Source of the DNA: Trueperaceae bacterium
Lineage (GTDB): Bacteria; Deinococcota; Deinococci; Deinococcales; Trueperaceae
Reading direction: 5' to 3'
Length of the DNA: 64,000 nucleotides
NCBI GenBank assembly: GCA_023954415.1
Contig: JAMLIB010000005.1
Coordinates: forward strand, 124,001-188,000
The position numbers were made by a program, and so were the translations under genes. Shown here piece by piece: positions 1 through 64,000 of this stretch. A model generated the notes under the pieces. That model had not been told where the DNA came from, did no database searches, and worked only from the letters and a program-made list of their open reading frames with translations. Each line of letters begins with the position of its first letter. Position 1 is the first letter of the stretch.

Positions 1-2
1 TC

Positions 3-458
3 AACCGCGTCCATCAGTTCGACAAGGTCGAGATGGTGCAGTTCTGCGCGCCAGAGGGCTCGTACGCGGCCCTCGAGGAGATGACGAGGATCGCGGAGGG
101 CTTCCTGGAGGAGCTGGGCCTCGCCTACCGGCGCCTCCTCATGTGCACGGGCGACCTCGGCTTCACCCAGGCGAAGAAGTACGACCTGGAGGTCTGGAGC
201 CCGGGTCAGGGGCGCTGGCTCGAGGTCTCGAGCGTCAGCAACATGGAGGCGTTCCAGGCGAGCCGCTTGCGGACGCGCGCGCGTCCGGGCGGCGTGACGG
301 GTAAGGGGAAGACGGAGAGCGTCCACACCTTGAACGGCAGCGCGCTGGCCTTCCCGCGCACGATCGCGGCGCTCGTCGAGACCTACCAGGAGGCCGACGG
401 CGCGGTGCGCGTGCCGGGGGCGCTGCGCGACTACCTGGGGGCGGCCAGGCTGGAGTGA
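3..458 (+). CDS. serS: Seryl-tRNA synthetase, C-terminal part (5' truncated by the window)
   Basis: About 151 residues of the class II seryl-tRNA synthetase catalytic core, which charges tRNA-Ser with serine in the cytoplasm. The reading frame is open from base 3, so the N-terminal coiled-coil arm and start codon lie outside the window. Visible family signatures are HQFDKVEM near the edge, the motif-2/3 stretch with [18 protein letters not shown], and the motif-3 region ending in [20 protein letters not shown]. The stop is TGA at 456-458. It converges with gatC, and a strong hairpin lies between the two genes. Its substrate tRNA-Ser(CGA) is also encoded here at 55004. Identification is secure from these motifs. 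Confidence 0.96.
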
Positions 459-468
459 GCGGCTAGGC

Positions 469-493
469 CCCCGGGCCGGTCGTCGGTCCGGGG
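469..493. terminator. Bidirectional hairpin between serS and gatC
   Basis: Ten-base-pair stem, CCCCGGGCCG at 469-478 against CGGTCCGGGG at 484-493 (one G-U pair), with a 5-nt loop. It sits in the 47-nt gap between convergent serS and gatC. There is no T-tract on either side, so its role as a terminator is inferred from position and stability. Confidence 0.6.
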
Positions 494-505
494 CGGCTCG
501 CGCCC

Positions 506-799
506 TCAGTCGTCCTCGAGCGTGCGCGGCACCTCGAAGAAGCCGTCCTTGGCGGCGGGAGCCAGCGCCAGGGCCGTGGTGGTGGGTAGGGACGGCGCCA
601 GGACGTCGGCCCGCATGGCGGTGGCCGGCGCTAGGGGTGGGCGCCATTCGTCCTCCCCCTCGACGTCGGCGGCTTGCAGCCGGGCCAGGTAGTCGAGGAG
701 CGTGCCCAGGTCGGAAGCGACCTCGGCTGCCTCGTCGGGCGCGAGCTCCAGTCGTGCGAGGCGTTGCAGGTGCTCCAGACGGTCGTCTGTCCGCGTCAT
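506..799 (-). CDS. gatC: Asp-tRNA(Asn)/Glu-tRNA(Gln) amidotransferase subunit C
   Basis: A 97-residue GatC, the small subunit of the GatCAB complex that transamidates misacylated Asp-tRNA(Asn) or Glu-tRNA(Gln). GatC wraps around GatA and stabilises the complex. The family pattern is visible: an N-terminal helix LQRLARLELAPDE, then LLDYLARLQAADVEG, an MRADVL motif mid-protein and a C-terminal GFFEVPRTL motif. An ATG three codons further upstream is possible, but that codon lies inside the TAGCAT -10 box. The ATG at 799 sits 7 nt after the box and gives a leaderless message, so I chose it. gatA and gatB are not in the window. Two tRNA-Gln genes are at 54.6-54.8 kb, but whether GatCAB makes Gln-tRNA here cannot be told. 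Confidence 0.9.
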   Translation of the reverse strand: MTRTDDRLEHLQRLARLELAPDEAAEVASDLGTLLDYLARLQAADVEGEDEWRPPLAPATAMRADVLAPSLPTTTALALAPAAKDGFFEVPRTLEDD

Positions 800-806
800 C
801 CGCGGC

Positions 807-812
807 ATGCTA
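807..812 (-). promoter_or_regulatory. gatC leaderless -10 box
   Basis: TAGCAT read on the minus strand, 7 nt before the gatC ATG. It matches the TANNNT-N6-7-start arrangement seen across this window and decides the start codon. Confidence 0.6.
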
Positions 813-889
813 GCACGCGCGCCGACCTAGGCCGCTGCGGCCTTGCTCGCTGCGGCTCTGGTCTTCGGCGCTGGTGCCGGAGCCAGGGC

Positions 890-1627
890 TCAGCGCCCCA
901 AGACGAGCCCAACCACCCAGTAGAAGAGCACCGCCAGCGGCAGGGCGGGCAGCATGGCGGCCACCCTGAGGCGCTTGACGTCGAGGAGCCCCAAGCCGAG
1001 CGCGACGATCATGAGCCCGCCGACGCCGTTGACGAGCAGCACGCGCGGGTCGGCGGCTGGGTCGGGTATCAGGTTCGAGAACGCCCCGGCAGCCAGCGAC
1101 AGGCCCCCTTGGTAGACGAGCACGACGAGGGCGGAGGCGAGGACGCCGAAGCCGAAGCTGGCCGCCAACGCGAGCGCCGAGAAGCCGTCGAGCGCCGACT
1201 TGAGGACGAGGAAGCCCGCCTCTCCAGATAGACCGTTCTGGATACTGCCGAGGAGCGTCAGCGGACCGACGCAGAAGAGGAGGGAGGCCGCGACGAACCC
1301 TTCCGTGAACCGCCCCTTGCCCTTCAGGCGCGCCTTGAGGAGCACGCCGAGCCGCTCGAGACCGGCCTCGATGCGCCACCATTCCCCGAGGGGCGCCCCG
1401 ATGGCGAGGGCCATGAGGCCGACGATCACGCCGGGCGGGTCGGTGACCTTGGCCAGGTCGAAGGCGTTCGCGATGCCGATGTACACCGTCACGAGGCCGA
1501 TGGCCTGCATGACGGCCTCGGTGATCCGAGACGGCAGCTTGCCGCTCACCGCAAGACCGATGGCGGCGCCCCCGACCACGGTCGCCACGTTGAGCCACGT
1601 GCCCCAGGTCTGGTCGAAGAAGGTCAT
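890..1627 (-). CDS. DUF554 family integral membrane protein
   Basis: A 245-residue polytopic membrane protein of the DUF554 (YdfK-like) family. It opens with a hydrophobic segment containing GTWLNVATVVGGAAIGL and has the family-typical glycine-rich pattern in its first half. About six or seven membrane segments run to the C terminus, which ends FYWVVGLVLGR. The molecular function of DUF554 proteins is not established. It is the last gene of a tightly overlapping leftward operon: its ATG at 1627 overlaps the stop of the preceding gene (ATGA), so translation is probably coupled. The family assignment is fairly sure; no function is claimed. Confidence 0.8.
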   Translation of the reverse strand: MTFFDQTWGTWLNVATVVGGAAIGLAVSGKLPSRITEAVMQAIGLVTVYIGIANAFDLAKVTDPPGVIVGLMALAIGAPLGEWWRIEAGLERLGVLLKARLKGKGRFTEGFVAASLLFCVGPLTLLGSIQNGLSGEAGFLVLKSALDGFSALALAASFGFGVLASALVVLVYQGGLSLAAGAFSNLIPDPAADPRVLLVNGVGGLMIVALGLGLLDVKRLRVAAMLPALPLAVLFYWVVGLVLGR

Positions 1628-2319
1628 GCGGCCCCGCCCTCGGGCGGGGCTCGGCGCAAGACGAGGACCGTGACGCCGGCGCCGACGACTAGGGGGATCC
1701 CGACCAGCCAGATCAGCCAGGTCGACAGCGAGCGGGGGGCGACGGGCGTCGGCGGCAGCACGAACGGGATAGCGCCGTTGACCGCGCCGCCGACCTCGAG
1801 CGGCACGTTGGCGATCGCCTCCTCGTTCAGGAAGGTCGTGTCGCGCACACTGAGCGTGTACGTGCCCGCGGCAGGGGCCCGGAGCGTGCCGCGGTAACTC
1901 CCCTCCGCCGCGCCCTCGGCGAACTGGCCGGAGGCCTCGTCGGGAGTGACGGCCAGGAACTCGCTCGCCTCCGTGCCGACGACGCTCTCGGGCACCGGCG
2001 GGCCGTCGCGGTCCAGCGCCCGCAGCTCGACCCTCACCCGGGCCTTCTCGACGGGGGTGAGGAGGGTGTCCTCCAGGGTCAGGTCGATCCGCAAGGGCTC
2101 GCCGGCCACGGGCGGGTCGGGCGCCACGCTCAGCTTCCCGATGACGAGCGTGGCGTGGGCGTCGGCCGGCCGCCACACGAGGAGCGTGGCGCACGCCAGC
2201 GCCGCCGCCAGGCGCGCGCCTGCGCGCGCCTGCGCCCGGGCGACGCGGAGGACCGGGCGAGCCGCAGGCACGCGCGGGCACGCGCGCCGCACGGCACACG
2301 CCCGATGGTCAGCGCCCAT
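1624..2319 (-). CDS. Membrane-anchored FixH/YtkA-like beta-sandwich protein
   Basis: A 231-residue exported protein. After an Arg-rich N terminus there is a signal-like hydrophobic stretch (about 33-54), then a domain of about 120 residues with repeated beta-strand patterns (APDPPVAGEPLRIDLTLED, GSYRGTLRAPAAGTYTLSVRD), and a single C-terminal membrane segment (about 200-221). The fold pattern resembles YtkA-like or FixH-type domains, a guess from strand and turn spacing rather than diagnostic residues. The ATG at 2319 overlaps the vanY stop by 11 nt; GTG codons inside the Arg-rich leader are alternative starts. It lies in the same operon as a second YtkA-like lipoprotein and an iron-sulfur membrane protein, so a role in respiratory or metal cofactor handling is possible. 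Confidence 0.55.
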   Translation of the reverse strand: MGADHRACAVRRACPRVPAARPVLRVARAQARAGARLAAALACATLLVWRPADAHATLVIGKLSVAPDPPVAGEPLRIDLTLEDTLLTPVEKARVRVELRALDRDGPPVPESVVGTEASEFLAVTPDEASGQFAEGAAEGSYRGTLRAPAAGTYTLSVRDTTFLNEEAIANVPLEVGGAVNGAIPFVLPPTPVAPRSLSTWLIWLVGIPLVVGAGVTVLVLRRAPPEGGAA

Positions 2320-3328
2320 CGGCCACCGAACGGTTCAGCAGGTACTCCCGCAGGGTGAGGCCGGACGCGCGGACGTCCGCGGCCAGCTCGCGCCCGACGT
2401 AGCGGTAGTGCCAAGGCTCGTACATGTAGCAGGTGACGCCTTCCTTGCCGGGCGGGTAGCTCATGACGAAGCCGTAGCGCCAGGCGTTCTCCGCGACCCA
2501 CGCGCCCTCCGGGGTGGTCGCCCAGTCATCCAGGTCCCACGGCTCCGGCCCGGCGAGGCTGCGCAGGTCCATGGCCGTGCCGAGCTGGTGCTCGGAGTGG
2601 CCGGCCCGGGCGCTCGAGCGCAACGCCTGGTCGTAGCCGTCCTCCTTCACCCAGTAGGCGAAGGTGGACTCCTGGTAGGCGAAGGAGCGGTAGGCGGACT
2701 GGACGGCGAGCGCCACGCCGGCCGCGTCCGCCGCAGTCAGGAGCTCCCGGAGGTCGGGCAGGACGACGGCCCTTAGCGTCATGCCCGCTGGCGCCGCTCC
2801 CGGTGCGACGTCCGCGAGGGCCACGGCGAGCTCCACCAGGTCGTCCGGCGCGTAGTCGCTCGCCAGCCTGAAGCGCGTATCCAGGACCGTGTACTGCCAC
2901 TGGTCCACGGTCCCGAGCGGGGCGGGGTCGTCGGCGTAGGTACATGCCGGCTGCTCCTCGGCGGAGGCCTGTCGCGGGTCGGTCTGCCCGGCGGCGGCGG
3001 GCTGGTCGGTCGGCTCCGGCAGCGTCGCGGTCGGCTCCGGCGTCGCGGGCTCCGACCGTTCGAGCTCCCGGTCGGCCGGCGCTTCCAGGCGGTCTGAGGC
3101 GGGCTCCCGCATGGAGCCGCCGTCCGCTCGCGCCTGCGGCGCCTCGGCGCCCCTGGCCGGGTCCGCACGCCCGTCGGCCGCGCCCGCCGCCACCGCCGTC
3201 CAGACGACGATGAGGGCGAGCGCCGCCAGCACGCCGAGCGCGCGCAGGGTGCGGCGTCGGTCGGGGACTGCGCGCCGCGGTTCGCTCGGCGCGTTCGCGG
3301 CCGGACGCCGGTCGTTGGCCGGCTTCAA
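2309..3328 (-). CDS. Membrane-anchored D-alanyl-D-alanine carboxypeptidase, VanY/M15B family
   Basis: A 339-residue zinc peptidase that trims D-Ala-D-Ala stem peptides of peptidoglycan outside the membrane. It has one N-terminal membrane anchor (about 29-50), a Pro/Glu/Ala-rich linker (about 51-128) and a C-terminal catalytic domain. That domain carries the SxHxxGxAxD motif SEHQLGTAMD (ligands H247, D254) and the ExWH motif EPWH (E304, H307). The chosen start is TTG at 3328, overlapping the stop of the upstream iron-sulfur gene (TTGA), in line with overlaps at every other junction of this operon. An ATG in frame at 3541 would overlap the upstream gene by more than 200 nt and is unlikely. An internal GTG near the anchor is the main alternative. 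Confidence 0.85.
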   Translation of the reverse strand: MKPANDRRPAANAPSEPRRAVPDRRRTLRALGVLAALALIVVWTAVAAGAADGRADPARGAEAPQARADGGSMREPASDRLEAPADRELERSEPATPEPTATLPEPTDQPAAAGQTDPRQASAEEQPACTYADDPAPLGTVDQWQYTVLDTRFRLASDYAPDDLVELAVALADVAPGAAPAGMTLRAVVLPDLRELLTAADAAGVALAVQSAYRSFAYQESTFAYWVKEDGYDQALRSSARAGHSEHQLGTAMDLRSLAGPEPWDLDDWATTPEGAWVAENAWRYGFVMSYPPGKEGVTCYMYEPWHYRYVGRELAADVRASGLTLREYLLNRSVADGR

Positions 3329-4905
3329 GGCAGGGGCCCCGCGAGGGTGCCGCGCATCTCCATGGGTTGGGCCAGGATGACGAGCTGCAGCGCCAGGAAG
3401 CCGAGGACGTAGATGGCCAGCGGCCACATGGCGAGCACGCCGCGCCGCAGCCCGAAGTCGCGGACGCCGATGCGCACGGCCGTCGCCAGACCGAGGCCGG
3501 CGTAGACGGCGCCGAGCAGCGCCTGGATGGGGAAGAGCCACCTGGTGGGGACGACCTGCGCGAGGCGCCAGTGGGGGTCGAGCGGGAAGCCGCGGTACTC
3601 GAAGAAATGCTCGAACACAGGCACCACGCTAAGCGCGCCGGTCAAGAAATGGAAGACGTAGTGCGCCCCCCAGAAGCCGAAGCCGAGCGCGACCGTCACG
3701 TAACCCCACCGTCGGAACGCGGTGAGGGCGGAGGAGCGCTTCCCTCCCAGCCGGTCCGCCGCCCACGCGGACGCGGCGGCGGCGAGCAGTCCAGCGGTCG
3801 TCACCCCGAGGTAGGTCAGGCCGAGGATGAGCGCCTCGCTGCGCGTGCCGAGCGCCTCCGAGAGCCGACCGGTGAACGCGAAGAAGGGGGAGGTCATGGC
3901 CAACGCGTTCACGACGCCCCAGAACGTCAGCAGCACGCCGAGCGCCAAGGCGCTCGCCCCGAACCGCTTGCGCCACGGCTCCTTGCCTAACTCGCGCCCG
4001 GGCGCCCTGACGCTCAACGCCACGTTGTCGTAAGGGCACGCGCGCACGCAGTTGAAGCAGAAGGTGCAGTCGAGGTTGGACGTGATGGTGGGTACGAGGA
4101 GGTCGCTCTCACAGCCCGGGAAGTAGCCGCTCCCGTTCGGGCTCACGATCTCGCTCGTAGGGATGAACGCCGCCCTGGCGGGCGCCGTCATGATCGCCGA
4201 CGACGCGGCCCGGGCGGGCGCCGCCCCGTTCGGGGTGCTCATGCGGCCGTGCAGGCACGGCTTATGGACGCACTGCCGGCACACGTCGGGATCCACGGCG
4301 ACGATCTGCGTGGGCGAGGCCGCGCTGAGCGCGAAGTTGAAGTTGCCGAGGGGGCAGACGTACCGGCAGAACGTGCCGGCCGGGAAGAGCGTGTCGACGA
4401 CGAGTGCCGACCCGAAGTAGCCGACGGCCAGCCAGGCCGTGAGCCATGGGCTCGCCCAGAGGTCGAACGCCTCGTAGGCGATGAAGTAGGCCAGCGTGAT
4501 GGCAAGCACGAGCCACTTGTTGCGTAAGGCGCGGGGGAACCGGAGGTCCGCCGGGAGCAGCCGCTTCAAGCGGCGCGAGGCTCCACGCGTGAGCATTAGG
4601 GGGCAGGCGGCGCAGAAGGCGTTGCCGAAGAGCGCCAGAGCGAGGACGACGAGGCCCCGGTAGTGCAGCCACGTCGCCGTGGTGGCGACGTTGCGGGGCG
4701 CCAGCTGGCGCCCGGTCAACCCGTCGACGATCACGAACAGGGCGAGGAGTAGGAGCGGGAGCTGCAGTGCGAACCTGGCGTACTTCCAACGGACGAACCG
4801 CCGCACACCTGGCAGCCTGAAGAGGTCGAAACCCCGCGGCTGGTCCACGTAGGGTCCGGCGGCGAGCGGCAACTCCACGGCGCCGGCGCTGCGCGCGGGC
4901 GTCAT
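3325..4905 (-). CDS. Polytopic membrane protein with ferredoxin-type [4Fe-4S] clusters (NapH/CcoG/NosR-like)
   Basis: A 526-residue membrane iron-sulfur protein with roughly nine to ten hydrophobic segments. Cysteine motifs occur in the order C98-x2-C101P, C180-x3-C184P (these two follow membrane helices, as in NapH/NosR/CcoG-type proteins), C209-x2-C212-x4-C217, C265, and C280-x2-C283-x2-C286-x3-C290P, the last a classic [4Fe-4S] ferredoxin motif. Between C217 and C265 lies an Ala/Pro-rich insert (about 222-256). Such proteins pass electrons across or along the membrane, for example in nitrate or nitrous-oxide reduction or in copper handling for cbb3 oxidase assembly; which applies here is unknown. 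The start ATG overlaps the stop of the YtkA-like lipoprotein gene, a pairing reminiscent of ccoG-ccoH. Confidence 0.75.
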   Translation of the reverse strand: MTPARSAGAVELPLAAGPYVDQPRGFDLFRLPGVRRFVRWKYARFALQLPLLLLALFVIVDGLTGRQLAPRNVATTATWLHYRGLVVLALALFGNAFCAACPLMLTRGASRRLKRLLPADLRFPRALRNKWLVLAITLAYFIAYEAFDLWASPWLTAWLAVGYFGSALVVDTLFPAGTFCRYVCPLGNFNFALSAASPTQIVAVDPDVCRQCVHKPCLHGRMSTPNGAAPARAASSAIMTAPARAAFIPTSEIVSPNGSGYFPGCESDLLVPTITSNLDCTFCFNCVRACPYDNVALSVRAPGRELGKEPWRKRFGASALALGVLLTFWGVVNALAMTSPFFAFTGRLSEALGTRSEALILGLTYLGVTTAGLLAAAASAWAADRLGGKRSSALTAFRRWGYVTVALGFGFWGAHYVFHFLTGALSVVPVFEHFFEYRGFPLDPHWRLAQVVPTRWLFPIQALLGAVYAGLGLATAVRIGVRDFGLRRGVLAMWPLAIYVLGFLALQLVILAQPMEMRGTLAGPLP

Positions 4906-5348
4906 CGCGCCCGGACGCTGGTCAGGAGCTCGCCGACGGCCCGCTGGCCGCCCGAGGTGGTCACGTTCACGCTCACGATCCAGTCGCCCGCCATGCCGAG
5001 TACCAGGTCGTCGACCCGGTAGGTGCCGCCGCCGACCTCCGTCGCCGTCGCCATGGCCGGCGCCATGCCGGGGTGGGTCATGTCGCCTTCCACCTCGACC
5101 TTCGCGCCGAGTACCGGGACGCCCCCTTCCGACACCTCGATCACCACGGGCACGATGCCGGGGTGCGCCTCGCCGGCGAGCCGGGCGGTGACCTTGATGG
5201 CGCCGCCCTCGGCCCGGTCGCCGGGCGGCTTGCAGGCGGCCAAGGCCAGCAGCGCGCTCAGCAGCAGCAACGCCGCGGCCAGCCTGGGCGGGGTACGAGC
5301 GGCACGGCGGAACGGGGACGCATGACTGAGGGGGCGCGTGGCGACCAT
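4902..5348 (-). CDS. Lipoprotein with YtkA/FixH-like domain
   Basis: A 148-residue predicted lipoprotein. An Arg-rich N terminus and hydrophobic core end in the lipobox LAAC (Cys at about 39), followed by one YtkA/FixH-like domain. The strand pattern and the block GDMTHPGMAPAMATATEVGGG, then TYRVDDLVLGMAGDWIVSV, match the typical Met/Pro-rich turn and the closing G-x-W motif of that family. YtkA-like and FixH domains occur with copper or haem-copper oxidase assembly genes. Met and His residues (MTHPGM) could bind copper, but this is inference. It is the first gene of the five-gene overlapping operon, and its stop overlaps the start of the iron-sulfur membrane protein (ATGA). Confidence 0.7.
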   Translation of the reverse strand: MVATRPLSHASPFRRAARTPPRLAAALLLLSALLALAACKPPGDRAEGGAIKVTARLAGEAHPGIVPVVIEVSEGGVPVLGAKVEVEGDMTHPGMAPAMATATEVGGGTYRVDDLVLGMAGDWIVSVNVTTSGGQRAVGELLTSVRAR

Positions 5349-5358
5349 CTACGCGGGC

Positions 5359-5364
5359 AGGCTA
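5359..5364 (-). promoter_or_regulatory. -10 box of the lipoprotein/iron-sulfur operon
   Basis: TAGCCT on the minus strand, 10 nt before the lipoprotein ATG. It overlaps the amidase stop codon at 5362-5364. The predicted message would have a leader of only about 3 nt. No -35 is evident. Read-through from the amidase gene remains possible. Confidence 0.35.
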
Positions 5365-6285
5365 CCACTTGTCAGGGACGCGCCCCATGCTGGTCAGATA
5401 CGTAACGATGCCGTCTTCCAGGGCGGCGGCCAGCGCGTCAGGCGCTTCCAGGAGCCGCCGGTCGTCGGGGTTGGAGAGGTAGCCGAGCTCGACGAGCAGG
5501 GCGGGCGTGCCGCGGTCGACGGTGTGCTCGAAGCGCCGGTCGTTGAAGGCGTAGTACTCGAACATGTTGCCGGAAACGTTGGCGTCGTCGTCGCGCATGC
5601 GCGTGGCCTTGAGGACCGCCCGGTCGACCTGCAGCTTCAGCTGCAGCTCGCGCGGGTTGCGGGCCGGCCAGAAGTGGGCGCTCTTGTAACCGGAGCGGGC
5701 GGTGTCAGGGTTCGAGTCGATGTGCACCGAGATCACGAGGTCCGCCCGGTAGCGTGGCGGAACGGTGGCAGGCAGCACGTCGACGACCGCGCCGCGGGCG
5801 CGAAGCCTCGCGGCCAACGCGTCGACGATGGCCGCGTTCACGCTCACCTCGTCCAAGCCTGCGTAATGACCGCCCGTGCTGTAACGGAGGGTGGCGAGCT
5901 CGTCCGGTTGTGAGCCGGCGTCGAGGTGGCCTACCTGCAGGCCGACCCTCACGGGGCCGATGACGCGGTTGGCCAGCCAGCGCACGGGTCCGGCACGGTA
6001 GACGCGCACCTCGCCGGCTCCCGGCAGCGCCTGGGCCGCGCGCCTGAGGCCATCGGCGACCATGCCGAACGTGGCGGCCGCCACCTCGCCGCCCCGCTCG
6101 CGCACCGCCGTCGCCACGTTGATGGTGAGGAGGAGCGCCATGGCTACCAGGAAGCCGCGGCCGAGCAGCTTGCGCCTACGCAGCAGCCCCGGTGGCCGCT
6201 CCTCGGCTTCCATGCGGTCGTCGGCCGGCCGCGCGGTGCGCGGCGGCCGGGAAGCCAGTGGGTCGCGCCGCTCCTCGCCGGTCAC
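5362..6285 (-). CDS. N-acetylmuramoyl-L-alanine amidase (Amidase_3), membrane-anchored
   Basis: A 307-residue cell-wall amidase that cleaves the lactyl-peptide bond of peptidoglycan in the envelope. A cytoplasmic basic N terminus (to about 41) precedes one membrane segment (about 43-61), a spacer, and an Amidase_3 domain (about 110-305). Zinc ligands fit H120 (VGLQVGHLD), E145 (LDEVSVN) and H188 (ISVHID), with the catalytic Glu at E266 (LLVELGYLSNPDD). The usual DPGHGG around the first His is replaced by LQVGHLDAG, a mild divergence. The GTG start at 6285 is supported by a TAGCAT box 6 nt upstream (leaderless). The next operon begins 13 nt downstream. Confidence 0.88.
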   Translation of the reverse strand: MTGEERRDPLASRPPRTARPADDRMEAEERPPGLLRRRKLLGRGFLVAMALLLTINVATAVRERGGEVAAATFGMVADGLRRAAQALPGAGEVRVYRAGPVRWLANRVIGPVRVGLQVGHLDAGSQPDELATLRYSTGGHYAGLDEVSVNAAIVDALAARLRARGAVVDVLPATVPPRYRADLVISVHIDSNPDTARSGYKSAHFWPARNPRELQLKLQVDRAVLKATRMRDDDANVSGNMFEYYAFNDRRFEHTVDRGTPALLVELGYLSNPDDRRLLEAPDALAAALEDGIVTYLTSMGRVPDKW

Positions 6286-6291
6286 GCCCAG

Positions 6292-6297
6292 ATGCTA
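6292..6297 (-). promoter_or_regulatory. Amidase leaderless -10 box
   Basis: TAGCAT on the minus strand with a 6-nt gap to the GTG start codon. It supports GTG at 6285 as the true start. Confidence 0.6.
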
Positions 6298-6321
6298 CAG
6301 GAGCCGACCACGGGCCGCGAT

Positions 6322-6975
6322 TCATAACCGCACTGCCTCGAGCCAGTAGATGATGTGCTCGTTGACGTTCTCGAGGTGATCGCCGAGGCGCTCGAGGTAC
6401 CGGGCTATCGCGGAGAGCTCGGTCGCGCGTCCGATGGTGCCCGTGTCCGCGAGCATGTAGGTCAGGAGCTCGCGCTGGATCTGGTCGTACAGGTCGTCGA
6501 TCTCGGAATCCAACGCGTGGGCGCGCCGCGCCGCCTCCGCGTCGGCCTCCGCCACCGCCTTGGTTGTCGTGTCGAGCATGACGAACAGGACCTCGAAGAT
6601 GCGCTGCATGTCCAGGTACTTCTTGATGGGTGGCTGCTTCGCGAGCTGGTGGCCTGCCTCCGCGACGTGCTCGGCGTAGTCGCCTGCGCGTTCGATGTCG
6701 GCCAGCATCTGCAGGGCGGCGCCGAGGAAGCGTAGGTCGCGGGCGGCCGGCTGCCGGCGCGCGATCACGGTGAGGACCCTGGTCTCGAGATCGGACTGGA
6801 TGCCGTCCACCAGGTCGTCGAGCTCGGCGCAGCGACGCGCCCCGTCCGGGTCCGCGTCGATGAGCGAGCGCCGCGCCCACTCGCAACTCTCCCTGACCAG
6901 GCTGAGCATGCGGACGAGGTCGCCGGTGATGGCCTGCAGGTCGAGCTCGAGCGGTGTCAACGACGGGGTCGCCAT
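6322..6975 (-). CDS. phoU: Phosphate-signalling protein PhoU
   Basis: A 217-residue all-helical PhoU: two three-helix repeats, seen as matching E/D-rich patterns around LRFLGAALQMLADIERAGDYAEHVAE and its second-half partner ELSAIARYLERLGDHLENVNEHI. PhoU links the Pst phosphate transporter to the PhoR kinase and damps Pho regulon expression. A much longer open frame continues upstream but is a high-GC artefact. ATG at 6975 gives the normal family length, and a TACGCT box lies 9 nt upstream. It is divergent from phoB and phoR with a 96-nt shared regulatory gap. No pst transporter genes are in the window. Confidence 0.92.
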   Translation of the reverse strand: MATPSLTPLELDLQAITGDLVRMLSLVRESCEWARRSLIDADPDGARRCAELDDLVDGIQSDLETRVLTVIARRQPAARDLRFLGAALQMLADIERAGDYAEHVAEAGHQLAKQPPIKKYLDMQRIFEVLFVMLDTTTKAVAEADAEAARRAHALDSEIDDLYDQIQRELLTYMLADTGTIGRATELSAIARYLERLGDHLENVNEHIIYWLEAVRL

Positions 6976-6984
6976 GTGGCCAGT

Positions 6985-6990
6985 AGCGTA
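6985..6990 (-). promoter_or_regulatory. phoU -10 box
   Basis: TACGCT on the minus strand, 9 nt before the phoU ATG. The message would have a leader of only 2-3 nt. The spacing is looser than for most other starts in the window. Confidence 0.4.
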
Positions 6991-7000
6991 GCGCGGTCGG

Positions 7001-7022
7001 GTCAGGGCGATGTCAGGGCGGC
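7001..7022. promoter_or_regulatory. Candidate Pho-box: 11-bp-period direct repeat
   Basis: GTCAGGGCG at 7001-7009 is repeated exactly at 7012-7020, an 11-bp period like the two half-sites of a PhoB box. A separate exact CTGTCAT heptamer reads on the minus strand at 7045-7051. Both lie between divergent phoU and phoB, so autoregulation by PhoB is plausible. Confidence 0.4.
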
Positions 7023-7059
7023 GGTACCCCGGGGAGACGAGGCCATGACAGAGCGCTCG

Positions 7060-7065
7060 TAGAAT
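7060..7065 (+). promoter_or_regulatory. phoB leaderless -10 box
   Basis: TAGAAT followed by 6 nt and the phoB ATG at 7072. No -35-like hexamer is visible at 17-18 bp, which would fit an activator-dependent promoter. Confidence 0.6.
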
Positions 7066-7071
7066 GACCGC

Positions 7072-7779
7072 ATGGCCGCCCAAACGGTCCTGGTGGTCGA
7101 GGACGACGCTGCGGTGCGCGAGGTGGTCGCGTTCCACCTCAGCCGGGCCGGCTTCGCCGTTCGCGAGGCGTCCGACGCCGCTCAGGCGCTGGCCGCCGCG
7201 CCGGACGCCGCCCTCGTCGTGCTCGACTGGATGTTGCCGGGCGAGAGCGGGCTGACGGTCTTGAAACGCCTTCGGGACTCCTCGGCCGCCGAGCTCCCCG
7301 TGCTCATGCTCACCGCCCGCGCCCGCGAGGCGGAGCGTGTCGAGGGGCTCGAGTCTGGTGCGGACGACTACCTGACCAAACCGTTCTCCGCCGCGGAGCT
7401 CGTTGCGCGCGTGCGCGCGCTCCTGCGCCGGGCCGTCCCACGCAAGCGCGTGACCGTCGGCCATCTGAGCGTCGACGCCGACGCCGGCGAGGTGACGTGG
7501 CGCGGCGAACGGTGCCGGCTCACGCCGCGGGAGTTCGGTCTGCTCGCCTTCCTCGCCGCCAACCCCGGACGCGTGTACTCGCGCTTCGAGCTCCTCGACA
7601 AGGTCTGGGGCGAGGGTTTCGTCGGCACGGAGCGGACCGTCGACCAGCACGTCGCTCAGCTCCGCGCCGTCGTGGCAGACGATGTCGTCGCCACTGTAAG
7701 GGGGCGGGGCTACCGCCTCGGGGAGTGCGGAGGCGACCGTCTCGCCGACGCTCACCCTCAAGGCCGGGCGGAGCGGTAG
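7072..7779 (+). CDS. phoB: OmpR/PhoB-type response regulator (phosphate regulon)
   Basis: A 235-residue two-domain regulator. The receiver (about 5-115) has the acidic pair E10/D11, phosphoacceptor D52 (LVVLDWMLPG), and K104 in LTKPF. The C-terminal winged-helix DNA-binding domain (about 135-228) shows LTPREFGLLAFLA, RVYSRFELLDKVWG and TVDQHVAQLR. It probably binds Pho-box repeats and recruits RNA polymerase under phosphate starvation. The assignment to phosphate control rests on the adjacent phoU and the PhoR-like kinase directly downstream. The kinase ATG follows its TAG stop with no gap, so the two are co-transcribed. Confidence 0.88.
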   Translation: MAAQTVLVVEDDAAVREVVAFHLSRAGFAVREASDAAQALAAAPDAALVVLDWMLPGESGLTVLKRLRDSSAAELPVLMLTARAREAERVEGLESGADDYLTKPFSAAELVARVRALLRRAVPRKRVTVGHLSVDADAGEVTWRGERCRLTPREFGLLAFLAANPGRVYSRFELLDKVWGEGFVGTERTVDQHVAQLRAVVADDVVATVRGRGYRLGECGGDRLADAHPQGRAER

Positions 7780-8751
7780 ATGGACCGGAGCGCGGCGCAC
7801 GCGCTCCCCTGGTGGGACGTTCTGAAGGAAGGCGTCGTCCTGCTCGACTCCGGGAGCGTGCTCGACCTCAACCACGCGGCGGCCCTCCTCCTCGACGTCG
7901 ATAGGGAACGGGCGCGCGGAGCGGCAGCCATCGGCGTGTTCCGTGACCATCGGCTCGAGGCCATGTGGCGCTCGGGGGTTGGCGGCGAGATCGAACTCCG
8001 CTCCAAGGCCGTCAGGGTGACCGCGTTCCCCGGCGGGCTCGTGTTCGAGGACGTGAGCGAACTCCGGCTCGGCCAGCGCGACGCATCGGAGCTGCTCTCC
8101 GTGCTCTCGCACGAGCTGCGCACTCCCGTCACTACCGTTCGCGGGGCGCTCGAGGCGCTCGCGGCGCCGGCCGCGGACGGTGACGACCCGAGCGAGGTGC
8201 GCTTCCGTGAACGCTTCCTAGCGCTCGCGCTCGCGGAAGCCGAGCGGCTCTCTCGCCTGCTCGACGACTTGACCGTCCAGTCGCGCCCGCCGAGGGAGAG
8301 GAGCGTCGCGCTCGGAGCCGTCGTCGCCAAGGCCGCTGCGTTGCTGCGGGCGCGGGCGGACGCCGTCGACGTCCGGTTCGCCACCGAGCTGGAGGACCTC
8401 GTCGTCTGGGCGGACGAGGACAAGCTCCTCCAGGTGATCCTGAACCTCATGGAGAACGCGGTCGTGCACGGACCCGGCGGCGGGACGGTCACGGTCGCGG
8501 CGTGGGGTGCCGACGCCATGGCCCAACTCGAAGTGCGCGACGAGGGCGCGCCGCTCGATCCCACCGGCGTGCCGGCGCTGTTCGCACCGCACACGCAGGG
8601 CCGCCACCGCGGCCAGGGCGCGGGCCTCGGGCTCTACATCGTCAGGTCGATCGTGCAGCGCTGGGGCGGCGCCGTGTGGGCCGGGCCGGGCAGCGCCGTG
8701 GCGGCGGGCAACGTTTTCGGGTTCAGCGTGCCGCTCGCGGACCACGCCTGA
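7780..8751 (+). CDS. phoR: PhoR-like sensor histidine kinase without membrane segments
   Basis: A 323-residue kinase. A short PAS-like N-terminal domain (about 10-95) is followed by HisKA with LSHELRTP (phospho-His H111) and a HATPase domain with N-box N226 (LNLMENAVVHG), G1 D254 (VRDEG) and G2 GQGAGLGL (278-285). It autophosphorylates and donates to the adjacent response regulator. Unlike most PhoR proteins it has no hydrophobic membrane segment, so it is probably cytoplasmic and must sense phosphate status through a partner such as PhoU. The start is fixed by direct adjacency to the phoB stop. A sensor for another signal is possible, but the phoU neighbour favours PhoR. Confidence 0.82.
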   Translation: MDRSAAHALPWWDVLKEGVVLLDSGSVLDLNHAAALLLDVDRERARGAAAIGVFRDHRLEAMWRSGVGGEIELRSKAVRVTAFPGGLVFEDVSELRLGQRDASELLSVLSHELRTPVTTVRGALEALAAPAADGDDPSEVRFRERFLALALAEAERLSRLLDDLTVQSRPPRERSVALGAVVAKAAALLRARADAVDVRFATELEDLVVWADEDKLLQVILNLMENAVVHGPGGGTVTVAAWGADAMAQLEVRDEGAPLDPTGVPALFAPHTQGRHRGQGAGLGLYIVRSIVQRWGGAVWAGPGSAVAAGNVFGFSVPLADHA

Positions 8752-8788
8752 GCCCGGCGAGCGGCACGGCCCTTACGGCCGGCGGGGC

Positions 8789-8856
8789 CCGGTCGGAACG
8801 TGGCGCGGTCCGTGAGCGCGGTGGCAGCGGCCACCGGTGCGCCACGTTCCGACCGG
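8789..8856. terminator. 18-bp perfect inverted repeat with nested hairpin
   Basis: CCGGTCGGAACGTGGCGC (8789-8806) pairs perfectly with its reverse complement at 8839-8856. The 32-nt loop holds a second 7-bp hairpin (8819-8825 with 8830-8836, loop AGCG). It fills most of the gap between convergent phoR and the next membrane-protein gene and ends one base before that gene's stop codon. It is far more extensive than a normal terminator and lacks a T-tract. A bidirectional terminator is the simplest role. Confidence 0.65.
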
Positions 8857-8857
8857 T

Positions 8858-9673
8858 TCAGGCGTTCGGGTCGTCCGGTGTCAACGCCGGCGCTACGAGC
8901 TCCGCCCGGCGACGGGGCTGCGGCGCCCACTCGGCGGTCGCGAGGGCGTCGGGAGGCTCTTCGCGCCTCACGTCGTCAGGCGGCCTGGCGCCGCCGAACG
9001 CAGGTGGAGTAGGGGCGATGCGCGACTCTGGGAACAGACGCGCGTAGGCCGCGGGGCCGAGGGCGAAGAGCAGGGCGACCGTCACGACCGTCTCCACGGA
9101 CACCGCGCGACTGACGGCGAGGAGGTCGTGCAGCCGGATCGCCTGGCCGCCGAAGGCGAGCCACGCGGTGCCCGCGGTCCCCCACGTCAGGGCGCCCGCG
9201 ACGAGCGCGTTCAGGGGCCCGGCCCAGCGCGCCGTCCTCGGCGACGGATAGATGGCGAGCCATCCCAGGATGACGAGCTCCAACGTCAGGAACGCCTCAT
9301 GCAGGCCGGGGAAGGCTCCGCGCGCGACGGAAGCGGCGAAGAGCGCCCCCGCCAGGAGACCGAGGCTCGGACCGTACGCGAGGGCGACAACGAGGACGGG
9401 CAGCGCGGCGACGCCGTTGGCGGCCGCGACCACCCATGGCGGCGAGGCGCCCAGCCGTTGCGCGAGCGCCTCGAGCAGGAAGCCGAGTACCACCGCCCCG
9501 AGGATGCGCAGCGCTACCTTGGGCTTGGCGAGCACCAGCGCGTCGCCACGAGCGACACCAGTCCCCAGGGAGACGAGGACGAGGATCAGGGTGGCGCACG
9601 CCGAGTAGAAGAGGACCGGATCGGAGCCGAACCGCTGCCAAGCCTCCGACCACGTGAGCACGCCCTTCACCAC
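8858..9673 (-). CDS. Unrecognised polytopic membrane protein
   Basis: A 271-residue protein I do not recognise. Residues 1 to about 215 contain about six hydrophobic segments rich in Ala, Leu, Val and Gly. The last 50 or so residues are hydrophilic and Pro/Arg/Glu-rich, ending TPDDPNA, and probably cytoplasmic. Two adjacent GTG codons can start it, and both overlap the TGA of the upstream glycosyltransferase (GTGGTGA), so the two genes are translationally coupled. The pairing with a rhamnosyltransferase-like glycosyltransferase suggests an envelope polysaccharide role, but no motif supports that directly. Its 3' end abuts the large hairpin. Confidence 0.6.
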   Translation of the reverse strand: MVKGVLTWSEAWQRFGSDPVLFYSACATLILVLVSLGTGVARGDALVLAKPKVALRILGAVVLGFLLEALAQRLGASPPWVVAAANGVAALPVLVVALAYGPSLGLLAGALFAASVARGAFPGLHEAFLTLELVILGWLAIYPSPRTARWAGPLNALVAGALTWGTAGTAWLAFGGQAIRLHDLLAVSRAVSVETVVTVALLFALGPAAYARLFPESRIAPTPPAFGGARPPDDVRREEPPDALATAEWAPQPRRRAELVAPALTPDDPNA

Positions 9674-10605
9674 TCCGGCCTCTCGTCGAGCGTGGCTCCG
9701 AAAGGCGTAGCGTCGACGTCGCCCGCGCGCAGCATCCGCAACAGCTCGGCGTTAGCGGCGCGGCGGCCCGGCGTGCGCGCGAGCACCCTGCCGAGCGCGG
9801 CTTCGCTCGCCACGAACGCGACCTGGGCCGCGCGCAGCCAACCCGGGTAGTGGCGTCTACCCACCAGGAGCCCGCCGCGCCGCCCTTCCAGCGCGAACGC
9901 CGGATGCGAGGGGGTCGAGGTGCCGCCGAGGTGCACGACGGGTGTCGCCACTAGGAGGTTGGAGCGCCCGGCCTCCGAGACCCGCAGCCCGAAGTCGAGG
10001 TCCTCGTTGTAGAAACGGAACGCCTCGTCGTAGCCGCCGAGCTCGCGCCAGTCGCGCAGCCGCGCCACCGTCAGGCAGCCGGAGAGCCACGGCACGGCGA
10101 CGGCGGCCGGCCTCCCGCCCGTCGGGCTGGAGCGGCGCAGCCGCCGGTAGTGCCTGGCGTACAGCGGTCCGAGGCCCTGGGGTTTGCCGTTGCCGTCCGC
10201 GACGAACGGCCCCGCCGCCGCGGCCTGCGGGGAAGACTCCAGCGCGGCGACGAGGTCGGGGAAGGTGCCGTCAGCCACGATGACGTCGGCGTTCGTGAAG
10301 GCGACGTACTCGGTCGAGGCGCCGCGGAGGCCCGCGTTCACGGCGTGAGCGTAGGAGTGGTTGGGAACGCCGAGGTAGGCGACGTCCGGGTGGCTGCGTG
10401 AGAGCGCGTCGGCGAAGCCGGGGTCGGGGTCGGCGTCGACGAGCCGCAGGTCGGCACCGGGGGCCGAGCGACGAACGAGCTCGAGGCAGGAGAGGGCGAG
10501 CTCGGGCGTGCGGTAGTTGACCACGGCCACGGTGAGCCGCGCGGCGGCCACAGGGCGCGCGGTGGTCGCCGACGTCGCCGCCTCCGGATGCCGCGTGGCG
10601 CTCAC
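9667..10605 (-). CDS. Family 2 glycosyltransferase (rhamnosyltransferase-like)
   Basis: A 312-residue GT-A glycosyltransferase. The N-terminal beta strand TVAVVNYRTPELALSCL opens the nucleotide-sugar domain (about 24-240). The NAD motif in EYVAFTNADVIV replaces the usual DxD metal site, and FRFYNEDLDFGLRVSEAG supplies the ED motif with the catalytic base. The pattern resembles WbbL/RfbF-type rhamnosyltransferases that extend surface glycans at the cytoplasmic face. The start is GTG at 10605. A TACCGT box lies about 16 nt upstream with a purine-rich stretch between, so this unit may have a short leader. It overlaps the downstream membrane-protein gene. Confidence 0.8.
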   Translation of the reverse strand: MSATRHPEAATSATTARPVAAARLTVAVVNYRTPELALSCLELVRRSAPGADLRLVDADPDPGFADALSRSHPDVAYLGVPNHSYAHAVNAGLRGASTEYVAFTNADVIVADGTFPDLVAALESSPQAAAAGPFVADGNGKPQGLGPLYARHYRRLRRSSPTGGRPAAVAVPWLSGCLTVARLRDWRELGGYDEAFRFYNEDLDFGLRVSEAGRSNLLVATPVVHLGGTSTPSHPAFALEGRRGGLLVGRRHYPGWLRAAQVAFVASEAALGRVLARTPGRRAANAELLRMLRAGDVDATPFGATLDERPEW

Positions 10606-10689
10606 CTCAAGGGGCCTTCCTACGGTAGGTCACGAGCGCATGGTACTCAAGTGAGGCCTCAAGCCACACGTGTCTCACCTCGCCTGGCT

Positions 10690-10695
10690 TAGCAT
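10690..10695 (+). promoter_or_regulatory. Patatin leaderless -10 box
   Basis: TAGCAT followed by 7 nt and GTG at 10703. The box contains the ATG at 10694 that would otherwise look like the start codon, and so argues against it. Confidence 0.5.
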
Positions 10696-10702
10696 GCTGG
10701 TC

Positions 10703-11617
10703 GTGCAGTCCGACGACCAACACGATCACCGTGGCGATCTGCGGCTCGGCGTCGCCCTCGGCGGCGGCAGCGCGCGCGGTTACGCCCACCTCGGCGCCCT
10801 TGCCAGCCTCGAGCGCAACGGCTTGGCGCCGGACGTCATCGCCGGCACGAGCTTCGGCGCCGTCGTCGGCGCCCTCTACGCCACCGGCAGGCCCCTGCCG
10901 GAGCTCCTCGCCCAGGCCGAGGCCATGCGCAGGCGCGACGTCTTCCCGTACGTCGCGGACTTCGGCCTGCACCGGGCGGCGCTGTTCCGTGGCCGGCGGC
11001 TGGAGGAGTACTTCGACAGGCTGCTCGAGGGCCGCCACTTCTCCGACCTCGTCAAACGCCTCGTGGTCGTGACGACGGACATCGACAGCGGCGAACGCGT
11101 GCTGCTCGAACAGGGCTCGCTGGCCGAGGCGCTGCGGGCGAGCACGGCCATCCCCGGGGTGTTCGCCCCCGCGCTCGTCGGCGGTCGCAGGCTGATCGAC
11201 GGCGGTATCGGCTCACCCGTGCCCCTCTCGACCCTCGACGAGTTCGACCTCGATGTCGCCATCGGCATCGGGGCCGGCATGGAGGCGTCCGACTCCGGCA
11301 CGATCCGCTTCGCCCGCAAGCTCATGCGCTCCAGCGGCGCCAAGCGCTTCCAGACCCGGCTCGCCGCGACGAGGCCGCGCGGGGCCGTCGGGCGGTTGGG
11401 AAGGGCGCTCGCCTTCGCCGCCGAGGGCTGGGCGGCGGCGGACGCGGATGCATGCGAGCGCGCCGAGCCGGACGGTTGCCGGCGCTTCGAGGTGCATACG
11501 CGCCCTCCCATCAGCTGGCTCGACTTCCGCAGCGCGGGCGCGGCGATACGCGCGGGCGACGCCGCGCTCAGCCGCCTGATGCCGGCGCTCAAGAGCGCCA
11601 TGCGAGCGACCGGCTAG
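10703..11617 (+). CDS. Patatin-like phospholipase
   Basis: A 304-residue serine acyl hydrolase of the bacterial patatin family (RssA/YchK type). It has the oxyanion-hole motif GGGSARG, the nucleophile elbow GTSFG (Ser about 50 from this start) and the catalytic Asp in DGGIGSPVP. The Ser-Asp dyad hydrolyses lipid acyl esters. There is no signal peptide, so it is probably cytoplasmic. GTG at 10703 is chosen because it lies 7 nt behind a TAGCAT box; in-frame starts at 10694 (ATG) and 10670 (GTG) are alternatives. Its TAG stop overlaps the arginase stop on the other strand in the shared tetranucleotide CTAG. Confidence 0.85.
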   Translation: MQSDDQHDHRGDLRLGVALGGGSARGYAHLGALASLERNGLAPDVIAGTSFGAVVGALYATGRPLPELLAQAEAMRRRDVFPYVADFGLHRAALFRGRRLEEYFDRLLEGRHFSDLVKRLVVVTTDIDSGERVLLEQGSLAEALRASTAIPGVFAPALVGGRRLIDGGIGSPVPLSTLDEFDLDVAIGIGAGMEASDSGTIRFARKLMRSSGAKRFQTRLAATRPRGAVGRLGRALAFAAEGWAAADADACERAEPDGCRRFEVHTRPPISWLDFRSAGAAIRAGDAALSRLMPALKSAMRATG

Positions 11618-12507
11618 AGGATCCGCTTGCCGAGGAGACTAGCCGTCAGCTCCACGAGCGTGCCGGCCGTCTCGTTGGCCCGGTCGAGGATCGGGTTGAC
11701 CTCCACGAGGTCGAGGCTCGTCACGCGTTTCGAGTCCGCCAACAGCTCCATCAGCAGGTGCGCCTCGCGGTAGGTGAGCCCGCCCGGTACGGGCGTGCCG
11801 ACGCCGGGGGCCAGGCTCGGGTCGAGCGCGTCCGCGTCGAACGACACGTGCACGCGCTCCAGCCCCGCCAGCCGCTCGAGCGCGGCCGCCACGACGTACG
11901 CGATCCCGCGTTGGTCGACCTCCTTCATCGAGAACGCCAGAGCTCCCGACTCGCGGATCAGCTCGCGTTCGGCCGGGTCGACGCTGCGCAGGCCGATGTA
12001 GACGATGTGCTCCGGCTCCACGACGCGGCCACCGCCCCAGATCGACGTGAGACGCTCGTCCCCCAGCCCGATGAGGTGCGCGATCGGCATGCCGTGCACG
12101 TTGCCGGACGGACTGGTGGCCGGCGTGTTGATGTCGGCGTGAGCGTCGACCCAGACGAGGCCGGTGGCGCGGCCCAGGTTCAGGCCCGGCACCGTGCCCA
12201 TGCTCACCGAGTGGTCGCCGCCGAGCGCGATAACGAACTCCTCGGCGGGCAGCTCGCGCAGGCGCGCGAACGTGGCGCGGCACGTAGCCGCGATGGCGTC
12301 TGCGTGGTGCGGTCCGGCGGCGCTCGGCAGATGCTCGCTCGTCTCGGCCAGCGGGACGTCGACGTTGCCGAGGTCGACCACCTCGTGGCTCAGCTCCCTC
12401 AGTGCGGGGGCGAGGCGGGCCAACCGGAGGGCGCTCGGCCCCATGTCGACGCCGCGCCTGCCGGCACCGAGGTCCATGGGCACGCCCAGGATGCGTACGC
12501 GCTGCAT
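11614..12507 (-). CDS. rocF: Arginase
   Basis: A 297-residue ureohydrolase that converts arginine to ornithine and urea. The binuclear manganese motifs are all present: GGDHSVSMG, DAHADINTP and SFDADALDP, plus the substrate-loop region SPSGNVHGMP characteristic of arginase rather than agmatinase. The ATG at 12507 lies 6 nt behind a TAGCTT box, so although the gene follows zwf by only 21 nt it has its own leaderless promoter. It ends convergently with the patatin gene, with stop codons overlapping on opposite strands. Neighbouring genes are not arginine genes. Confidence 0.95.
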   Translation of the reverse strand: MQRVRILGVPMDLGAGRRGVDMGPSALRLARLAPALRELSHEVVDLGNVDVPLAETSEHLPSAAGPHHADAIAATCRATFARLRELPAEEFVIALGGDHSVSMGTVPGLNLGRATGLVWVDAHADINTPATSPSGNVHGMPIAHLIGLGDERLTSIWGGGRVVEPEHIVYIGLRSVDPAERELIRESGALAFSMKEVDQRGIAYVVAAALERLAGLERVHVSFDADALDPSLAPGVGTPVPGGLTYREAHLLMELLADSKRVTSLDLVEVNPILDRANETAGTLVELTASLLGKRIL

Positions 12508-12513
12508 GGGCTC

Positions 12514-12519
12514 AAGCTA
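12514..12519 (-). promoter_or_regulatory. Arginase leaderless -10 box
   Basis: TAGCTT on the minus strand with a 6-nt gap to the ATG. It lies in the 21-nt gap behind zwf, indicating independent transcription. Confidence 0.55.
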
Positions 12520-12528
12520 GCACGCGCC

Positions 12529-14090
12529 TCAGCCGGTCTTGACCCCGGCCGGCCGCTTCCAGCTCCGTCCGACGCTCTCGAGCAGGGCGTAGGCGGCCTG
12601 AGGCCCTCGCCCGCCCGCCTCGTAGAACAGCGGAGTCGTCCGCGGGTCGGCGGCGTGCTCGAGCAGCGGATCGATGATGGTCCACTGCGCCTCCACCTCG
12701 TCGGCGCGCATGAAGAGGGTGGCGTCGCCTTCCATGACGTCGAGCAGCAGCGTCTCGTAAGCGTCGGGGATGGCGCCGTCGAAGCTCTCCCGGTAGGAGA
12801 AGTCGAGGCTGATGCGCCCCAGCTCGACGCGCTGGCCGGGCCGCTTGCCGTTGAAGCGGATGCTGATCCCCTCGTCCGGGACGATGCGCAAGATCAGCCG
12901 GTCCGGCCTCACCGGGGCCGGCAGTGTGAACGGCACGTGCGGCGGCGCCTTGAACTGCAGGACGATCTCGCTCGCCTTGGCCTCCAGGCGCTTCCCCGAG
13001 CGCAGGTAGAAGGGCACGCCCGCCCAGCGCCAGTTCTCGACCGTGAGGCGCATGGCGGCGAACGTGGCCTGGCGCGAGCGGGGGTCGACCCCCGGCTCCT
13101 GGCGGTAGCCGACCATGCCGTTCCCAGCCACGTACTGTCCGAGGACCGTCTCCTGCGGGTTCGGGCAGGCCACGGCGCTGAAGAGCTTCACCTTCTCGTC
13201 GCGCACGCTGCGCGCGTCGAAGCGCACGGGCGGCTCCATGGCGACGAGGGCGAGGAGCTGCAGCAGGTGGTTCTGGAACACGTCGCGCAGGATGCCGGCG
13301 TCCTCGTAGAACTGCCCGCGCCCCTCGACCCCCATGGGCTCGATCATCGTGATCTGGACGTGGTCGATGTAGCGGTTGTTCCAGAACGGCTCGAACATGC
13401 TGTTGGCGAAGCGCAGCACGCCAAGGTTCTGGGCCGTCTCCTTGGCCAGGTAGTGGTCGATGCGGTAGAGCTGCCGCTCAGAGAAGTGCTCGAGGAGCTC
13501 GTCGTTCAGCGCCTTGGCCGACGCGGCGTCCGTACCGAACGGCTTCTCGACGACCAGGCGTGAGAAGCGGCCGTCCGACTCGCTCGCCAGCCCGGCTCCG
13601 GCCAACGAACGGGCGATGGCGCCGTAGACGCCCGGCGGGGTGGCGGTGTAGTAGACCCGCCCGGCGACGTCGATGCCCTCCAACGCCGTCGCCAGCCGTC
13701 CGAAGGCCTCGGCGCTCGCGTAGTCGCCGTGCACGTACGAGATCCTCCCGGCGAGGGCGCGCCACGCCCCCTCGTCGAGGTCGGGCACCTCGCGCTCCAG
13801 GGCCTCGCGGAGGTTGCCGGTGAGATCGGCGTCGGTAAGCGGCTTGCGGCCGAAGCCGACGATGATGGTCCTCGCGTCAAGCTCGCCGTTCACGTGGAGC
13901 TGGTAGAGCGCCGGTATGAGCTTGCGCGCCGCCAGGTCGCCGGTTATGCCGAAGATAACGAAGGCGCAGGCGGGGGCCGCGCCGTTCCGTGCGACGGAGC
14001 GGGAAGCGCCGTGCGCGCTCCGGTCGGTCTGCGCGGCCTGGTCGGGCGCGGCGTCTGGGTGCGCGGCGGTCGAGAGCCCTCGAGCCAGGC

Positions 14091-14094
<4 letters not shown>
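12529..14094 (-). CDS. zwf: Glucose-6-phosphate 1-dehydrogenase
   Basis: A 521-residue enzyme of the oxidative pentose phosphate pathway (glucose 6-phosphate to 6-phosphogluconolactone with NADP reduction). Visible signatures are the N-terminal nucleotide motif FVIFGITGDLAARKL, the catalytic RIDHYLAKE and KPFGTD. The C-terminal substrate and NADP-binding domain has FYLRSGKRL and a terminal EAGGRGP segment. An extra N-terminal tail of about 40 polar residues precedes the Rossmann fold. The ATG overlaps the gnd stop (ATGA), so gnd and zwf form one leftward operon in which gnd comes first. Pathway coupling is clear: the lactone product feeds 6-phosphogluconate to Gnd. Confidence 0.96.
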
Positions 14095-16310
<2,216 letters not shown>

Positions 16311-16369
16311 GAAGGCGAAGCTAGGATCCCTTCGGGGCCGATGACCAAGGTCTACGCTGCGCCGCGGGA

Positions 16370-17338
16370 CTAGACGGCCAGCACCTGGGCGATCTCGAGC
16401 AGCTCCCTGTCGATGGGTTTGGGGTGGTCGGCCAGCTCGGCGAGCGGGATCCTCACGACCTGGCGCCACTTCGTGCCGACCATAACGCCGCTCTTGCCGG
16501 CGGCGAGCGTGCGGACGGCGTGGAAGCCAAGGCGCGAGGCCAGGACCCTGTCGCGCGAGCACGGGCTGCCGCCACGCTGGGTGTGGCCGAGGATCACGGT
16601 GCGCAGCTCGAAGCCGGTCGCCGCCTCGACCGCCTCCTGGAGACGGCGGGCGCCGCCGGCGTACGCGCCTTCCGCGACCACGACGATGCTCGAGGTCTTC
16701 CCGCGCTCCTCGGCCTTGAGGAGCAGGTCTACGACGTCGTCGGCCGTCTGCGGGACCTCGGGCACGACGATGACCTCCGCGCCGCCCGCCACCCCGACGT
16801 GCAGGGCGATGTGGCCGGCGTGCCGACCCATGACCTCGACGAGGAAGTGGCGGTCGTGGCTCGCCGCCGTGTCACGCAGGCGGTCGACGGCCTCCAGCGC
16901 GATGTCGAGCGCGGTGCTGAAGCCTATCGAGACGTCCGTGCCGTTGATGTCGTTGTCGATCGTGGCCGGGATGCCGACGACCTTGACGCCGTGCTCGGTC
17001 TCGAGCGCCTGGGCGCCCCTGAAGCTGCCGTCGCCGCCGATGACGACGAGGCCGTCGATGTCGTGGCGTGCCAGCGTCGCAGCCGCGGCCGTGCGCCCTT
17101 CGGGTTGGTAGAAGAGCTCGCAGCGGGCGGTGCGCAAGACGGTGCCGCCGCGCTGGAGGATGTTCGCGACGCTGCGCGGACCGAGTTCGACGATGTCGTC
17201 GTCGAGGAGGCCCTGGAAGCCCCGGTAGACGCCGGAGACGCGGATGCCGTCGTGGACGGCGGTGCGGACGACGGCGCGGATGGCAGCGTTCATGCCGGGC
17301 GCGTCGCCGCCGCTTGTCAGTACGCCGAGATGCTTCAC
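16370..17338 (-). CDS. pfkA: ATP-dependent 6-phosphofructokinase
   Basis: A 322-residue group A phosphofructokinase, the committed glycolytic step (fructose 6-phosphate to fructose 1,6-bisphosphate). It has the ATP motif LTSGGDAPGMNA, GGDGSFRGA, the catalytic loop PATIDNDINGTD and the substrate motif EVMGRHAG. The Gly after GGDG indicates ATP rather than pyrophosphate use. The start is GTG at 17338; a GTG eight codons upstream is also in frame, but a TATACT box 8 nt before 17338 would fall inside it. Aldolase, the next glycolytic step, is encoded at 28860 but is not linked. Confidence 0.95.
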   Translation of the reverse strand: MKHLGVLTSGGDAPGMNAAIRAVVRTAVHDGIRVSGVYRGFQGLLDDDIVELGPRSVANILQRGGTVLRTARCELFYQPEGRTAAAATLARHDIDGLVVIGGDGSFRGAQALETEHGVKVVGIPATIDNDINGTDVSIGFSTALDIALEAVDRLRDTAASHDRHFLVEVMGRHAGHIALHVGVAGGAEVIVVPEVPQTADDVVDLLLKAEERGKTSSIVVVAEGAYAGGARRLQEAVEAATGFELRTVILGHTQRGGSPCSRDRVLASRLGFHAVRTLAAGKSGVMVGTKWRQVVRIPLAELADHPKPIDRELLEIAQVLAV

Positions 17339-17346
17339 GAATGTGG

Positions 17347-17352
17347 AGTATA
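17347..17352 (-). promoter_or_regulatory. pfkA near-leaderless -10 box
   Basis: TATACT on the minus strand, 8 nt before GTG 17338. A transcript would carry at most 1-2 untranslated bases. Confidence 0.5.
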
Positions 17353-17430
17353 GCGTTGCCACTGCGGGTTTCCAGGAGGGACTGACGCCCCGTGCCCGCC
17401 GGCGTAGGCGCGTGCGAAGATGAGGCCAAT

Positions 17431-18576
17431 ATGAACATCGTCGCTCTCAACGAATCCGTCTTGGGCGAGAGGCGTGCCGCTCTCACCCCCCAGGTGGTGG
17501 CGAAGCTCCTGCGCCTCGGTGCCAGCGTCTCCGTCGAGCCTGGCCTCGGTGTCCTCGCCGGTCACGGGGACGAGGAGTTCGTAGAGGCCGGAGCCAGGTT
17601 GGAACCCGACCGCGAGCGCCTGCTCCCGGCAGCCGACTTGTTGCTCACCGTCAGGCCTCCGGCGCTTGACGTGGTGGCTTCGCTGCGTGAGAGGGCTTGC
17701 GTTGCCGGCTTCCTGGACCCGTTCTTCAACCCCGAGCTGATAGAGGCATTGGCGAGGCTCGGGCTCGACTCGCTGTGCATGGAGCTCGTTCCGCGCACGA
17801 CCTACGCGCAGAAGATGGACGCGCTCTCGAGCCAGGCGAGCTTGGCCGGTTACGCCGCGGTCGTCCTCGCCGCCGAGCGTTCCGCCAAAGCCTTCCCGAT
17901 GATGAGCACGCCTGCGGGCACCATTCCGCCCGCCCGCGTGTTCGTCATAGGCGCGGGCGTGGCCGGTCTGCAGGCCATCGCGACGGCCAAGCGTCTCGGT
18001 GCCAGGGTGGAGGCGTACGACACGCGCCCCGTCGTCAAGGAGCAAGTGCAGTCGCTCGGCGCCAAGTTCGTCGAGATCGACGTCGGCGAGACGGGCCAGA
18101 CGGAGCAGGGCTACGCGAAGGAGCTGACCGTGGAGCAACTGGAGTCGCAACGCAAGCAGATGGTCAAGATATGCGCGAACTCCGACGTGATCGTCTCCAC
18201 GGCCCAGGTGTTCGGGCGCCGGGCGCCGCGCATCATCGACGAGTCGATGGTGGCCGGCATGCGCAAGGGGAGCGTGATAGTCGACATGGCCGCCGCCACC
18301 GGTGGGAACGTCGCGGGCTCCAAGCCCGGTGAGGAGGTGCTCACCGGGAACGGCGTCCTCATCGTCGGCGCGGACGACCTGCCCGCCAGGGTCGCCAAGG
18401 ACGCCAGCCAGGTGTACGCCAGCAACCTCTACCTGCTCATAGAGCACGCTTGGGACAAGGACGCCGCCGGGCTCCGCCTCGACCCGCAGGACGCCGTAGT
18501 CGGCGCGTGCCTGCTCACTGCCGGCGGCGAGGTAAGGGACGAGCGGGTGAGGGCCGCCCTGGGAGCGAACCGATGA
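17431..18576 (+). CDS. pntA: NAD(P) transhydrogenase alpha subunit, domain I (PntAA)
   Basis: A 381-residue NAD(H)-binding subunit of proton-translocating transhydrogenase, which transfers hydride from NADH to NADP+ using the proton gradient. It opens with NESVLGERRAALTPQVVAKL and contains the Rossmann motif VIGAGVAGLQAIATAKRLGA and the mobile-loop block SSQASLAGYAAV. ATG at 17431 follows a GATGAGG-like ribosome-binding site; a GTG at 17392 in frame would add 13 residues without family support. The stop overlaps the next ATG (ATGA). The split into three polypeptides (alpha-1, alpha-2, beta) is the common bacterial non-enterobacterial layout. Confidence 0.94.
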   Translation: MNIVALNESVLGERRAALTPQVVAKLLRLGASVSVEPGLGVLAGHGDEEFVEAGARLEPDRERLLPAADLLLTVRPPALDVVASLRERACVAGFLDPFFNPELIEALARLGLDSLCMELVPRTTYAQKMDALSSQASLAGYAAVVLAAERSAKAFPMMSTPAGTIPPARVFVIGAGVAGLQAIATAKRLGARVEAYDTRPVVKEQVQSLGAKFVEIDVGETGQTEQGYAKELTVEQLESQRKQMVKICANSDVIVSTAQVFGRRAPRIIDESMVAGMRKGSVIVDMAAATGGNVAGSKPGEEVLTGNGVLIVGADDLPARVAKDASQVYASNLYLLIEHAWDKDAAGLRLDPQDAVVGACLLTAGGEVRDERVRAALGANR

Positions 18577-18857
18577 TCGTGATGCTGCTGTTCATGACCT
18601 TCGTTCTAGCCGTCTTCCTCGGTGTCGAGTTGATCAACAAGGTGCCCTCACAGCTCCACACTCCGCTGATGTCGGGTTCCAACGCCATCTCGGGGATCAC
18701 CATCGTCGGGGCCATCCTGGGCACCCAGGTAGGCGGCGCGTTCGGTCAGGCGCTTGCTCTGGTCGCCATCATCGCCGCGACCGTGAACGTCGTTGGGGGC
18801 TACCTGGTCACTGACCGAATGCTCGGCATGTTCCGTGCCGGCAAGAAGGGCGAGTGA
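18573..18857 (+). CDS. NAD(P) transhydrogenase alpha subunit, membrane domain (PntAB)
   Basis: A 94-residue membrane subunit with three hydrophobic helices (MIVMLLFMTFVLAVFLGVEL, then a central helix, then a third one). It contains the family segment VPSQLHTPLMSGSNAISGIT. It forms part of the proton channel (domain II) with the beta subunit. Its ATG overlaps the end of pntA by 4 nt, and pntB follows after 6 nt, so all three are one operon. Confidence 0.93.
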   Translation: MIVMLLFMTFVLAVFLGVELINKVPSQLHTPLMSGSNAISGITIVGAILGTQVGGAFGQALALVAIIAATVNVVGGYLVTDRMLGMFRAGKKGE

Positions 18858-18863
18858 GGTCGA

Positions 18864-20231
18864 GTGACGACGGTCGTTCAGCTCCTGTACATGATCGCCG
18901 CCGTGCTGTTCATCCTCGGCCTGAAGATGCTCGGCCGCGCGCAGAGCGCCCGCCGCGGCAACTTCGTCTCCGCGGCGGGGATGCTCGTGGCAGTGATAGC
19001 CACGCTCCTCTCGTCCGGCATCGACTTCGGCATCATCCTCGCGGGCATCGCGGTAGGGGCGGCCGTAGGCGTCTACGTGGCCCGCACGGTGAAGATGACG
19101 TCGATGCCCGAGATGGTGGCGCTTCTCAACGGTACCGGGGGCGCCGCTTCGATGCTGGTCGGCTGGAACGAGTACATCCAGCGTCCCGACTCCGGGGTGG
19201 TCGCCGCCGTCTCGATCTTCGCGGCCGTGGTCGTCGGCGCCATGACTACGACGGGCTCCGTGCTCGCCTGGGCCAAGCTCTCCGAGAGGATAGACGGCAA
19301 ACCGATCAAGTTCGCCTCCCAACAGGTCGTCAACGCCGTCATCCTCGCCGCCACGCTGGTGCTTGGGCTCCTCTTCGTCATCAACCCCGCCGCCACCTAC
19401 GCGCTTCTCATCCTCTACCTCGTCCTCGGGCTAGCGCTCGGCGTGCTCGCCGTTCTGCCCATCGGCGGGGCCGACATGCCCATCGTCATCTCGCTGCTCA
19501 ACTCCTACTCCGGCGTGGCCGCCGCCGCCGCCGGCTTCGCCATCGGCAACACCGTGCTGGTCGTCGCCGGCTCGCTCGTAGGCGCGTCCGGCCTGATCCT
19601 CACTCAGATCATGTGCAAGGCCATGAACCGCTCGCTAGCGAACGTGCTGTTCAGCGGCTTCGGCTCCGGTGCCACCACTGCCGCCACCGCGGTCGCCGGT
19701 GAGATCAAGCCGATAAGCGTCGAGGACGCCTACTACGTCCTCGAGGCCGCGACCAGCGTCATCTTCGTGCCCGGTTACGGCATGGCGGTGGCCCAGGCCC
19801 AGCACGTCGTCAAGGAGCTCGCCGACCTGCTGGAGAAGAACGGCGCCGAAGTCCGCTACGTCATCCACCCGGTGGCCGGACGCATGCCGGGCCACATGAA
19901 CGTGCTGCTGGCGGAGGCCAACGTCCCCTACGAACAGCTCGTCGAGCCGGACGACGTCAACCCGGGTATGGACCTCATCGACGTCGCCGTCGTGATCGGC
20001 GCGAACGACGTCGTCAACCCTGCGGCCCGCGAGGACGAGGCGAGCCCGCTCTACGGCATGCCGATCATCGACGTCGACAGGGCGCGGACATGCTTCGTCC
20101 TCAAGCGCTCCATGAAGCCCGGCTTCTCCGGCGTCGAGAACCCGCTCTTCTACAAGCCCAACACCCGCATGCTCTTCGGCGATGCCAAGGCGTCGCTCGG
20201 TGCGCTCGTGGCGGAGTTCAAGGACGCCTGA
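18864..20231 (+). CDS. pntB: NAD(P) transhydrogenase beta subunit
   Basis: A 455-residue protein. The N-terminal two thirds contains eight to nine membrane helices (domain II proton channel), with SLLNSYSGVAAAAAGF typical of the family. The C-terminal NADP(H)-binding domain III (about 280-455) has VPGYGMAVAQAQH, IHPVAGRMPGHMNVLLAEA and VIGANDVVNPAA. The start is GTG at 18864, preceded by GTGAGGTC. Together with pntA and the small subunit it supplies NADPH at the cytoplasmic membrane, complementing the zwf-gnd operon upstream. Confidence 0.95.
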   Translation: MTTVVQLLYMIAAVLFILGLKMLGRAQSARRGNFVSAAGMLVAVIATLLSSGIDFGIILAGIAVGAAVGVYVARTVKMTSMPEMVALLNGTGGAASMLVGWNEYIQRPDSGVVAAVSIFAAVVVGAMTTTGSVLAWAKLSERIDGKPIKFASQQVVNAVILAATLVLGLLFVINPAATYALLILYLVLGLALGVLAVLPIGGADMPIVISLLNSYSGVAAAAAGFAIGNTVLVVAGSLVGASGLILTQIMCKAMNRSLANVLFSGFGSGATTAATAVAGEIKPISVEDAYYVLEAATSVIFVPGYGMAVAQAQHVVKELADLLEKNGAEVRYVIHPVAGRMPGHMNVLLAEANVPYEQLVEPDDVNPGMDLIDVAVVIGANDVVNPAAREDEASPLYGMPIIDVDRARTCFVLKRSMKPGFSGVENPLFYKPNTRMLFGDAKASLGALVAEFKDA

Positions 20232-20258
20232 CGCCTGGGCTGGCAATCGCTAAGAAAA

Positions 20259-20279
20259 GTTGACAATAGGAGACTCAAG
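20259..20279. promoter_or_regulatory. HAIR-like operator (HspR type) in the clpB promoter
   Basis: The right half ACTCAAG (20273-20279) is a perfect HAIR half-site, and the left half GTTGACA (20259-20265) matches 4 of 7. Spacing is exactly 7 nt, as in the consensus CTTGAGT-N7-ACTCAAG (11 of 14 overall). It overlaps the -35 hexamer, so a bound repressor would block transcription. Confidence 0.5.
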
Positions 20280-20289
20280 TCCATATCAT
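20260..20289 (+). promoter_or_regulatory. clpB promoter (-35 and -10), leaderless
   Basis: TTGACA at 20260-20265, an 18-bp spacer, TATCAT at 20284-20289, then 6 nt to the ATG. This is the clearest two-part promoter in the window and also demonstrates the leaderless geometry. Confidence 0.8.
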
Positions 20290-20295
20290 CTCCGT

Positions 20296-22881
20296 ATGGA
20301 CGCAGAACGCTTCACGGAAGCCGCCCTCCAGCTCGTGGCCAGCGCCCAGCAGGTGGCGCGCGCGCGTAAGAACCAGCAGGTAGGCCCGCTGCACCTGGCG
20401 GCCTCGCTCTTGGCGGACCCGGAGGGGCTGCCGAGCCGCGTCGTGCAGCGCGCGGGGGCGGACCCGGCAGCCGCCCGCGCCGCCACCGACGCCGCCCTCG
20501 CCAAGCTGCCGGTGGTGAGCGGCGCGGACGGCCAGTTCATGAGCGCGGAGCTCGGCAACACGTTCGGCCGCGCCGAGGCCCTGGCGCGCGAGTGGCAGGA
20601 CGCCTTCGTGGCCGCCGACACCCTGCTCGTCGCCTTGCGCGAGACGGGTGGCAAGCAGCTCGACTACCTCCCGGCGGCCGCCGCGCTGAAGGACGCCGCG
20701 CTGGCCATCCGCGGCGGCAAGAAGGTCGACTCGCGGAGCGCCGAGAGCACCTTCGAGGCGCTCGAGAAGTACGGCATCGACCTCACGCAGCGCGCGTTGG
20801 ACGGCAAGCTCGACCCCGTCATCGGCCGCGACGACGAGATCAGGCGCGCCGTCCAGATCCTCCTGCGGCGCACGAAGAACAACCCCGTCCTCATCGGCGA
20901 GCCGGGCGTCGGCAAGACGGCCATCGCCGAGGGGCTGGCGCTGCGCATCGTCAACAAGGACGTGCCCGAGGGCCTGCAGGACAAGCGCATCGTGCAGCTC
21001 GACATGGGCAGCCTCCTCGCCGGCGCCAAGTACCGGGGCGAGTTCGAGGAGCGGCTGAAGTCCGTCATCGAGGAGACGGCCCGCTCGGAGGGCAAGATCA
21101 TCCTCTTCATCGACGAGCTCCACACCATCGTCGGGGCGGGCAAGGCCGAGGGCGCCGTCGACGCAGGCAACATGCTCAAGCCGCCCCTGGCCCGCGGCGA
21201 GCTGCGCATGATCGGGGCGACCACGCTCGAGGAGTACCGCACCATCGAGAAGGACGCGGCGCTGGAGCGGCGCTTCCAGCCCATCTTCGTCGACGAGCCC
21301 AGCGTGGAGGAGACCATCTCCATCCTGCGCGGCATCAAGGACAAGTACGAGCTCCACCACGGGGTGGACATCACGGACCCCGCCATCATCGCCGCCGCCA
21401 CGATGGCGCACCGCTACATCTCCGACCGCCGGCTTCCCGACTCCGCCATCGACCTCATCGACGAGGCGGCCAGCCGCATCCAGGTCCTCCTCGACTCGCT
21501 GCCCGAGGAGATCGACGACCTCAGGCGCCGCAAGCTCCAGCTGGAGATCGAGCACGAGGCCCTGCGGCGCGAGTCGGACGTCGATTCGGCCGCGCGCCTC
21601 ATGCGCATCGAGGAGGAGCTGAAGGTGATGACGGACCAGATCGGCCGGGCGCAGGCCGACTGGGAGGCCGAGCGCGCCCTCCTCGAGGAGTTCGTCGCGG
21701 GCAAGGAGCGGCTCGACCAGGTCAAGACGCAGATCGAGTCCGCCGAGCGCGAGTACGACCTCGAGACAGCCGCCAAGCTCCGCTACGGCGAGCTGCCGAA
21801 GCTCGAGGCCGAGGTCAGGCGCCTGACGGAGCGGCTCGAGAACGCCAAGTACGCCCGTCTCAACGTCGGCGAGGAGGAGGTGGCGCAGGTGGTGGCGCGC
21901 GCCACGCGCATCCCCGTCGCCAGGCTACTGGAGGGCGAGCGGGAGAAGCTCCTCCACCTCGAGGACGAGCTCCACGAGCGGGTCGTCGGCCAGGACGAGG
22001 CGATCACGGCGGTCGCGGACGCCATCCGGCGCTCGCGGGCCGGGCTCGCCGACCCGCACCGACCCATCGGGTCGTTCATCTTCCTCGGGCCGACGGGCGT
22101 CGGCAAGACGGAGACCGCCAAGGCGTTGGCCGCCCAGCTCTTCGACAGCGAGGAGAAGATGATCCGGCTCGACATGTCCGAGTACATGGAGCGCCACAAC
22201 GTCGCGAAGCTCATCGGGGCCCCTCCGGGCTACGTCGGTTACGAGGAGGGCGGTCAACTCACCGAGGCCGTCAGACGCCAGCCGTACTCCGTCATCCTCC
22301 TCGACGAGATCGAGAAGGCCCACCCGGACGTCTTCAACACGCTGCTGCAGGTCCTCGACGACGGCAGGCTGACCGACGCGCAGGGCAGGACCGTCGACTT
22401 TCGCAACACGGTCGTGATCATGACGAGCAACATCGGCTCGCCGCAGATCCTGGAGGCCGGTCGCCACGGCGCCGACTACCAGCAGCTCAAGGAGACCGTC
22501 TTCAACGAGCTGCGCGCGCACTTCCGGCCCGAGTTCCTGAACCGCGTCGACGAGGTGATCGTCTTCCACGCGCTCGACCAGCGCCAGATCCGCACCATCG
22601 CGGCCCTGCAGGTGGAACGCCTCCAGCGCCGCCTTGACGAGCGCAGGGTGCGGCTGGAGCTCGCGGACAGCGCGCTCGACGAGTTGGCGCGGGTCGGCTT
22701 CGACCCCGTCTTCGGCGCGCGCCCGCTCAAGCGCGCCGTCCGCGACCACCTCGAGACCCCGCTGGCGCGCGAGATCCTGGCCGGGCGCATCGTCGACGGC
22801 GACGTCGTCGAGGTGCTGCCGGGTTCCGAGCCCGGCGCGGTGCTGCGGTTCCAGGTCGCGAAGGCGCCGGCGGCGAACTAG
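20296..22881 (+). CDS. clpB: ClpB disaggregase
   Basis: An 861-residue Hsp100 ATPase that rescues aggregated proteins with DnaK. In order: N-terminal Clp repeat domain (about 1-145), first AAA+ module with Walker A GEPGVGKT (from 201), the coiled-coil M-domain (about 400-520, many E/L/R heptads), second AAA+ module with Walker A GPTGVGKT (from 598), and a C-terminal ClpB D2-small domain. The M-domain distinguishes it from ClpA/ClpC. The long in-frame extension to a TTG at 20260 is actually the promoter. ATG 20296 is 6 nt behind the -10 box, and the promoter carries a HAIR-like repressor site, consistent with heat-shock control. Confidence 0.97.
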
Positions 22882-22960
22882 CCGACGGCGAGCTGACGGC
22901 AGCGAGCTAGCCGGCGGTGAACTAGCCGACAACGAACTAGCCGACGGTGAGCCAGCCACA
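22873..22960 (+). repeat. Degenerate short tandem repeats after clpB
   Basis: About five imperfect copies of a 14-18-bp unit related to GAACTAGCCGACGGTGA, beginning in the last codons of clpB and running through the 3' flank. Copies differ in length by 2-4 bp. They look like slippage products rather than a regulatory array. Confidence 0.6.
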
Positions 22961-22964
22961 GGGC

Positions 22965-22995
22965 GACGGGCCGGGCGAACTCACCCTGGCCCGTC
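22965..22995. terminator. Bidirectional terminator hairpin between clpB and sulP
   Basis: GACGGGCC (22965-22972) pairs with GGCCCGTC (22988-22995). The stem continues inward with GGG/CCC across a single-base bulge. It sits between two convergent genes and lacks a T-tract. Confidence 0.6.
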
Positions 22996-23023
22996 CGGTC
23001 CGAAGCGCGCGGGAACCGCTACT

Positions 23024-24745
23024 TCAACCGGCCGACGCCTGCCCCTCGGCGTCGGCCAGCTTCTTGGCCGCCACCTCGAGCGCGAGGTCGGTCGTCACGA
23101 AGTCGGCCTCGCCGTCCCGCGTGATCTCCTCGTACACCCCCATGCGTCTCAGCAGCGCCTTGGGCTGCGGCTGCAGACCTGAGACGAGGAGCGCGATCCC
23201 GCGGCGCGCGAGGCGGTCGTGGATGGAGCGCAGGGCCGTCACGCCCGTCGCGTCCATGACTGGCACGCGCTTGAGCCTGAGGACGACGACCTTGATGCTG
23301 TCGTCGACCTTGACGAGCTGGTCGATGAAGCGCTCGGCGGCGCCGAAGAACACGGGTCCGTCGACGCGGTAGGCGACGACGTGCTTGGTCAGCAGGCTCC
23401 GCGCCGCCTCCACGTCCTCGTCGGTGTCGTGCCGCGGCTCGCCGCCGGAGAGCGTGATGGGGTCGACGGTGAACATGTTGCTCATGCGCACGATGAAGAG
23501 GATGGCCGCGGAGACGAGCCCGACCTCGATGGCGAGGATGAGGTCGAAGAAGATGGTCACGACCATCGTGAGGATGAGCACGAAGGCGTCTGACTTCGTG
23601 CTGCGCAAGATCAGCGACGACGATTCGCGCTCCACCATGCGCACGGCCACGACCATGAGGATGCCGCCCAGGACGGCGAGCGGGACGCGCGAGGCTAGGG
23701 GCGCGAGGAAGAGGATGACGACGAGCAGCGTGAGCCCGTGGACGATGGCGGCCAGCCGCGTCCTGGCCCCGGCCCGCACGTTGACGGCGGTGCGCGCTAG
23801 GGCGGCCGTGGACGGGATGCCCCCGAAGAGGCCCGCCGCGATGTTGCCTAGGCCCTGGCCGACGAGCTCGCGATCCGGATCGTGCTTCTCCCCGACCGTC
23901 ATGCCGTCGGCCACGACCGCGCAGAGGAGGCTCTCGAGCGCCGACAGCACCGCGATGGCCAGCGCGGCGCGGCTCAGCTCCACCCAGGCCCCGCCGAAGT
24001 TGAGCTGTGGCAGGGCGGGCAAGGGCAGGGAGCGGGGTATCTCGCCGATGCGGGTCACGTCCGCGAAGGGCGCGAGCAGCGAGACGAGTGACACGACGAC
24101 GAGCGCCGCCATGCTGGCAGGGAGGAAGCCGAGCCGTTTGACGCGCCCCCAGCCGACCATGACGACGACGCTAAGGAGCGCGAGCACGACCGGTGCGACG
24201 CTCGGCGCCGCCAGGTACTCTCTGAGCGTGCGGAAGGCGATGACGACGATGCTCTCGCCGTGCGGTTGGGCCACGCCGAGCACGTTGGGGAGCTGCTGCA
24301 GGAAGATGATGATGGCGATGCCAGTGGTGAAGCCGCTGATGACCGGCCAGGGTATGAAGCGGACGTAGCGACCGACCCCGGCGACGCCCATCACGATGAG
24401 GATGAGGCCGGCGCCGATGCCGAGGATGGGCAGGGCGCCGGGCCCGTAGTGGGCAACGATGGGCAGCAGGACCGCGGTCATGGCGCCCGTCGGCCCGGTC
24501 ACCTGGAACGCCGAGCCGCCGAAGAACGCCGCCACCACGCCCGCGACGACGGCCGTGACGATGCCGGCGGTGGCGCCCGCGCCGGCCGTGACGCCGAAGC
24601 CGAGCGCCAGGGGCAGCGCGACGAACGCCACCGTGACGCCCGCGAGCACGTCGACCCGCCAGTAGCGCGGCTTGTAATCGGTGGCTTTCGGTAGGAAACG
24701 CGTGAGCTTGCTCAGGGGCCTGTTCGACTCGCTGCTGGTGAGCAC
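23024..24745 (-). CDS. SulP family anion transporter with STAS domain
   Basis: A 573-residue SLC26/SulP permease. Residues about 25-430 form 10-12 membrane helices, including the family pattern DVLAGVTVAFVALPLALGFGV near the start and GLGNIAAGLFGGIPSTAALARTAVN in the middle. The C-terminal STAS domain (about 445-555) has VVVLRLKRVPVMDATGVTALRSI. Substrates of the family include sulfate, bicarbonate and dicarboxylates; the sequence does not tell which. The start is GTG at 24745 with an AAGGAAGG ribosome-binding site about 10 nt upstream, so this gene is not leaderless. It is divergent from the PIG-L gene and convergent with clpB. Confidence 0.9.
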   Translation of the reverse strand: MLTSSESNRPLSKLTRFLPKATDYKPRYWRVDVLAGVTVAFVALPLALGFGVTAGAGATAGIVTAVVAGVVAAFFGGSAFQVTGPTGAMTAVLLPIVAHYGPGALPILGIGAGLILIVMGVAGVGRYVRFIPWPVISGFTTGIAIIIFLQQLPNVLGVAQPHGESIVVIAFRTLREYLAAPSVAPVVLALLSVVVMVGWGRVKRLGFLPASMAALVVVSLVSLLAPFADVTRIGEIPRSLPLPALPQLNFGGAWVELSRAALAIAVLSALESLLCAVVADGMTVGEKHDPDRELVGQGLGNIAAGLFGGIPSTAALARTAVNVRAGARTRLAAIVHGLTLLVVILFLAPLASRVPLAVLGGILMVVAVRMVERESSSLILRSTKSDAFVLILTMVVTIFFDLILAIEVGLVSAAILFIVRMSNMFTVDPITLSGGEPRHDTDEDVEAARSLLTKHVVAYRVDGPVFFGAAERFIDQLVKVDDSIKVVVLRLKRVPVMDATGVTALRSIHDRLARRGIALLVSGLQPQPKALLRRMGVYEEITRDGEADFVTTDLALEVAAKKLADAEGQASAG

Positions 24746-24779
24746 CGGCGGTGCACCTTCCTTGGAGGGGTCATGGCGA

Positions 24780-24804
24780 CCCGGTAGGTTCTATGTGAAC
24801 CGGG
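24780..24804. repeat. Small dyad upstream of sulP
   Basis: CCCGGT (24780-24785) and ACCGGG (24799-24804) are inverted, with a second pair GGTTC (24787-24791)/GAACC (24797-24801) inside. It lies about 35 nt before the sulP start and may be an operator or leader hairpin. Nothing ties it to a regulator. Confidence 0.3.
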
Positions 24805-24859
24805 CGCGGCATGGCGCGCCCCGTGCCAGATGATGAGCCACTTCCCGCCGCTCGGCAAG

Positions 24860-24894
24860 CCCCACGCGCCGCGCGTTTTACAACGCTCGTGGGG
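24860..24894. promoter_or_regulatory. Nested dyad just upstream of the PIG-L promoter
   Basis: Outer arms CCCCACG (24860-24866) and CGTGGGG (24888-24894) enclose an inner hairpin GCGTT (24873-24877)/AACGC (24882-24886). It ends 1 bp before the TACGCT -10 box and so covers the -35 position. This is an operator candidate. Confidence 0.4.
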
Positions 24895-24895
24895 T

Positions 24896-24901
24896 TACGC
24901 T
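24896..24901 (+). promoter_or_regulatory. PIG-L gene leaderless -10 box
   Basis: TACGCT followed by 7 nt and the ATG at 24909. Confidence 0.5.
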
Positions 24902-24908
24902 GGCCCGC

Positions 24909-25664
24909 ATGAGCGCTGACTACCTCACGGACCTCCTCCTCGTCGTGCCCCACCCGGACGACGAGGTCTTCGGCCTGGGCGCCATGCTGGCGCGCATGGC
25001 CGCCGCCGGTCGCGTCGCGACCCTGACGCTGACGCGCGGGGCGGCGGGCAGGACGCTCGGCCTCGCCACGCGCGCCGAGCTGCCGAACGTGCGCGAGCGC
25101 GAGCTCCGCGCCTCGCTCGCGGCCCTCGGTGTCCAGGACGTCACCATCCTCGACCATCAGGACTACGTGCCCGACGACGACCGCGGCATGCCGCGGCATC
25201 CGGGGCTCGCCGGGGCCGACCGCGCGGCGCTCCTGGGCGAGATCGAGGCGGTGCTGGCCCGGACGCGGCCCCGCGTACTGTTCACGTTCGCGCCCAACGG
25301 CTCCAACGGGCACCCCGACCACTGCCTCACGAGCGAGCTGACCTTCGCGGCGTTCGACCGCGCCTCCCCGCGCCCCGAGGCGCTCTACTGCTTCGCCAGC
25401 CCGCAGCCGTTCCGCGGTCCCCAGCGCGAGGGCTTCATGGCCCTGGACGAGCTGCGTAGCTTGGCGGTGCCCGTCACGCACGTCTCCGACGCTGGTGCGG
25501 AACTCACCAAGAAGCTCTCGGCCATGGCCTGTCACGAGACCCAGGCGCTCTCCGTCCTCGGCTTCATGCGTTCGAACCCCGAGCGGCTCGTCACGGAGAC
25601 CTTCCACCGGGTGTACCCGCCCGTGCCGCGCGGCGCCGCCGTGCAGAATGTGGAGACGCTCTGA
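24909..25664 (+). CDS. PIG-L/LmbE family zinc N-deacetylase
   Basis: A 251-residue LmbE-fold deacetylase. The zinc and catalytic motif PHPDDE (14-19) and the second zinc motif NGHPDH are intact, with the Rossmann-like strand DLLLVV before the first. Members remove acetyl groups from GlcNAc-type substrates, including BshB in bacillithiol and MshB in mycothiol biosynthesis. BshB is an attractive guess because some Deinococcota make bacillithiol, but no bshA or bshC lies nearby, so only the family is called. The ATG at 24909 is 7 nt behind TACGCT. It has no signal peptide and is probably cytoplasmic. Confidence 0.85.
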   Translation: MSADYLTDLLLVVPHPDDEVFGLGAMLARMAAAGRVATLTLTRGAAGRTLGLATRAELPNVRERELRASLAALGVQDVTILDHQDYVPDDDRGMPRHPGLAGADRAALLGEIEAVLARTRPRVLFTFAPNGSNGHPDHCLTSELTFAAFDRASPRPEALYCFASPQPFRGPQREGFMALDELRSLAVPVTHVSDAGAELTKKLSAMACHETQALSVLGFMRSNPERLVTETFHRVYPPVPRGAAVQNVETL

Positions 25665-25731
25665 CGGACGGCCGGGCGTCGCCACGTCGCGTCCGGCGCG
25701 GCCGCGGGGCGGTCGTCGCCATGACCCGGCG

Positions 25732-25752
25732 CCGTACAGCCGTCGTGTACGG
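25732..25752. repeat. Short inverted repeat before the TPR gene
   Basis: CCGTACA (25732-25738) and TGTACGG (25746-25752) with a 7-nt loop, perfect arms. It lies about 65 nt past the PIG-L stop and 40 nt before the TPR -10 box. It could be a terminator or an operator. Confidence 0.35.
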
Positions 25753-25792
25753 TCGATGTGGCAGAATTCGTGTCCCTGACGGGCGTGCATGG

Positions 25793-25798
25793 TAGCGT
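25793..25798 (+). promoter_or_regulatory. TPR gene leaderless -10 box
   Basis: TAGCGT followed by 5 nt and the ATG at 25804. It overlaps the first codons of an alternative start at 25789, which it therefore disfavours. Confidence 0.4.
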
Positions 25799-25803
25799 TG
25801 CGC

Positions 25804-27252
25804 ATGTTGTTCAGGCGTCAACGTGCGCCGGACCCCGGAGCCGCGAAAGCCTCCGCGCAGGAGGCCCTCGCGCGCGGCCAGTACGACGTGGCGTTCGCAG
25901 TCCTCGAGCGCGCCGTGAGCCGCGGTGGGGGCGGTGGTCGCGGCGAGCAGGGTCAGACGTGGCTGCAACTCGCAGCGGTGTACGCCCTCTACGGCGACGA
26001 AGGGCTCGAGAACGGTCAGCCGGCGCTCAGGAGCGCCGTGACCGCCGATCCGAAGCTCGCCGCCCACCCGCTCTACCGCGCCCTCTTCTGGGAGTTCTCC
26101 GCCTACCGGGGCGCGCCCCTGGCCGACGTCAAGCGCGGTCTACGCGAGGTCCCCGAGCACGTTGTGGAGGACGCCCCCGAGTCGTTCGACGGGGTGGCCG
26201 CCTACCACGCGGCCGCCGCGCTCTTCGCCGTCGACGCCGCCAAGAGCGCCAGGCGGAGGTTACGAGCGGTACCCGAGGGCGCGCTGCCCACCTACCTAGA
26301 GTGGCGCCGCTGGTCCTTGCTCGGGCAGTGCTGCGAGACCCTCGGAGAGTGGGAGGAGGCGGCGGAGGCTTTCGCCATGGCGGTCGATCAGGCGCCCGAG
26401 CCGGAGCGCGATGCCGAACGCCTCAGCCTCGCCGGCGCCCAGGTGGAGCTCTTCCGGACGGAGCAGGCCCTCGAGCAGCTCGCCTGCATCGATGCGGACA
26501 GGTTGCCGCCGCCGGAGCGCGCCGTCCACCGCTACCTTCAGGGGCGCGCGCACCTCGACCTCGACAACCCGAACCTCGCCATCGAGTACCTGCGCGAAGC
26601 CGCCATGCTCGACGACTCGACCGCGGAGGCCTCGTACAGCGTCACGTTCGCCACGGCGCAGGCCCTCGCGGCCGCGGGCCGCACCGAGGAGGCGGTCGAC
26701 GCCTACCGTCAGGCCCTCACCGTCGTGCCGGCGGAGCACCGCGCGTACACGCAGCACGAGGCGGCCTACGCCCTCATCGAGAACGACCGCCTCTCCGAGG
26801 CCGAGGCGCTGCTGAGCGAGGTCATCACCGACCCGTCGTACACCCAGAGGGGCGACGCCCTGTCGGACCTGGCCGACGTCCGCTTGAGACGGGGCGAGCT
26901 CGACTCCGCCCACGCCCTGGCGGAGGAAGCGCTCGAGCTCGGCGCCACGGCGCCGGCTTGTATCACCCTCGGCAGCGTCGCGTTCGAGTACTACCGCCTC
27001 GAGGAGGCGGCCTCGTGGTACGAGCAGGCGTTGAGCGCGAGCCAGACGGGCGACCCGTTCTGGGTGGCCGCCCAGCAGATGCTCGCCGACGTCTACGCGC
27101 AGATGGGCGAGGAGTACGCGGCCAGGGTCCTCCTGCACGCCAAGGCCGCCCTCGAGCATACGGAGGCCGGCAGTGAGTGGTACCTGCCCCTCAGGCAGTA
27201 CCTGGACGAGGCCAAGGGTCGCCTGGGCGGCTTCGAGCGCGTCCTCAACTGA
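25804..27252 (+). CDS. Tetratricopeptide-repeat protein
   Basis: A 482-residue soluble protein built of helical TPR-like repeats. Examples are QEALARGQYDVAFAVLERAV near the start, LGEWEEAAEAFAMAVDQAP around residue 180, ALAAAGRTEEAVDAYRQALTV around 290, and YYRLEEAASWYEQALSA around 400. The repeats scaffold protein-protein contacts. There is no signal peptide or membrane segment, and the partner is unknown. The chosen ATG follows a TAGCGT box; an ATG five codons earlier is possible. RqcH starts 18 nt downstream on the same strand, so the two are probably co-transcribed. Confidence 0.75.
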   Translation: MLFRRQRAPDPGAAKASAQEALARGQYDVAFAVLERAVSRGGGGGRGEQGQTWLQLAAVYALYGDEGLENGQPALRSAVTADPKLAAHPLYRALFWEFSAYRGAPLADVKRGLREVPEHVVEDAPESFDGVAAYHAAAALFAVDAAKSARRRLRAVPEGALPTYLEWRRWSLLGQCCETLGEWEEAAEAFAMAVDQAPEPERDAERLSLAGAQVELFRTEQALEQLACIDADRLPPPERAVHRYLQGRAHLDLDNPNLAIEYLREAAMLDDSTAEASYSVTFATAQALAAAGRTEEAVDAYRQALTVVPAEHRAYTQHEAAYALIENDRLSEAEALLSEVITDPSYTQRGDALSDLADVRLRRGELDSAHALAEEALELGATAPACITLGSVAFEYYRLEEAASWYEQALSASQTGDPFWVAAQQMLADVYAQMGEEYAARVLLHAKAALEHTEAGSEWYLPLRQYLDEAKGRLGGFERVLN

Positions 27253-27270
27253 CGCTGCCCGGTCACTGAC

Positions 27271-28863
27271 GTGGAAGGCCTTCTCATCGCCGAGCAGCTG
27301 CGCCTCCTCGAGCCGCTGTTGCCCGCCGCGCGCCTCGCCTGGTCGTTCCCGGACGACCGCACGGCCGTCCTGCCGCTGGCCGGCGGCACCTCCCTGTGGC
27401 TCTGCAGCCGACCGCCGCGACCGTACGTGGCGCTGCGCTCCGGCGCGCCGGACCCCTCCAGGGCGCGGACGCCCTTCCAGCAGCAGTTGGCGGCGCGCGC
27501 CGTCGGCCCCCTGGTCGCAGCCTCGCAGCCGGGCAAGGACCGCGTCCTGCGCCTCACCTTCGGACCGTCGGAAGGGTTCGTGCCCGTGCGTGGGGTCGAG
27601 GTGATCGTCGAGCTGACCGGCCGCAACGCGAACGTCGTGCTCGTGGACGATGGGCTGGTCATCGGGGTCGAACGGCAGGTGCTCGCGGAGAGGAACCGCT
27701 ACCGCGAGCTGCGCGTCGGCCTGAGCTACCGACCGCCGCCCCCGTACTCGAAGCTGGACCCGGTGGGAGCGACGGCGGCGGACGTCGAGCGCTCCCTAGC
27801 GGGCCGCCGGATCGGCGAGGCCGGGTCTGTGATAGACGGGGTCGGTCCGGAACTCCTCGCCGCCTTGCGCTCGGCGGCGGCCAACCGGGGCGTCGAGACG
27901 GCCCCGCTGGCGGGGGAGACGCTGCGCAGCGCAGCCGCCCTGGTGCTGGAGCTGGCCGCGGACCCTGGCGCGTTCCTGGAACGGTGGGTGGGGGCGGGCG
28001 ACCCCATGCTCACCGCCACGGCCGAGCGGCAGGCCAGGGCCAGGGAGCGGCTGCAGCGCCTGCTCGAGAAGGAGCTGGAGCTGGCCCGCCGCAAGCTCGG
28101 CGACGCCCGCGCGGCGGTCGCGGCCGGCGAGGCGGCGGCCGAACTGCGAGCGGAGGGCGACCTCCTCCTCGCCAGGGCGGCGGCGGTGCCCGTAGGCGCC
28201 AAGACCGTGCGCCTGGCCGGTTACGACGGCAACGACGTCGAGCTGACCCTCGACCCACGCCTCGATGCCGCCGCCAACGCGCGCCTGCGCTACGACAAGG
28301 CCCGCAGGCGCACGGCGCGCGCCAAGCGCGCGGCGGAGCAGCTGGGCGCGCTCGAGGCCGGCGTCGCCGCGGCGGAGGCGGACCTGGAGGCGCTCCCGCG
28401 CCTGGCCCCCGCCGCCGTTACGGCGCGCCTGAGGGCCGCCGAGCGCGGGGCGTCCGTCGCGGCCAAGGCCGCAGGTCCGGGCATCCGCTTCAGGGGCCCG
28501 CACGGCTTCGAGGTCGTGGTGGGCCGTAACGCGCGGGACAACGACGAGGTGACGTTCGCGCTCGCCAAGAGCCGCGACCTGTGGCTCCACGCGCAAGGCT
28601 ACCGAGGCTCTCACGTGCTGGTGAGGAGCGGCGGCAAGGAGATCCCGTTCGACACCGTGCTCTTCGCGGCGCGGCTGGCGGCCGGCTACTCGGAGGCGAA
28701 GCGTGAGGACCGGGTAGCGGTGGACTACACGGAGCGCAAGAACGTGTGGCGCCAGAAGGGCGGACCGCCTGGCGCCGTCAACTTCAGCCGGCACCGCACG
28801 GTCGTGGTTGCGCCGGCGCGCGACGACGCGGCGGCCTCGGCGACCGAGCGGGGGCGGCCCTAG
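27271..28863 (+). CDS. rqcH: RqcH/NFACT family ribosome quality-control protein
   Basis: A 530-residue NFACT protein (bacterial Rqc2/NEMF homologue, also annotated as fibronectin-binding FbpA). The NFACT-N domain (about 1-210) opens with EGLLIAEQLRLLEPLL; two helix-hairpin and coiled-coil regions (about 230-410) follow; the NFACT-R domain (about 415-515) carries GPHGFEVVVGRNARDNDEVTF, DLWLHAQGYRGSHVLVR and KKNVW-type residues (RKNVWRQKGGPPGAVNF). Such proteins bind stalled 50S subunits and add C-terminal Ala tails. The start is GTG. Its TAG stop overlaps the fba stop on the other strand in a shared CTAG. Confidence 0.88.
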   Translation: MEGLLIAEQLRLLEPLLPAARLAWSFPDDRTAVLPLAGGTSLWLCSRPPRPYVALRSGAPDPSRARTPFQQQLAARAVGPLVAASQPGKDRVLRLTFGPSEGFVPVRGVEVIVELTGRNANVVLVDDGLVIGVERQVLAERNRYRELRVGLSYRPPPPYSKLDPVGATAADVERSLAGRRIGEAGSVIDGVGPELLAALRSAAANRGVETAPLAGETLRSAAALVLELAADPGAFLERWVGAGDPMLTATAERQARARERLQRLLEKELELARRKLGDARAAVAAGEAAAELRAEGDLLLARAAAVPVGAKTVRLAGYDGNDVELTLDPRLDAAANARLRYDKARRRTARAKRAAEQLGALEAGVAAAEADLEALPRLAPAAVTARLRAAERGASVAAKAAGPGIRFRGPHGFEVVVGRNARDNDEVTFALAKSRDLWLHAQGYRGSHVLVRSGGKEIPFDTVLFAARLAAGYSEAKREDRVAVDYTERKNVWRQKGGPPGAVNFSRHRTVVVAPARDDAAASATERGRP

Positions 28864-29780
28864 GCCCTGCCCGCCGAGCCGAAGACGTGCATGCGCTCGG
28901 CCACCACGCGCTTCATCTCGTCGCGCGCCGGGCCGAGGATCTTCCGCGGGTCGAACTCCTCCGGCTTGCTTGCCAGCACCTCGCGGACGCGCGTGGTGAG
29001 CGCCAGCCTCAGGTCGGTGTCGGTGTTGATCTTGGCGATCCCCTCGGTGACGGCCTGGCGCACGTCGTCCTCGTGGATGCCTATGGCGTCGCCCATGACG
29101 CCGCCGGCCGCGCGGAACCGCTCGACGAGCGCCGTGGGGACGCCGGACGCCCCGTGCATGACGAGCGGTTGGGGCAGCACCGCGGCGATGGCCCGCAAGC
29201 GCGCGTGGTCGATGAACGGCCGCCCCTTGCCCTTGAAGGCGCCGTGCGAGGTGCCGATGGCGACCGCCAGGTAGTCTGCGCCCGATTCGCTCATGAACCG
29301 CTCGGCCTCGACCGGGTTCGTTAGGGTGGCGTCCTCTGCGCTGACGTTGACGTGCTCCTCGATGCCGCCCAGGCGACCGATCTCCGCCTCGACGGTGACG
29401 CCGACCGCGTGGGCCGCCTCGACGACGCGCTTCGTCTCGGCCACGTTCGTGGCCTCGTCGGCGTGCGACATGTCGATCATCACGGACGTGAAGCCCAGCC
29501 GGATGGCGCGCATGCAGGAGGCGAAGCTCGAGCCGTGGTCGAGGTGGATCGCGACCGGTACCTTCGCTCCACCGCCCAAGTACTTGCAGATCTCGACGAG
29601 CGCGGGTCCGCCGAACTTCAACGCGCCTTCCGAGAGCGCGAGCATGACCGGGCTGCGCGCTTCCTCGGCTGCCTCGATGATCGCCTGCGTGATCTCGAGG
29701 TCGTTCGTGTTGAAGGCGCCAACGCCGTAACCGCCGGCGCGAGCTGCCGCGAGGATCTCTAGGCCCGTGACTAGTCCCAT
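28860..29780 (-). CDS. fba: Class II fructose-bisphosphate aldolase
   Basis: A 306-residue zinc-dependent aldolase (fructose 1,6-bisphosphate to glyceraldehyde 3-phosphate and dihydroxyacetone phosphate). It shows GAFNTNDLE, the active-site block IHLDHGSS (D81, H82), the zinc-ligand region GTSHGAFKGKG, VMHGASGVP, and KINTDTDLRLA. The length and motifs match the FbaA/Thermus-type enzymes. The ATG at 29780 is preceded by a perfect TATAAT box with a 6-nt gap, the strongest -10 element here, consistent with high leaderless expression. Confidence 0.96.
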   Translation of the reverse strand: MGLVTGLEILAAARAGGYGVGAFNTNDLEITQAIIEAAEEARSPVMLALSEGALKFGGPALVEICKYLGGGAKVPVAIHLDHGSSFASCMRAIRLGFTSVMIDMSHADEATNVAETKRVVEAAHAVGVTVEAEIGRLGGIEEHVNVSAEDATLTNPVEAERFMSESGADYLAVAIGTSHGAFKGKGRPFIDHARLRAIAAVLPQPLVMHGASGVPTALVERFRAAGGVMGDAIGIHEDDVRQAVTEGIAKINTDTDLRLALTTRVREVLASKPEEFDPRKILGPARDEMKRVVAERMHVFGSAGRA

Positions 29781-29786
29781 GCCGGG

Positions 29787-29792
29787 ATTATA
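29787..29792 (-). promoter_or_regulatory. fba leaderless -10 box (TATAAT)
   Basis: Exact TATAAT on the minus strand, 6 nt before the ATG. GCCGGG (29781-29786) and CCCGGC (29802-29807) flank it as a 6-bp dyad, a possible operator. No TTGACA-like -35 is seen. Confidence 0.7.
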
Positions 29793-29840
29793 CGGTCGCC
29801 TCCCGGCTTCAGGGACGGCACCCCGGGCGAGGGCGGGGAA

Positions 29841-30158
29841 TCAGGCGGCGCCGGGGCCGCTCTCCTCCTCAGGCTCGGAGCCGGTCCGGTCGACGGTCTT
29901 CGGAGGCGGAGTCGACCGACCGCTGAGGAAGCCGCCGAGGCCGGCGAGGAGGAGAGCGATGAGCAGCGTCGCCGGCTCCTCCCGGTCGAAGGCGATGAGC
30001 GCGAGCAGCAGCAGGAGCGACGCTCCTATGCGGGTCACGAACGCGGCGCGGCCACGCAGGCCACGCGCCGGGTCGAACGTCAGCACGTGCGTCGCCATGT
30101 ACGTGATCAGCAGGACGATGAAGTAGACCCAGACCGGGATGGAGCTCAGTACGCCCAT
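29841..30158 (-). CDS. Small membrane protein, unrecognised
   Basis: A 105-residue protein with three hydrophobic segments (about 8-26, 45-57, 62-80) and a charged Pro/Glu-rich tail (STPPPKTVDRTGSEPEEESG). No family is recognised. The ATG at 30158 overlaps the end of mqnB by 13 nt, making it the last gene of the gltX-ftsY-mqnB operon. Placement after a futalosine hydrolase does not by itself suggest a function. Confidence 0.6.
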   Translation of the reverse strand: MGVLSSIPVWVYFIVLLITYMATHVLTFDPARGLRGRAAFVTRIGASLLLLLALIAFDREEPATLLIALLLAGLGGFLSGRSTPPPKTVDRTGSEPEEESGPGAA

Positions 30159-30943
30159 CGGACGGTCACCTCCCTCGGCTCGCGGCCACGCGACGCCGCC
30201 ACGGCGGTCACGACGAGCGCGGCCGCCGCGCAGGCGTTCTCGATGGCCTCGGCGATGCGCCAGGCGCTCTTGTCGCGCACGCCGACGACGTTGCTCACCG
30301 CGCGCAGCTCCACGAAGGGGACGCCGTGCGCGACGGCCACCTGGGCCACGGCGGCGCCCTCCATCGACTCGACGGCGGCCCCGTGACGAAGCTCGAGCAT
30401 GCGCGCCCGCTCGGGGCTCCCCGTGACGGCCTCGCCCGTGGCGAACGGCAGGGCCGTGGCCCCCGCCGCGGTCGCGGCGCTCGTGGCGAGGGCGTGGTCG
30501 AGCTCGATCCGGTTGTAGGTCGGCGGCTCGGTGGCGAGGAGGGGGAAGCCGATGGACTCGAGGCCCTGCCAGGCGGCCCCTTCGCCAACCCCGCTGTCGA
30601 GGTGCGTCTCGCTCGTCGCCACCGCCACCGCGCCGAGCGCCAGCCCCGAACCCGGGTAGGCTCCGGCTATCCCGACGAGGACGACGTGGCTCGGGCGCAC
30701 GGTCGAAAGCGCGACCGCCGTTCCGGCCGCGGCGTTCACCTTGCCGATGCCCGTGCTGGCCAGGGCGACGCCCACGCCGGCTAGGCGGCCGTACGTCACG
30801 TCCCACCAAGGGGCCGGGGGGCGCTGCGCGCTCGCGAAGGGGGCCGTCCGCGCTTGGCCGCTCGGTTCGGCCAGGAGCGCGCGGAGCGGCGCGAGCTCGC
30901 CCGCCGTGGCGCTCAGCACGAGCACGGGGCCGTTGGCGCCCAC
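30146..30943 (-). CDS. mqnB: Futalosine hydrolase
   Basis: A 265-residue nucleoside phosphorylase/MTAN-fold protein. The pattern GIGKVNAAAGTA, VGIAGAYPGSGLALGAVAVA, AVESMEGAAVAQVA and LRAVSNVVGVRDKSAW fits MqnB, which cleaves the purine base from futalosine in the alternative menaquinone pathway. The closest alternative is 5'-methylthioadenosine nucleosidase, but AYPGSGL and the wide spacing favour MqnB. The start is GTG 9 nt after the ftsY stop. Members of Deinococcota use this route for menaquinone. Other mqn genes are not in the window. Confidence 0.8.
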   Translation of the reverse strand: MGANGPVLVLSATAGELAPLRALLAEPSGQARTAPFASAQRPPAPWWDVTYGRLAGVGVALASTGIGKVNAAAGTAVALSTVRPSHVVLVGIAGAYPGSGLALGAVAVATSETHLDSGVGEGAAWQGLESIGFPLLATEPPTYNRIELDHALATSAATAAGATALPFATGEAVTGSPERARMLELRHGAAVESMEGAAVAQVAVAHGVPFVELRAVSNVVGVRDKSAWRIAEAIENACAAAALVVTAVAASRGREPREVTVRWAY

Positions 30944-30952
30944 CCTAGGGCC

Positions 30953-31884
<932 letters not shown>

Positions 31885-31888
<4 letters not shown>

Positions 31889-33465
31889 CTGCTGCCTTTA
31901 CCCCCTGCCGCAGCCGCCTCGGGCGGGGCACCGACGCTCTTGACCCGGCTCTTGCGCGCCTCCTCGGCGGCCGCCTTGCGCGCCTTCTCCTCCTCGAGCA
32001 GCCTCTGCGGATCGTCGTCCGGGAGGCCGGCGTCGATGAACGTGAGCGCCTGGCCGATGCGCTTCAACGACTCGCGCTTGCCGAGGATGACGATGAGGTC
32101 CGTGACGCCGGGGGCGTTGGTCGTGCCTGTGAGGGCGGCGCGCAGGGGCATGAGCACCTTGCCCATCGGGACGGCCTGCTCTTGCACGTAGTCCCTCAGC
32201 ATGTCGTCAACGCCGTCGTAGTCGAAGAACTCCAGGATGGACAGCTCGCGTTCGATGTCCTGCAGGAACGTCTGGCCGGACGCGAGCTGCTTGCGGGCGG
32301 ACTCGTCGTAGCGGAGCGTCTCCCTGAAGAAGTAGCCGGCCTGGTCGACGAGCTCGACGAGCGTCTCGGCGCGCGGGCGCAGGACGTCGATGACGTCGAG
32401 GAGGTAGTCCTCGTCGGAGCAGTCGTACCCCTCGTCCTCGAGGAGCGGCTTGGCGCGCTCGGCCACCTCCTCGAGCGGCAGGATGTCGCGCAAGTACTTG
32501 GCGTTGAAACTGCGCAGCTTCTTGAGGTCGAAGACGGGTCCGCCGAGCGATACCCGGTCGATGTCGAACTCCGCGGTCATGTCCTTCACCCCGAAGTACT
32601 CGCGCCCGTCCGGCATGCTCCAGCCCATGTTGGCCAGGAAGTTGAGGAGCGCCTCGGGCAGGAAGCCCTGCTGGCGGTAGGAGTCGACGGACGTGTCGAG
32701 CTTGCGCTTACTGACCTTGCTGCGGTCGGGGTTGCGGAGGAGCGGCATGTGTATGAACTCGGGCAGGTCCCAGCCGAAAGCCCGGTAGAGGAGGACGTGG
32801 ATGGGGGTGCTCGTCACCCACTCCTCCGCGCGGATCACGTGGGTGACGCCCATCAGGTGATCGTCGACGACGTTGGCGAGGTGGTAGGTGGGGTAACCGT
32901 CGCTCTTCATGAGGACCGGGTCGCGGATCTCGCTGTTCGGGATCGTGACGTCGCCGCGCAACCGGTCGCGGAAGGTGGTGGCGCCCTCGTCGGCGGTCAT
33001 CAGTCTCACGACGTTCGGCTCGCCCGCGGCGTGGCGGCGGGCCTGCTCGGCAGGGGGCAGGTCGCGGCCTCGGCCGTCGTAGCCGATCGGTTTGCCGAGG
33101 CGCTTCTGCTCGAGGCGCATGGCCTCGATCTCCTCGGCGGTCTCGAAGGCGCGGTAAGCGCGGCCGGCGGCTAGCAGCTCCTCGACATGCGCGTGATAGA
33201 CGGCGAGGCGCTCGCTCTGGCGGTACGGGCCGTTGGGGCCACCGACCTCGGGGCTCTCGTCCGGCTGGAGCCCGAGCCAGGCGAACATCTCGAGGATGCG
33301 GGCCTCGGCGCCGGCCTGGTAACGCTGGCGGTCGGTGTCCTCGAGCCGGAAGATGAAGCGCCCACCGTGCCGCCGCGCGAACACGTAGTTGAACAGTCCT
33401 ATATAGGCAGTGCCGACGTGAGGGTCTCCTGTCGGCGACGGTGCGATCCTGGTGACGACTTCCAT
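31885..33465 (-). CDS. gltX: Glutamyl-tRNA synthetase
   Basis: A 526-residue class I ligase charging tRNA-Glu, and possibly tRNA-Gln if non-discriminating. The HIGH equivalent lies in RIAPSPTGDPHVGTAYIGL, and the KMSKS equivalent is DRSKVSKRKLDTSV. The C-terminal anticodon-binding domain is followed by a Lys/Ala-rich tail. ATG at 33465 is chosen over an ATG 23 codons upstream because an AGGAGG ribosome-binding site lies 7 nt before it and a TATGAT -10 box is about 22 nt before. It leads the operon gltX-ftsY-mqnB-small membrane protein. Confidence 0.95.
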
Positions 33466-33492
33466 GGAGGCGCCTCCTATCCCGGCATCATA
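33466..33492 (-). promoter_or_regulatory. gltX promoter and strong ribosome-binding site
   Basis: TATGAT (33487-33492) then AGGAGG (33473-33478), 7 nt before the ATG. The 12-nt stretch GGAGGCGCCTCC just before the ATG is self-complementary and can fold as GGAG-GCGC-CTCC, hiding the ribosome-binding site. Confidence 0.6.
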
Positions 33493-33622
33493 GCCCAGTG
33501 CGCTCGCAGCGCTTGCATCGCTCATGTGGCTCATGCGCGTCCCCGGCGGGGTTTCAGCGCACCTTACGCTCGGCGGCCGGACCGCCCGGACGGGGGGTCG
33601 GTGCCGGCGACGCGCTCGAGTC

Positions 33623-34426
33623 TTAACGCACGAAGGCCAAGTATGCCAGCGTGAAGGCGGAGACGGCCCAGAGGTAAGGGGAGAAGACCCTGAACCGCCC
33701 GCGCTTGAGCACGGTGAAGACGAGGAGCAGCGCGCCGTAGCCCACGGCGAAGGACGCGCCGAGCATCGTGAGCAGCGGCCCCAGCTCGACGTCGGCGTCC
33801 AGCACGTCCTTGGCGCCGAGGACCGTGACGCCGAGCGAGACGACCAGGTACATGAGGAAGGAGAGACGGGGAGTGAGCGCCTTGTCGACGCCGCGCCACA
33901 ACAGCGCCGCGATGGTGGAGCCGCTTCGCGAGATGCCCGGGACGACGGCCAACCCCTGGACGACGCCGGCGACGAGCGCGTCGAGGAAGGTGACCTGCCG
34001 CACCTCGTGCTTCGGGCCGGAACGGGGGGCGAACCACAGCACGAACCCGGTGACGGCGAGGGCGATGGCGACGGGCAGGGGGCTGTTGAGCCGCTCGAAC
34101 ACGGGCTTGACGAGCAGGGCGATCGTCGCCGTCGGGACCGAGCCCACGACGATGAGCAGCGCGAGGCGCCAACCCGGCTCGCGCCGCGCCGCGCCGGAGC
34201 CGAGGCCGCGGAGAAAGCCCCCGAGCGCCGTCCTCACGTCGCGCCACAAGAAGACCAGCACGGCGAGGAGCGTGCCGGTGTTCGTGGCGATGTCGACGTA
34301 GAGGGGGAGCGAGTCGCCCCAGCCGAGGAAGTAGTGCGCGAGCACCAAGTGGCCGGAGCTGGAGACCGGCAGGAACTCCGTGAGACCCTGCACTATTCCC
34401 AGGACGAGCGCTTGCGGAGTCGTCAT
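33623..34426 (-). CDS. uppP: Undecaprenyl-diphosphatase (UppP/BacA)
   Basis: A 267-residue integral membrane phosphatase that recycles undecaprenyl pyrophosphate for cell-wall synthesis and confers bacitracin tolerance. The two signature motifs are present: GLTEFLPVSSSGHL (about 14-27, E17 and H26) and PGISRSGST in the second half. Six to eight membrane helices are visible. The ATG at 34426 has an AGGTG ribosome-binding site 5 nt upstream. It lies between rpsI and gltX on the same strand, with gaps of about 150 nt on each side, so it is probably its own unit. Confidence 0.94.
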   Translation of the reverse strand: MTTPQALVLGIVQGLTEFLPVSSSGHLVLAHYFLGWGDSLPLYVDIATNTGTLLAVLVFLWRDVRTALGGFLRGLGSGAARREPGWRLALLIVVGSVPTATIALLVKPVFERLNSPLPVAIALAVTGFVLWFAPRSGPKHEVRQVTFLDALVAGVVQGLAVVPGISRSGSTIAALLWRGVDKALTPRLSFLMYLVVSLGVTVLGAKDVLDADVELGPLLTMLGASFAVGYGALLLVFTVLKRGRFRVFSPYLWAVSAFTLAYLAFVR

Positions 34427-34578
34427 ACGAGCACCTCGCTGGCTCCCCGGTCACCGGCCGCCTCGGGCCGGCAACGGGAGCGGTGGGCTAAGAAGAAGCG
34501 AGGCGCCTGTGGCGCCTCGCAGCCTTTCGAGAGCGGTGGCCAAGGGCTTGCCCGTACGGGAGCCCGTCGGCCTCGAGC

Positions 34579-34965
34579 TCAGCGCTTGCTGTACTGGGGC
34601 GCGCGCCTGGACTTCTTGAGGCCGTAGAGCTTGCGCTCGACGATACGCGCGTCGCGGGTGAGGTGGCCCTTGTCCTTGAGGACCGGACGGTAGTTGGGGT
34701 CGACCTTGAGCAGGGCGCGCGCGACGCCGAGCTTGATGGCGTCCGCCTGCCCACTCGGGCCGCCGCCCTTGACGGTGATGTAAGCGTCGTAGCGGCCGGC
34801 GGTGTTCGTGTCCTTCAGCGGCTCGAGGGCCTGGACCCCGACGAGGATGCCGCGGAAGTACTCCTGGAACTCACGGCCGTTGACGGAGATGCGGCCGTTG
34901 CCAGGACGAAGGAAGACGCGTGCGACGGCTTCCTTGCGGCGCCCGGTACCGTAGAACTGTTCCAT
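34579..34965 (-). CDS. rpsI: 30S ribosomal protein S9
   Basis: A 128-residue S9, beginning with [21 protein letters not shown] and ending with the conserved basic tail [14 protein letters not shown] that reaches the P site. [24 protein letters not shown] is the family core. The ATG overlaps the rplM stop by one base (TGATG), so the two are translated in tandem as in most bacteria. Confidence 0.98.
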
Positions 34966-35390
34966 CAAGCCAACTCCAACTTCTTGGGCTGCTGAGCGTG
35001 GTGCGGGTGGGCCTCGCCGGCGTAGACCTTGAGGCGGCGGATGAGACGCCGTCCCATGCGGGTCTTGGGGAGCATGCCCCACACCGCGTGCTCGAGCACG
35101 CGCACGGGGTGCTTGTCGAGCATCTCGCGCGCCGTGGTCTCCTTCAGACCGCCCTGGTAGCCCGTGTAGCGGCGGTACACCTTCTGATCCAGCTTGCGGC
35201 CGGTGAACTCCACCTTGTCCGCGTTGATCACGATGACGAAGTCGCCACCCGGCTGGTTGGGCGTGTAGCTGGGCTTGTGCTTGCCCTTCAACACGGTGGC
35301 GATCTGGGTAGCGAGCCTGCCCACGCGCTGACCGGCCGCGTCTATCACGACCCAGTCGTGGTTGAGCTCGTTGGGGAAGTACGTCTTCAC
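34965..35390 (-). CDS. rplM: 50S ribosomal protein L13
   Basis: A 141-residue L13 with [50 protein letters not shown] and [28 protein letters not shown] at 35390 (giving [13 protein letters not shown]) matches the usual family N terminus; other in-frame GTG codons lie upstream. A ribosome-binding AAGGA is 10 nt before it. The message starts at a TAGTCT box and has a leader of about 60 nt containing a 9-bp hairpin, unlike the leaderless genes around it. Confidence 0.97.
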
Positions 35391-35412
35391 GTTGGTCACG
35401 TCCTTGCTAAGG

Positions 35413-35442
35413 GCTTTGCCGGCATGATCGGGGCGGCAAAAC
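35413..35442 (-). promoter_or_regulatory. rplM leader hairpin
   Basis: On the minus strand, GTTTTGCCG pairs with CGGCAAAGC (9 bp, one G-U) across a 12-nt loop in the rplM 5' leader. It is possibly an autoregulatory L13 or L13-S9 site. It does not match a leader family that I can confirm by eye. Confidence 0.45.
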
Positions 35443-35457
35443 TTGAAGCCAAAAGTG

Positions 35458-35463
35458 AGACTA
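35458..35463 (-). promoter_or_regulatory. rplM-rpsI -10 box
   Basis: TAGTCT on the minus strand about 67 nt before the rplM GTG. It gives the r-protein operon a structured leader. Confidence 0.45.
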
Positions 35464-35535
35464 GCACGGCGGCGCGGCCGTTGTATAGGCCGCCCGGCGA
35501 CGGCGCGGCGGGCGCGGCCCCGCCGGCCCAAGGGC

Positions 35536-35541
35536 TAAGAT
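35536..35541 (+). promoter_or_regulatory. Acylase operon -10 box
   Basis: TAAGAT, 68 nt before the acylase ATG. Eight nt after it stands ATG TGA, a start-stop pair at 35550-35555 at leaderless spacing. Confidence 0.4.
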
Positions 35542-35570
35542 GCCCTGAGATGTGAGTTCGAGGTCGTCGA

Positions 35571-35593
35571 GCCACGCGCAAGAGCCGCGTGGC
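35571..35593 (+). promoter_or_regulatory. Leader hairpin before the acylase gene
   Basis: GCCACGCG (35571-35578) and CGCGTGGC (35586-35593), perfect 8-bp stem with a 7-nt loop, ending 5 nt before the GGAG ribosome-binding site. It could modulate initiation. Confidence 0.4.
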
Positions 35594-35608
35594 GTATCGG
35601 AGTCGCCT

Positions 35609-38002
35609 ATGAAGGTACTGGGTCGGGTAGTTGGCATCTTGTTGCTGTTGGTGATCGTCGCGGTCGGCGTCGGCTTCGTCTACTTGCGCTCCTCGCTGCC
35701 GCGGGTGAAGGGCGAGGTCCAGGTCTCGGGGCCCGGCGGGCCGATCGAGATCGTGAGGGACGCGGACGCCGTCCCGCACATCTACGCGCAGAGTCGGGCC
35801 GACGCCGTCTTCGGCCTCGGCTTCGTCCACGCGCAGGACCGCCTCTGGCAGATGGAGTTCCAGCGGCGCGTCGGCAGCGGCAGGCTCTCGGAGGTCATCG
35901 GACCGGCCACGCTCGGGACGGACCGGTTCATCCGCACCCTCGGCATCCGCCAGGCCGCCGCCAGCGCGCTCGAGGCGATGTCGCCGGAGGCGCGTGCGCT
36001 CCTGGACGCCTACGTCGCGGGTGTCAACGCGTACCTCGCGCAGCGGCGCGGGGCGCTGCCCGCCGAGTTCCTCCTCCTAGGCTTCGAGCCAGAGCCTTTC
36101 GACGCGGTCGACGTCGCGAGCTGGGCGAAGATGATGGCTTGGGACCTCGGCGACAACTGGGGCGACGAGCTCCTGCGGGCCCAGCTCGTGGCCCGGCTGG
36201 CGCCGGAGGACGCCGGCCGGATGATCGCCGAACTGTGGCCCAGCATGGACGACGCCGGCACGGTCGTGGTGCCGGACGGGGCCGCGCAGTACCTCAAGGA
36301 GATCGACGTCGAGGGGCTCCTCGCGTTGGCCGGCCCTCCCAAGCCCGACGGCTACGGCTCGAACAACTGGGTCCTCGCCGGCGACGTCACGGCTACGGGC
36401 AAGCCGATCCTCGCCAACGACCCGCACCTGGGGCTGCAGGCGCCGTCGCTCTGGTACTTCGCGCACCTCGTCGCCCCCGACCTGAACGTGATCGGGGCGA
36501 GCCTGCCCGGCACGCCTGCCGTGCTGCTGGGGCGCACCGACCATCACGCCTGGGGCTTCACGAACAACGGGGCCGACGTCCAGGACCTGTTCCTGGAACG
36601 CGTCGACCCGGAGGACGGCGGTCGCTACCTGACGCCTAACGGCAGCGAAGCGTTCGCCGTGCGCCAGGAGACCATCAAGGTCAAGGGACAGGCTGACGAG
36701 GTCATCGAGGTGCGCTCGACGCGGCACGGCCCCGTCATCTCGGACGTGGACGCGCGCTCGCGCGAGGCCGCGGCCGGGCCGCTCGGAGGGCAGGGGACCG
36801 TGGTGGCGTTCGCCTGGACGGCCTTGGAGCCGGGCGACAGGACCCTCGAGGCGGTCCTCGGCATGAACGTCGCGACGAGCTGGGACGAGTTCGAGGACGC
36901 CCTCAGGCTGTTCGTCGCGCCGATGCAGAACATCGTCTACGCCGATGTGGACGGCGTCATCGCGTACTACGCCCCCGCGCGCATCCCCGTGAGAGCCGGC
37001 GGCATCGGCGCGCTCCCCGTGCCGGGTTGGACGGGCGAGGGCGATTGGGTGGGCTACGTGCCGTTCGAGGAGCTCCCGCACTCGGTGCAGCCCGAGAGCG
37101 GCCGCATCGTGACGGCCAACCAGCGGGTCGTGCCGGACGACTACGCGCACTACCTGACGCGCGACTGGGCCGACCCGTACCGCGCCGAGCGCATCGGGGA
37201 GCTGCTCGACGCTCAAGCGCGCGCCACCGTCGACGCCTCGGTGATGGCCCAGCTGGACCAGGTCTCGCTCATGGCGCGCGAGTTCGTGCCGCTCGCCCAG
37301 AACGCGGCGGCCACGACGGACGGCGCGCGGCGCCTCCAGGCGCTGCTCGTCGGCTTCGACGGCAACATGCTCGCCGAGTCGCGCGCGCCGCTCGCTTTCG
37401 CGGCCTGGTACAGGCAGTTCGCCTTCTCCCTCTACCGGGACGACCTCGGCGACGTCGCGTCCGGCTTCTTCGGCCTGCGCCCCGCCCTCACCCGCGCCAT
37501 CCTGGCAGGCAACCCGGACTGGTGCGACGACACCACCACCCCCGGGGTAGAGACGTGCGAGCAGCAGGCCAGCCTCGCTCTCGACGCCGCCTGGCGGGAG
37601 CTCGTCGGCGCCTTCGGCGACGACACGAGCAAGTGGAGCTGGGGCGAGGCGCACGAGGCCCTCTACGAGCACGCCGTCCTCGGCGCCACGCCCCTGGCGC
37701 GGGTCGCGAACCTGCGCATAGGGAACGGTGGCGACGGCTTCAGCGTCGACGCGGCCGGCTACGGCCTCGAGTTCGGCTCCTTCACCCAGACGCACGGCCC
37801 CGGGTACCGCGGGGTGTACGACCTCGCGGGCGGCGGAGGCTGGTTCATCCACGGTACCGGCCAGTCGGGCAACCTCGTCTCGGGCCACTACCGCGACTAC
37901 CTGGCGCGGTGGCAGAGCGGCGCCATGATCCCCATGCGCATGTCCCGCGCAGAGGCTGAAGCGGGCGCCATGGGCACGTTGCGCCTCGTGCCCCGGCCGT
38001 GA
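35609..38002 (+). CDS. Penicillin acylase family Ntn hydrolase, membrane-anchored or secreted
   Basis: A 797-residue N-terminal-nucleophile amidohydrolase (penicillin G acylase/AHL acylase family). A hydrophobic N-terminal segment (about 3-25) exports it. The alpha chain carries IEIVRDADAVPHIYAQSRADAVFGLGFVHAQDRLWQME, then self-cleavage is predicted before S251 in GYGSNNWVLAG, the catalytic Ser of the beta chain. NDPHLGLQAPSLWYF and the late SGHYRDYLARWQSG support the family. Substrates range from beta-lactam side chains to acyl-homoserine lactones and are not predictable here. ATG 35609 has GGAG 6 nt upstream. The TGA overlaps the nurA GTG, so an exported hydrolase is oddly coupled to a DNA-repair gene. 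Confidence 0.88.
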   Translation: MKVLGRVVGILLLLVIVAVGVGFVYLRSSLPRVKGEVQVSGPGGPIEIVRDADAVPHIYAQSRADAVFGLGFVHAQDRLWQMEFQRRVGSGRLSEVIGPATLGTDRFIRTLGIRQAAASALEAMSPEARALLDAYVAGVNAYLAQRRGALPAEFLLLGFEPEPFDAVDVASWAKMMAWDLGDNWGDELLRAQLVARLAPEDAGRMIAELWPSMDDAGTVVVPDGAAQYLKEIDVEGLLALAGPPKPDGYGSNNWVLAGDVTATGKPILANDPHLGLQAPSLWYFAHLVAPDLNVIGASLPGTPAVLLGRTDHHAWGFTNNGADVQDLFLERVDPEDGGRYLTPNGSEAFAVRQETIKVKGQADEVIEVRSTRHGPVISDVDARSREAAAGPLGGQGTVVAFAWTALEPGDRTLEAVLGMNVATSWDEFEDALRLFVAPMQNIVYADVDGVIAYYAPARIPVRAGGIGALPVPGWTGEGDWVGYVPFEELPHSVQPESGRIVTANQRVVPDDYAHYLTRDWADPYRAERIGELLDAQARATVDASVMAQLDQVSLMAREFVPLAQNAAATTDGARRLQALLVGFDGNMLAESRAPLAFAAWYRQFAFSLYRDDLGDVASGFFGLRPALTRAILAGNPDWCDDTTTPGVETCEQQASLALDAAWRELVGAFGDDTSKWSWGEAHEALYEHAVLGATPLARVANLRIGNGGDGFSVDAAGYGLEFGSFTQTHGPGYRGVYDLAGGGGWFIHGTGQSGNLVSGHYRDYLARWQSGAMIPMRMSRAEAEAGAMGTLRLVPRP

Positions 38003-39138
38003 GCGGTCGCGACGCGGCGCCTCCTCGCAGGTTGCGGCTCGAGCCGTGGGGTGTCGGCTACGCCGGGTCGGCGCAGGACGTCGGGGGAACGGCCTTCGGC
38101 GAGGACGACGACCAGGCCGACGGGCCGGGCGACGAGCGTCGGCTCCTGGGCGCCGAGGCGCTCTCGCTGGAAGTGCCGCTGGCCGACTGGCGTGCGCTGC
38201 GCCCGGCGGCCCCGTTGGCGGTCGCGCACGCGCTCTTCCTCGACGGGGTGCGCAGGGTGGACGCCCGCGCCGTGCTCGAGGGCGCCGCGCCTGCCTTCGG
38301 GGCGCTCGGCAGCTGCGCCGTCGGCGCGGTGACGTGCGACCTGGCGGGTGGCGGTCGGGCCGAGCTCGTGGATGACGTCATCGTGGAGCGCTGGTGCGCC
38401 ATCGCGACCGACACCCTCACGGACGAGACCGACGTGGTCGTGCCGGCCGGGCCGTACGGGCCGGCCGCTTACGGCGGCCGGGACGGCTCCGCCGCTCGAG
38501 CCGTCCCGCAGCTGCGCTTCCGTGTCACCCAGGCGAAGGGCACGGACTGGCAGGCGCCGGTCGAGCAGCTCCAGGTCGTGATGCGAGACGCCGAGCGGCG
38601 CTTGGCGACCCGACTGCGGGCGCGGCTCGACGGCATGGGGGCGGGGGGCGGTCGTGCGCTCCTCGTATGTGACGGACCCCGCCCCCTGTTCGGCGCGGAC
38701 GAGAACGTCATCGGCTACCTCAAGACGATCAAGGAGCAGCGCCTCCCTGCCGCCGCCCTGGCGGTGGTGCGGGGCCTCGAAGAGGGGGAACGCTCGCCCG
38801 TCTACCTGGCCGGCGAAGGCGAGCACGCTCGCTTCGAATGGTACCTCCGCCTCCGCGACCCGCGCCCGTGGCTCCACACCCTGGCGGGCAGCGTGCGCGT
38901 CCAGGCGCACGCCGGCCCCGACCCGCGCGCCCTCCTCGGCGCGGCCACCGCCATCGCGGACTGGAGCGCGGCCAACCTCCCGCGCTTCGCTACTAAGGCC
39001 CACCAGGACCCGCGGGCGCCGCAACAGCTCCTGCCGGTGCGCTCCCTCGAGGCCTCGTTGCGGCGGCGGCTGGGGAGCGCGCCGCTCGTGCGCAGGCGCA
39101 TCGAGATCGCCCTCGCCGGCACGGGAGCGGCGGCGTGA
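37999..39138 (+). CDS. nurA: NurA 5'-3' nuclease
   Basis: A 379-residue NurA-domain nuclease that works with HerA in DNA end resection. Manganese-binding acidic residues fit D82 and D88 (LFLDGVRRVDAR), a second acidic motif is LLVCDGPRPL, and the C-terminal block is LPRFATKAHQDPRAPQQLLPVRSLEASLRRRLG. The N terminus lacks export signals. GTG at 37999 overlaps the acylase stop (GTGA), and the TGA overlaps the herA GTG (GTGA). The HerA neighbour supports the assignment. Confidence 0.88.
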   Translation: MSGRDAAPPRRLRLEPWGVGYAGSAQDVGGTAFGEDDDQADGPGDERRLLGAEALSLEVPLADWRALRPAAPLAVAHALFLDGVRRVDARAVLEGAAPAFGALGSCAVGAVTCDLAGGGRAELVDDVIVERWCAIATDTLTDETDVVVPAGPYGPAAYGGRDGSAARAVPQLRFRVTQAKGTDWQAPVEQLQVVMRDAERRLATRLRARLDGMGAGGGRALLVCDGPRPLFGADENVIGYLKTIKEQRLPAAALAVVRGLEEGERSPVYLAGEGEHARFEWYLRLRDPRPWLHTLAGSVRVQAHAGPDPRALLGAATAIADWSAANLPRFATKAHQDPRAPQQLLPVRSLEASLRRRLGSAPLVRRRIEIALAGTGAAA

Positions 39139-41033
39139 GCGAGTCCGACACGCACCTGTCGGCGCCCATAGGGCGCGTCCTCGGCACGGAAGACTCGACG
39201 CCCGTCGCCTACTGGTTCCTCGTCCTCCCGGGTTGCAAGGTTCGACTGGACGACGTGGTGATGGTGCGGACCGCCGACCCGACGGGCTCGGGTGCCGAGG
39301 TCACGTTCTACGGCGTCGTCGACCAGGTCAGGCGCAGGCTCGAGGGCGTTCAGTTCGACCTCGATACGGAGCTGATGGCTCAGGGTCTCATCCCGGCCGA
39401 GGAGAGCTACGCCGCCCACGTCCTCGTCACCCGCCTCGGGCCGGAAGAGTTCCTGCCGCCGGCGCCCGGCGACGCGGTCAGCCTCGCCACTGGCCTCGAA
39501 CTGGAGCGCGCCCTCTACGTGGACGGCATGAAGGCGCGTCTCGGCGCCGGCATCCTCCGCAGCGGCGACCCGGCTTACCTGAACCTCGACTTCGTCGACG
39601 GCACCCGCGGCGCGCACGTGAACATCTCGGGCATCTCCGGGGTGGCCACCAAGACGAGCTACGCGCTCTTCCTGCTCTACTCCCTGTTCCACGACGGGCA
39701 CGGGCGCGGCGGCGCGCCTCTCCTGACCGACCCGGGCTCGGCCAGGGCCGTCGTCTTCAACGTCAAGGGCGAGGACCTCCTCTTCATCGACCAGCCGAAC
39801 GGCCGGTTGGAGGAGGAGGAGCGGGCCTGGATGCAGCGCAACGGGGCGAAGGACGACCGTTACGCGACGCTCGGGCTGCGCGCCGGACCGTTCGAGAGCT
39901 GCGCTCTGCATGCTCCGCCCCAGACGACGCCCGGGACGAGGCTGGTGGCCGACGCCCAACAGCGCGACGGCGTCACGCCCTACGTATGGACGCTCAGGGA
40001 GTTCTGCGAGGGCCGCATGTTGCCGTTCGCCTTCGCCGACGTCGGGAGCATGTCGCAGCTCGAGTTCCTGCTCCAGAGCGTCGAGGAGCGGCTCTACCAG
40101 CTCGCCAGGGACCTGCCGACCACCGACGTCACCGTAGCCGTCGACTGGGAGCCGCCGGAGGCGGCCGCCTCACTCGGCGCCAAGGCCGCCGCCACGGCCA
40201 GGCGCATCGACGAGGCCGAGGGCTTGCCGTTCGACGCGCTCGCCAGCGGGCGCAAGTACCGGCTGCGGACGTTCGCGGAGCTGGTCGACTTCCTCGAGTA
40301 CAAGCTCCTGAGCGAGGGCACGCCGGAGGACGGGTCCCCGGGCGATGCCGACAAGGGCGGCGACCCGCGCTGGACGGCCAGGCAGCCGAAGGGTACGCGC
40401 GAGGCGTTCATCCGCCGGCTCCGGGGTGCCCAGAAACATCTGGCGCGCCTCGTGCGCGGCGACCTCGACGAGCGCACGGCCAGGGAGGTGCGCCTCGACG
40501 TCCTGGGCTCCCAACGCCAAGTGCACGTGGTCGACATCCACCAGCTCGCGCCCCTCGCCCAGATGTTCGTCGTCGGCGTCACGCTCCGTGGGCTGTTCGC
40601 GGCCAAGGAGAGGGGGCACAGGGGCAAGGTGTTCGTCGTCCTCGACGAGCTGAACAAGTACGCGCCCTCGGAAGGCGACAGCCCGATCAAGGAGGTGCTG
40701 CTCGACATCGCCGAGCGCGGTCGCAGCCTGGGCGTCATCCTGATCGGGGCGCAGCAGACGGCAAGCGAGGTCGAGAGACGCGTGGTCGGCAACGCGGCCA
40801 TCCGGGTGGCGGGGCGCCTCGACGCCGCCGAGTCGGAGCGACCGGAGTACCGCTACATGCCCGCGAGCACGCGCTCGCGCACGACCATCCTCGCGCCCGG
40901 CACGATGATCCTGCACCAACCGGACGTGCCGACGCCCGTCCTCGTCACCTTCCCGTTCCCCGCCTGGGCGACGCGGGCCGAGGAGCGCGACACGGTCGTC
41001 AGCGACGAGGAGGCGGGCGGGCTGTTGCGGTGA
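39135..41033 (+). CDS. herA: HerA-type DNA translocase/helicase ATPase
   Basis: A 632-residue HerA/FtsK-superfamily ATPase. An N-terminal HAS barrel (about 1-110) is followed by the RecA-like core with a variant Walker A GISGVATKTS (166-175), a Walker B VFVVLDELNKYAP (D504, E505), and an arginine-rich C-terminal part (AAIRVAGRLDAAESERPEYRYMP). Hexameric HerA pumps DNA and activates NurA. The P-loop lacks the canonical GxGKT glycine pattern, as I recall for Deinococcus-Thermus HerA. A substantial insert between the two Walker motifs (about 230-420) is Asp/Glu-rich. It is translationally coupled to nurA and followed by a hairpin. Confidence 0.88.
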   Translation: MSESDTHLSAPIGRVLGTEDSTPVAYWFLVLPGCKVRLDDVVMVRTADPTGSGAEVTFYGVVDQVRRRLEGVQFDLDTELMAQGLIPAEESYAAHVLVTRLGPEEFLPPAPGDAVSLATGLELERALYVDGMKARLGAGILRSGDPAYLNLDFVDGTRGAHVNISGISGVATKTSYALFLLYSLFHDGHGRGGAPLLTDPGSARAVVFNVKGEDLLFIDQPNGRLEEEERAWMQRNGAKDDRYATLGLRAGPFESCALHAPPQTTPGTRLVADAQQRDGVTPYVWTLREFCEGRMLPFAFADVGSMSQLEFLLQSVEERLYQLARDLPTTDVTVAVDWEPPEAAASLGAKAAATARRIDEAEGLPFDALASGRKYRLRTFAELVDFLEYKLLSEGTPEDGSPGDADKGGDPRWTARQPKGTREAFIRRLRGAQKHLARLVRGDLDERTAREVRLDVLGSQRQVHVVDIHQLAPLAQMFVVGVTLRGLFAAKERGHRGKVFVVLDELNKYAPSEGDSPIKEVLLDIAERGRSLGVILIGAQQTASEVERRVVGNAAIRVAGRLDAAESERPEYRYMPASTRSRTTILAPGTMILHQPDVPTPVLVTFPFPAWATRAEERDTVVSDEEAGGLLR

Positions 41034-41053
41034 CTCGGACGGTCGGCTCTAAG

Positions 41054-41081
41054 GTCGGCGTCGCCCGGCCGCAACGCCGAC
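41054..41081 (+). terminator. Hairpin after herA
   Basis: GTCGGCGT (41054-41061) and ACGCCGAC (41074-41081), perfect 8-bp stem with a 12-nt loop, 20 nt past the herA stop and well before the sbcD promoter. It probably ends the acylase-nurA-herA unit. Confidence 0.5.
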
Positions 41082-41152
41082 GGCGTCGCGCGGGGTCACG
41101 GGGCCGCGGCGCGCGCCATACACGCGCTGCGCCCCGCGGCGCTCCCCGCCCT

Positions 41153-41158
41153 TACACT
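41153..41158 (+). promoter_or_regulatory. sbcD leaderless -10 box
   Basis: TACACT followed by 7 nt and the ATG at 41166. Independent transcription of sbcD-sbcC from nurA-herA is implied. Confidence 0.55.
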
Positions 41159-41165
41159 GGCGCGG

Positions 41166-42329
41166 ATGAAGGTACTACACACGGCTGACTGGCATGCCGG
41201 CCGGGGCCTGCACGGGGTCGACCGCACCGGCGAGATCAAGGAGGCGCTCGAGGAGCTCGCCGAGCTCGTGAAGGTCGAGCGGGTCGACTTGGTCGTGGTC
41301 GCAGGGGACCTGTACGACAACCGCAACCCGAGCGCGGCCGCCGAGGACGCCGTCTACCGCTTCTTCCTCGACGTGGGCCGTGCCGGTGCGCAGAGCGTGA
41401 TCATCGCCGGTAACCACGACTCGCCCCAACGCCTCGACGCTGTGGCCAGCCTACTGGGGCTCGCCGGCGTGCACGCCGTGGGCGCCTTCCGGCCCGCCGG
41501 CGCCGGCGGCGCGTTCGAGCTGAACGTCGGGGGCGAGCGGGTGCGGGTGGCCGCGCTGCCGTTCCTCTCCGAGCGGCGGATGATCGGCGCGGCCGACCTG
41601 ATCGAGGGCGACCACGCCGCCCAGCAGGGCAGCTACCGCGAGACGATGCGCAAGCTCGTCGGCAACCTGACGGCCGGTATGGACGGCAAGGCCGTGAACC
41701 TCCTCCTCATGCACACGACCTTCGAGGGCGCCAGCCTCGCCAACTCCGAGTACGTGTTCCACAGCACCAACAGCTACACCGTGCCGGCGTCGATCGTGCC
41801 TGAAGCGGTGACTTACGCCGCCCTCGGGCATATCCACAAGCCGCAGGGCGTCCAGGGGCTGGCGGAGGGCAAGGCGCGCTACCCGGGCAGCCTACTGCAG
41901 CTCGACTTCGGCGAGGCGGGCAGCGAGCGCAGCGTGGTCATCGCGGAGCTGCGCGCGGGTCGCGCGCCCGAGTACGCCCTCAAGCCCATCACGGCGGGCA
42001 AGCGCCTGAAGCGCGCCGTCGTGGCGGAGGAGGAGCTCGACAGGCGGGCGTTGGAGCTCGCGGAGTTCCCCGGCTGGCTCAAGCTCGTCGTGAAGCTCCA
42101 GCGCCCGCGGCCGGGCCTCAAGGAGCGGCTGCAGCGCGACCTGCCCAACCTCCTCGCCGTCGAGCAGCAGCTGCCGGGGGAGGACGCTACGGACGAGCCG
42201 GGCTTCGATCCCGCCGCGCTCGACCTCGTCGCCGCCTACCGCGACTACCTCGGGGAGGAACGTGGCGCGGACGGTCAGCAGGAGCTCGTCGCCGCCTTCG
42301 CCGGCCTGTTGGAGGAGGCGGTCACGTGA
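41166..42329 (+). CDS. sbcD: Exonuclease subunit SbcD (Mre11 homologue)
   Basis: A 387-residue calcineurin-like nuclease. Motif I is LHTADWHAGRGLHG, II VVAGDLYDNRNPS, III IIAGNHDSPQRL, then LLMHTTFEGA and ALGHIHKPQGV. It dimerises and, with SbcC, cleaves hairpins and processes DNA double-strand ends. The C-terminal part (about 280-387) caps the SbcC interaction. The ATG is leaderless behind TACACT. sbcC follows after 34 nt without overlap. Confidence 0.95.
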   Translation: MKVLHTADWHAGRGLHGVDRTGEIKEALEELAELVKVERVDLVVVAGDLYDNRNPSAAAEDAVYRFFLDVGRAGAQSVIIAGNHDSPQRLDAVASLLGLAGVHAVGAFRPAGAGGAFELNVGGERVRVAALPFLSERRMIGAADLIEGDHAAQQGSYRETMRKLVGNLTAGMDGKAVNLLLMHTTFEGASLANSEYVFHSTNSYTVPASIVPEAVTYAALGHIHKPQGVQGLAEGKARYPGSLLQLDFGEAGSERSVVIAELRAGRAPEYALKPITAGKRLKRAVVAEEELDRRALELAEFPGWLKLVVKLQRPRPGLKERLQRDLPNLLAVEQQLPGEDATDEPGFDPAALDLVAAYRDYLGEERGADGQQELVAAFAGLLEEAVT

Positions 42330-42363
42330 CCGCGGCGCCGTCCGTCACGTCGGGACCGACGGC

Positions 42364-45258
42364 ATGACCCCCATCGAGCTGCGCCTCGAGGGGTTCACGT
42401 GCTACCGGGACCGGGCCGTCATCGACTTCACCGGGCCCGGCACCGGCCTCTTCGCCGTGACCGGCCCGACGGGGGCGGGCAAGTCGACGCTCCTCGACGC
42501 CTTGACCTACGCCCTCTACGGCCAGACGCCCCGGCTCGGCGGCAGGGGCCTCGAAGCCCTAGTCAGCCCGGGCTCACCGAGCATGTTCGTACAGCTCACG
42601 TTCAGGGCGGCCACCGGTGTCTACCGCGTGACGCGCGCCGCGCAGCGCAAGCCCGGCGGCGTCGCGAGCGAGGTGCGCGTCGAGCAGGCGGACGCGGCGG
42701 CGCAGCACGGCGGCTGGCGCCAGCTCCCCGCCAGCGAGCGCGTGCGCGACGCCAACAAGGCCATCGAAGAGATAGTCGGGCTGGACTACGGGGGTTTCAC
42801 GCGCGCCGTCTTGCTGCCCCAGGGCGCCTTCGACGAGTTCCTGCGCGGGGACGTCGGCGAGCGGCGCAGGCTGCTGGTCAGCCTCCTCGGGCTCGACCGG
42901 GTGGAGGAGGTTCGGGGGCTCGCCAGCCGGATCGGGCGCGATGCCGAGACGGTCGCGAAGGGCCTGACGAGCCGGCTCGCGGAGGACTACGCGGGCGTCG
43001 GTGCCGGCGCCGTTCGCGAGCTGGAGGAGCGGCGGACCGCGCTGCAGGCGCGGGCCGCCGCTCTCGAGGGCCTCGTGGCGGAGGCGGAGGCCGGCCTGGC
43101 TGCGGCCGAGGAGCGCGCGCGGCTGCAGGCCGCGCTGGCTGCCCTCCAGGCCCGCCGCGCCGAGCTGCTCCAGGACGGCGAGCGGGTCGCGCGTATCGAG
43201 GCCGAGGTCGGCGCGGCCCGGCGGGCCGCCGAGGTGGCGCCGCTCATCGAGGCTGGCGAGCGGGCGGCGGCGCGGCTCGCTGGGCTCGTGGCGAAGAAGG
43301 AGAGCGCCGAGGCTAAGGCGAGCGCGCGCCGTGCCGCCGCCGACGCGGCCGCCGCCGCCCTCGCGGCGGTGCGCGCCGCCGCCGATACCGGCCTGCCGCC
43401 CGCCGAGGAGGAGCTGGCCGCTCTCGCCGCCGCCAGCCCGGCGCTGGCAACCCTGGAACGCCTCGGCGGTGAGGTGGCCGACGTCGCCTCGTCGGACGCG
43501 ACGGTCGGCGCAGGCAAGCTCATCGACGAGACCGCGTGGGGCAGGCTGGAGCTGGCCGCCGGCCTGCTCGACGGCCTTACTCGGGCGGAGGCCGCCGTCG
43601 CGAGAGCCCGCGAGCGCCTGCGCGAGGCCGAGGTCGAGGCCGCGAGCGCGGCGGCGGCGGCGGAGCGCCTCGGCGGCGAGTCGGAGGCGCGGACCGAGGC
43701 CGGCAAGGCCCTGCGTGCCGAGGCCGAGCGGCGCGAGGCGGCGCTCCGCGCCGCCCACCTCGCCGACGCCGCGGCGGCCGTGAGGGCCCACGTGCACGTC
43801 GGCGCGCACTGCCCCGTGTGCGGCAACGTCGTCGGGGCGGTGACCGGCGGTGGCGGCGACGTCGAGGTGGCCGCCGCCGAGGCCGCCGCGTCCGCGGCCA
43901 AACAGGCGTTGGAGCGGGCGCGGGTCGAGTTCGCCGAGTTCAAGGGGCGTCTCGGGGCGGCGCAGACGCGGGCCTCCGGGACCGCTCAGGCCCTGGCGGA
44001 GGCCAGGGCCGGGGCCGAGGAGGCCGAGAGGGAGCTGGCGACGGCCCTGGCGCGCGTCCGAGAGCTTCTCGCCGTCGCGGCGGACGCGCGCGCGGACGCC
44101 GCCCTACTGAGGGCGACCCTCGAGACGGCGAGGCGGGAGGCGCTCGTCGCTCATGCGCGGGCGGTTGCCGCAGACCTGAGGGCGGCCGGCGCCGACCTCG
44201 GCGCGCTCGCGCGGGTCGGAGCCGGCGCGCGCGCGGCGCAGCTGGAACGGGAAGTGGCCGAGCACCGGTCCCGCCTGGTCGCCGCCGCCGAGGCCCATGC
44301 GGCTGCCGAGCGGGAGGCCGCCGCCGCGGCCGGCGAGCTGGCGGCCGCGGAGGAGCGAACGGCCGAGGCCGAGGGGGAGAGCACCGCCGCCGGCGAACGG
44401 CTGCTCGCGGGCGCGGTGGCGCGGGGCTTCGCGGGCGTTGCGGCCGTGCGCGCAGCACTGAGGGAACCGGCGGCGCTGGTCGCGCTGGCGGCCGCGGTCG
44501 ACGAGCACCGCCGCGACCTGGGGACCGTTGGGGCGCGGATCGGCGAGGTGGAGGCGGAGCTGCTCGGCCTCGCCGCGTTGGACGACCCGCGCGGTCTCGG
44601 GGCGGCGGGCGTGGCGGAGGCGTGCAGGACACGCCTCAAGCTCTTGCGCGGCGAGCGCACGGAGGTCGCGGCGGCGCTCGGCACGACCGCGGGCGAGCTG
44701 ACGCGTGCCAAGGAGGCGCTGGAGCGCAAGCGCGCCCTCACCTCCCAGCTGGCCGAGGCCGAAGCGCGCGCCGAGTTGCATAAGCAGCTGGCCACGGATC
44801 TGCGGAGCGACCGGTTCCAGGAGTACCTCATGACGCACGTGCAGCAGCGCCTCGCACGGCGGGCGTCGGCGACGCTGCGCAACGTCACGGACGGGCGCTT
44901 CGACCTCCACCTGCTCGACGGCGACTACCTGGTGGCCGACCAGTGGACGGGCGGCGAGCTCCGCAGCGCGCGCACCCTCTCGGGCGGCGAGAGCTTCGTT
45001 GCGAGCCTCGCCCTCGCGCTAGCGCTCTCGGACACCCTGGCGGGCAACGCGGCGCTCGGGGCGCTGTTCCTCGACGAGGGCTTCGGCACCCTCGACGCGG
45101 GTACCTTGGAGGCCGTCACGGCCGTGCTCGAGTCGTTGACGGACGAGGGGCGCATGGTGGGCGTCATCACCCACGTCTCGGAGCTCAGCGAGCGGCTGCC
45201 GGCCAGGCTCGTGGTGACCAAGGGCCAGTCGGGCTCCACCGTCGCCTGGGACACGTGA
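42364..45258 (+). CDS. sbcC: Exonuclease subunit SbcC (Rad50 homologue)
   Basis: A 964-residue SMC-like ATPase. It has Walker A TGPTGAGKST (34-42), a Q-loop in AVLLPQGAFDEFL, long Ala/Glu/Arg-rich coiled coils (about 190-470 and 500-780), the zinc-hook CPVC at 483-486 (HCPVCGNVV), then signature LSGGESFVASLALALALS and Walker B GALFLDEGFGTLD. Two molecules tether DNA ends through zinc and gate SbcD. ATG 42364 follows the sbcD stop. Composition is extremely Ala/Arg-rich, which creates very long open antisense frames here that are not genes. Confidence 0.95.
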   Translation: MTPIELRLEGFTCYRDRAVIDFTGPGTGLFAVTGPTGAGKSTLLDALTYALYGQTPRLGGRGLEALVSPGSPSMFVQLTFRAATGVYRVTRAAQRKPGGVASEVRVEQADAAAQHGGWRQLPASERVRDANKAIEEIVGLDYGGFTRAVLLPQGAFDEFLRGDVGERRRLLVSLLGLDRVEEVRGLASRIGRDAETVAKGLTSRLAEDYAGVGAGAVRELEERRTALQARAAALEGLVAEAEAGLAAAEERARLQAALAALQARRAELLQDGERVARIEAEVGAARRAAEVAPLIEAGERAAARLAGLVAKKESAEAKASARRAAADAAAAALAAVRAAADTGLPPAEEELAALAAASPALATLERLGGEVADVASSDATVGAGKLIDETAWGRLELAAGLLDGLTRAEAAVARARERLREAEVEAASAAAAAERLGGESEARTEAGKALRAEAERREAALRAAHLADAAAAVRAHVHVGAHCPVCGNVVGAVTGGGGDVEVAAAEAAASAAKQALERARVEFAEFKGRLGAAQTRASGTAQALAEARAGAEEAERELATALARVRELLAVAADARADAALLRATLETARREALVAHARAVAADLRAAGADLGALARVGAGARAAQLEREVAEHRSRLVAAAEAHAAAEREAAAAAGELAAAEERTAEAEGESTAAGERLLAGAVARGFAGVAAVRAALREPAALVALAAAVDEHRRDLGTVGARIGEVEAELLGLAALDDPRGLGAAGVAEACRTRLKLLRGERTEVAAALGTTAGELTRAKEALERKRALTSQLAEAEARAELHKQLATDLRSDRFQEYLMTHVQQRLARRASATLRNVTDGRFDLHLLDGDYLVADQWTGGELRSARTLSGGESFVASLALALALSDTLAGNAALGALFLDEGFGTLDAGTLEAVTAVLESLTDEGRMVGVITHVSELSERLPARLVVTKGQSGSTVAWDT

Positions 45259-45264
45259 GGGGCG

Positions 45265-45735
45265 TCAGCCCTTGGACTCGCCCTTCGCCTCGCCCTTGTC
45301 CTCGAGCTGCTTGATCTCCTCGATGAACCGCCCGACCGACTCGAAGTCGCCGTAGACGCTCAGGAAGCGGATGTAAGACACGCTGTCGGTGTCCTGCAGG
45401 AACTGGAGGACGCGCCTGCCGATCTCCTCGCTCGCTATCTCGGGCGTGCCCGTCTCGTCCTCGAACGAGTAGGCGAACTCCCGCAACTGCTTCTCGCTCA
45501 CGGGGCGCTTGTTGCAGGCGATGCGCAGTTTGTCGAGCAGCTTGTCCGGGTTGAACGCCTCCAGGCGCCCGGAACGCTTGCGCACCAGGAGAGCCTCGAA
45601 CTGGGCGCGCTCGTAGGTGGTGAAGCGGCGCGAGCACGCTACGCATTCACGCCGCCGCCGGATGGCGGCGCCCTCGTCGGAGGGGCGCGAGTTGATCACG
45701 CGCGTGTCCTCGGCCGAGCAGTACGGGCACCTCAC
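45265..45735 (-). CDS. nrdR: Transcriptional repressor NrdR
   Basis: A 156-residue repressor of ribonucleotide reductase genes. It has a zinc ribbon with C3, C6, C31, C34 (MRCPYCSAEDTRV, CVACSRRFTTYER) and an ATP-cone (about 49-135), RKRSGRLEAFNPDKLLDKLR. A Lys/Glu-rich tail follows. It senses ATP/dATP and binds NrdR boxes; none is nearby. The start is GTG 6 nt after the stop of the upstream SDR-like gene, so the two are co-transcribed. It ends 6 nt from the convergent sbcC. Confidence 0.95.
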   Translation of the reverse strand: MRCPYCSAEDTRVINSRPSDEGAAIRRRRECVACSRRFTTYERAQFEALLVRKRSGRLEAFNPDKLLDKLRIACNKRPVSEKQLREFAYSFEDETGTPEIASEEIGRRVLQFLQDTDSVSYIRFLSVYGDFESVGRFIEEIKQLEDKGEAKGESKG

Positions 45736-45741
45736 GGCCGA

Positions 45742-46911
45742 TCAGGGGCGCCGACGCACGAGCGGCCACGGCTCGCCCAGGTCGTCGTCCTCGAGCAGGT
45801 CGTCGTGGACCGCGCCCTGGAGGCTACGCAGGTCGCCGTAGAGGGCGTTGGCGGACTCGAGGCCGGACAACGTCGTGGCCCCGTCCTCGGCCACCAGGTG
45901 GCGGAGGGCCGGACCGTCTGGCAGGCCGAGGTCGGCGGCCCAGTCGTCGAAATAGTCGAGCGCGCCGTCTTCCAGGTCGTCCTCGAGGCCCGCCCCCTCG
46001 TCGTCCAACTCGTCGAGCGTCACGGCGGAGGCCGGCCGTCTCAGGCCGGGGGCGGACTGCAACGCCGTGGCGTCGAGGCCAAGGTCCTCCGACGCCAGCT
46101 CGTCGGAGTCGAGGTCCGCGGGCTCGGAGTCGTCCAGCCCGCCGTCGTCGACCGCGAGGCCGTCCGGCTCGGTGGCTTCCTCCCAGCCGGGCCACCGCTC
46201 CTCGTCGCTCTGGCGCACGGACGTGTCCAGCGCGGCCCGGACCTCGGGGAGCAGGTTCTCGGCGATGCGCGGAGGCTGCGGGAGCTCGACGGCCACGGAC
46301 TGGCCGCTAACGCCCGCCGACTCCTGCGAGCCGAGGAAGCGCACGGCCCTCACCAGGGCTTGGTCGTGCCGCGGGTCGGAGGACGCGCGCGACGGCGTGA
46401 CCAGGTTCACGCGCGGATAGGCGAAGCGTTGCCTGAACCCCTCGACCAGCTCCCTCAAGGCGCCCTGGACCGCGCGCATCTGCACGGAGCCTTCCACCGG
46501 CGGCGCGACGATCACGACCCAACCGCTGCCCAGGAGGCGAGAAGCGGCCTTGAGGATCAGGTAGCTCGAGCGGACGTCCTCGGCCATGAGCTCGAAGAAC
46601 TCGCCCTCGGCGAGGTCCTCGAAGGGCGTCGTGCTCACCTGGGCGGCCAGATGAACGACGCCGCCGATGGTGCCGAAGATCTCCATCACCTTGTGGTAGG
46701 CGGAGAGTACGTCCATCTGCGTGGTCGTGTCCGTCTGGATGGGGATGGCCTGGCCGCCCAGCTCCTCGACCTCCGCGGCCGTCTTGGCCGCGAGATCGAC
46801 GTCGCTGTCGGCACATACGACGTGGTAGCCGGAGCGCCCGTACGCGAGGGCGACGGCCCGACCGAAGCCGGTACCGACGTTAGTCACCAACACGACCCGG
46901 GTGCTCTCCAT
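45742..46911 (-). CDS. Degenerate short-chain dehydrogenase fold with long acidic tail
   Basis: A 389-residue protein. Residues 1 to about 225 are SDR-like: TNVGTGFGRAVALAYGRSGYHVV resembles the TGxxxGxG cofactor motif, D60-like TDTT and HLAAQ (NAAG equivalent) follow. The catalytic YxxxK is missing, since the stretch at VQMRAVQGALRELVEGF has no Tyr or Lys at the expected positions. From about 235 to the end there is an Asp/Glu-rich tail with short repeats such as DELASEDLGLDA and DELDDEGAGLEDDLED, probably disordered. It may be a non-enzymatic NAD-binding regulator or scaffold. The ATG is leaderless behind TATCCT (6 nt). It is cotranscribed with nrdR. Confidence 0.7.
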   Translation of the reverse strand: MESTRVVLVTNVGTGFGRAVALAYGRSGYHVVCADSDVDLAAKTAAEVEELGGQAIPIQTDTTTQMDVLSAYHKVMEIFGTIGGVVHLAAQVSTTPFEDLAEGEFFELMAEDVRSSYLILKAASRLLGSGWVVIVAPPVEGSVQMRAVQGALRELVEGFRQRFAYPRVNLVTPSRASSDPRHDQALVRAVRFLGSQESAGVSGQSVAVELPQPPRIAENLLPEVRAALDTSVRQSDEERWPGWEEATEPDGLAVDDGGLDDSEPADLDSDELASEDLGLDATALQSAPGLRRPASAVTLDELDDEGAGLEDDLEDGALDYFDDWAADLGLPDGPALRHLVAEDGATTLSGLESANALYGDLRSLQGAVHDDLLEDDDLGEPWPLVRRRP

Positions 46912-46917
46912 TCCCGT

Positions 46918-46923
46918 AGGATA
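46918..46923 (-). promoter_or_regulatory. SDR-nrdR leaderless -10 box
   Basis: TATCCT on the minus strand with 6 nt to the ATG. Confidence 0.6.
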
Positions 46924-46953
46924 CGACGCACCAAGGGCACCCTCAACTAGCGC

Positions 46954-46990
46954 ACGCTACCCCTGAGGTCGCGGACGCTGCCCCTTGAGG
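46954..46990. repeat. Imperfect direct repeat between the SDR gene and bactofilin
   Basis: ACGCTACCCCTGAGG (46954-46968) and ACGCTGCCCCTTGAGG (46975-46990), 21 bp apart, two helical turns, in the divergent gap. It could be an operator for the bactofilin gene. Confidence 0.35.
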
Positions 46991-47010
46991 CCGGCGCAAG
47001 GAGGTCTAGG

Positions 47011-47574
47011 ATGTTCAGGCGACGCAAGGAAGAAGCGGGGGCCAAGCCTCCCCCCGAGCCGTTCACGTACGTACACCGCGACACCGTCCTGACGGGCGAC
47101 GTGGAGGCGAAGGGCCGGGTGCGGGTCCACGGCACCGTGCGCGGCGACCTCAGGGTGGCGGGTGTGCTCGAGGTGGCGCAGTCCGGCCTCGTCGAGGCGG
47201 CGAGCCTTGAGGCCGACGAGATCAAGGTCATCGGGAAGGTCGTGGCGAAGCTGGTCGTCGCGCGCGGCAAGGTCGAGGTCTGGAAGGGCGGGGAGCTCGT
47301 CGGCGACGTGCGGGCTGCGGCCCTGGACATCGAGGACGGCGCTCGGTTCACGGGGAGGAGCGAGATGATCGCGCCCGCCCAAGCGGCCATGGCCGAGGCG
47401 CCGGAGGACGTCGCCGAGGCGCGAGCCGACCCCGGGGCGCATCACGGCGGGGAGGCAGGGGCCAAGGGCGAGGCGGCTACCCGCGTCTCTGCCCATCCCA
47501 CGGCCGTCGAGCACGCGCACGCCAGGGGCGCTTCGAGGGCGCAGGACCCGGTCACGGAGGCCGACCTGCTCTAG
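47011..47574 (+). CDS. Bactofilin
   Basis: A 187-residue bactofilin (DUF583). A short basic N terminus precedes the right-handed beta-helix core (about 22-120), with repeating G-x-V/V-x-G spacing as in LTGDVEAKGRVRVHGTVRGDLRVAG and SLEADEIKVIGKVVAKLVVARGKVEV. The Ala/His/Glu-rich C-terminal tail (about 125-187) is probably disordered. Bactofilins polymerise without nucleotide and organise cell-wall or cell-shape factors. The ATG has a full AAGGAGG ribosome-binding site 6 nt upstream. It is monocistronic and divergent from the SDR gene. Confidence 0.9.
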   Translation: MFRRRKEEAGAKPPPEPFTYVHRDTVLTGDVEAKGRVRVHGTVRGDLRVAGVLEVAQSGLVEAASLEADEIKVIGKVVAKLVVARGKVEVWKGGELVGDVRAAALDIEDGARFTGRSEMIAPAQAAMAEAPEDVAEARADPGAHHGGEAGAKGEAATRVSAHPTAVEHAHARGASRAQDPVTEADLL

Positions 47575-47624
47575 TTCGGACGGCCTCGGACGGCGTTCAT
47601 GCCCGGTCGGGGCGCGGCGGCTGC

Positions 47625-47630
47625 TATCAT
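47625..47630 (+). promoter_or_regulatory. accD-accA promoter (-10)
   Basis: TATCAT, 60 nt before accD. It lies 5 nt before a GTG that begins a short upstream open frame. Confidence 0.5.
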
Positions 47631-47635
47631 GCGGC

Positions 47636-47701
47636 GTGCCAAGACGTCTCGACACGCCCTTGGTGCTACGTGCGCGAGAGGTGAGCGGCCGTGGCGCTTG
47701 A
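47636..47701 (+). CDS. Possible leaderless upstream ORF in the accD leader
   Basis: A 21-codon frame starting GTG, 5 nt after the TATCAT box, and ending TGA at 47699-47701, which is 11 nt inside accD in another frame. The peptide is Arg/Leu-rich. Position and overlap suggest translational coupling or attenuation of accD, but coding is unproven and the accD ribosome-binding site lies within it. Confidence 0.3.
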
Positions 47702-48581
47702 GCGTTGGTTCCGCAGGAATCGCCCCAGCAAGAAGGAGGACGACAACAGTCCCGCCGGCCTGTGGCTCAAGTGCGACAGCTGCGGCGCGCAGATCTACCG
47801 CAAGGACCTGGTCGCCAACTCCTACGTCTGTCCCGAGTGCTCTCATCATCACCGCGTGCCGGCCGACGCGCGCGTCGCCATGCTGGCCGACGATGGCACC
47901 TTCGAACGTTGGTCCGGCCTCATAGAGGCGCAGGACGCCCTCGAGTTCGTGGATACCCAGGCTTATCCGGAGCGCTTGAGCAAGGCGCGCCAGAAGGTCG
48001 GGCGCCCGGACGCCATCCTGACGGGGGGAGCGCTCCTCGACGGCCAGCCGGTCGCGCTCGTCGTCATGGACTTCTCGTTCCTCGGCGGCTCGATGGGCTC
48101 CGTCGTCGGCGAGGAGATCGCGTCCGCCACCGAACGGGCGGCCGCCGAGGGCAGGACACTCATAGCCGTCACGTCCTCCGGCGGTGCGCGCATGCAGGAA
48201 GGCGCCCTCTCGCTCATGCAGATGGCCAAGACGACCGTGGCGCTCGAGGCGCTCGCGCGGGCGCGCCTCCCGTACGTCAGCGTCCTCACCGACCCGACCA
48301 CGGGCGGGGTCACCGCATCCTTCGCCACCCTTGGCGACGTGATCTTCGCGGAGCCCGGCGCGCTCATCTCCTTCGCCGGACCCCGCGTCATCCAGCAGAC
48401 GATCCGCCAGGACCTCCCGGCCGGCTTCCAGCGCTCCGAGTTCCTGTTACAGAAGGGCATGGTCGACGACGTCGTCGACCGGCGCGAGCTGAAGGCGCGG
48501 ATCGCGAGCGTCGTCGTGCTGCTGCGCTCCGGCCTGCGGCAGCCGGAGGAGGAGGGGGCCCTGCGTGTCGCTGCCCTTTGA
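47691..48581 (+). CDS. accD: Acetyl-CoA carboxylase carboxyltransferase beta subunit
   Basis: A 296-residue carboxyltransferase subunit that, with AccA, transfers CO2 from biotin to acetyl-CoA, making malonyl-CoA for fatty-acid synthesis. It has the N-terminal zinc finger C28-x2-C31 and C47-x2-C50, the oxyanion-type [21 protein letters not shown] and [15 protein letters not shown]. The start GTG has an AGGTGA ribosome-binding site 6 nt upstream, inside the possible upstream ORF. It overlaps accA by 17 nt. Confidence 0.96.
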
Positions 48582-49524
48582 GAAGCCCATCGAGGACCTC
48601 GAGGCGAAGATCCACGACATGCGGGCCTACGCCGCCGAGCAGGAGATCGACCTCGCGAGCGAGGTCGAAGCCCTCCAGGACCGGCTCGACCGCCTCAAGC
48701 GCGATACCTACGAGAACCTGACGCGCTGGCAGCGGGTGCAGGTCGCCCGCGCTGCGGGCAGGCCGACCGGCCTCGACTACCTCCAACGGACGTTCGACGA
48801 CTTCACCGAGCTGCACGGCGACAGGACGCTGGGCGACGACCCGGCGGTGGTGACGGGCCTGGCCCGCCTGGCAGGCACGAGCGTGATCGTGATAGCCCAG
48901 CAGAAGGGGCGCGACACGAAGGAGAACATCCATCGCAACTTCGGCATGAGCCACCCGAGCGGCTACCGCAAGGCCATGCGCATGTTCGACCTGGCGGACA
49001 AGTTCAGGCTCCCGGTCATCGCCCTGATAGACACGCCGGGCGCGTACCCCGGGTTGGCGGCCGAAGAGCAGGGCCAGGCGTGGGTCATCGCCGAGAGCAT
49101 CAGGCGCATGAGCCAGCTGACGGTGCCGGCCATCAGCGTCGTCATCGGCGAGGGGGGTTCCGGCGGCGCGCTGGCCATAGGCGTCGCCAACCGTGTGCTC
49201 ATCCTGGAGAACGCCATCTACTCCGTGATCAGCCCGGAGTCGTGCGCAGCCATCTTGTGGCGCGACGCGGGCGAGGCGGAGAAGGCCGCGGAGGCTCTGC
49301 GCCTCACGGCCCGTGACCTCATCGCGCTCGAGATCGTCGACCGCGTCGTGGACGAGCCCCTCGGCGGCGCGCACAACGACCCGGACGGCGCCATGGCGCT
49401 CGTCAAGCAGGCCCTCGTCGAGGAGCTCGCGTTCCTCGCGTCCATGTCGCCGGAACAGTTGCTGGAGTCGCGTTACAAGCGCTTCCGCGTGCTCGGGCGC
49501 TTCCAGGCAGTCGCCGCCGCCTAG
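48565..49524 (+). CDS. accA: Acetyl-CoA carboxylase carboxyltransferase alpha subunit
   Basis: A 319-residue AccA. An N-terminal coiled-coil ([16 protein letters not shown] through [12 protein letters not shown]) precedes the crotonase-fold core with [39 protein letters not shown] and [20 protein letters not shown]. It pairs with AccD to form the alpha2beta2 carboxyltransferase. GTG at 48565 lies inside the 3' end of accD. The 3' end falls within a repeated sequence shared with the convergent rpe terminus. Confidence 0.96.
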
Positions 49525-49642
49525 GCGCCGGTCGCCGCTCGGGTTCGTTGCCGCCTAGGTCCGGGCCGCCCATGAGAGCCGGTCGTGGGTTGGGCGCCGG
49601 TCGCCGCTCGGTCGCCGCCGCCTACGCGCCGGTCTCGTTCGG
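49511..49642. repeat. Direct repeats spanning the accA-rpe 3' ends
   Basis: GGCGCCGGTCGCCGCTCGG occurs exactly at 49524-49542 and 49593-49611. A 23-of-24 variant of the sequence around the accA stop (from 49511) recurs at 49612, over the rpe stop. It looks like a local duplication in the convergent gap and may also work as a termination zone. Confidence 0.55.
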
Positions 49643-50302
49643 CTGACTCAGCGCCGCGCGCAACGCGGCGAGGTTCTCGCTCACCGTGCCGTGGCCGTAC
49701 ACCGCGCTCCCGGCCACCAGTACGTCCGCGCCGGCGGCGACCACGCCGGGGGCCGTCTTGGTGGTGATGCCGCCGTCGACCTCGACGAGGCAGTTGGGGT
49801 TGACGCGATCGCGCATGCGCCGCGCGGCCTCGACGCGCGCGACGGAGCCGGGGATGAACGGCTGGCCGCCGAAGCCGGGGTTGACGCTCATGACCAACAC
49901 CAGGTCCAGGTACGGCAGGGCGAGCTCGACCACGTCCAGCGGCGTGAGCGGGTTGACGGCCAGCCCCGCCTTGGCGCCGGCTTGGCGCACCTCCGTGAGG
50001 ACGCCGTGGAGGTGCGGCGTGGCCTCGGCGTGCACCGTGAGGAAGTCGGCGCCCGCGTCCACGAAGTCCGCCACGTAACGCTCGGGCCGCGAGATCATCA
50101 GGTGAACGTCGAGCGGGAGTTGGGTCGAGCGCTTGAGGGACGCGACGACGGCGGGCCCGAAGGTGATGTTGGGCACGAAATGGCCGTCCATCACGTCGAC
50201 GTGGATGAGGTCGGCGCCGCCGGCTTCGGCCGCGGCCGAAGCCTCGCCGAGGCGCGAGAAGTCCGCCGAGAGGATCGAGGGGGCGATGAGGACCTTCGCC
50301 AT
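49622..50302 (-). CDS. rpe: Ribulose-phosphate 3-epimerase
   Basis: A 226-residue TIM barrel interconverting ribulose 5-phosphate and xylulose 5-phosphate. It has IAPSILSADFSRLG, HVDVMDGHFVPNITFGP, DVHLMISRPERYV, LVMSVNPGFGGQPFIPG and VEVDGGITTKT (metal and catalytic residues). ATG 50302 is 8 nt behind a TATACT box; a TTG two codons upstream overlaps this gap. It belongs functionally with gnd, far away on the same strand. Confidence 0.96.
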   Translation of the reverse strand: MAKVLIAPSILSADFSRLGEASAAAEAGGADLIHVDVMDGHFVPNITFGPAVVASLKRSTQLPLDVHLMISRPERYVADFVDAGADFLTVHAEATPHLHGVLTEVRQAGAKAGLAVNPLTPLDVVELALPYLDLVLVMSVNPGFGGQPFIPGSVARVEAARRMRDRVNPNCLVEVDGGITTKTAPGVVAAGADVLVAGSAVYGHGTVSENLAALRAALSQPNETGA

Positions 50303-50310
50303 CGTCAAAG

Positions 50311-50316
50311 AGTATA
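50311..50316 (-). promoter_or_regulatory. rpe near-leaderless -10 box
   Basis: TATACT on the minus strand, 8 nt before the ATG. Confidence 0.5.
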
Positions 50317-50375
50317 GCTCCGGGGTCGGGGCGGCCTGCGCCGCCTGGGAGCACGTCAGGCGGGCTCCGCGCAGT

Positions 50376-50381
50376 TAGCAT
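50376..50381 (+). promoter_or_regulatory. Sulfurtransferase -10 box with ultra-short leader
   Basis: TAGCAT; transcription is expected to start about 7 nt on, giving a leader of about 10 nt that consists almost entirely of GGAGG and the 5-nt spacer before ATG 50398. Confidence 0.45.
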
Positions 50382-50397
50382 GCGGCGGGAGGCACGC

Positions 50398-51273
50398 ATG
50401 AGTAACGATCCGCAAGGCTACGCGCACCCCGAGGTGCTGGTCGACACCGCCTGGCTGGACGCTCACAAGAGCGACGCGGGCTTACGCGTCTTCGAGGTCG
50501 ACGAGGACGTGCTGCTTTACGAGGAGGGCCACGTGCCGGGGGCCCTCAAGCTCGACTGGCTGACCGAGCTGCAGCGCCCGGACGTCCGCGACTTCATCGG
50601 ACCCGAAGGGTTCGCTACCCTCATGGAGGCGAAGGGGGTGAGCAACGACACGACGGTCGTCCTGTACGGCGACAAGTCCAACTGGTGGGCGGCGTACGCG
50701 TTCTGGTTCTTCAAGTACAACGGTCACCAGGACGTGCGTCTGATGAACGGCGGGCGCCAGAAGTGGGTGGAGGAGGGCCGCACGCTGACGTCCGAGGTCC
50801 CCGCCGTGCCCGCCGGCCGGTACCGCGTGGCGTACCGGGACGCCTCCATCCGCGCCTTCGCTCCGGACGTCATCAAGCACCTGCTGGTCGTGGCCGACGG
50901 CAAGGGCGCGCTGGTCGACGTCCGCAGCGAGGCCGAGTATACGGGCGAGAAGCTGCACATGCCCGACTACCCGCAGGAAGGTGCACTGCGCGGCGGGCAT
51001 ATCCCTGGGGCCGTCAACGTCCCGTGGGCGCGAGCCGCCAACCAGGACGGCACGTTCAAGAGCCCGTCCGAGCTGCGCTCCGTGTACGACGGTGCCGGCG
51101 TGGCAGCGGGGGAGCCCATCGTCGCGTACTGCCGCATAGCGGAGCGCTCGAGCCACACCTGGTTCGTCCTCAAGTACCTGCTCGGCTACCCCGACGTGCG
51201 CAACTACGACGGCTCCTGGACCGAGTGGGGGAACATGGTCGGGGTACCGATCAACCGCGGGCGCGAGCCTTAG
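50398..51273 (+). CDS. Thiosulfate sulfurtransferase (tandem rhodanese)
   Basis: A 291-residue protein of two rhodanese domains. The N-terminal domain is inactive (D92 replaces the Cys in LYGDKSNWW), and the C-terminal domain has the active Cys C245 in the loop VAYCRIAERSSHTWFV, a CRIGERSSH-type loop. It transfers sulfane sulfur from thiosulfate to cyanide-like acceptors. GGAGG is 5 nt before ATG 50398. An earlier ATG at 50380 overlaps the -10 box. It is divergent from rpe and convergent with the aminotransferase. Confidence 0.93.
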   Translation: MSNDPQGYAHPEVLVDTAWLDAHKSDAGLRVFEVDEDVLLYEEGHVPGALKLDWLTELQRPDVRDFIGPEGFATLMEAKGVSNDTTVVLYGDKSNWWAAYAFWFFKYNGHQDVRLMNGGRQKWVEEGRTLTSEVPAVPAGRYRVAYRDASIRAFAPDVIKHLLVVADGKGALVDVRSEAEYTGEKLHMPDYPQEGALRGGHIPGAVNVPWARAANQDGTFKSPSELRSVYDGAGVAAGEPIVAYCRIAERSSHTWFVLKYLLGYPDVRNYDGSWTEWGNMVGVPINRGREP

Positions 51274-51306
51274 GGGCCGCCCCGGCCGGGGGCCGGTGAC
51301 CCGCGA

Positions 51307-52620
51307 TCAGGCGGGCACCGGCTCGCCGACTACCTTCGCCACTGCCGCCTCGATGATGCGCAGGCCCGCGTCCAGCTCCGCCTCGCTCATCGTGAGGGGC
51401 GGCAGCAGGCGGATGTTGTTGCCGTACGTGCCGGTCGACAGCAGGATGAGACCCTGTTCGCGGGTCTCGTCGACGATGGCGTCGACGGTGCGCGCGTCTG
51501 GGGTGCGGCCGTCCTCGCCGACGAACTCGAGGCCAAGCATGATGCCGAGGCCACGCACGTCGCCGATGTTGGGGAAGCGGGCCTTGAGTGCCTCCAGGCG
51601 CGGGCGGGCGATCTCCCCGAGCCTCGCGGCGTGGTCGGCGACGCGGTCCTCCGCGAACACGTCGAGCGTCGCCAGTGCGGCGGCGCACGCGGTCGGGTTG
51701 CCGCCGAAGGTCGTGCCGAGCATGCCCGGGTCGAGGGCGTCCATGATGTGCGCCTTGCCGACGGCCGCGGCGATGGGGAACCCGGAGCCGAGGCCCTTGG
51801 CCACGGCCACCAGGTCCGGCTCGAGCCCGTGATGCTCGACCGCCCACATCTTGCCCGTGCGGCCGACGCCGGCCTGGACCTCATCGTCGATCCAGAGGGC
51901 GCCGATCTCGTCGGCGTACTTACGCAGGCCCGCGAGGAAGTTGGCCGGCGCCGGGATGAACCCGCCCTCGCCCGCGACGGGCTCGATGATGAACGCCGCC
52001 ACCTCGCTCTCCCCGATGGAGTACTTGACCTGGTTCTTGAGCGCCCTCAGGGCGGCCTCGCCGGTCTCCTCGGGGGTCTTGGCGCCCCACGGGTTGCGGA
52101 AGTGATAGGGGTACTCGGCGCGGTAGACCTCGCCGGCGCGCATGACGAAGCCCGTCTTGTACGGCTTCGCCTTGTTCGTCAGGGACATGGCCATGTAGGT
52201 CCGGCCGTGGAAGGCCTGGGTGAAGGCCACGATGCCGGCGCGCTTGGTGTAGGCGCGCGCGATCTTCACCGTGTTCTCGACGGCTTCCGCCCCCGAGTTG
52301 ACGAGGAACGACTTCTTGGGCGTGGGGCCGGGGGCGCTGGCGTTGAGCCTCTCGGCGAGCTCGACGTACGACGGGTGCATGCCGACGGCGAAGCACAGGT
52401 GCTGGAACTCGGCGGCGGCCTGCTGAACGGCCGCCACCACGCGCGGGTGCGAATGCCCCAGGTTCATGACCGCGATGCCGCTGGAGAAGTCGAGGTACTT
52501 CTTCCCGTCCGCGTCCCACACGTAGCTGCCCTTGGCGCGCACCGGGTAGAAGGGGTGCACGCTCTGGGCGGCCGGCGTGACGGCCGCGCGTCGCCGCGCT
52601 GCTAGCTCCTTGTTGCTCAT
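51307..52620 (-). CDS. Class III PLP aminotransferase (GabT-like)
   Basis: A 437-residue omega-aminotransferase. It shows LDFSSGIAVMNLGHSHPRVV, SGAEAVENTVKIAR, the FHGRTYMAMSLT motif, IDDEVQAGVGRTGKMW (D246) and PLP-Lys K275 in VAVAKGLGSGFP. The sequence is most like 4-aminobutyrate aminotransferase (EPVAGEGGFIPAP), but acetylornithine or lysine-related substrates cannot be excluded. ATG 52620 has GGAGG 7 nt upstream. It has a leader of about 85 nt starting at a promoter embedded in a 33-bp dyad. Confidence 0.88.
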   Translation of the reverse strand: MSNKELAARRRAAVTPAAQSVHPFYPVRAKGSYVWDADGKKYLDFSSGIAVMNLGHSHPRVVAAVQQAAAEFQHLCFAVGMHPSYVELAERLNASAPGPTPKKSFLVNSGAEAVENTVKIARAYTKRAGIVAFTQAFHGRTYMAMSLTNKAKPYKTGFVMRAGEVYRAEYPYHFRNPWGAKTPEETGEAALRALKNQVKYSIGESEVAAFIIEPVAGEGGFIPAPANFLAGLRKYADEIGALWIDDEVQAGVGRTGKMWAVEHHGLEPDLVAVAKGLGSGFPIAAAVGKAHIMDALDPGMLGTTFGGNPTACAAALATLDVFAEDRVADHAARLGEIARPRLEALKARFPNIGDVRGLGIMLGLEFVGEDGRTPDARTVDAIVDETREQGLILLSTGTYGNNIRLLPPLTMSEAELDAGLRIIEAAVAKVVGEPVPA

Positions 52621-52707
52621 CTTCGATCCTCCCTCGGGTCCGGCTTGCGATGCTTAGGTGGCTGGGCTTACTCCCGAACGCATCTAAGGCGAGCGGCTCG
52701 CGGTTGT

Positions 52708-52740
52708 TTGGAATCGTAGCCGTATACGCCCGGATTCCAA
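52708..52740. promoter_or_regulatory. Operator-promoter dyad for the aminotransferase gene
   Basis: TTGGAATC (52708-52715) and GATTCCAA (52733-52740) are perfect 8-bp arms around a central CGTATACG palindrome (52721-52728). On the minus strand, TTGGAA and TACGAT (-35/-10 like, 16-bp spacing) lie inside it. AATCGTAGC is repeated at 52742-52750. This probably binds a dimeric regulator. Confidence 0.5.
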
Positions 52741-52801
52741 CGAATCGTAGCATGAGAGCCTTACGGGTGTCAGCAACGCGAGCACCGGGGCGCGGCCGCT
52801 G

Positions 52802-52807
52802 TAGCAT
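52802..52807 (+). promoter_or_regulatory. rsmJ-like gene leaderless -10 box
   Basis: TAGCAT followed by 7 nt and ATG 52815. Confidence 0.55.
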
Positions 52808-52814
52808 CGGGCCG

Positions 52815-53516
52815 ATGACGGTGCGGCGGCTACCTGACGCGGGCGGCGGTGCGACCCTCGAAGCGACGCCCGACGGCCTCGCCCTCAGGACGCCGGCCGG
52901 GCTCATCGTGCGCGCGGCGGCCGAGCACCTGGCCGGACCGCGGTTCCAGGGCCGCGACCTCCTCGCCAGGGCCACGTTCGCGCGCGCGGGTGCCGACCCG
53001 GTCAGCGTGATCGACGCCACCGCCGGCCTGGGCGCCGATGGGTTCCACCTCGCGGCCTTGGGCCACCACGTGACCCTGCTCGAACGCGAGCCCATCTTCC
53101 ATGCCCTCCTGGCCGACGCGCTCGAGCGGGCGCTCGCGGGCGCGCTCGGGACGCGGGCCGAGGCCGCCGCCCGGCGGCTGACGCTGCACCTGGTAGACGC
53201 GCGCGCCTACCTCGCTGCCGCCGAGCGAGCGCAGGTCGTGTACCTCGACCCGATGTTCCCCGAGCGCGGCAAGGCGGCTCTGCCCGGGAAGGCCATGGCG
53301 CTCTTCAGGGAGCGGCTTGGGCCGCACGACTTGGGTGACGCCGAGGAGACGGAGCTCCTGCTCGCGGCCCGCCGCAACGCGGCGCGCCGCGTCGTGGTGA
53401 AGCGCCCCCTGCGTGCTCCGCCCCTCGGCGGGGTGGCCCCGAGCGGGGCGTTGAGCGGCAACACCGTGCGCTTCGACCTCTACGCCGCGCTGGTCCCGGG
53501 CGCCGAGCGCGGGTGA
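52815..53516 (+). CDS. RsmJ-like class I SAM methyltransferase
   Basis: A 233-residue methyltransferase. It has a SAM motif I-like VIDATAGLGADGFHLAALGHHVTLLE, an acidic motif LHLVDARAYL, and the catalytic-type motif VVYLDPMFPERGKA. The DPMFP block and ATAGLGxDxF are characteristic of RsmJ (16S rRNA m2G1516). Substrate assignment is by motif similarity only. A long upstream extension in frame has no start support; ATG 52815 is leaderless. The stop overlaps a GTG that could start the next gene, though a later ATG is preferred. Confidence 0.8.
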   Translation: MTVRRLPDAGGGATLEATPDGLALRTPAGLIVRAAAEHLAGPRFQGRDLLARATFARAGADPVSVIDATAGLGADGFHLAALGHHVTLLEREPIFHALLADALERALAGALGTRAEAAARRLTLHLVDARAYLAAAERAQVVYLDPMFPERGKAALPGKAMALFRERLGPHDLGDAEETELLLAARRNAARRVVVKRPLRAPPLGGVAPSGALSGNTVRFDLYAALVPGAERG

Positions 53517-53584
53517 AGATGGGGTCGGTAGCGCGCCGCGCCCGCCGTGCGGGCGGCGGTCGGCTAGAGAGAGGTGAGGTCGCG

Positions 53585-54439
53585 ATGGGATCAGACTACG
53601 ACGCGCGTCAGGCAGGACCGCACGCCCCCAAGAAGGTCGCGGTGCTGGGCGCCGGCACGATGGGCGGCGGCATCGCCACCAGCTTGCTCATCGGGGGCCA
53701 CACGGTCGGCCTCTTCGATACCAGGGCGGAGGCGCTGAGCGCGGCGGCCGCGCGCGCGGCCAAGCGGGCGGCGGAGGCGGTAGCCGCAGGCAAGCTGACG
53801 ACCACGAGCGACCTCGCCGAGGCGGTGGCCGGCGCGGACTTCGTCATCGAGGCCGTCCCGGAACTCCTCGAGCTGAAGCGCGACCTCTTCGCCAGCGTCG
53901 GCGCGTTGGCGCCCGACCACGCGGTGCTGGCCACCAATACGAGCGAGCTGTCCGTCACCGCCATAGCCGCCGCCACGCAGCGCCCAGCGAGCGTCGTCGG
54001 CATGCACTGGTTCAACCCGCCGGAGCGCATGGCGCTCGTCGAGGTCGTGCGCGCCGCGCAGACGTCGGAGGCGACCCTGGCCGCCACGCTCGCGCTGGCG
54101 GCGAGCTGCGGGAAGGAGACGGTCGTCGTCGAGGACCGTCAAGGGTTCGTGACCACGAGGGCCGTCGCCGCACTCTTGCTCGAGGGGGTGCGGATGCTGG
54201 AGGAAGGCGTGGCGGCGCCCAAGGACATCGACAAGGCGGTAAGACTCGGCCTCAACCACCCGATGGGCCCGCTCGAGCTCGCGGACCTCATCGGGCTCGA
54301 CACGGTGCTGCTGATCGCGGACTCGCTCAAGGACGCGCTGGGCGAGCGCTTCCTCGCCCCGCAGACGCTGCGCAAGCTCGTCGAAGCCGGTCGCCTCGGC
54401 CGCAAGTCCGGGCGCGGGTTCTACGAGTACGGCGGCTAG
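53585..54439 (+). CDS. 3-hydroxyacyl-CoA dehydrogenase (3-hydroxybutyryl-CoA type)
   Basis: A 284-residue NAD-dependent dehydrogenase. It shows the Rossmann motif VAVLGAGTMGGGIATSLLIGGH, DFVIEAVPELLELK, TNTSELSVTAIA, and the catalytic His in VGMHWFNPPERMALVEVV. The C-terminal dimer domain has GLNHPMGPLELADLIGLDTV. It oxidises 3-hydroxyacyl-CoA in beta-oxidation or butanoate metabolism. ATG 53585 has GAGG upstream; a GTG at 53513 overlapping the methyltransferase stop would add an Arg-rich extension and is less likely. It is followed by the tRNA-Gln terminator hairpin. Confidence 0.92.
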   Translation: MGSDYDARQAGPHAPKKVAVLGAGTMGGGIATSLLIGGHTVGLFDTRAEALSAAAARAAKRAAEAVAAGKLTTTSDLAEAVAGADFVIEAVPELLELKRDLFASVGALAPDHAVLATNTSELSVTAIAAATQRPASVVGMHWFNPPERMALVEVVRAAQTSEATLAATLALAASCGKETVVVEDRQGFVTTRAVAALLLEGVRMLEEGVAAPKDIDKAVRLGLNHPMGPLELADLIGLDTVLLIADSLKDALGERFLAPQTLRKLVEAGRLGRKSGRGFYEYGG

Positions 54440-54559
54440 CCTCGAGGCACCCCGGTAGTCGGGAGGGCGACGGCAGCCGCAAGGCGGCGCGGGGAGCGCC
54501 TGCGACGGAGGGCGGTCGAGGACCTGGGCCGCACCGCGAGCCCGGGGGGCGGATAGGGA

Positions 54560-54581
54560 ACGCCTCCCGTGAGGGAGGCGT
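54560..54581. terminator. Hairpin after tRNA-Gln genes
   Basis: ACGCCTCCC and GGGAGGCGT, perfect 9-bp stem with a GTGA tetraloop, 2 nt beyond the tRNA-Gln(TTG) 3' end. It terminates the tRNA unit and may also end the rightward dehydrogenase gene. Confidence 0.75.
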
Positions 54582-54583
54582 CG

Positions 54584-54657
54584 TGGCTGGCCCACAGAGA
54601 TTCGAACTCCGACCGACCGGACCAAAACCGGGTGTCCTGCCATTAGACGATGGGCCA
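54584..54657 (-). tRNA. tRNA-Gln (anticodon TTG)
   Basis: A 74-nt cloverleaf with encoded CCA: 7-bp acceptor TGGCCCA/TGGGCCA, D-arm with AATGGCA loop, anticodon loop TTTTGGT (TTG), T-arm with TTCGAAT. The first anticodon-stem pair is a C-U mismatch (C27-U43), the rest is normal. Confidence 0.95.
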
Positions 54658-54719
54658 TCGTCGCGGTTGCCCTACGCGCCTGGCGTGCGCTTCGAGGGTG
54701 TGCAGCCCCGAGCAGCGGT

Positions 54720-54793
54720 TGGCTGGCCCACTAGGATTCGAACCTAGACCGACGGAACCAGAATCCGTTGTCCTGCCATTAGACGATGGGCCA
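54720..54793 (-). tRNA. tRNA-Gln (anticodon CTG)
   Basis: A 74-nt cloverleaf with encoded CCA. It has the same acceptor and D-arm as its neighbour, anticodon stem ACGGA/TCCGT and loop TTCTGGT (CTG). It precedes tRNA-Gln(TTG) in the same transcript, separated by 62 nt. Confidence 0.96.
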
Positions 54794-54819
54794 ACATGGC
54801 GGCCCGAGGCGCATCTGGG

Positions 54820-54848
54820 AGTGTATGAGACACGGCCTGACGCGTCAA
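54820..54848 (-). promoter_or_regulatory. Promoter of the tRNA-Gln genes
   Basis: On the minus strand: TTGACG (54843-54848), a 17-bp spacer, TACACT (54820-54825), 26 nt before the first tRNA. This is a good two-part sigma-70-type promoter. Confidence 0.75.
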
Positions 54849-54952
54849 GGGAGGCCGGCTCGCCTCGCAACGCGACACCCGATCCCCGGGACGGTGCCGA
54901 GCGCGGGCGTGTGCCTGGCGCGCGACCCGCCCCGCGCTTCCCGCGCTTACGG

Positions 54953-54958
54953 TATACT
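54953..54958 (+). promoter_or_regulatory. tRNA-Ser -10 box
   Basis: TATACT, 45 nt before the tRNA-Ser gene. No clear -35. Confidence 0.5.
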
Positions 54959-55003
54959 TCGCGAGCTTGGCATGCCGGGCCGCGCGCCCGCGCGCCGCAC
55001 GTT

Positions 55004-55094
<91 letters not shown>

Positions 55095-55100
55095 CGTCAC

Positions 55101-55120
55101 GGCCGCCCTATAGGGCGGCC
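55101..55120. terminator. Terminator palindrome after tRNA-Ser
   Basis: GGCCGCCC-TATA-GGGCGGCC, a perfect 20-bp palindrome and 8-bp hairpin with a TATA loop, followed by GTTCGCTT. Confidence 0.8.
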
Positions 55121-55257
55121 GTTCGCTTGCGCCCATGGACCGGCCCGTTCGACGCCGTGACCGGACCGCCACCGCCGGCCGGTCCGCTCAGCCACCGCCG
55201 GCTCAACGCAGCCGGTCGAGCGCTCGAAGCCGAGCCGCCGCGAAAGGAACTACGAAG

Positions 55258-55884
55258 ATGGCCGTCACGGTAGTCGACCACCCGCTCGTCCAGCACAAGC
55301 TCTCCATACTGCGCGACAAGGACACGAGCGTCAGGGAGTTCAGGGCGCTCTGCCAGGAGCTCACGATGCTGATGGCCTTCGAGGCCATGCGTGACCTCGA
55401 GCTGGAGGACGCGACGGTGGAGACGCCGGTCGCCCTGGCCCACGTCAAGCGCCTGGCGGGCAAGAAGCTCGCCCTCATCGGCATCCTGCGCGCCGGCCTC
55501 GTGATGGTGGACGGCATCCTCGCGCTCATGCCGACCGCGCGCGTCGGCCACATCGGTCTCTACCGCGATCCGGACACCCTCAAGCCCGTCCAGTACTACT
55601 CCAAGCTGCCGAGCGACGTGGGCGAGCGCGACGTCTTCCTCCTCGACCCGATGCTCGCCACGGGCGGCAGCGCCGCCGCCGCCATCCAGGTGCTCAAGGA
55701 GAAGGGCGCCACGCGCATCAGGCTCCTCTGCATCATCGCCGCGCCCGAGGGGATCAAGACCGTCACCGACGCCCACCCGGACATCGATATCATCGTGGCC
55801 GCCCGCGACGAGCGCCTCAACGACCACGGCTACATCGTGCCGGGGCTCGGCGACGCCGGCGACCGCCTGTACGGCACGCGCTGA
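55258..55884 (+). CDS. upp: Uracil phosphoribosyltransferase
   Basis: A 208-residue salvage enzyme making UMP from uracil and PRPP. It has [22 protein letters not shown] at the N terminus, [16 protein letters not shown], the PRPP loop [16 protein letters not shown] and a uracil-binding C terminus [16 protein letters not shown] 55258 has AAAGGA 9 nt upstream. It follows the tRNA-Ser terminator, so it has its own promoter, which I could not place confidently. Confidence 0.97.
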
Positions 55885-56023
55885 CCGAGGCCCGAGGAGG
55901 CGCCGCTCGGCCGTCATGATGCCCGCTGTGGCGTCGCGGGAGCCGCCCACAACCGGCAGGAGCGTCGAGCGCATGTAGTCCTGCCTTCGTTCAGCACACT
56001 CATGAGGCCCTTACCGCCCTCAT

Positions 56024-56029
56024 TAGAAT
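56024..56029 (+). promoter_or_regulatory. wecA operon leaderless -10 box
   Basis: TAGAAT followed by 7 nt and GTG 56037. An ATG at 56028 overlaps the box, which disfavours it. Confidence 0.55.
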
Positions 56030-56036
56030 GGTTGAC

Positions 56037-57137
56037 GTGCGCGGCACCCTCCTCCTCTTCCTACCCCTGGTCATCACGGCCTTCGTCGTCGCCTTCGGCG
56101 CCGTCATCTGGCTCGTACCGCGCGTGCGGGCGTTCGCGGTGCGCATAGGCGCCGTCCAGGTCGGCGGCAGCGCGCACGGCGGTGGCGTGCGCCAACACGA
56201 CGGGCGGGTCCCCAACATCGGCGGCATCGCCATCCTCGCGGGCTTCCTCGTCGCCGTGCTGGCGGGCAGCCTCGTCGCGCCGCAGCTCATCGACGACTTC
56301 CGTGTCGAGCTCCTCGCCATCGCCCTGGGCGGCGCGCTCATGACGCTGGTGGGCTTCATCGACGACATGTGGGAGGTACCGCCGCCCCTGCGGCTCGCCA
56401 CCCAGGTGGTCGCGGCCGGCATCCTGGTCGTCAACGGCGTGCGCATCGGCTTCGTCACGGACTACTTCGGGGCCGGCACGTTCCTGTTCATCCCGGAGAC
56501 GCTCTCCGTGCTCGTCACGATCCTGTGGGTGGTCGGGTTCACGAACGCCTTCAACTTCATCGACGGCCTCGACGGCCTCTCCTCGGGCATCGCGGCCATC
56601 TCGAGCATGAGCCTGCTGGCCGTGGCCGTCCAGTTCGACGACCGGGGCGGCGCCGTCCTGCTCCTCGCCGCGCTCGCCGGGTCCGCCCTCGCGTTCCTGC
56701 GCTACAACTTCGGCCCGGCCACCATCACGATGGGCGACTCCGGCGCCTACCTGCTCGGCTACGTCCTCGCGGCCGTCAGCGTCCTCGGCGCGTTGAAGGT
56801 CACGGCGGCCATCTCCGTCGTCGCGCCGATCCTCGTCCTCGCCCTGCCCGTCGTGAACATCACCCAGGTAACGCTCCGGCGCCTGCGGCGCGGCAGCTCG
56901 CCGGCACTGGCAAGCAACGACCACATCCACGACATCATCCGGGCGCGCTCGGGCTCGAAGCGCTTCACGGTCGTGCTCCTATGGACGGCGACCCTGATCC
57001 TCGGGGTGGTCGGCATGCTCCTCTCGAGCACGCCGCCCGTCCTCACCCTGCTCACCCTCATCGTCACGGTCGTCGCCATCGCCGCCGTCTCGCTGCTGCG
57101 CCTGGCGGAGGTACGTCGCGCCGGGTCGCACGCGTGA
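56037..57137 (+). CDS. WecA/TagO-type undecaprenyl-phosphate GlcNAc-1-phosphate transferase
   Basis: A 366-residue polyprenyl-phosphate glycosyl-1-P transferase of the MraY/WecA superfamily, with about 10-11 membrane helices. The motifs are [28 protein letters not shown] (catalytic Asp pair), [17 protein letters not shown] and an AsnAspHis-type NDHIHDI in the final cytoplasmic loop. It starts surface glycan lipid-linked assembly at the cytoplasmic face. GTG 56037 is leaderless. The stop overlaps wecB (GTGA). Confidence 0.88.
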
Positions 57138-58321
57138 CCGGCGCCGGAACCGACGACGGATCCGAGCGGCTGAGCACACCCGGCGGGCGCGCGCCGCGCG
57201 TGGTCGCCGCCTTCGGCACCCGCCCCGAGGCCAACAAGATGGCCCCCGTCGTAGCCGCGCTCGCACGCACGCCCGGCATCGAGCCACTGACGCTCGTGAC
57301 GGGCCAGCACCGCGAGCAACTGGCGAGCTCGCTCGCCGCCTTCGGGCTGACCCCCGACGCCGACCTCGACGTCATGACAGAACGCCAGACGTTGGCCGGG
57401 CTGTTCGCCCGCATCGTGCCGGCCGCCGCCGCCGAGCTGGAACGCCTCCGGGCCGACTACGTGCTCGTGCACGGCGACACGACCACGACGTTCGCCGTGG
57501 CGCTGGCCGCGCACCTCGTCGGCGTGCCGGTAGCGCACGTCGAGGCCGGACTGCGCTCGTTCGACCTGTCCCAGCCTTTCCCGGAGGAAGCGAACCGCCG
57601 CCTGACCGACGTCATCACGGACCTCGACCTGCCCCCGACCGACCTCGCCAAGCGCAACCTGCTCGCCGAGGGCAAGAGCGAGCGGCGCATGGTCGTGACC
57701 GGCAACACGGCCGTCGACGCCGTGCAGCACATGCGCAAGAGCGCCAAGCTCCCGGAGCGCCTCGGGGCCGGCCCCTTCGTGGCCGTGACCATGCATAGGC
57801 GGGAGAACCTCCCGGTGATGGCCGGGCTGGCCGCCGCCGTGGCCGCCGTGGCCAAGGCCAACCCTGACCGCCTCTTCGTCTACCCGGTCCACCTCAACCC
57901 GGCCGTCAGGGAGGCCGTCACGCCGGCACTCTCGGGCCTGCCCAACGTGGTGCTCGACGAGCCTTACGACTACGACGCCATGTTGGCCCTGTTGGCCGCC
58001 GCCGACCTCATCGTCACCGACTCCGGCGGGCTGCAGGAGGAGGGCGCGGCGCTCGGCGTGCCGGTCGCCGTGCTGCGCAACGTCACCGAACGCCCCGAAG
58101 GCGTGGCTGCCGGCGTCCTGCGGCTGCTCGGCAACGAACCGGCCGCCGTCAGGGCCGGCCTGGAGGAGCTGCTCGCCGATGCGCGCGCGCTCGCCGCCAT
58201 GCGCTCCAAGCCTAACCCTTACGGCGACGGGCGTGCCGGGGAGCGGATCGCCCAGGCGGTCGCGTGGCGCTTCGGGCTCGGTCTGCGCCCCCGGGACTGG
58301 GTCTACGCGGGCCGGTCATGA
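57134..58321 (+). CDS. wecB: UDP-N-acetylglucosamine 2-epimerase
   Basis: A 395-residue non-hydrolysing epimerase interconverting UDP-GlcNAc and UDP-ManNAc. It shows [57 protein letters not shown], and [31 protein letters not shown] hydrophilic leader of about 20 residues precedes the fold. GTG 57134 overlaps the preceding stop; its own stop overlaps folP. The product feeds surface-polymer synthesis with the neighbouring WecA-type transferase. Confidence 0.94.
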
Positions 58322-59178
58322 CCGGCGGCGCTCCGCACCGGCTGCCCTTCCGCCGCCCCCTGCCCGACGGCTCCACCGCGCTCGAGTGGCGCGGCGCCGC
58401 CCTGATGGGCATCGTCAACGTCACCCCGGACAGCTTCAGTGACGCCGGTGAGACCTTCGCCGCCGAGGCGGCCGTGGCCGCCGGCCTGCGCCTGCGCGAG
58501 GAGGGCGCCCTCATCCTCGACGTCGGCGGCGAGTCGACGCGGCCCGGCGCCCTCCCAGTCAGCCCGGAGGAGGAGGCGCGCCGCGTCCTGCCCGTCGTCG
58601 CCGAGCTCGTCGCGGCCGGCGCCGTCGTCAGCATCGACACGCGCAAGGCCGAGGTCGCCGCCGCCGCCCTGGCCGCGGGCGCGGCGATCGTCAACGACGT
58701 CGGCGGCCTGCGCGACCCCGCCATGCTCGCCGTCTGCGCCGCTGCCGGCGCACCGGTGGTGATCATGCACATGCAGGGCGAGCCGCGCACCATGCAGGCG
58801 GCGCCGGCGTACGCCGACGTCGTCGCGGAGGTCGAAGAGCTCCTGCTGCGCCGGGCACGCCTTGCCGAGGCGGCCGGCCTGCCGGGGGTCGTGCTCGATC
58901 CCGGCATCGGCTTCGGCAAGGACCTGGGGCACAACCTGGCGCTCCTGCGCGCCACGCCGCGGTTGGCGGGCCTCGGCCATCCGCTCATGGTCGGCGCGTC
59001 GCGCAAGGCGTTCATCGGGCGCCTGGCCGGGGGAGTCGGCCCGGGGTCGCGCCTGCCCGGCACGCTCGCCGCGCACCTGGCGGCGGCGGCGGGCGGGGCG
59101 GCGCTGCTGCGCGTGCACGACGTCGCGGCGCATGCCCAGGCCCTCGCCGTGGCGGCGGCCGTGGCGGAGGGCAAGTGA
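58318..59178 (+). CDS. folP: Dihydropteroate synthase
   Basis: A 286-residue TIM barrel joining p-aminobenzoate to dihydropterin pyrophosphate. It has [67 protein letters not shown], and [15 protein letters not shown]. The ATG overlaps wecB (ATGA) and the stop overlaps folK (GTGA). A cell-envelope and folate genes joined in one overlapping operon is unusual but fits simple compaction. Confidence 0.96.
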
Positions 59179-59756
59179 GCCCCGAGCGCGACGAGCGGGA
59201 GGCGACGACCGTCGGGACCCCTCGGAGCGTTCGGGGGCAGGGCTCGCCGACCCGCTGGGGAGCCGCACGCGCCTACGTGGCGTTGGGGGCCAACCTCGGC
59301 GACCCGGCCGCTCAGTTCGGGCGGGCCGCGCGCGCCTTGGCCGACCTGGCCCCGGTCGTGGGCCGCTCCAGGCTCTACTCCGGGCCGGCCGTCGGCGGCC
59401 CGAGCGGCCAACCGCCATACCTCAACGCGGTCCTGGCGCTCGACGCGCGCGCTTACGTCGGCAGGGAGGCCGACCTCCTCGCCGCGCTCCTCGAAGTGGA
59501 GCACGACCTTGGGCGCGTGCGGCGGGAACGCTGGGGCCCGCGCGTCATCGACCTCGACCTCCTGAGCGTCGGCGGGAGCGTCGTCCAGGGCCCGACGTTG
59601 AGGCTGCCCCACCCCCGCCTCGAGGAGCGTGCCTTCGTGCTCGCGCCGCTCCTGGACCTGGACCCGGAGTGGCGCCACCCGCTGAGCGGCCGACGCGCCG
59701 CCGACGCGCTCGCCAAGCTGCCCGCTACGCTCGAACCGAACCCTTCCGCTTGGTGA
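59175..59756 (+). CDS. folK: 6-hydroxymethyl-7,8-dihydropterin pyrophosphokinase
   Basis: A 193-residue HPPK transferring pyrophosphate from ATP to 6-hydroxymethyl-dihydropterin just upstream of FolP. It contains AYVALGANLGDPAAQFG, the metal-site block RRERWGPRVIDLDLLSVGG and LPHPRLEERAFVLAPL. An extra N-terminal stretch of about 30 residues precedes the fold. No folB separates it from folP. The start is GTG within GTGA. The next gene starts 113 nt downstream from its own -10 box. Confidence 0.95.
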   Translation: MSPERDEREATTVGTPRSVRGQGSPTRWGAARAYVALGANLGDPAAQFGRAARALADLAPVVGRSRLYSGPAVGGPSGQPPYLNAVLALDARAYVGREADLLAALLEVEHDLGRVRRERWGPRVIDLDLLSVGGSVVQGPTLRLPHPRLEERAFVLAPLLDLDPEWRHPLSGRRAADALAKLPATLEPNPSAW

Positions 59757-59854
59757 GCGGCACGAAGCACACGGGCGAGCCGGGGGACGCCGCGTGCGCC
59801 AGCGGAGGCCGACCGGACGCGCACCCGCAAGGAGCCGAGGGTCCTGGCGCTGGG

Positions 59855-59860
59855 TACACT
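59855..59860 (+). promoter_or_regulatory. Phosphoesterase-ackA unit -10 box
   Basis: TACACT, 9 nt before ATG 59870. This is slightly longer than the modal leaderless gap. Confidence 0.4.
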
Positions 59861-59869
59861 GGGCGACCG

Positions 59870-60610
59870 ATGCGACTGTTCGCCATCGCCGATCCCCACC
59901 TGTCGCGCGCCGTGCCGAAGCCGATGGACATCTTCGGCCCCGGCTGGCAGGGTCACCCCGCCGCCTTCTTCGACGGTTGGCGCCGGACGGTGGGGGAGGA
60001 CGACCTCGTGCTCGTGCCCGGCGACATCTCCTGGGCCATGCGGTTCGAGGACGCCATGCTCGACCTGCGTGACCTCGCGGAGCTGCCGGGCCGGAAGGTG
60101 CTCCTGCGCGGCAACCACGACTACTGGTGGCCCTCCATCAGCCGCCTCCGCCGCGAGCTGCCCCGGGGGATGTGGGCGGTCCAGAACGACGCCGTGGCGG
60201 TCGGTGGGGCGGTCGTGTCCGGCACGCGCGGCTGGGTCTGTCCGGGCAGTCACGGCTTCACGGCGGAGGACCAACGCATCTACGACCGGGAGGTCGAACG
60301 CTTGCGGCTCTCGCTTGCGCACGCGGCCAAGCTGGAGGGTGCGTACCGCGTCGTGATGCTCCACTTCCCGCCGACGAACGCGCGCCTCGAGCCCTCGGAG
60401 CTGACCGACCTGATCCTGGCCGCCAAGCCGGACGCGCTCGTGTTCGGGCACGTGCACGGCGAGGAGCCGCAAGGCATCCTCCCGCGGCTGGGCGACGTGA
60501 ACGTGCACTTCGTGGCGGCGGACGCGCTGCGGTTCGAACCGAAGCTCATCGCGGAGCTGCCGCGCTCGGGCACCGACGTCGGTGTCGCGGGCGCCGGGAG
60601 CGCGGCGTGA
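59870..60610 (+). CDS. Calcineurin-like metallophosphoesterase
   Basis: A 246-residue protein. Metal motifs are FAIADPHLS (D-x-H), LVPGDISWAMRFEDA (GD), VLLRGNHDYWW (GNHD), LHFPPTN and VFGHVHGEEPQGI (GHxH). The substrate is unknown. It is first in an overlapping unit with ackA (GTGA), the ROK kinase and UPF0316. Similar YkuE-like proteins are called serine/threonine phosphatases without proof. No signal peptide is present. Confidence 0.85.
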   Translation: MRLFAIADPHLSRAVPKPMDIFGPGWQGHPAAFFDGWRRTVGEDDLVLVPGDISWAMRFEDAMLDLRDLAELPGRKVLLRGNHDYWWPSISRLRRELPRGMWAVQNDAVAVGGAVVSGTRGWVCPGSHGFTAEDQRIYDREVERLRLSLAHAAKLEGAYRVVMLHFPPTNARLEPSELTDLILAAKPDALVFGHVHGEEPQGILPRLGDVNVHFVAADALRFEPKLIAELPRSGTDVGVAGAGSAA

Positions 60611-61791
60611 GCGGCACGGGTGCCTGGCCGACGGGGCGGCAGGTGCTCGTAGTCAACGCCGGCAGCTCGAGCCTGAAGATGAAGCTCTTCCCCCAAGGGG
60701 CGGCGTTGCTGGTGGAGCGCATCGGCGGCGCGACGGCCGCGAAGGCGACGTTCACGCTGCTCGAGCCGCCGCGGCTGGGAGACCACGCCGCGGCCTTCGC
60801 CTTCGCCCTCGGCGTCTTCTCCCGGGGGGTTGCCGGCTTCGCCCCCGCCGCCGTCGGTCACCGCGTCGTCCACGGCGGCACGCGCTTCGTCGCCCCCACG
60901 CTCGTCACGCCCGAGGTCGAGGTCGAGATCGACCGCTTGAGCCGCCTGGCCCCGCTTCACAACCCCGGGAACCTCGCCGCCCTGCGCGCCGCGCTCGCCG
61001 CCCTGCCGGGCGTGCCGCAGGTGGCCGTGTTCGATACGGCCTTCCACGCCACCCTGCCGCCCCGCGCCTACCTGTACGGCCTCCCGCTCGCCTACGCGCA
61101 AGACGGCGTGAGGCGCTACGGCTTCCACGGACCGAGCCACGACTTCGTGTCGCGCCGCGCCGGCGAGCTCCTAGGGCGCGACCGCTCCGAGCTGCGCATC
61201 GTCACCCTCCACCTCGGCAACGGCGCCAGCGCCGCGGCGGTCGATCACGGCCGGTCGGTCGACACGACCATGGGCTTCACGCCGATGGAGGGGCTGCTCA
61301 TGGGCACCAGGAGCGGAGACATCGACCCCGGCGTGGTGCTCTACCTGCTGCGTGAGGGCCTGAGCGTCGACGAGGTGGACGACCTGCTCAACGAGGGCTC
61401 CGGCCTGAAAGGCATGTCGGGGGTCTCGAACGACGTCAGGGACGTGAGCGCCGCTGCGGCGGCCGGTGGCGAGGGCGCGGCGGCGGCGCTGGACGTGTTC
61501 GCCTACCGCGTGCGCAAGGTCGTGGGCGCCTACGCGGCGGTGCTCGGCGGGTTGGACGCCGTCGTGTTCACGGGCGGCATCGGCGAGAACTCCGCCGCCC
61601 TGCGCGGAGCCGCGCTCGCCGGGCTAGAGTTCCTCGGTGTCACGGTTGACGAGGCGAGGAACGCGCGCGGCGAGACGACCATCAGCGCCGAGGGTGCCCG
61701 CGTCGCCGTGCTGGTGGTACCGACGGACGAGGAACTGATGATCGCGGACGCTGCGGCTACGGTCCTGCGCGCTTCGCACGAGGAGAGTTGA
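60607..61791 (+). CDS. ackA: Acetate kinase
   Basis: A 394-residue ASKHA-fold kinase interconverting acetate and acetyl phosphate with ATP. It contains LVVNAGSSSLKMKLF, VGHRVVHGGTRF, FDTAFHATLPP, RRYGFHGPSHDFVS, IVTLHLGNGASAAA and VVFTGGIGENSAALR. The GTG overlaps the phosphoesterase stop; its TGA is immediately followed by the ROK ATG. No pta gene is near. Confidence 0.96.
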   Translation: MSGTGAWPTGRQVLVVNAGSSSLKMKLFPQGAALLVERIGGATAAKATFTLLEPPRLGDHAAAFAFALGVFSRGVAGFAPAAVGHRVVHGGTRFVAPTLVTPEVEVEIDRLSRLAPLHNPGNLAALRAALAALPGVPQVAVFDTAFHATLPPRAYLYGLPLAYAQDGVRRYGFHGPSHDFVSRRAGELLGRDRSELRIVTLHLGNGASAAAVDHGRSVDTTMGFTPMEGLLMGTRSGDIDPGVVLYLLREGLSVDEVDDLLNEGSGLKGMSGVSNDVRDVSAAAAAGGEGAAAALDVFAYRVRKVVGAYAAVLGGLDAVVFTGGIGENSAALRGAALAGLEFLGVTVDEARNARGETTISAEGARVAVLVVPTDEELMIADAAATVLRASHEES

Positions 61792-62688
61792 ATGGTCACG
61801 CTAGGTCTGGACTTGGGAGGAACGAAGATCCTCGCCGCGATCGTCGACGAGGGCAGGGTGATCGATCACGTGCGGGTCGACACGCCGCAGACGGGCTTCG
61901 TCGACGTCGTGGCGGCCCTCGCCTGGAGCGCCCGCGAGCTGCTGAGCCATGGGCACGCGGTGGCCGGCGTCGGCATAGGCTCGCCTGGGCCGCTCGACAA
62001 GGCCAGGCGCAAGGTCCTCTTCGCCCCCAACATCGCCGGCATGCAGGACGCGCCTCTGGTGGCCGAGCTCGAGCGTTCGCTCGCCATGCGCGTCGTCCTC
62101 GAGAACGACGCTAACGCCGCCGGCTACGCCGAGCACCGCTACGGCGCCGCCAAGGACCTCGAGTCGAGCGTCTACGTCACCGTCTCGACCGGCATAGGCG
62201 GTGGCCTGTTCATCGGCGACCGGGTGATCAGGGGCGCCAACGGCCTGGCGGGCGAGATCGGCCACATGACCATGATGGTCGGGGGTCCGATGGGCGGCGA
62301 CGGGCATACGGGCAGCCTGGAGGCGCTGGCGGCCGGGCGCTCGATGGCCAGGGACGCCTCCTACGCCTACGGCGCGGAGATGGGCACGCGCGAGCTGTTC
62401 GAGCGCGCGCGCTCCGGCGAGCCCAAGGCGCTCGGCATCGTCGACAACGCGGCCCTCTTCACGGGCATCGGGCTGGCCAACCTCGTCAAGGTCTTCGACC
62501 CGGAAGGCTTCGTGATAGGCGGCGGTCTCGCCGAGGTCGGGGAGTTCTACTTGAGCAGGATAGAGGCGGCCGCCGTGCGCTACCTGGAGGGCTACCCTTC
62601 GCCCGTCTTCCGCACCGCGCTCCTCGGCGGCGAGGCCGGCGTGATCGGGGCCGCCGCCGTGGCGGCCGCGGAGCTCGCCGAGGCGTGA
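61792..62688 (+). CDS. ROK family sugar kinase (glucokinase-like) without the zinc cysteines
   Basis: A 298-residue ROK protein. It has the ATP motif DLGGTKILAA (7-16), the substrate motif ENDANAAGYAEHRYGAA (END at 104-106), STGIGGGLFIGDR and the conserved H158 (GEIGHMT). Where ROK kinases carry CxCGxxGCxE, this one reads GGDGHTGSLE (168-177), so all three zinc cysteines are replaced. The likely reaction is glucose (or related hexose) to its 6-phosphate. GAGGAG lies 7 nt before the ATG. The stop overlaps the next GTG. Confidence 0.85.
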   Translation: MVTLGLDLGGTKILAAIVDEGRVIDHVRVDTPQTGFVDVVAALAWSARELLSHGHAVAGVGIGSPGPLDKARRKVLFAPNIAGMQDAPLVAELERSLAMRVVLENDANAAGYAEHRYGAAKDLESSVYVTVSTGIGGGLFIGDRVIRGANGLAGEIGHMTMMVGGPMGGDGHTGSLEALAAGRSMARDASYAYGAEMGTRELFERARSGEPKALGIVDNAALFTGIGLANLVKVFDPEGFVIGGGLAEVGEFYLSRIEAAAVRYLEGYPSPVFRTALLGGEAGVIGAAAVAAAELAEA

Positions 62689-63212
62689 GCGAGCTCGTCG
62701 CCCTCCTCCTGCCCGCGCTGCTGATCTTCTGCCTGCGCATCGTCGACGTCTCGCTCGGCACCCTGCGGATCGGCTTCCTCGTGCGCGGCCAGAGGCGCCT
62801 CGCGGGGCTCTTCGGCTTCTTCGAGTCGCTCGTGTGGCTCGTCGCGGCCGCGCAGGTGCTCTCCAACCTCGACTCGCCCGTGAAGTTCGTCGCCTACGCC
62901 GCCGGTTATGCGACGGGCACCATGCTGGGCGTGAGCATCGAGCGGTGGCTGGCCATCGGCGAGTCGATCATGCGCGTCGTCACCCCCGTAGACAGCCCGG
63001 CCATCGAGGACCAGCTGCGCCAGGCCGGCTACTACGTGACCGTGCTCAACGCGCGGGGCCGCGACGGCGACGTGCGCGTGTCGTTCTCCGTGATCCCCCG
63101 CCGCAAGATCCCGGAACTGCTCAAGCTGCTCGACTCGGTCAACCCATCCGCGTTCGTCACCTTCGAGAACACCACGCCCGTGCGCCTGGCCGCCGGCAGG
63201 CTGCGCAAGTAG
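62685..63212 (+). CDS. UPF0316 family membrane protein (DUF5698/DUF2179)
   Basis: A 175-residue protein with three N-terminal hydrophobic helices (about 3-80), including FCLRIVDVSLGTLRIGFLVRG typical of the family, and a C-terminal cytoplasmic DUF2179-like domain (about 95-170; VSFSVIPRRKIPELLKLL). Function unknown. GTG within the GTGA overlap with the ROK gene. It closes the unit and is 3 nt from a convergent hypothetical gene. Confidence 0.82.
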   Translation: MSELVALLLPALLIFCLRIVDVSLGTLRIGFLVRGQRRLAGLFGFFESLVWLVAAAQVLSNLDSPVKFVAYAAGYATGTMLGVSIERWLAIGESIMRVVTPVDSPAIEDQLRQAGYYVTVLNARGRDGDVRVSFSVIPRRKIPELLKLLDSVNPSAFVTFENTTPVRLAAGRLRK

Positions 63213-63215
63213 CGC

Positions 63216-63842
63216 TCAGGCCGGGCGCAGGCGCGTCAAGCGCCCGTTCGCGTCCGACCACGCCTTCACCGCAGCGCCTAGGGCAGCGGAGGCGCGGCGT
63301 GAGAGGTCGGCGGCCGGCCGCTCCGAACCGGGGGTGAGGAGCACGGGGCGCGCCTCGATGCCGTAGGCGCCGGTCGTGGCCAGCCTGCTCGAGACGGCGT
63401 CGACGCGCCAGTCGTCCTGGAAGAGGGCCTTGACGGCGAGCAAGGCCCCGCGGCGGTTGGACGCTTCGCGCCCGCCGGCAGCGCCCGGCCTCCGCACGAC
63501 GGTCTGGCCCGTCCAGGACAAGGAGTCGTAGACGAGGTCCACCCATTCGTCGAGCAGGTAGTGCTGCGCTATCAGAGGCACGGCCTCCTCCTCGGCCTCC
63601 TCCAGGACGTCCTCGTCCGGGTCGAGCGGGTCCAGCCCCCGGAACAGGGGCGACAGCTTCGCCGGCAGGTTGTTGAGGCTGTAGAACCGTGCCTCGAACG
63701 TCGCCGGCAAGACGATGCCGTGCCACCTGATATCGGCTTCGGCGAGCCGCGCGAGGCTCGCCAGCTCCCACTCCGCCGCGAGCTCGGTCTCCGAGAGGTG
63801 GGCCAAGGAGCCCGTGCCCAGGTACGCGTGTCCGCCATGCAT
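63216..63842 (-). CDS. Hypothetical protein
   Basis: A 208-residue soluble protein I do not recognise. It is moderately acidic (DPLDPDEDVLEEAEEEAVP around 70-90), rich in Leu/Ala, without membrane segments or known motifs. Two Trp-containing helices (DEWVDLVYDSLSWTGQ) are notable. An ATG at 63842 is 5 nt behind a TAACAT box, which supports a real gene. It stands alone between convergent and divergent neighbours. Confidence 0.6.
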   Translation of the reverse strand: MHGGHAYLGTGSLAHLSETELAAEWELASLARLAEADIRWHGIVLPATFEARFYSLNNLPAKLSPLFRGLDPLDPDEDVLEEAEEEAVPLIAQHYLLDEWVDLVYDSLSWTGQTVVRRPGAAGGREASNRRGALLAVKALFQDDWRVDAVSSRLATTGAYGIEARPVLLTPGSERPAADLSRRASAALGAAVKAWSDANGRLTRLRPA

Positions 63843-63847
63843 GCGTC

Positions 63848-63853
63848 ATGTTA
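63848..63853 (-). promoter_or_regulatory. -10 box of the hypothetical gene at 63842
   Basis: TAACAT on the minus strand with a 5-nt gap to the ATG. Confidence 0.4.
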
Positions 63854-63903
63854 GCGCCGTGCGCGACGCATCGCGGCGGTCCGATCCGCGTCCGGGGCCG
63901 TGG

Positions 63904-63909
63904 TAGAGT
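63904..63909 (+). promoter_or_regulatory. -10 box of the gene truncated by the right edge
   Basis: TAGAGT, 6 nt before GTG 63916. Confidence 0.5.
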
Positions 63910-63915
63910 CCCCGC

Positions 63916-64000
63916 GTGAGCCGCGCCATCGTGAAGGGGAGCAGCACCGGCGGCCGCGGGTCGGTAGTGCGGCTGGTCTTGGCCGCGGCCGTCTTCCTAC
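63916..64000 (+). CDS. Start of a secreted or membrane protein (3' truncated by the window)
   Basis: GTG at 63916 opens a frame that stays open to the edge (28 residues). The sequence has a basic N terminus (RAIVK, GGRGSVVR) followed by a hydrophobic run VVRLVLAAAVFL, typical of a signal peptide or first membrane helix. It is supported by a TAGAGT box at leaderless spacing. The product cannot be named. Confidence 0.5.
   Translation, partial: MSRAIVKGSSTGGRGSVVRLVLAAAVFL

Follow-up and report, generated by a model that had tools for sequence, protein, structure and literature searches.

CcoG, a membrane iron-sulfur protein, is a cupric reductase (PMC7558416). In Bacillus subtilis, the YtkA proteins CtaK and YcnJ support CuA assembly (PMC13344008, PMC9145763), and in YcnJ both CopC and CopD are fused to YtkA (PMC13344008). 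Here we analysed a locus with partial likeness to these systems in a 64,000-nucleotide stretch of DNA (hereafter, the window) from a Trueperaceae bacterium (GCA_023954415.1, JAMLIB010000005.1, positions 124,001–188,000 of the forward strand), at window positions 890–5364, for which a five-gene operon with overlapping junctions had been proposed. All five open reading frames proved real, with coordinates checked in the window and all on the minus strand (Table 1), and the junctions overlap as claimed (ATGA, TTGA, 11 nt and ATGA). Such short start/stop overlaps are ordinary in dense high-GC genomes and unremarkable alone. The 11-nt overlap, between the VanY gene and the gene of the second YtkA-fold protein, depends on an ATG at 2319, with which the leader is unusually long (54 residues); with the alternative GTG start nine codons downstream, this overlap would vanish. 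The VanY open reading frame requires a TTG start. The VanY and DUF554 assignments of the original prediction are firm, both passing the Pfam gathering cut-offs (PF02557, 125 vs 25 bits; PF04474, 227.8 vs 25.1 bits). Nothing useful emerged from the literature on DUF554, or on polyferredoxin in combination with SCO1.

Table 1. Genes of the three-gene core and its neighbours in the window.
Feature	Role	Position in window	Strand	Evidence
YtkA-like lipoprotein (CtaK-like)	core gene 1	4902..5348	-	Pfam YtkA 7e-13, 30-homologue alignment
Membrane Fe-S protein	core gene 2	3325..4905	-	NapH below cut-off, hhalign to NapH/YccM, 12 Cys
VanY-type D,D-carboxypeptidase	neighbour, not core	2309..3328	-	Pfam VanY 2e-36; adjoins core only in Trueperaceae
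Second YtkA-fold protein	core gene 3	1624..2319	-	22-homologue alignment, AlphaFold, CrdA fold match
DUF554 membrane protein	neighbour, not core	890..1627	-	Pfam 1e-67; adjoins core only in Trueperaceae
N-acetylmuramoyl-L-alanine amidase	neighbour, not core	5362..6285	-	Pfam Amidase_3 2e-11; Trueperaceae-only neighbour

Gene surroundings were compared for Fe-S protein homologues at 38 loci and in 20 Chloroflexota regions, with genes mapped by iterative profile searches. Most Deinococcota loci, with Trueperaceae among them, and all 20 Chloroflexota regions have the lipoprotein gene directly upstream of the Fe-S gene; exceptions include several Trueperaceae loci (L043, L047 and L049), with no lipoprotein gene adjoining the Fe-S gene. 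In most Deinococcota loci, the second YtkA-fold gene comes after the Fe-S gene; in four Deinococcales MAGs it precedes it, and in L046 it is divergent. The conserved unit is thus made up of three genes, encoding the YtkA lipoprotein, the NapH/CcoG-like Fe-S protein and the second YtkA-fold protein, while VanY and DUF554 are bystanders, that is, local neighbours: VanY adjoins the core in 12 Trueperaceae loci and DUF554 in nine, neither being always present, and they stand beside it in no non-Trueperaceae Deinococcota locus examined and in none of the 20 Chloroflexota regions. Of the linkage on which the original prediction had staked its five-gene system, only that of the three-gene core holds outside Trueperaceae; the five genes together come apart there. 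Since the genes for the amidase, PhoU, GatC and SerS are likewise retained beside the core in Trueperaceae, the linkage of VanY and DUF554 reflects a family-level gene neighbourhood. The proposal of one five-gene operon system did not survive this comparison, being ruled out by synteny, and it is highly improbable that all five genes form one envelope system linking copper or redox chemistry to cell-wall remodelling, in spite of the overlapping reading frames in the window and the recurrence of both genes in Trueperaceae.

No copper genes other than the core adjoin the locus in the window, where positions 6322–8751 hold PhoU (-) facing a response regulator and a histidine kinase (+), an ordinary phosphate-type neighbourhood. 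Separately, several Trueperaceae have, after the lipoprotein gene, a gene for a small His-containing membrane protein with a 'RAPP' motif at or near its end (L035:3066-3383, L044:4761-5090 and L037:4188-4493, all +).

We consider it probable that the three-gene core is an extracytoplasmic module that captures copper, reduces it and delivers it to heme-copper oxidases, in the manner of CcoG/CcoH combined with CtaK. The membrane Fe-S protein belongs to the same superfamily as CcoG. Its CxxCP and CxxxCP motifs (invariant C98/C101 and C180/C184) are followed by a ferredoxin part, and with eight further cysteines the 'multi-cluster' label it had been given is fair; among 32 Fe-S proteins, no variation was seen in these 12 cysteines or in M337, H415 and H419, and hardly any in M515, M517 and H81. 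Nine transmembrane helices were estimated by simple hydropathy and the positive-inside rule, after correction by eye of the raw scan, which had flagged a Cys-rich ferredoxin stretch (269–287) and shifted the seventh helix; this estimate places the cysteine regions in the cytoplasm and the conserved His and Met residues on the outer side. With hhalign, NapH and the CcoG homologue YccM could both be aligned to the N-terminal half, while the C-terminal membrane half, which bears H415, H419, M337, M515 and M517, is extra compared with both. No C-terminal Ig-like periplasmic domain is present, the C-terminal part consisting of transmembrane helices; YccM also lacks this domain (PMC7558416). Together, the 12 cysteines and the predicted outward-facing His/Met residues would suit a role in copper chemistry.

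Membership of the CcoG or NapH families was considered and rejected: no CcoG model figured among the NCBIfam matches of the window protein or of 32 members, and the score against the NapH/MauN model TIGR02163 was far under the curated cut-off (38 vs 213 bits). The AlphaFold model is of fair quality (pLDDT 78, with a poorly modelled stretch at 213–269) and gave no credible fold match in the PDB (best Foldseek E 0.21, best Z 7.3). The relationship of the N-terminal half to NapH, together with weak matches of two family members to NosR, could speak for a general envelope electron-transfer unit with no special copper role, in which, for instance, a periplasmic reductase would draw electrons from quinol in the way of NapGH or NosR; we regard this as quite improbable, given that no nap genes lie near any copy examined and that the neighbours are copper genes. 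Copies of the window Fe-S protein on plasmids were not found; a distant relative (24% identity over 91%) is carried by plasmid pDFI1 of Deinococcus ficus (L161:4934-7215), where it directly follows a hypothetical protein without a Pfam match.

As to the two small proteins, the first had been called a YtkA-like lipoprotein with Met and His, which is borne out by both Pfam (PF13115, 49.4 vs a gathering cut-off of 25.9 bits, 7e-13) and an alignment of 30 homologues, in which the lipobox Cys39 and M90, H92, M95 and M119 are invariant. The same 30 sequences show the conserved His and Met characteristic of CtaK-type proteins, and these four invariant residues would suit copper. In profile comparison, the sole significant PDB sequence match was CrdA (chain 9ll2, 1e-7); three of the lipoprotein Met positions align with Met residues of CrdA, whose structure was solved with silver ions.

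The second small protein had also been assigned to the YtkA/FixH-like group; its predicted fold and profile comparison support this, whereas its Pfam YtkA score does not reach the cut-off (13.8 vs 25.9 bits). The two small proteins are related by profile comparison (96%, 2e-9). The structure prediction that had been proposed as a check gave a model with pLDDT 85.7, whose best fold match was Helicobacter pylori CrdA (TMt 0.73, Z 10.0); the matches further include PmoD and, at Z 8.2, CcoH from a cbb3 complex. Unrelated entries reach Z 9 in the same search and, Ig-like folds being common, the CrdA match is only moderately specific; it favours kinship, falling short of proof, and the profile comparison of the small proteins adds to it. 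The protein has a signal peptide and a C-terminal transmembrane anchor, and His55 is invariant in 22 homologues, preceded in all of them by a signal-peptidase-like motif (A/V at -3, A/G at -1), so that cleavage would make His55 residue 1 of the mature protein. CopC- and YcnI-type proteins bind Cu(II) via an N-terminal His, and the N-terminal His that the predicted cleavage exposes would suit copper here too. The Chloroflexota third protein is more divergent, and its N-terminal His is often missing.

The recurring theme of the core's neighbours in relatives is copper genes. SCO1, the most frequent partner of the core in Chloroflexota, lies (as SCO1/SenC) shortly downstream of it in seven loci (L106, L113, L115 and L117–L120), and in one Anaerolineae locus (L066) cytochrome oxidase subunit I (COX1) and SCO1 lie just upstream. 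In the Chloroflexota locus L107 (6888-7841, -), the lipoprotein immediately upstream of the Fe-S gene is YtkA fused to the copper chaperone domain PCu(A)C. In a Trueperaceae MAG (L035), CopC, CopD, MbnP and a di-haem MauG-type protein are inserted between the lipoprotein and Fe-S genes, and CopC or CopD also occur in the loci L036, L037 and L065. The original prediction had ventured, as one possibility, a role in copper handling, and these neighbours, together with the CrdA-like predicted fold, support that guess.

The same surroundings bear on two other readings. That NapH-type proteins are electron-transfer proteins and that SCO1 is the commonest Chloroflexota partner would fit an Fe-S protein acting as an electron conduit that keeps SCO or apo-CuA thiols reduced, with the YtkA-fold pair carrying the copper, all the more as SCO and CuA require reduced cysteines (PMC9145763, on TlpA); we find this rather unlikely, however, as the invariant His and Met of the membrane half fit copper better than thiols and no SCO gene stands beside the core in the Deinococcota loci examined. 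Alternatively, the CopC and CopD genes inserted beside the Fe-S gene in several Trueperaceae, and the conservation of the transmembrane His and Met, might mean that the Fe-S protein itself moves copper through the membrane, for import or export, partnering the two soluble domains in a CopD-like way while its clusters determine whether the cargo is oxidised or reduced. This is improbable: the conserved His and Met are all predicted on the outer side, which leaves no evident path, and no credible transporter fold match was obtained.

Within L035 (3551-7873, +), a His/Met-rich protein without a Pfam match joins the CopC, CopD, MbnP and MauG insert, and the MbnP/MauG pair there is outside a methanobactin context. 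Distant Fe-S paralogues in Chloroflexota adjoin YtkA-like, heavy-metal-associated and cupredoxin/COX2-like proteins; in L091, L094 and L095, a PCYCGC protein and a cupredoxin/COX2-like protein anchored in the membrane recur together with them, in what resembles another, still uncharacterised set for copper redox chemistry.

The core could handle copper as follows, where the binding of copper, its reduction, the source of the electrons and the direction in which copper is passed on are what we infer. The second YtkA-fold protein would capture Cu(II) through its predicted mature N-terminal His; electrons of the Fe-S protein's cytoplasmic clusters would cross the membrane to reach its outward-facing His/Met site, where Cu(II) would be reduced to Cu(I); and the Met/His lipoprotein would accept Cu(I) and hand it on to the oxidase, via SCO where present. 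The observed support for this scheme comprises the conserved linkage, the copper-gene neighbourhoods, the chaperone fusion and the residue conservation, together with the predicted fold of the second protein. In a more specific and tentative form, the Fe-S protein may represent a second bacterial family of transmembrane cupric reductases, whose cytoplasmic clusters feed a His/Met copper site in the extra C-terminal half and which, with the Cu(II)-capturing N-terminal-His protein and the Cu(I)-accepting lipoprotein, metallates CuA and cbb3-type oxidases in Deinococcota and Chloroflexota. A three-gene module conserved in two phyla, with candidate ligands named, is a directly testable candidate.

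The distribution of the Fe-S gene was considered in relation to oxidases. It is found in 46 of the 61 Deinococcota genomes, and COX1 in 22/22 Chloroflexota genomes with a close Fe-S homologue vs 209/251 overall (p = 0.015, uncorrected for relatedness). A genome that is 98% complete and has neither COX1 nor COX2 (G050) also has no Fe-S gene, which its three congeners possess. Four Deinococcota genomes that possess the Fe-S gene lack COX2, and in them a CcoO/CcoP-like cytochrome comes after the one oxidase subunit I; by our own reading of the open reading frames, this oxidase is probably of the cbb3 type, and the module would therefore not be limited to CuA. A restriction of the module to CuA oxidases, which we had considered, is contradicted by these four genomes. 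Counting against the proposed role, some genomes with CuA oxidases (G015, G016 and G037) lack the Fe-S gene, as does one entire family (f4), in which PCu(A)C is present. Mutual exclusion with PCu(A)C was likewise rejected: the two are nearly complementary in Deinococcota, where 8/9 PCu(A)C genomes have no Fe-S gene, but this pattern comes essentially from one family and is contradicted in Chloroflexota, where PCu(A)C is present in 13/22 Fe-S genomes. The genome of the window itself encodes two COX2 proteins (one with a cytochrome c domain, the other of the short ba3 type) and, away from the core, three SCO1 genes.

Among described systems, CcoG-CcoH (fixGH), to which the original prediction had likened the locus, remains a sound comparison, with an Fe-S and YtkA gene pair found near SCO1, COX1 and copper genes in relatives. 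In both, the gene of a membrane Fe-S protein lies beside that of a small Ig-like membrane protein, and the alignment with YccM and the CcoH fold match point the same way. As differences, the core Fe-S protein gave no match to a CcoG model, has no C-terminal Ig domain and carries a further membrane half with invariant His and Met; the core moreover adds a YtkA lipoprotein, and the oxidases carry CuA in most core genomes. What the core shares with B. subtilis CtaK is a lipoprotein that has a YtkA domain and in which His and Met are conserved, whereas no Fe-S membrane partner of CtaK is described in the literature searched; the CopC and CopD genes beside the core lipoprotein in relatives correspond to domains fused to YtkA in YcnJ (PMC13344008). 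H. pylori CrdA (9ll2, 9ll4) resembles the second protein in fold and the lipoprotein in sequence, with three Met aligned, but it is described as a copper resistance determinant, with no Fe-S partner implied. NapH/MauN shares the CxxCP and CxxxCP motifs and the ferredoxin part with the N-terminal half of the core Fe-S protein, which differs in its score far below the cut-off, its extra C-terminal membrane half and its copper rather than nap neighbours. The Fe-S protein should thus be filed neither as CcoG nor as NapH and, if our reading is right, would work like CcoG with a different outer half.

Follow-up and report, generated by a model that had tools for sequence, protein, structure and literature searches.

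NrdR, SDR-like proteins and the Thermus gene pair

Loss of catalysis within the SDR fold has a known precedent in the HSCARG/NmrA-type NAD(P)H-sensing pseudo-SDRs, whose SDR-like Rossmann domains are devoid of the catalytic Tyr and which are proposed to act as sensors.

The transcriptional repressor NrdR senses nucleotides via its own ATP-cone, as described in the available text of PMC9110341. No protein partner of NrdR turned up in two papers on NrdR as far as their accessible text goes, nor did an SDR partner in the literature searched. The "NRDR" that appears in some papers (e.g., PMC6587779, available in part) is an unrelated mammalian SDR that shares the name only. The closest described counterpart of the locus considered here is the TTHA0133-TTHA0134 pair of Thermus thermophilus HB8, in which an SDR-family protein followed by a NrdR-family regulator occupies positions 1 and 2 of an operon, according to the accessible part of PMC7662524. 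There, the pair is only a candidate TTHB099 target, the expression change in the mutant not being significant (adjusted p 0.674 and 0.350). A proposed function for the SDR-nrdR pair was not found in the available portions of the literature on NrdR combined with SDR, Thermus or Deinococcus.

The SDR-nrdR locus

In the window, i.e., the whole 64,000-nucleotide stretch of Trueperaceae DNA analysed here, the original prediction placed an SDR-like open reading frame together with nrdR at positions 45265-46911, and both genes are indeed present. The first gene of the operon (45742..46911, minus strand) encodes a 389-aa pseudo-SDR, recognised as an open reading frame with a Pfam adh_short match and an SDR fold predicted by AlphaFold2. 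It comprises a conserved SDR core (residues 1-233; 46213..46911, minus strand), supported by alignments to solved SDRs, and an acidic C-terminal tail (residues 234-389; 45745..46212, minus strand) that is predicted to be disordered and is specific to the window's own family, f1. The SDR stop codon is separated by a 6 bp gap from the GTG start of nrdR (45265..45735, minus strand), which encodes a 156-aa repressor composed of a Zn-ribbon and an ATP-cone (PF22811, 71 bits, and PF03477, 53.4 bits, in Pfam). This protein scores 147.7 bits against the TIGR00244 equivalog, for which the cut-off is 124.65, and is therefore an ordinary NrdR. Describing the SDR as unannotated, as had been done, went too far: the accessible part of PMC7662524 already gives the T. 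thermophilus pair as an operon. A bactofilin gene (47011-47574, plus strand; Pfam Bactofilin PF04519, 2.2e-18) lies divergent from the SDR operon.

Distribution and linkage to nrdR

The orthologues fall into five families: f1 (Trueperaceae-like), f2, f3 (Deinococcales MAGs), f4 (Thermaceae MAGs) and f5 (Thermus/Meiothermus/Calidithermus). A profile search retrieved the SDR from 106 of 111 genomes of the phylum, a second profile adding a fragment in G059 to make 107, and NrdR was found in 105. Co-occurrence of the two genes in other Deinococcota had been set beforehand as a check on their association, and it is confirmed: both are present in 105 of the 111 genomes, the SDR alone in two (G040 and G042), nrdR alone in none and neither gene in four. 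They stand side by side in 100 of the 105 two-gene genomes (99 scored automatically, plus G053, where the profile match ran past the SDR stop codon), and the other five have them on separate contigs. Among these five, the SDR of G032 runs off the contig end, nrdR in G006 and G059 sits close to or right at the start of its contig, and a C-terminal piece of the SDR directly precedes nrdR on the second contig of G018. In the case of G024, nrdR is located near the end of another contig, the sequence of which stops ~115 bp upstream of nrdR. A phage-integrase-family open reading frame (PF00589, 4.8e-15; L096:7305-8537) follows the G024 SDR at the place where nrdR would be expected, which suggests that an element has been inserted between the two genes. 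In G059, the intact nrdR is followed ~700 bp later by another nrdR-like match, which is partial (L106; G059:C62:1164-1448). A complete 16S rRNA gene lies ~100 bp after nrdR in two of four scanned loci (L082 and L090, both Thermus-type), an arrangement that would explain assembly breaks at this place.

Outside the phylum, none of 182 genomes yielded an orthologue (293 genomes searched in all, with at most eight candidates scored per genome), because the two matches near 1e-23 are ordinary SDRs, compared with 4e-79 for the weakest full-length member. A wider contig scan, covering 80 of 89 loci, separated 33 family-level loci, all from Thermus, Meiothermus, Calidithermus or Thermaceae/Deinococcales MAGs, from 47 ordinary SDRs, which include the sole Trueperaceae locus of that scan. 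No Deinococcus member appeared among the 80 of 89 loci scanned, a result that is uninformative either way as the scan misses distant members. With three ordinary SDRs as the root, a gene tree places all 45 orthologues in a single clade, in which f1, f2, f3 and f5 are each monophyletic (f1 with a low support of 0.43) and f5 is nested in f4; these clades point to vertical inheritance.

When the open reading frames of at least 90 aa lying within ~5 kb on each side were clustered for 38 loci of the five families, window included, the only clusters common to at least three families were the SDR, nrdR and a frame antisense to the SDR. Four small clusters span two families, with two or three loci each (f4-f5 sharing being uncounted). 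Bactofilin was considered as a third conserved partner and rejected, its apparent spread over all families having arisen from the SDR-antisense frame merged with it in clustering; by direct sequence search, it is present in the window and in five of eight further f1 loci, with no match in the loci of the other families.

The SDR fold and its missing catalytic pair

The Pfam adh_short match of the 389-aa protein (E 3.6e-17) is limited to residues 5-135, and adh_short, adh_short_C2 and KR are its sole Pfam matches at E up to 1. The protein also falls far below the cut-offs of the best 25 of 173 matched SDR models. Using a 45-row alignment, AlphaFold2 predicts an SDR core with pLDDT values of 95-98 per ten-residue block over residues 11-210. 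The nearest solved structures are ordinary SDRs, with TsaC (8sy8_A) being the best (Z 29.7, 201 residues, 1.6 A); no orthologue was recognised in the PDB, where the top profile match (E 1.6e-24) is again an ordinary SDR.

Alignment to solved SDRs supports the view that this SDR is catalytically dead and lacks YxxxK. In the alignment to 3edm, the catalytic Tyr and Lys fall on Met145 and Gln149, while in the alignment to 5thq they fall four residues later, on Gln149 and Arg153; a third printed alignment to a solved SDR ends before the Tyr/Lys site. The 3edm register is preferred because the A-A-L that follows the Lys in ordinary SDRs then aligns with G-A-L. YxxxK is absent from the window protein in either printed register, and none of 59 orthologues has a Y...K in the region equivalent to residues 125-180, whatever the register. 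Among these 59 proteins, the preferred register puts M, T, V, L, D or N at position 145 and R, Q, G, H, L or D at position 149. Further changes affect the surroundings of the former active site. In the catalytic-Ser region, 50 of the 59 orthologues have Pro at position 138, the window protein having PP at 137-138. The NNAG region has become G-V-V-H, with His87 in all 59. A PSR motif at 173-175 (P173 in 59, S174 in 55 and R175 in 58 of the 59) stands where classical SDRs have a PG motif.

The adenosine side of the cofactor pocket is partly kept. The original prediction that a cofactor-like motif is kept holds for G15 and G17, present in 45 of 45 aligned sequences, and fails for the first Gly of the TGxxxGxG loop, which is Asn in the window protein (TNVGTGFG) and is kept in 19 and lost in 26 of the 45. 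D35 and D61 are found in 41/45 and 43/45, respectively, and 13 columns of the core are invariant across the 45 sequences. The core dN/dS of 0.03-0.17, obtained from seven pairs all within f1, indicates purifying selection. On sequence grounds, then, the 389-aa protein is a pseudo-SDR without the catalytic Tyr/Lys pair. As all five families share it, the loss of catalysis is probably older than the diversification of the order.

Promoter, NrdR boxes and genomes lacking nrdR

Upstream of the SDR gene, a -10 element of sequence TATCCT (46918..46923, minus strand) ends 6 nt before the ATG, as in a leaderless-type promoter, and a -35-like TTGAGG (46941..46946, minus strand), picked out by sequence inspection, lies 17 bp before it. 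A TANNNT motif ending 3-11 nt before the start codon is found in 30/30 f1 loci, 17/17 f5 loci, 3/4 f3 loci, 1/4 f2 loci and 1/4 f4 loci, against a background of 5% at random nearby positions, which points to a leaderless-type promoter in three of the five families (f1, f5 and f3). Leaderless genes with this motif 6-7 bp upstream account for ~30% of open reading frames in the phylum, according to the available text of PMC12340547, so the promoter type of the SDR gene is ordinary in this respect. Stop/start overlaps of -4 bp between the SDR gene and nrdR recur among the loci. In the window, there is no intergenic room for a separate nrdR promoter, and an internal one within the SDR gene is possible.

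Each of the nine nrdR-positive genomes tested (G000, G012, G020, G036, G039, G044, G047, G069 and G090) has one or more RNR genes preceded by a pair of NrdR-like boxes at a spacing of 31-32 bp, a count that is partly circular as these genomes also supplied the boxes for the matrix. The pair at the C11 RNR gene of G000, with boxes 31 bp apart, scores 25.1 (p ~0.005, which is the floor of 200 single-base shuffles). In G020, and likewise at the second of the G000 RNR loci, one of the two paired boxes is poor; no significant pair lies just upstream of the longest open reading frame at G047b, G069b, G090a or G090c, the G069b pair being elsewhere in the stretch. Two separate NrdR-like box pairs occur upstream of the RNR gene at G000:C11 (L245). 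Autoregulation of the SDR-nrdR operon through NrdR boxes was considered and rejected, as 0 of 59 loci reached p<0.01 (lowest p 0.040).

The genomes in which the pair is incomplete differ in what they retain. G042 (97% complete) has an intact SDR open reading frame without nrdR, followed by a convergent gene. Among the 45 sequences, no terminal branch is longer than that of its SDR (0.864; next 0.640), and PTH replaces PSR in this protein; both features are compatible with relaxed constraint in this single case. G040 (58% complete) has an SDR without nrdR directly downstream. G028 (96% complete) has neither gene and no NrdR-box pair before its RNR gene; indeed, a significant pair was found at RNR neither in G028 (p 0.87) nor in G042 (p 0.24). 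In G007, G022 and G110, nrdR is absent from the assembly, yet NrdR-box pairs are retained before RNR genes. Co-loss of SDR and nrdR is thereby rejected for these three, in which an assembly gap probably hides the two genes; the G022 contig begins inside the neighbouring bactofilin gene. G028 would thus be the sole good case of joint loss among the four, although bactofilin is missing there as well, so a gap at the locus is possible.

The acidic tail

What had been described as about 150 acidic residues is actually a tail of ~156 residues that holds 45 Asp/Glu and 8 Lys/Arg. The C-terminal 120 aa of the window protein are nevertheless the most net-acidic of 351 gene-like open reading frames, in a sample of 464 kb from the 3.2-Mb genome with heuristic gene calls. 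Past residue 233, the tail measures 27-181 aa and is net acidic in 30/30 f1 orthologues (L012 and L036 being cut by contig ends), while no comparable tail exists in 29 aligned loci of the other four families. Its pLDDT of 39-64 per ten-residue block in the AlphaFold2 model predicts disorder, folding on binding being still possible, and its dN/dS is 0.28-0.68, compared with 0.03-0.17 for the core in the same seven f1 pairs, tail alignments being less reliable. Being confined to one family, predicted to be disordered and fast-evolving, the tail is unlikely to carry the conserved function of the protein. Within the genus of the window protein and the next one (g5), GLPxGPALRHLV and LYGDL (tail residues 327-346 and 357-361) are conserved, with ALRHLV found in five of six tails and the sixth tail truncated; they constitute a possible binding motif.

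A model for the SDR-nrdR pair

The explanation that we prefer, tentatively and with rather less than even confidence, is that of an ancient, vertically inherited non-catalytic SDR that leads a two-gene operon with nrdR, binds an adenine nucleotide and tunes NrdR. Catalysis would have been lost before the order diversified, the gene being kept as the lead of a pseudo-SDR-nrdR operon. From the retention of G15, G17, D61 and, mostly, D35, next to a rebuilt nicotinamide/substrate side (H87, PP137-138 and S174-R175), we infer that the Rossmann pocket may still hold an adenine nucleotide, either NAD(H) or adenylate. The nucleotide-bound SDR would then contact NrdR or NrdR oligomers and tune RNR repression, a modulation suggested by the tight coupling of the two genes, which recurs among the loci. 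The joint absence of SDR, nrdR and box pair in G028 and the divergent SDR of nrdR-less G042 also count in its favour. As for the acidic tail, it would have been added in one lineage, outside this core function. Several points count against modulation, i.e., NrdR elsewhere is described as sensing nucleotides itself, no significant box pair lies at the operon and the first Gly of the cofactor loop is lost in 26/45 sequences; the SDR of G042, maintained without nrdR, speaks against an obligate partnership. A more far-reaching version, which we regard as rather unlikely, is that RNR repression is a two-protein affair throughout the order: the dead SDR would sense the adenine nucleotide/NAD(H) state, sit on NrdR and couple redox/energy status to deoxynucleotide synthesis, with H87, PP137-138 and S174-R175 forming a new sensing or docking surface.

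The best alternative to NrdR modulation is plain co-expression, to which we give serious weight, short of an even chance. The SDR would then be a non-catalytic adaptor or scaffold whose role is unrelated to RNR control and which shares a transcript with nrdR. In some replicons, an annotated ribD or nusB gene, apparently unrelated, overlaps nrdR or adjoins it, and the persistence of the SDR in nrdR-less G042, as well as the lack of a significant NrdR-box pair at the operon in all 59 loci, fits such a reading. It accounts less readily for a pair that is adjacent across five families when no other neighbour is common to three or more of them, or for the fact that G042, nearly complete and devoid of nrdR, has the fastest-evolving SDR, albeit as a single case.

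The remaining explanations concern the protein itself. It could still be an enzyme that employs non-canonical residues, such as His87 and Arg175, in the old active-site cleft; the conservation of these residues (59/59 and 58/59) and purifying selection on the core are in line with this, but the lack of Y...K in all 59 orthologues, the Pro at position 138 in 50/59 and the replaced NNAG region make it improbable. Constraint on the core (dN/dS 0.03-0.17 in seven pairs; 13 invariant columns over 45 sequences) also argues against the SDR gene being a mere leader that provides nrdR with a promoter and coupled translation while its protein stays idle, even though most loci have a -10 element at the SDR start codon and the -4 bp overlap is common. 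This reading is very unlikely, and we judge just as poorly the proposal that the acidic tail mimics DNA and thereby draws NrdR away from its boxes. A tail missing from the four other families (29 loci), predicted to be disordered, variable in length (27-181 aa) and fast-evolving (dN/dS 0.28-0.68) can hardly explain an order-wide linkage to nrdR, however acidic it may be in the window (first among 351 sampled open reading frames) and in the 30/30 f1 orthologues; the original prediction on this point is unsupported.

If the preferred reading of a nucleotide-binding SDR that tunes NrdR were true, redox/energy status would be linked to the supply of DNA precursors in a phylum noted for its tolerance of stress. 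Descriptions of NrdR present it as a self-contained nucleotide sensor, and an order-wide dead enzyme tied to nrdR is a candidate accessory; we know of no earlier one, and a dead SDR would be the first. The pair is accessible to test in the genetically tractable Thermus thermophilus.

Comparison with known systems

The SDR protein has the Rossmann fold in common with classical, FabG-like SDRs (PF00106 adh_short) and partly keeps their glycine-rich loop and adenine-pocket Asp. It differs from them in having neither YxxxK nor NNAG and in carrying mostly Pro in the catalytic-Ser region. With the HSCARG/NmrA-type proteins, it shares an SDR-like Rossmann domain without the catalytic Tyr, whereas the partners and the domain of life differ; no NmrA-type relationship is apparent from Pfam, where the NmrA-type family gives no match to the SDR protein at E up to 1. 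The gene order is the same as in TTHA0133-TTHA0134, the HB8 pair being compared by its description in the accessible text, and the Thermus-type orthologues included in this analysis have neither the tail nor the catalytic pair. Finally, in comparison with NrdR as defined by TIGR00244, the second gene encodes an ordinary NrdR, and the RNR genes of these genomes carry the paired boxes.
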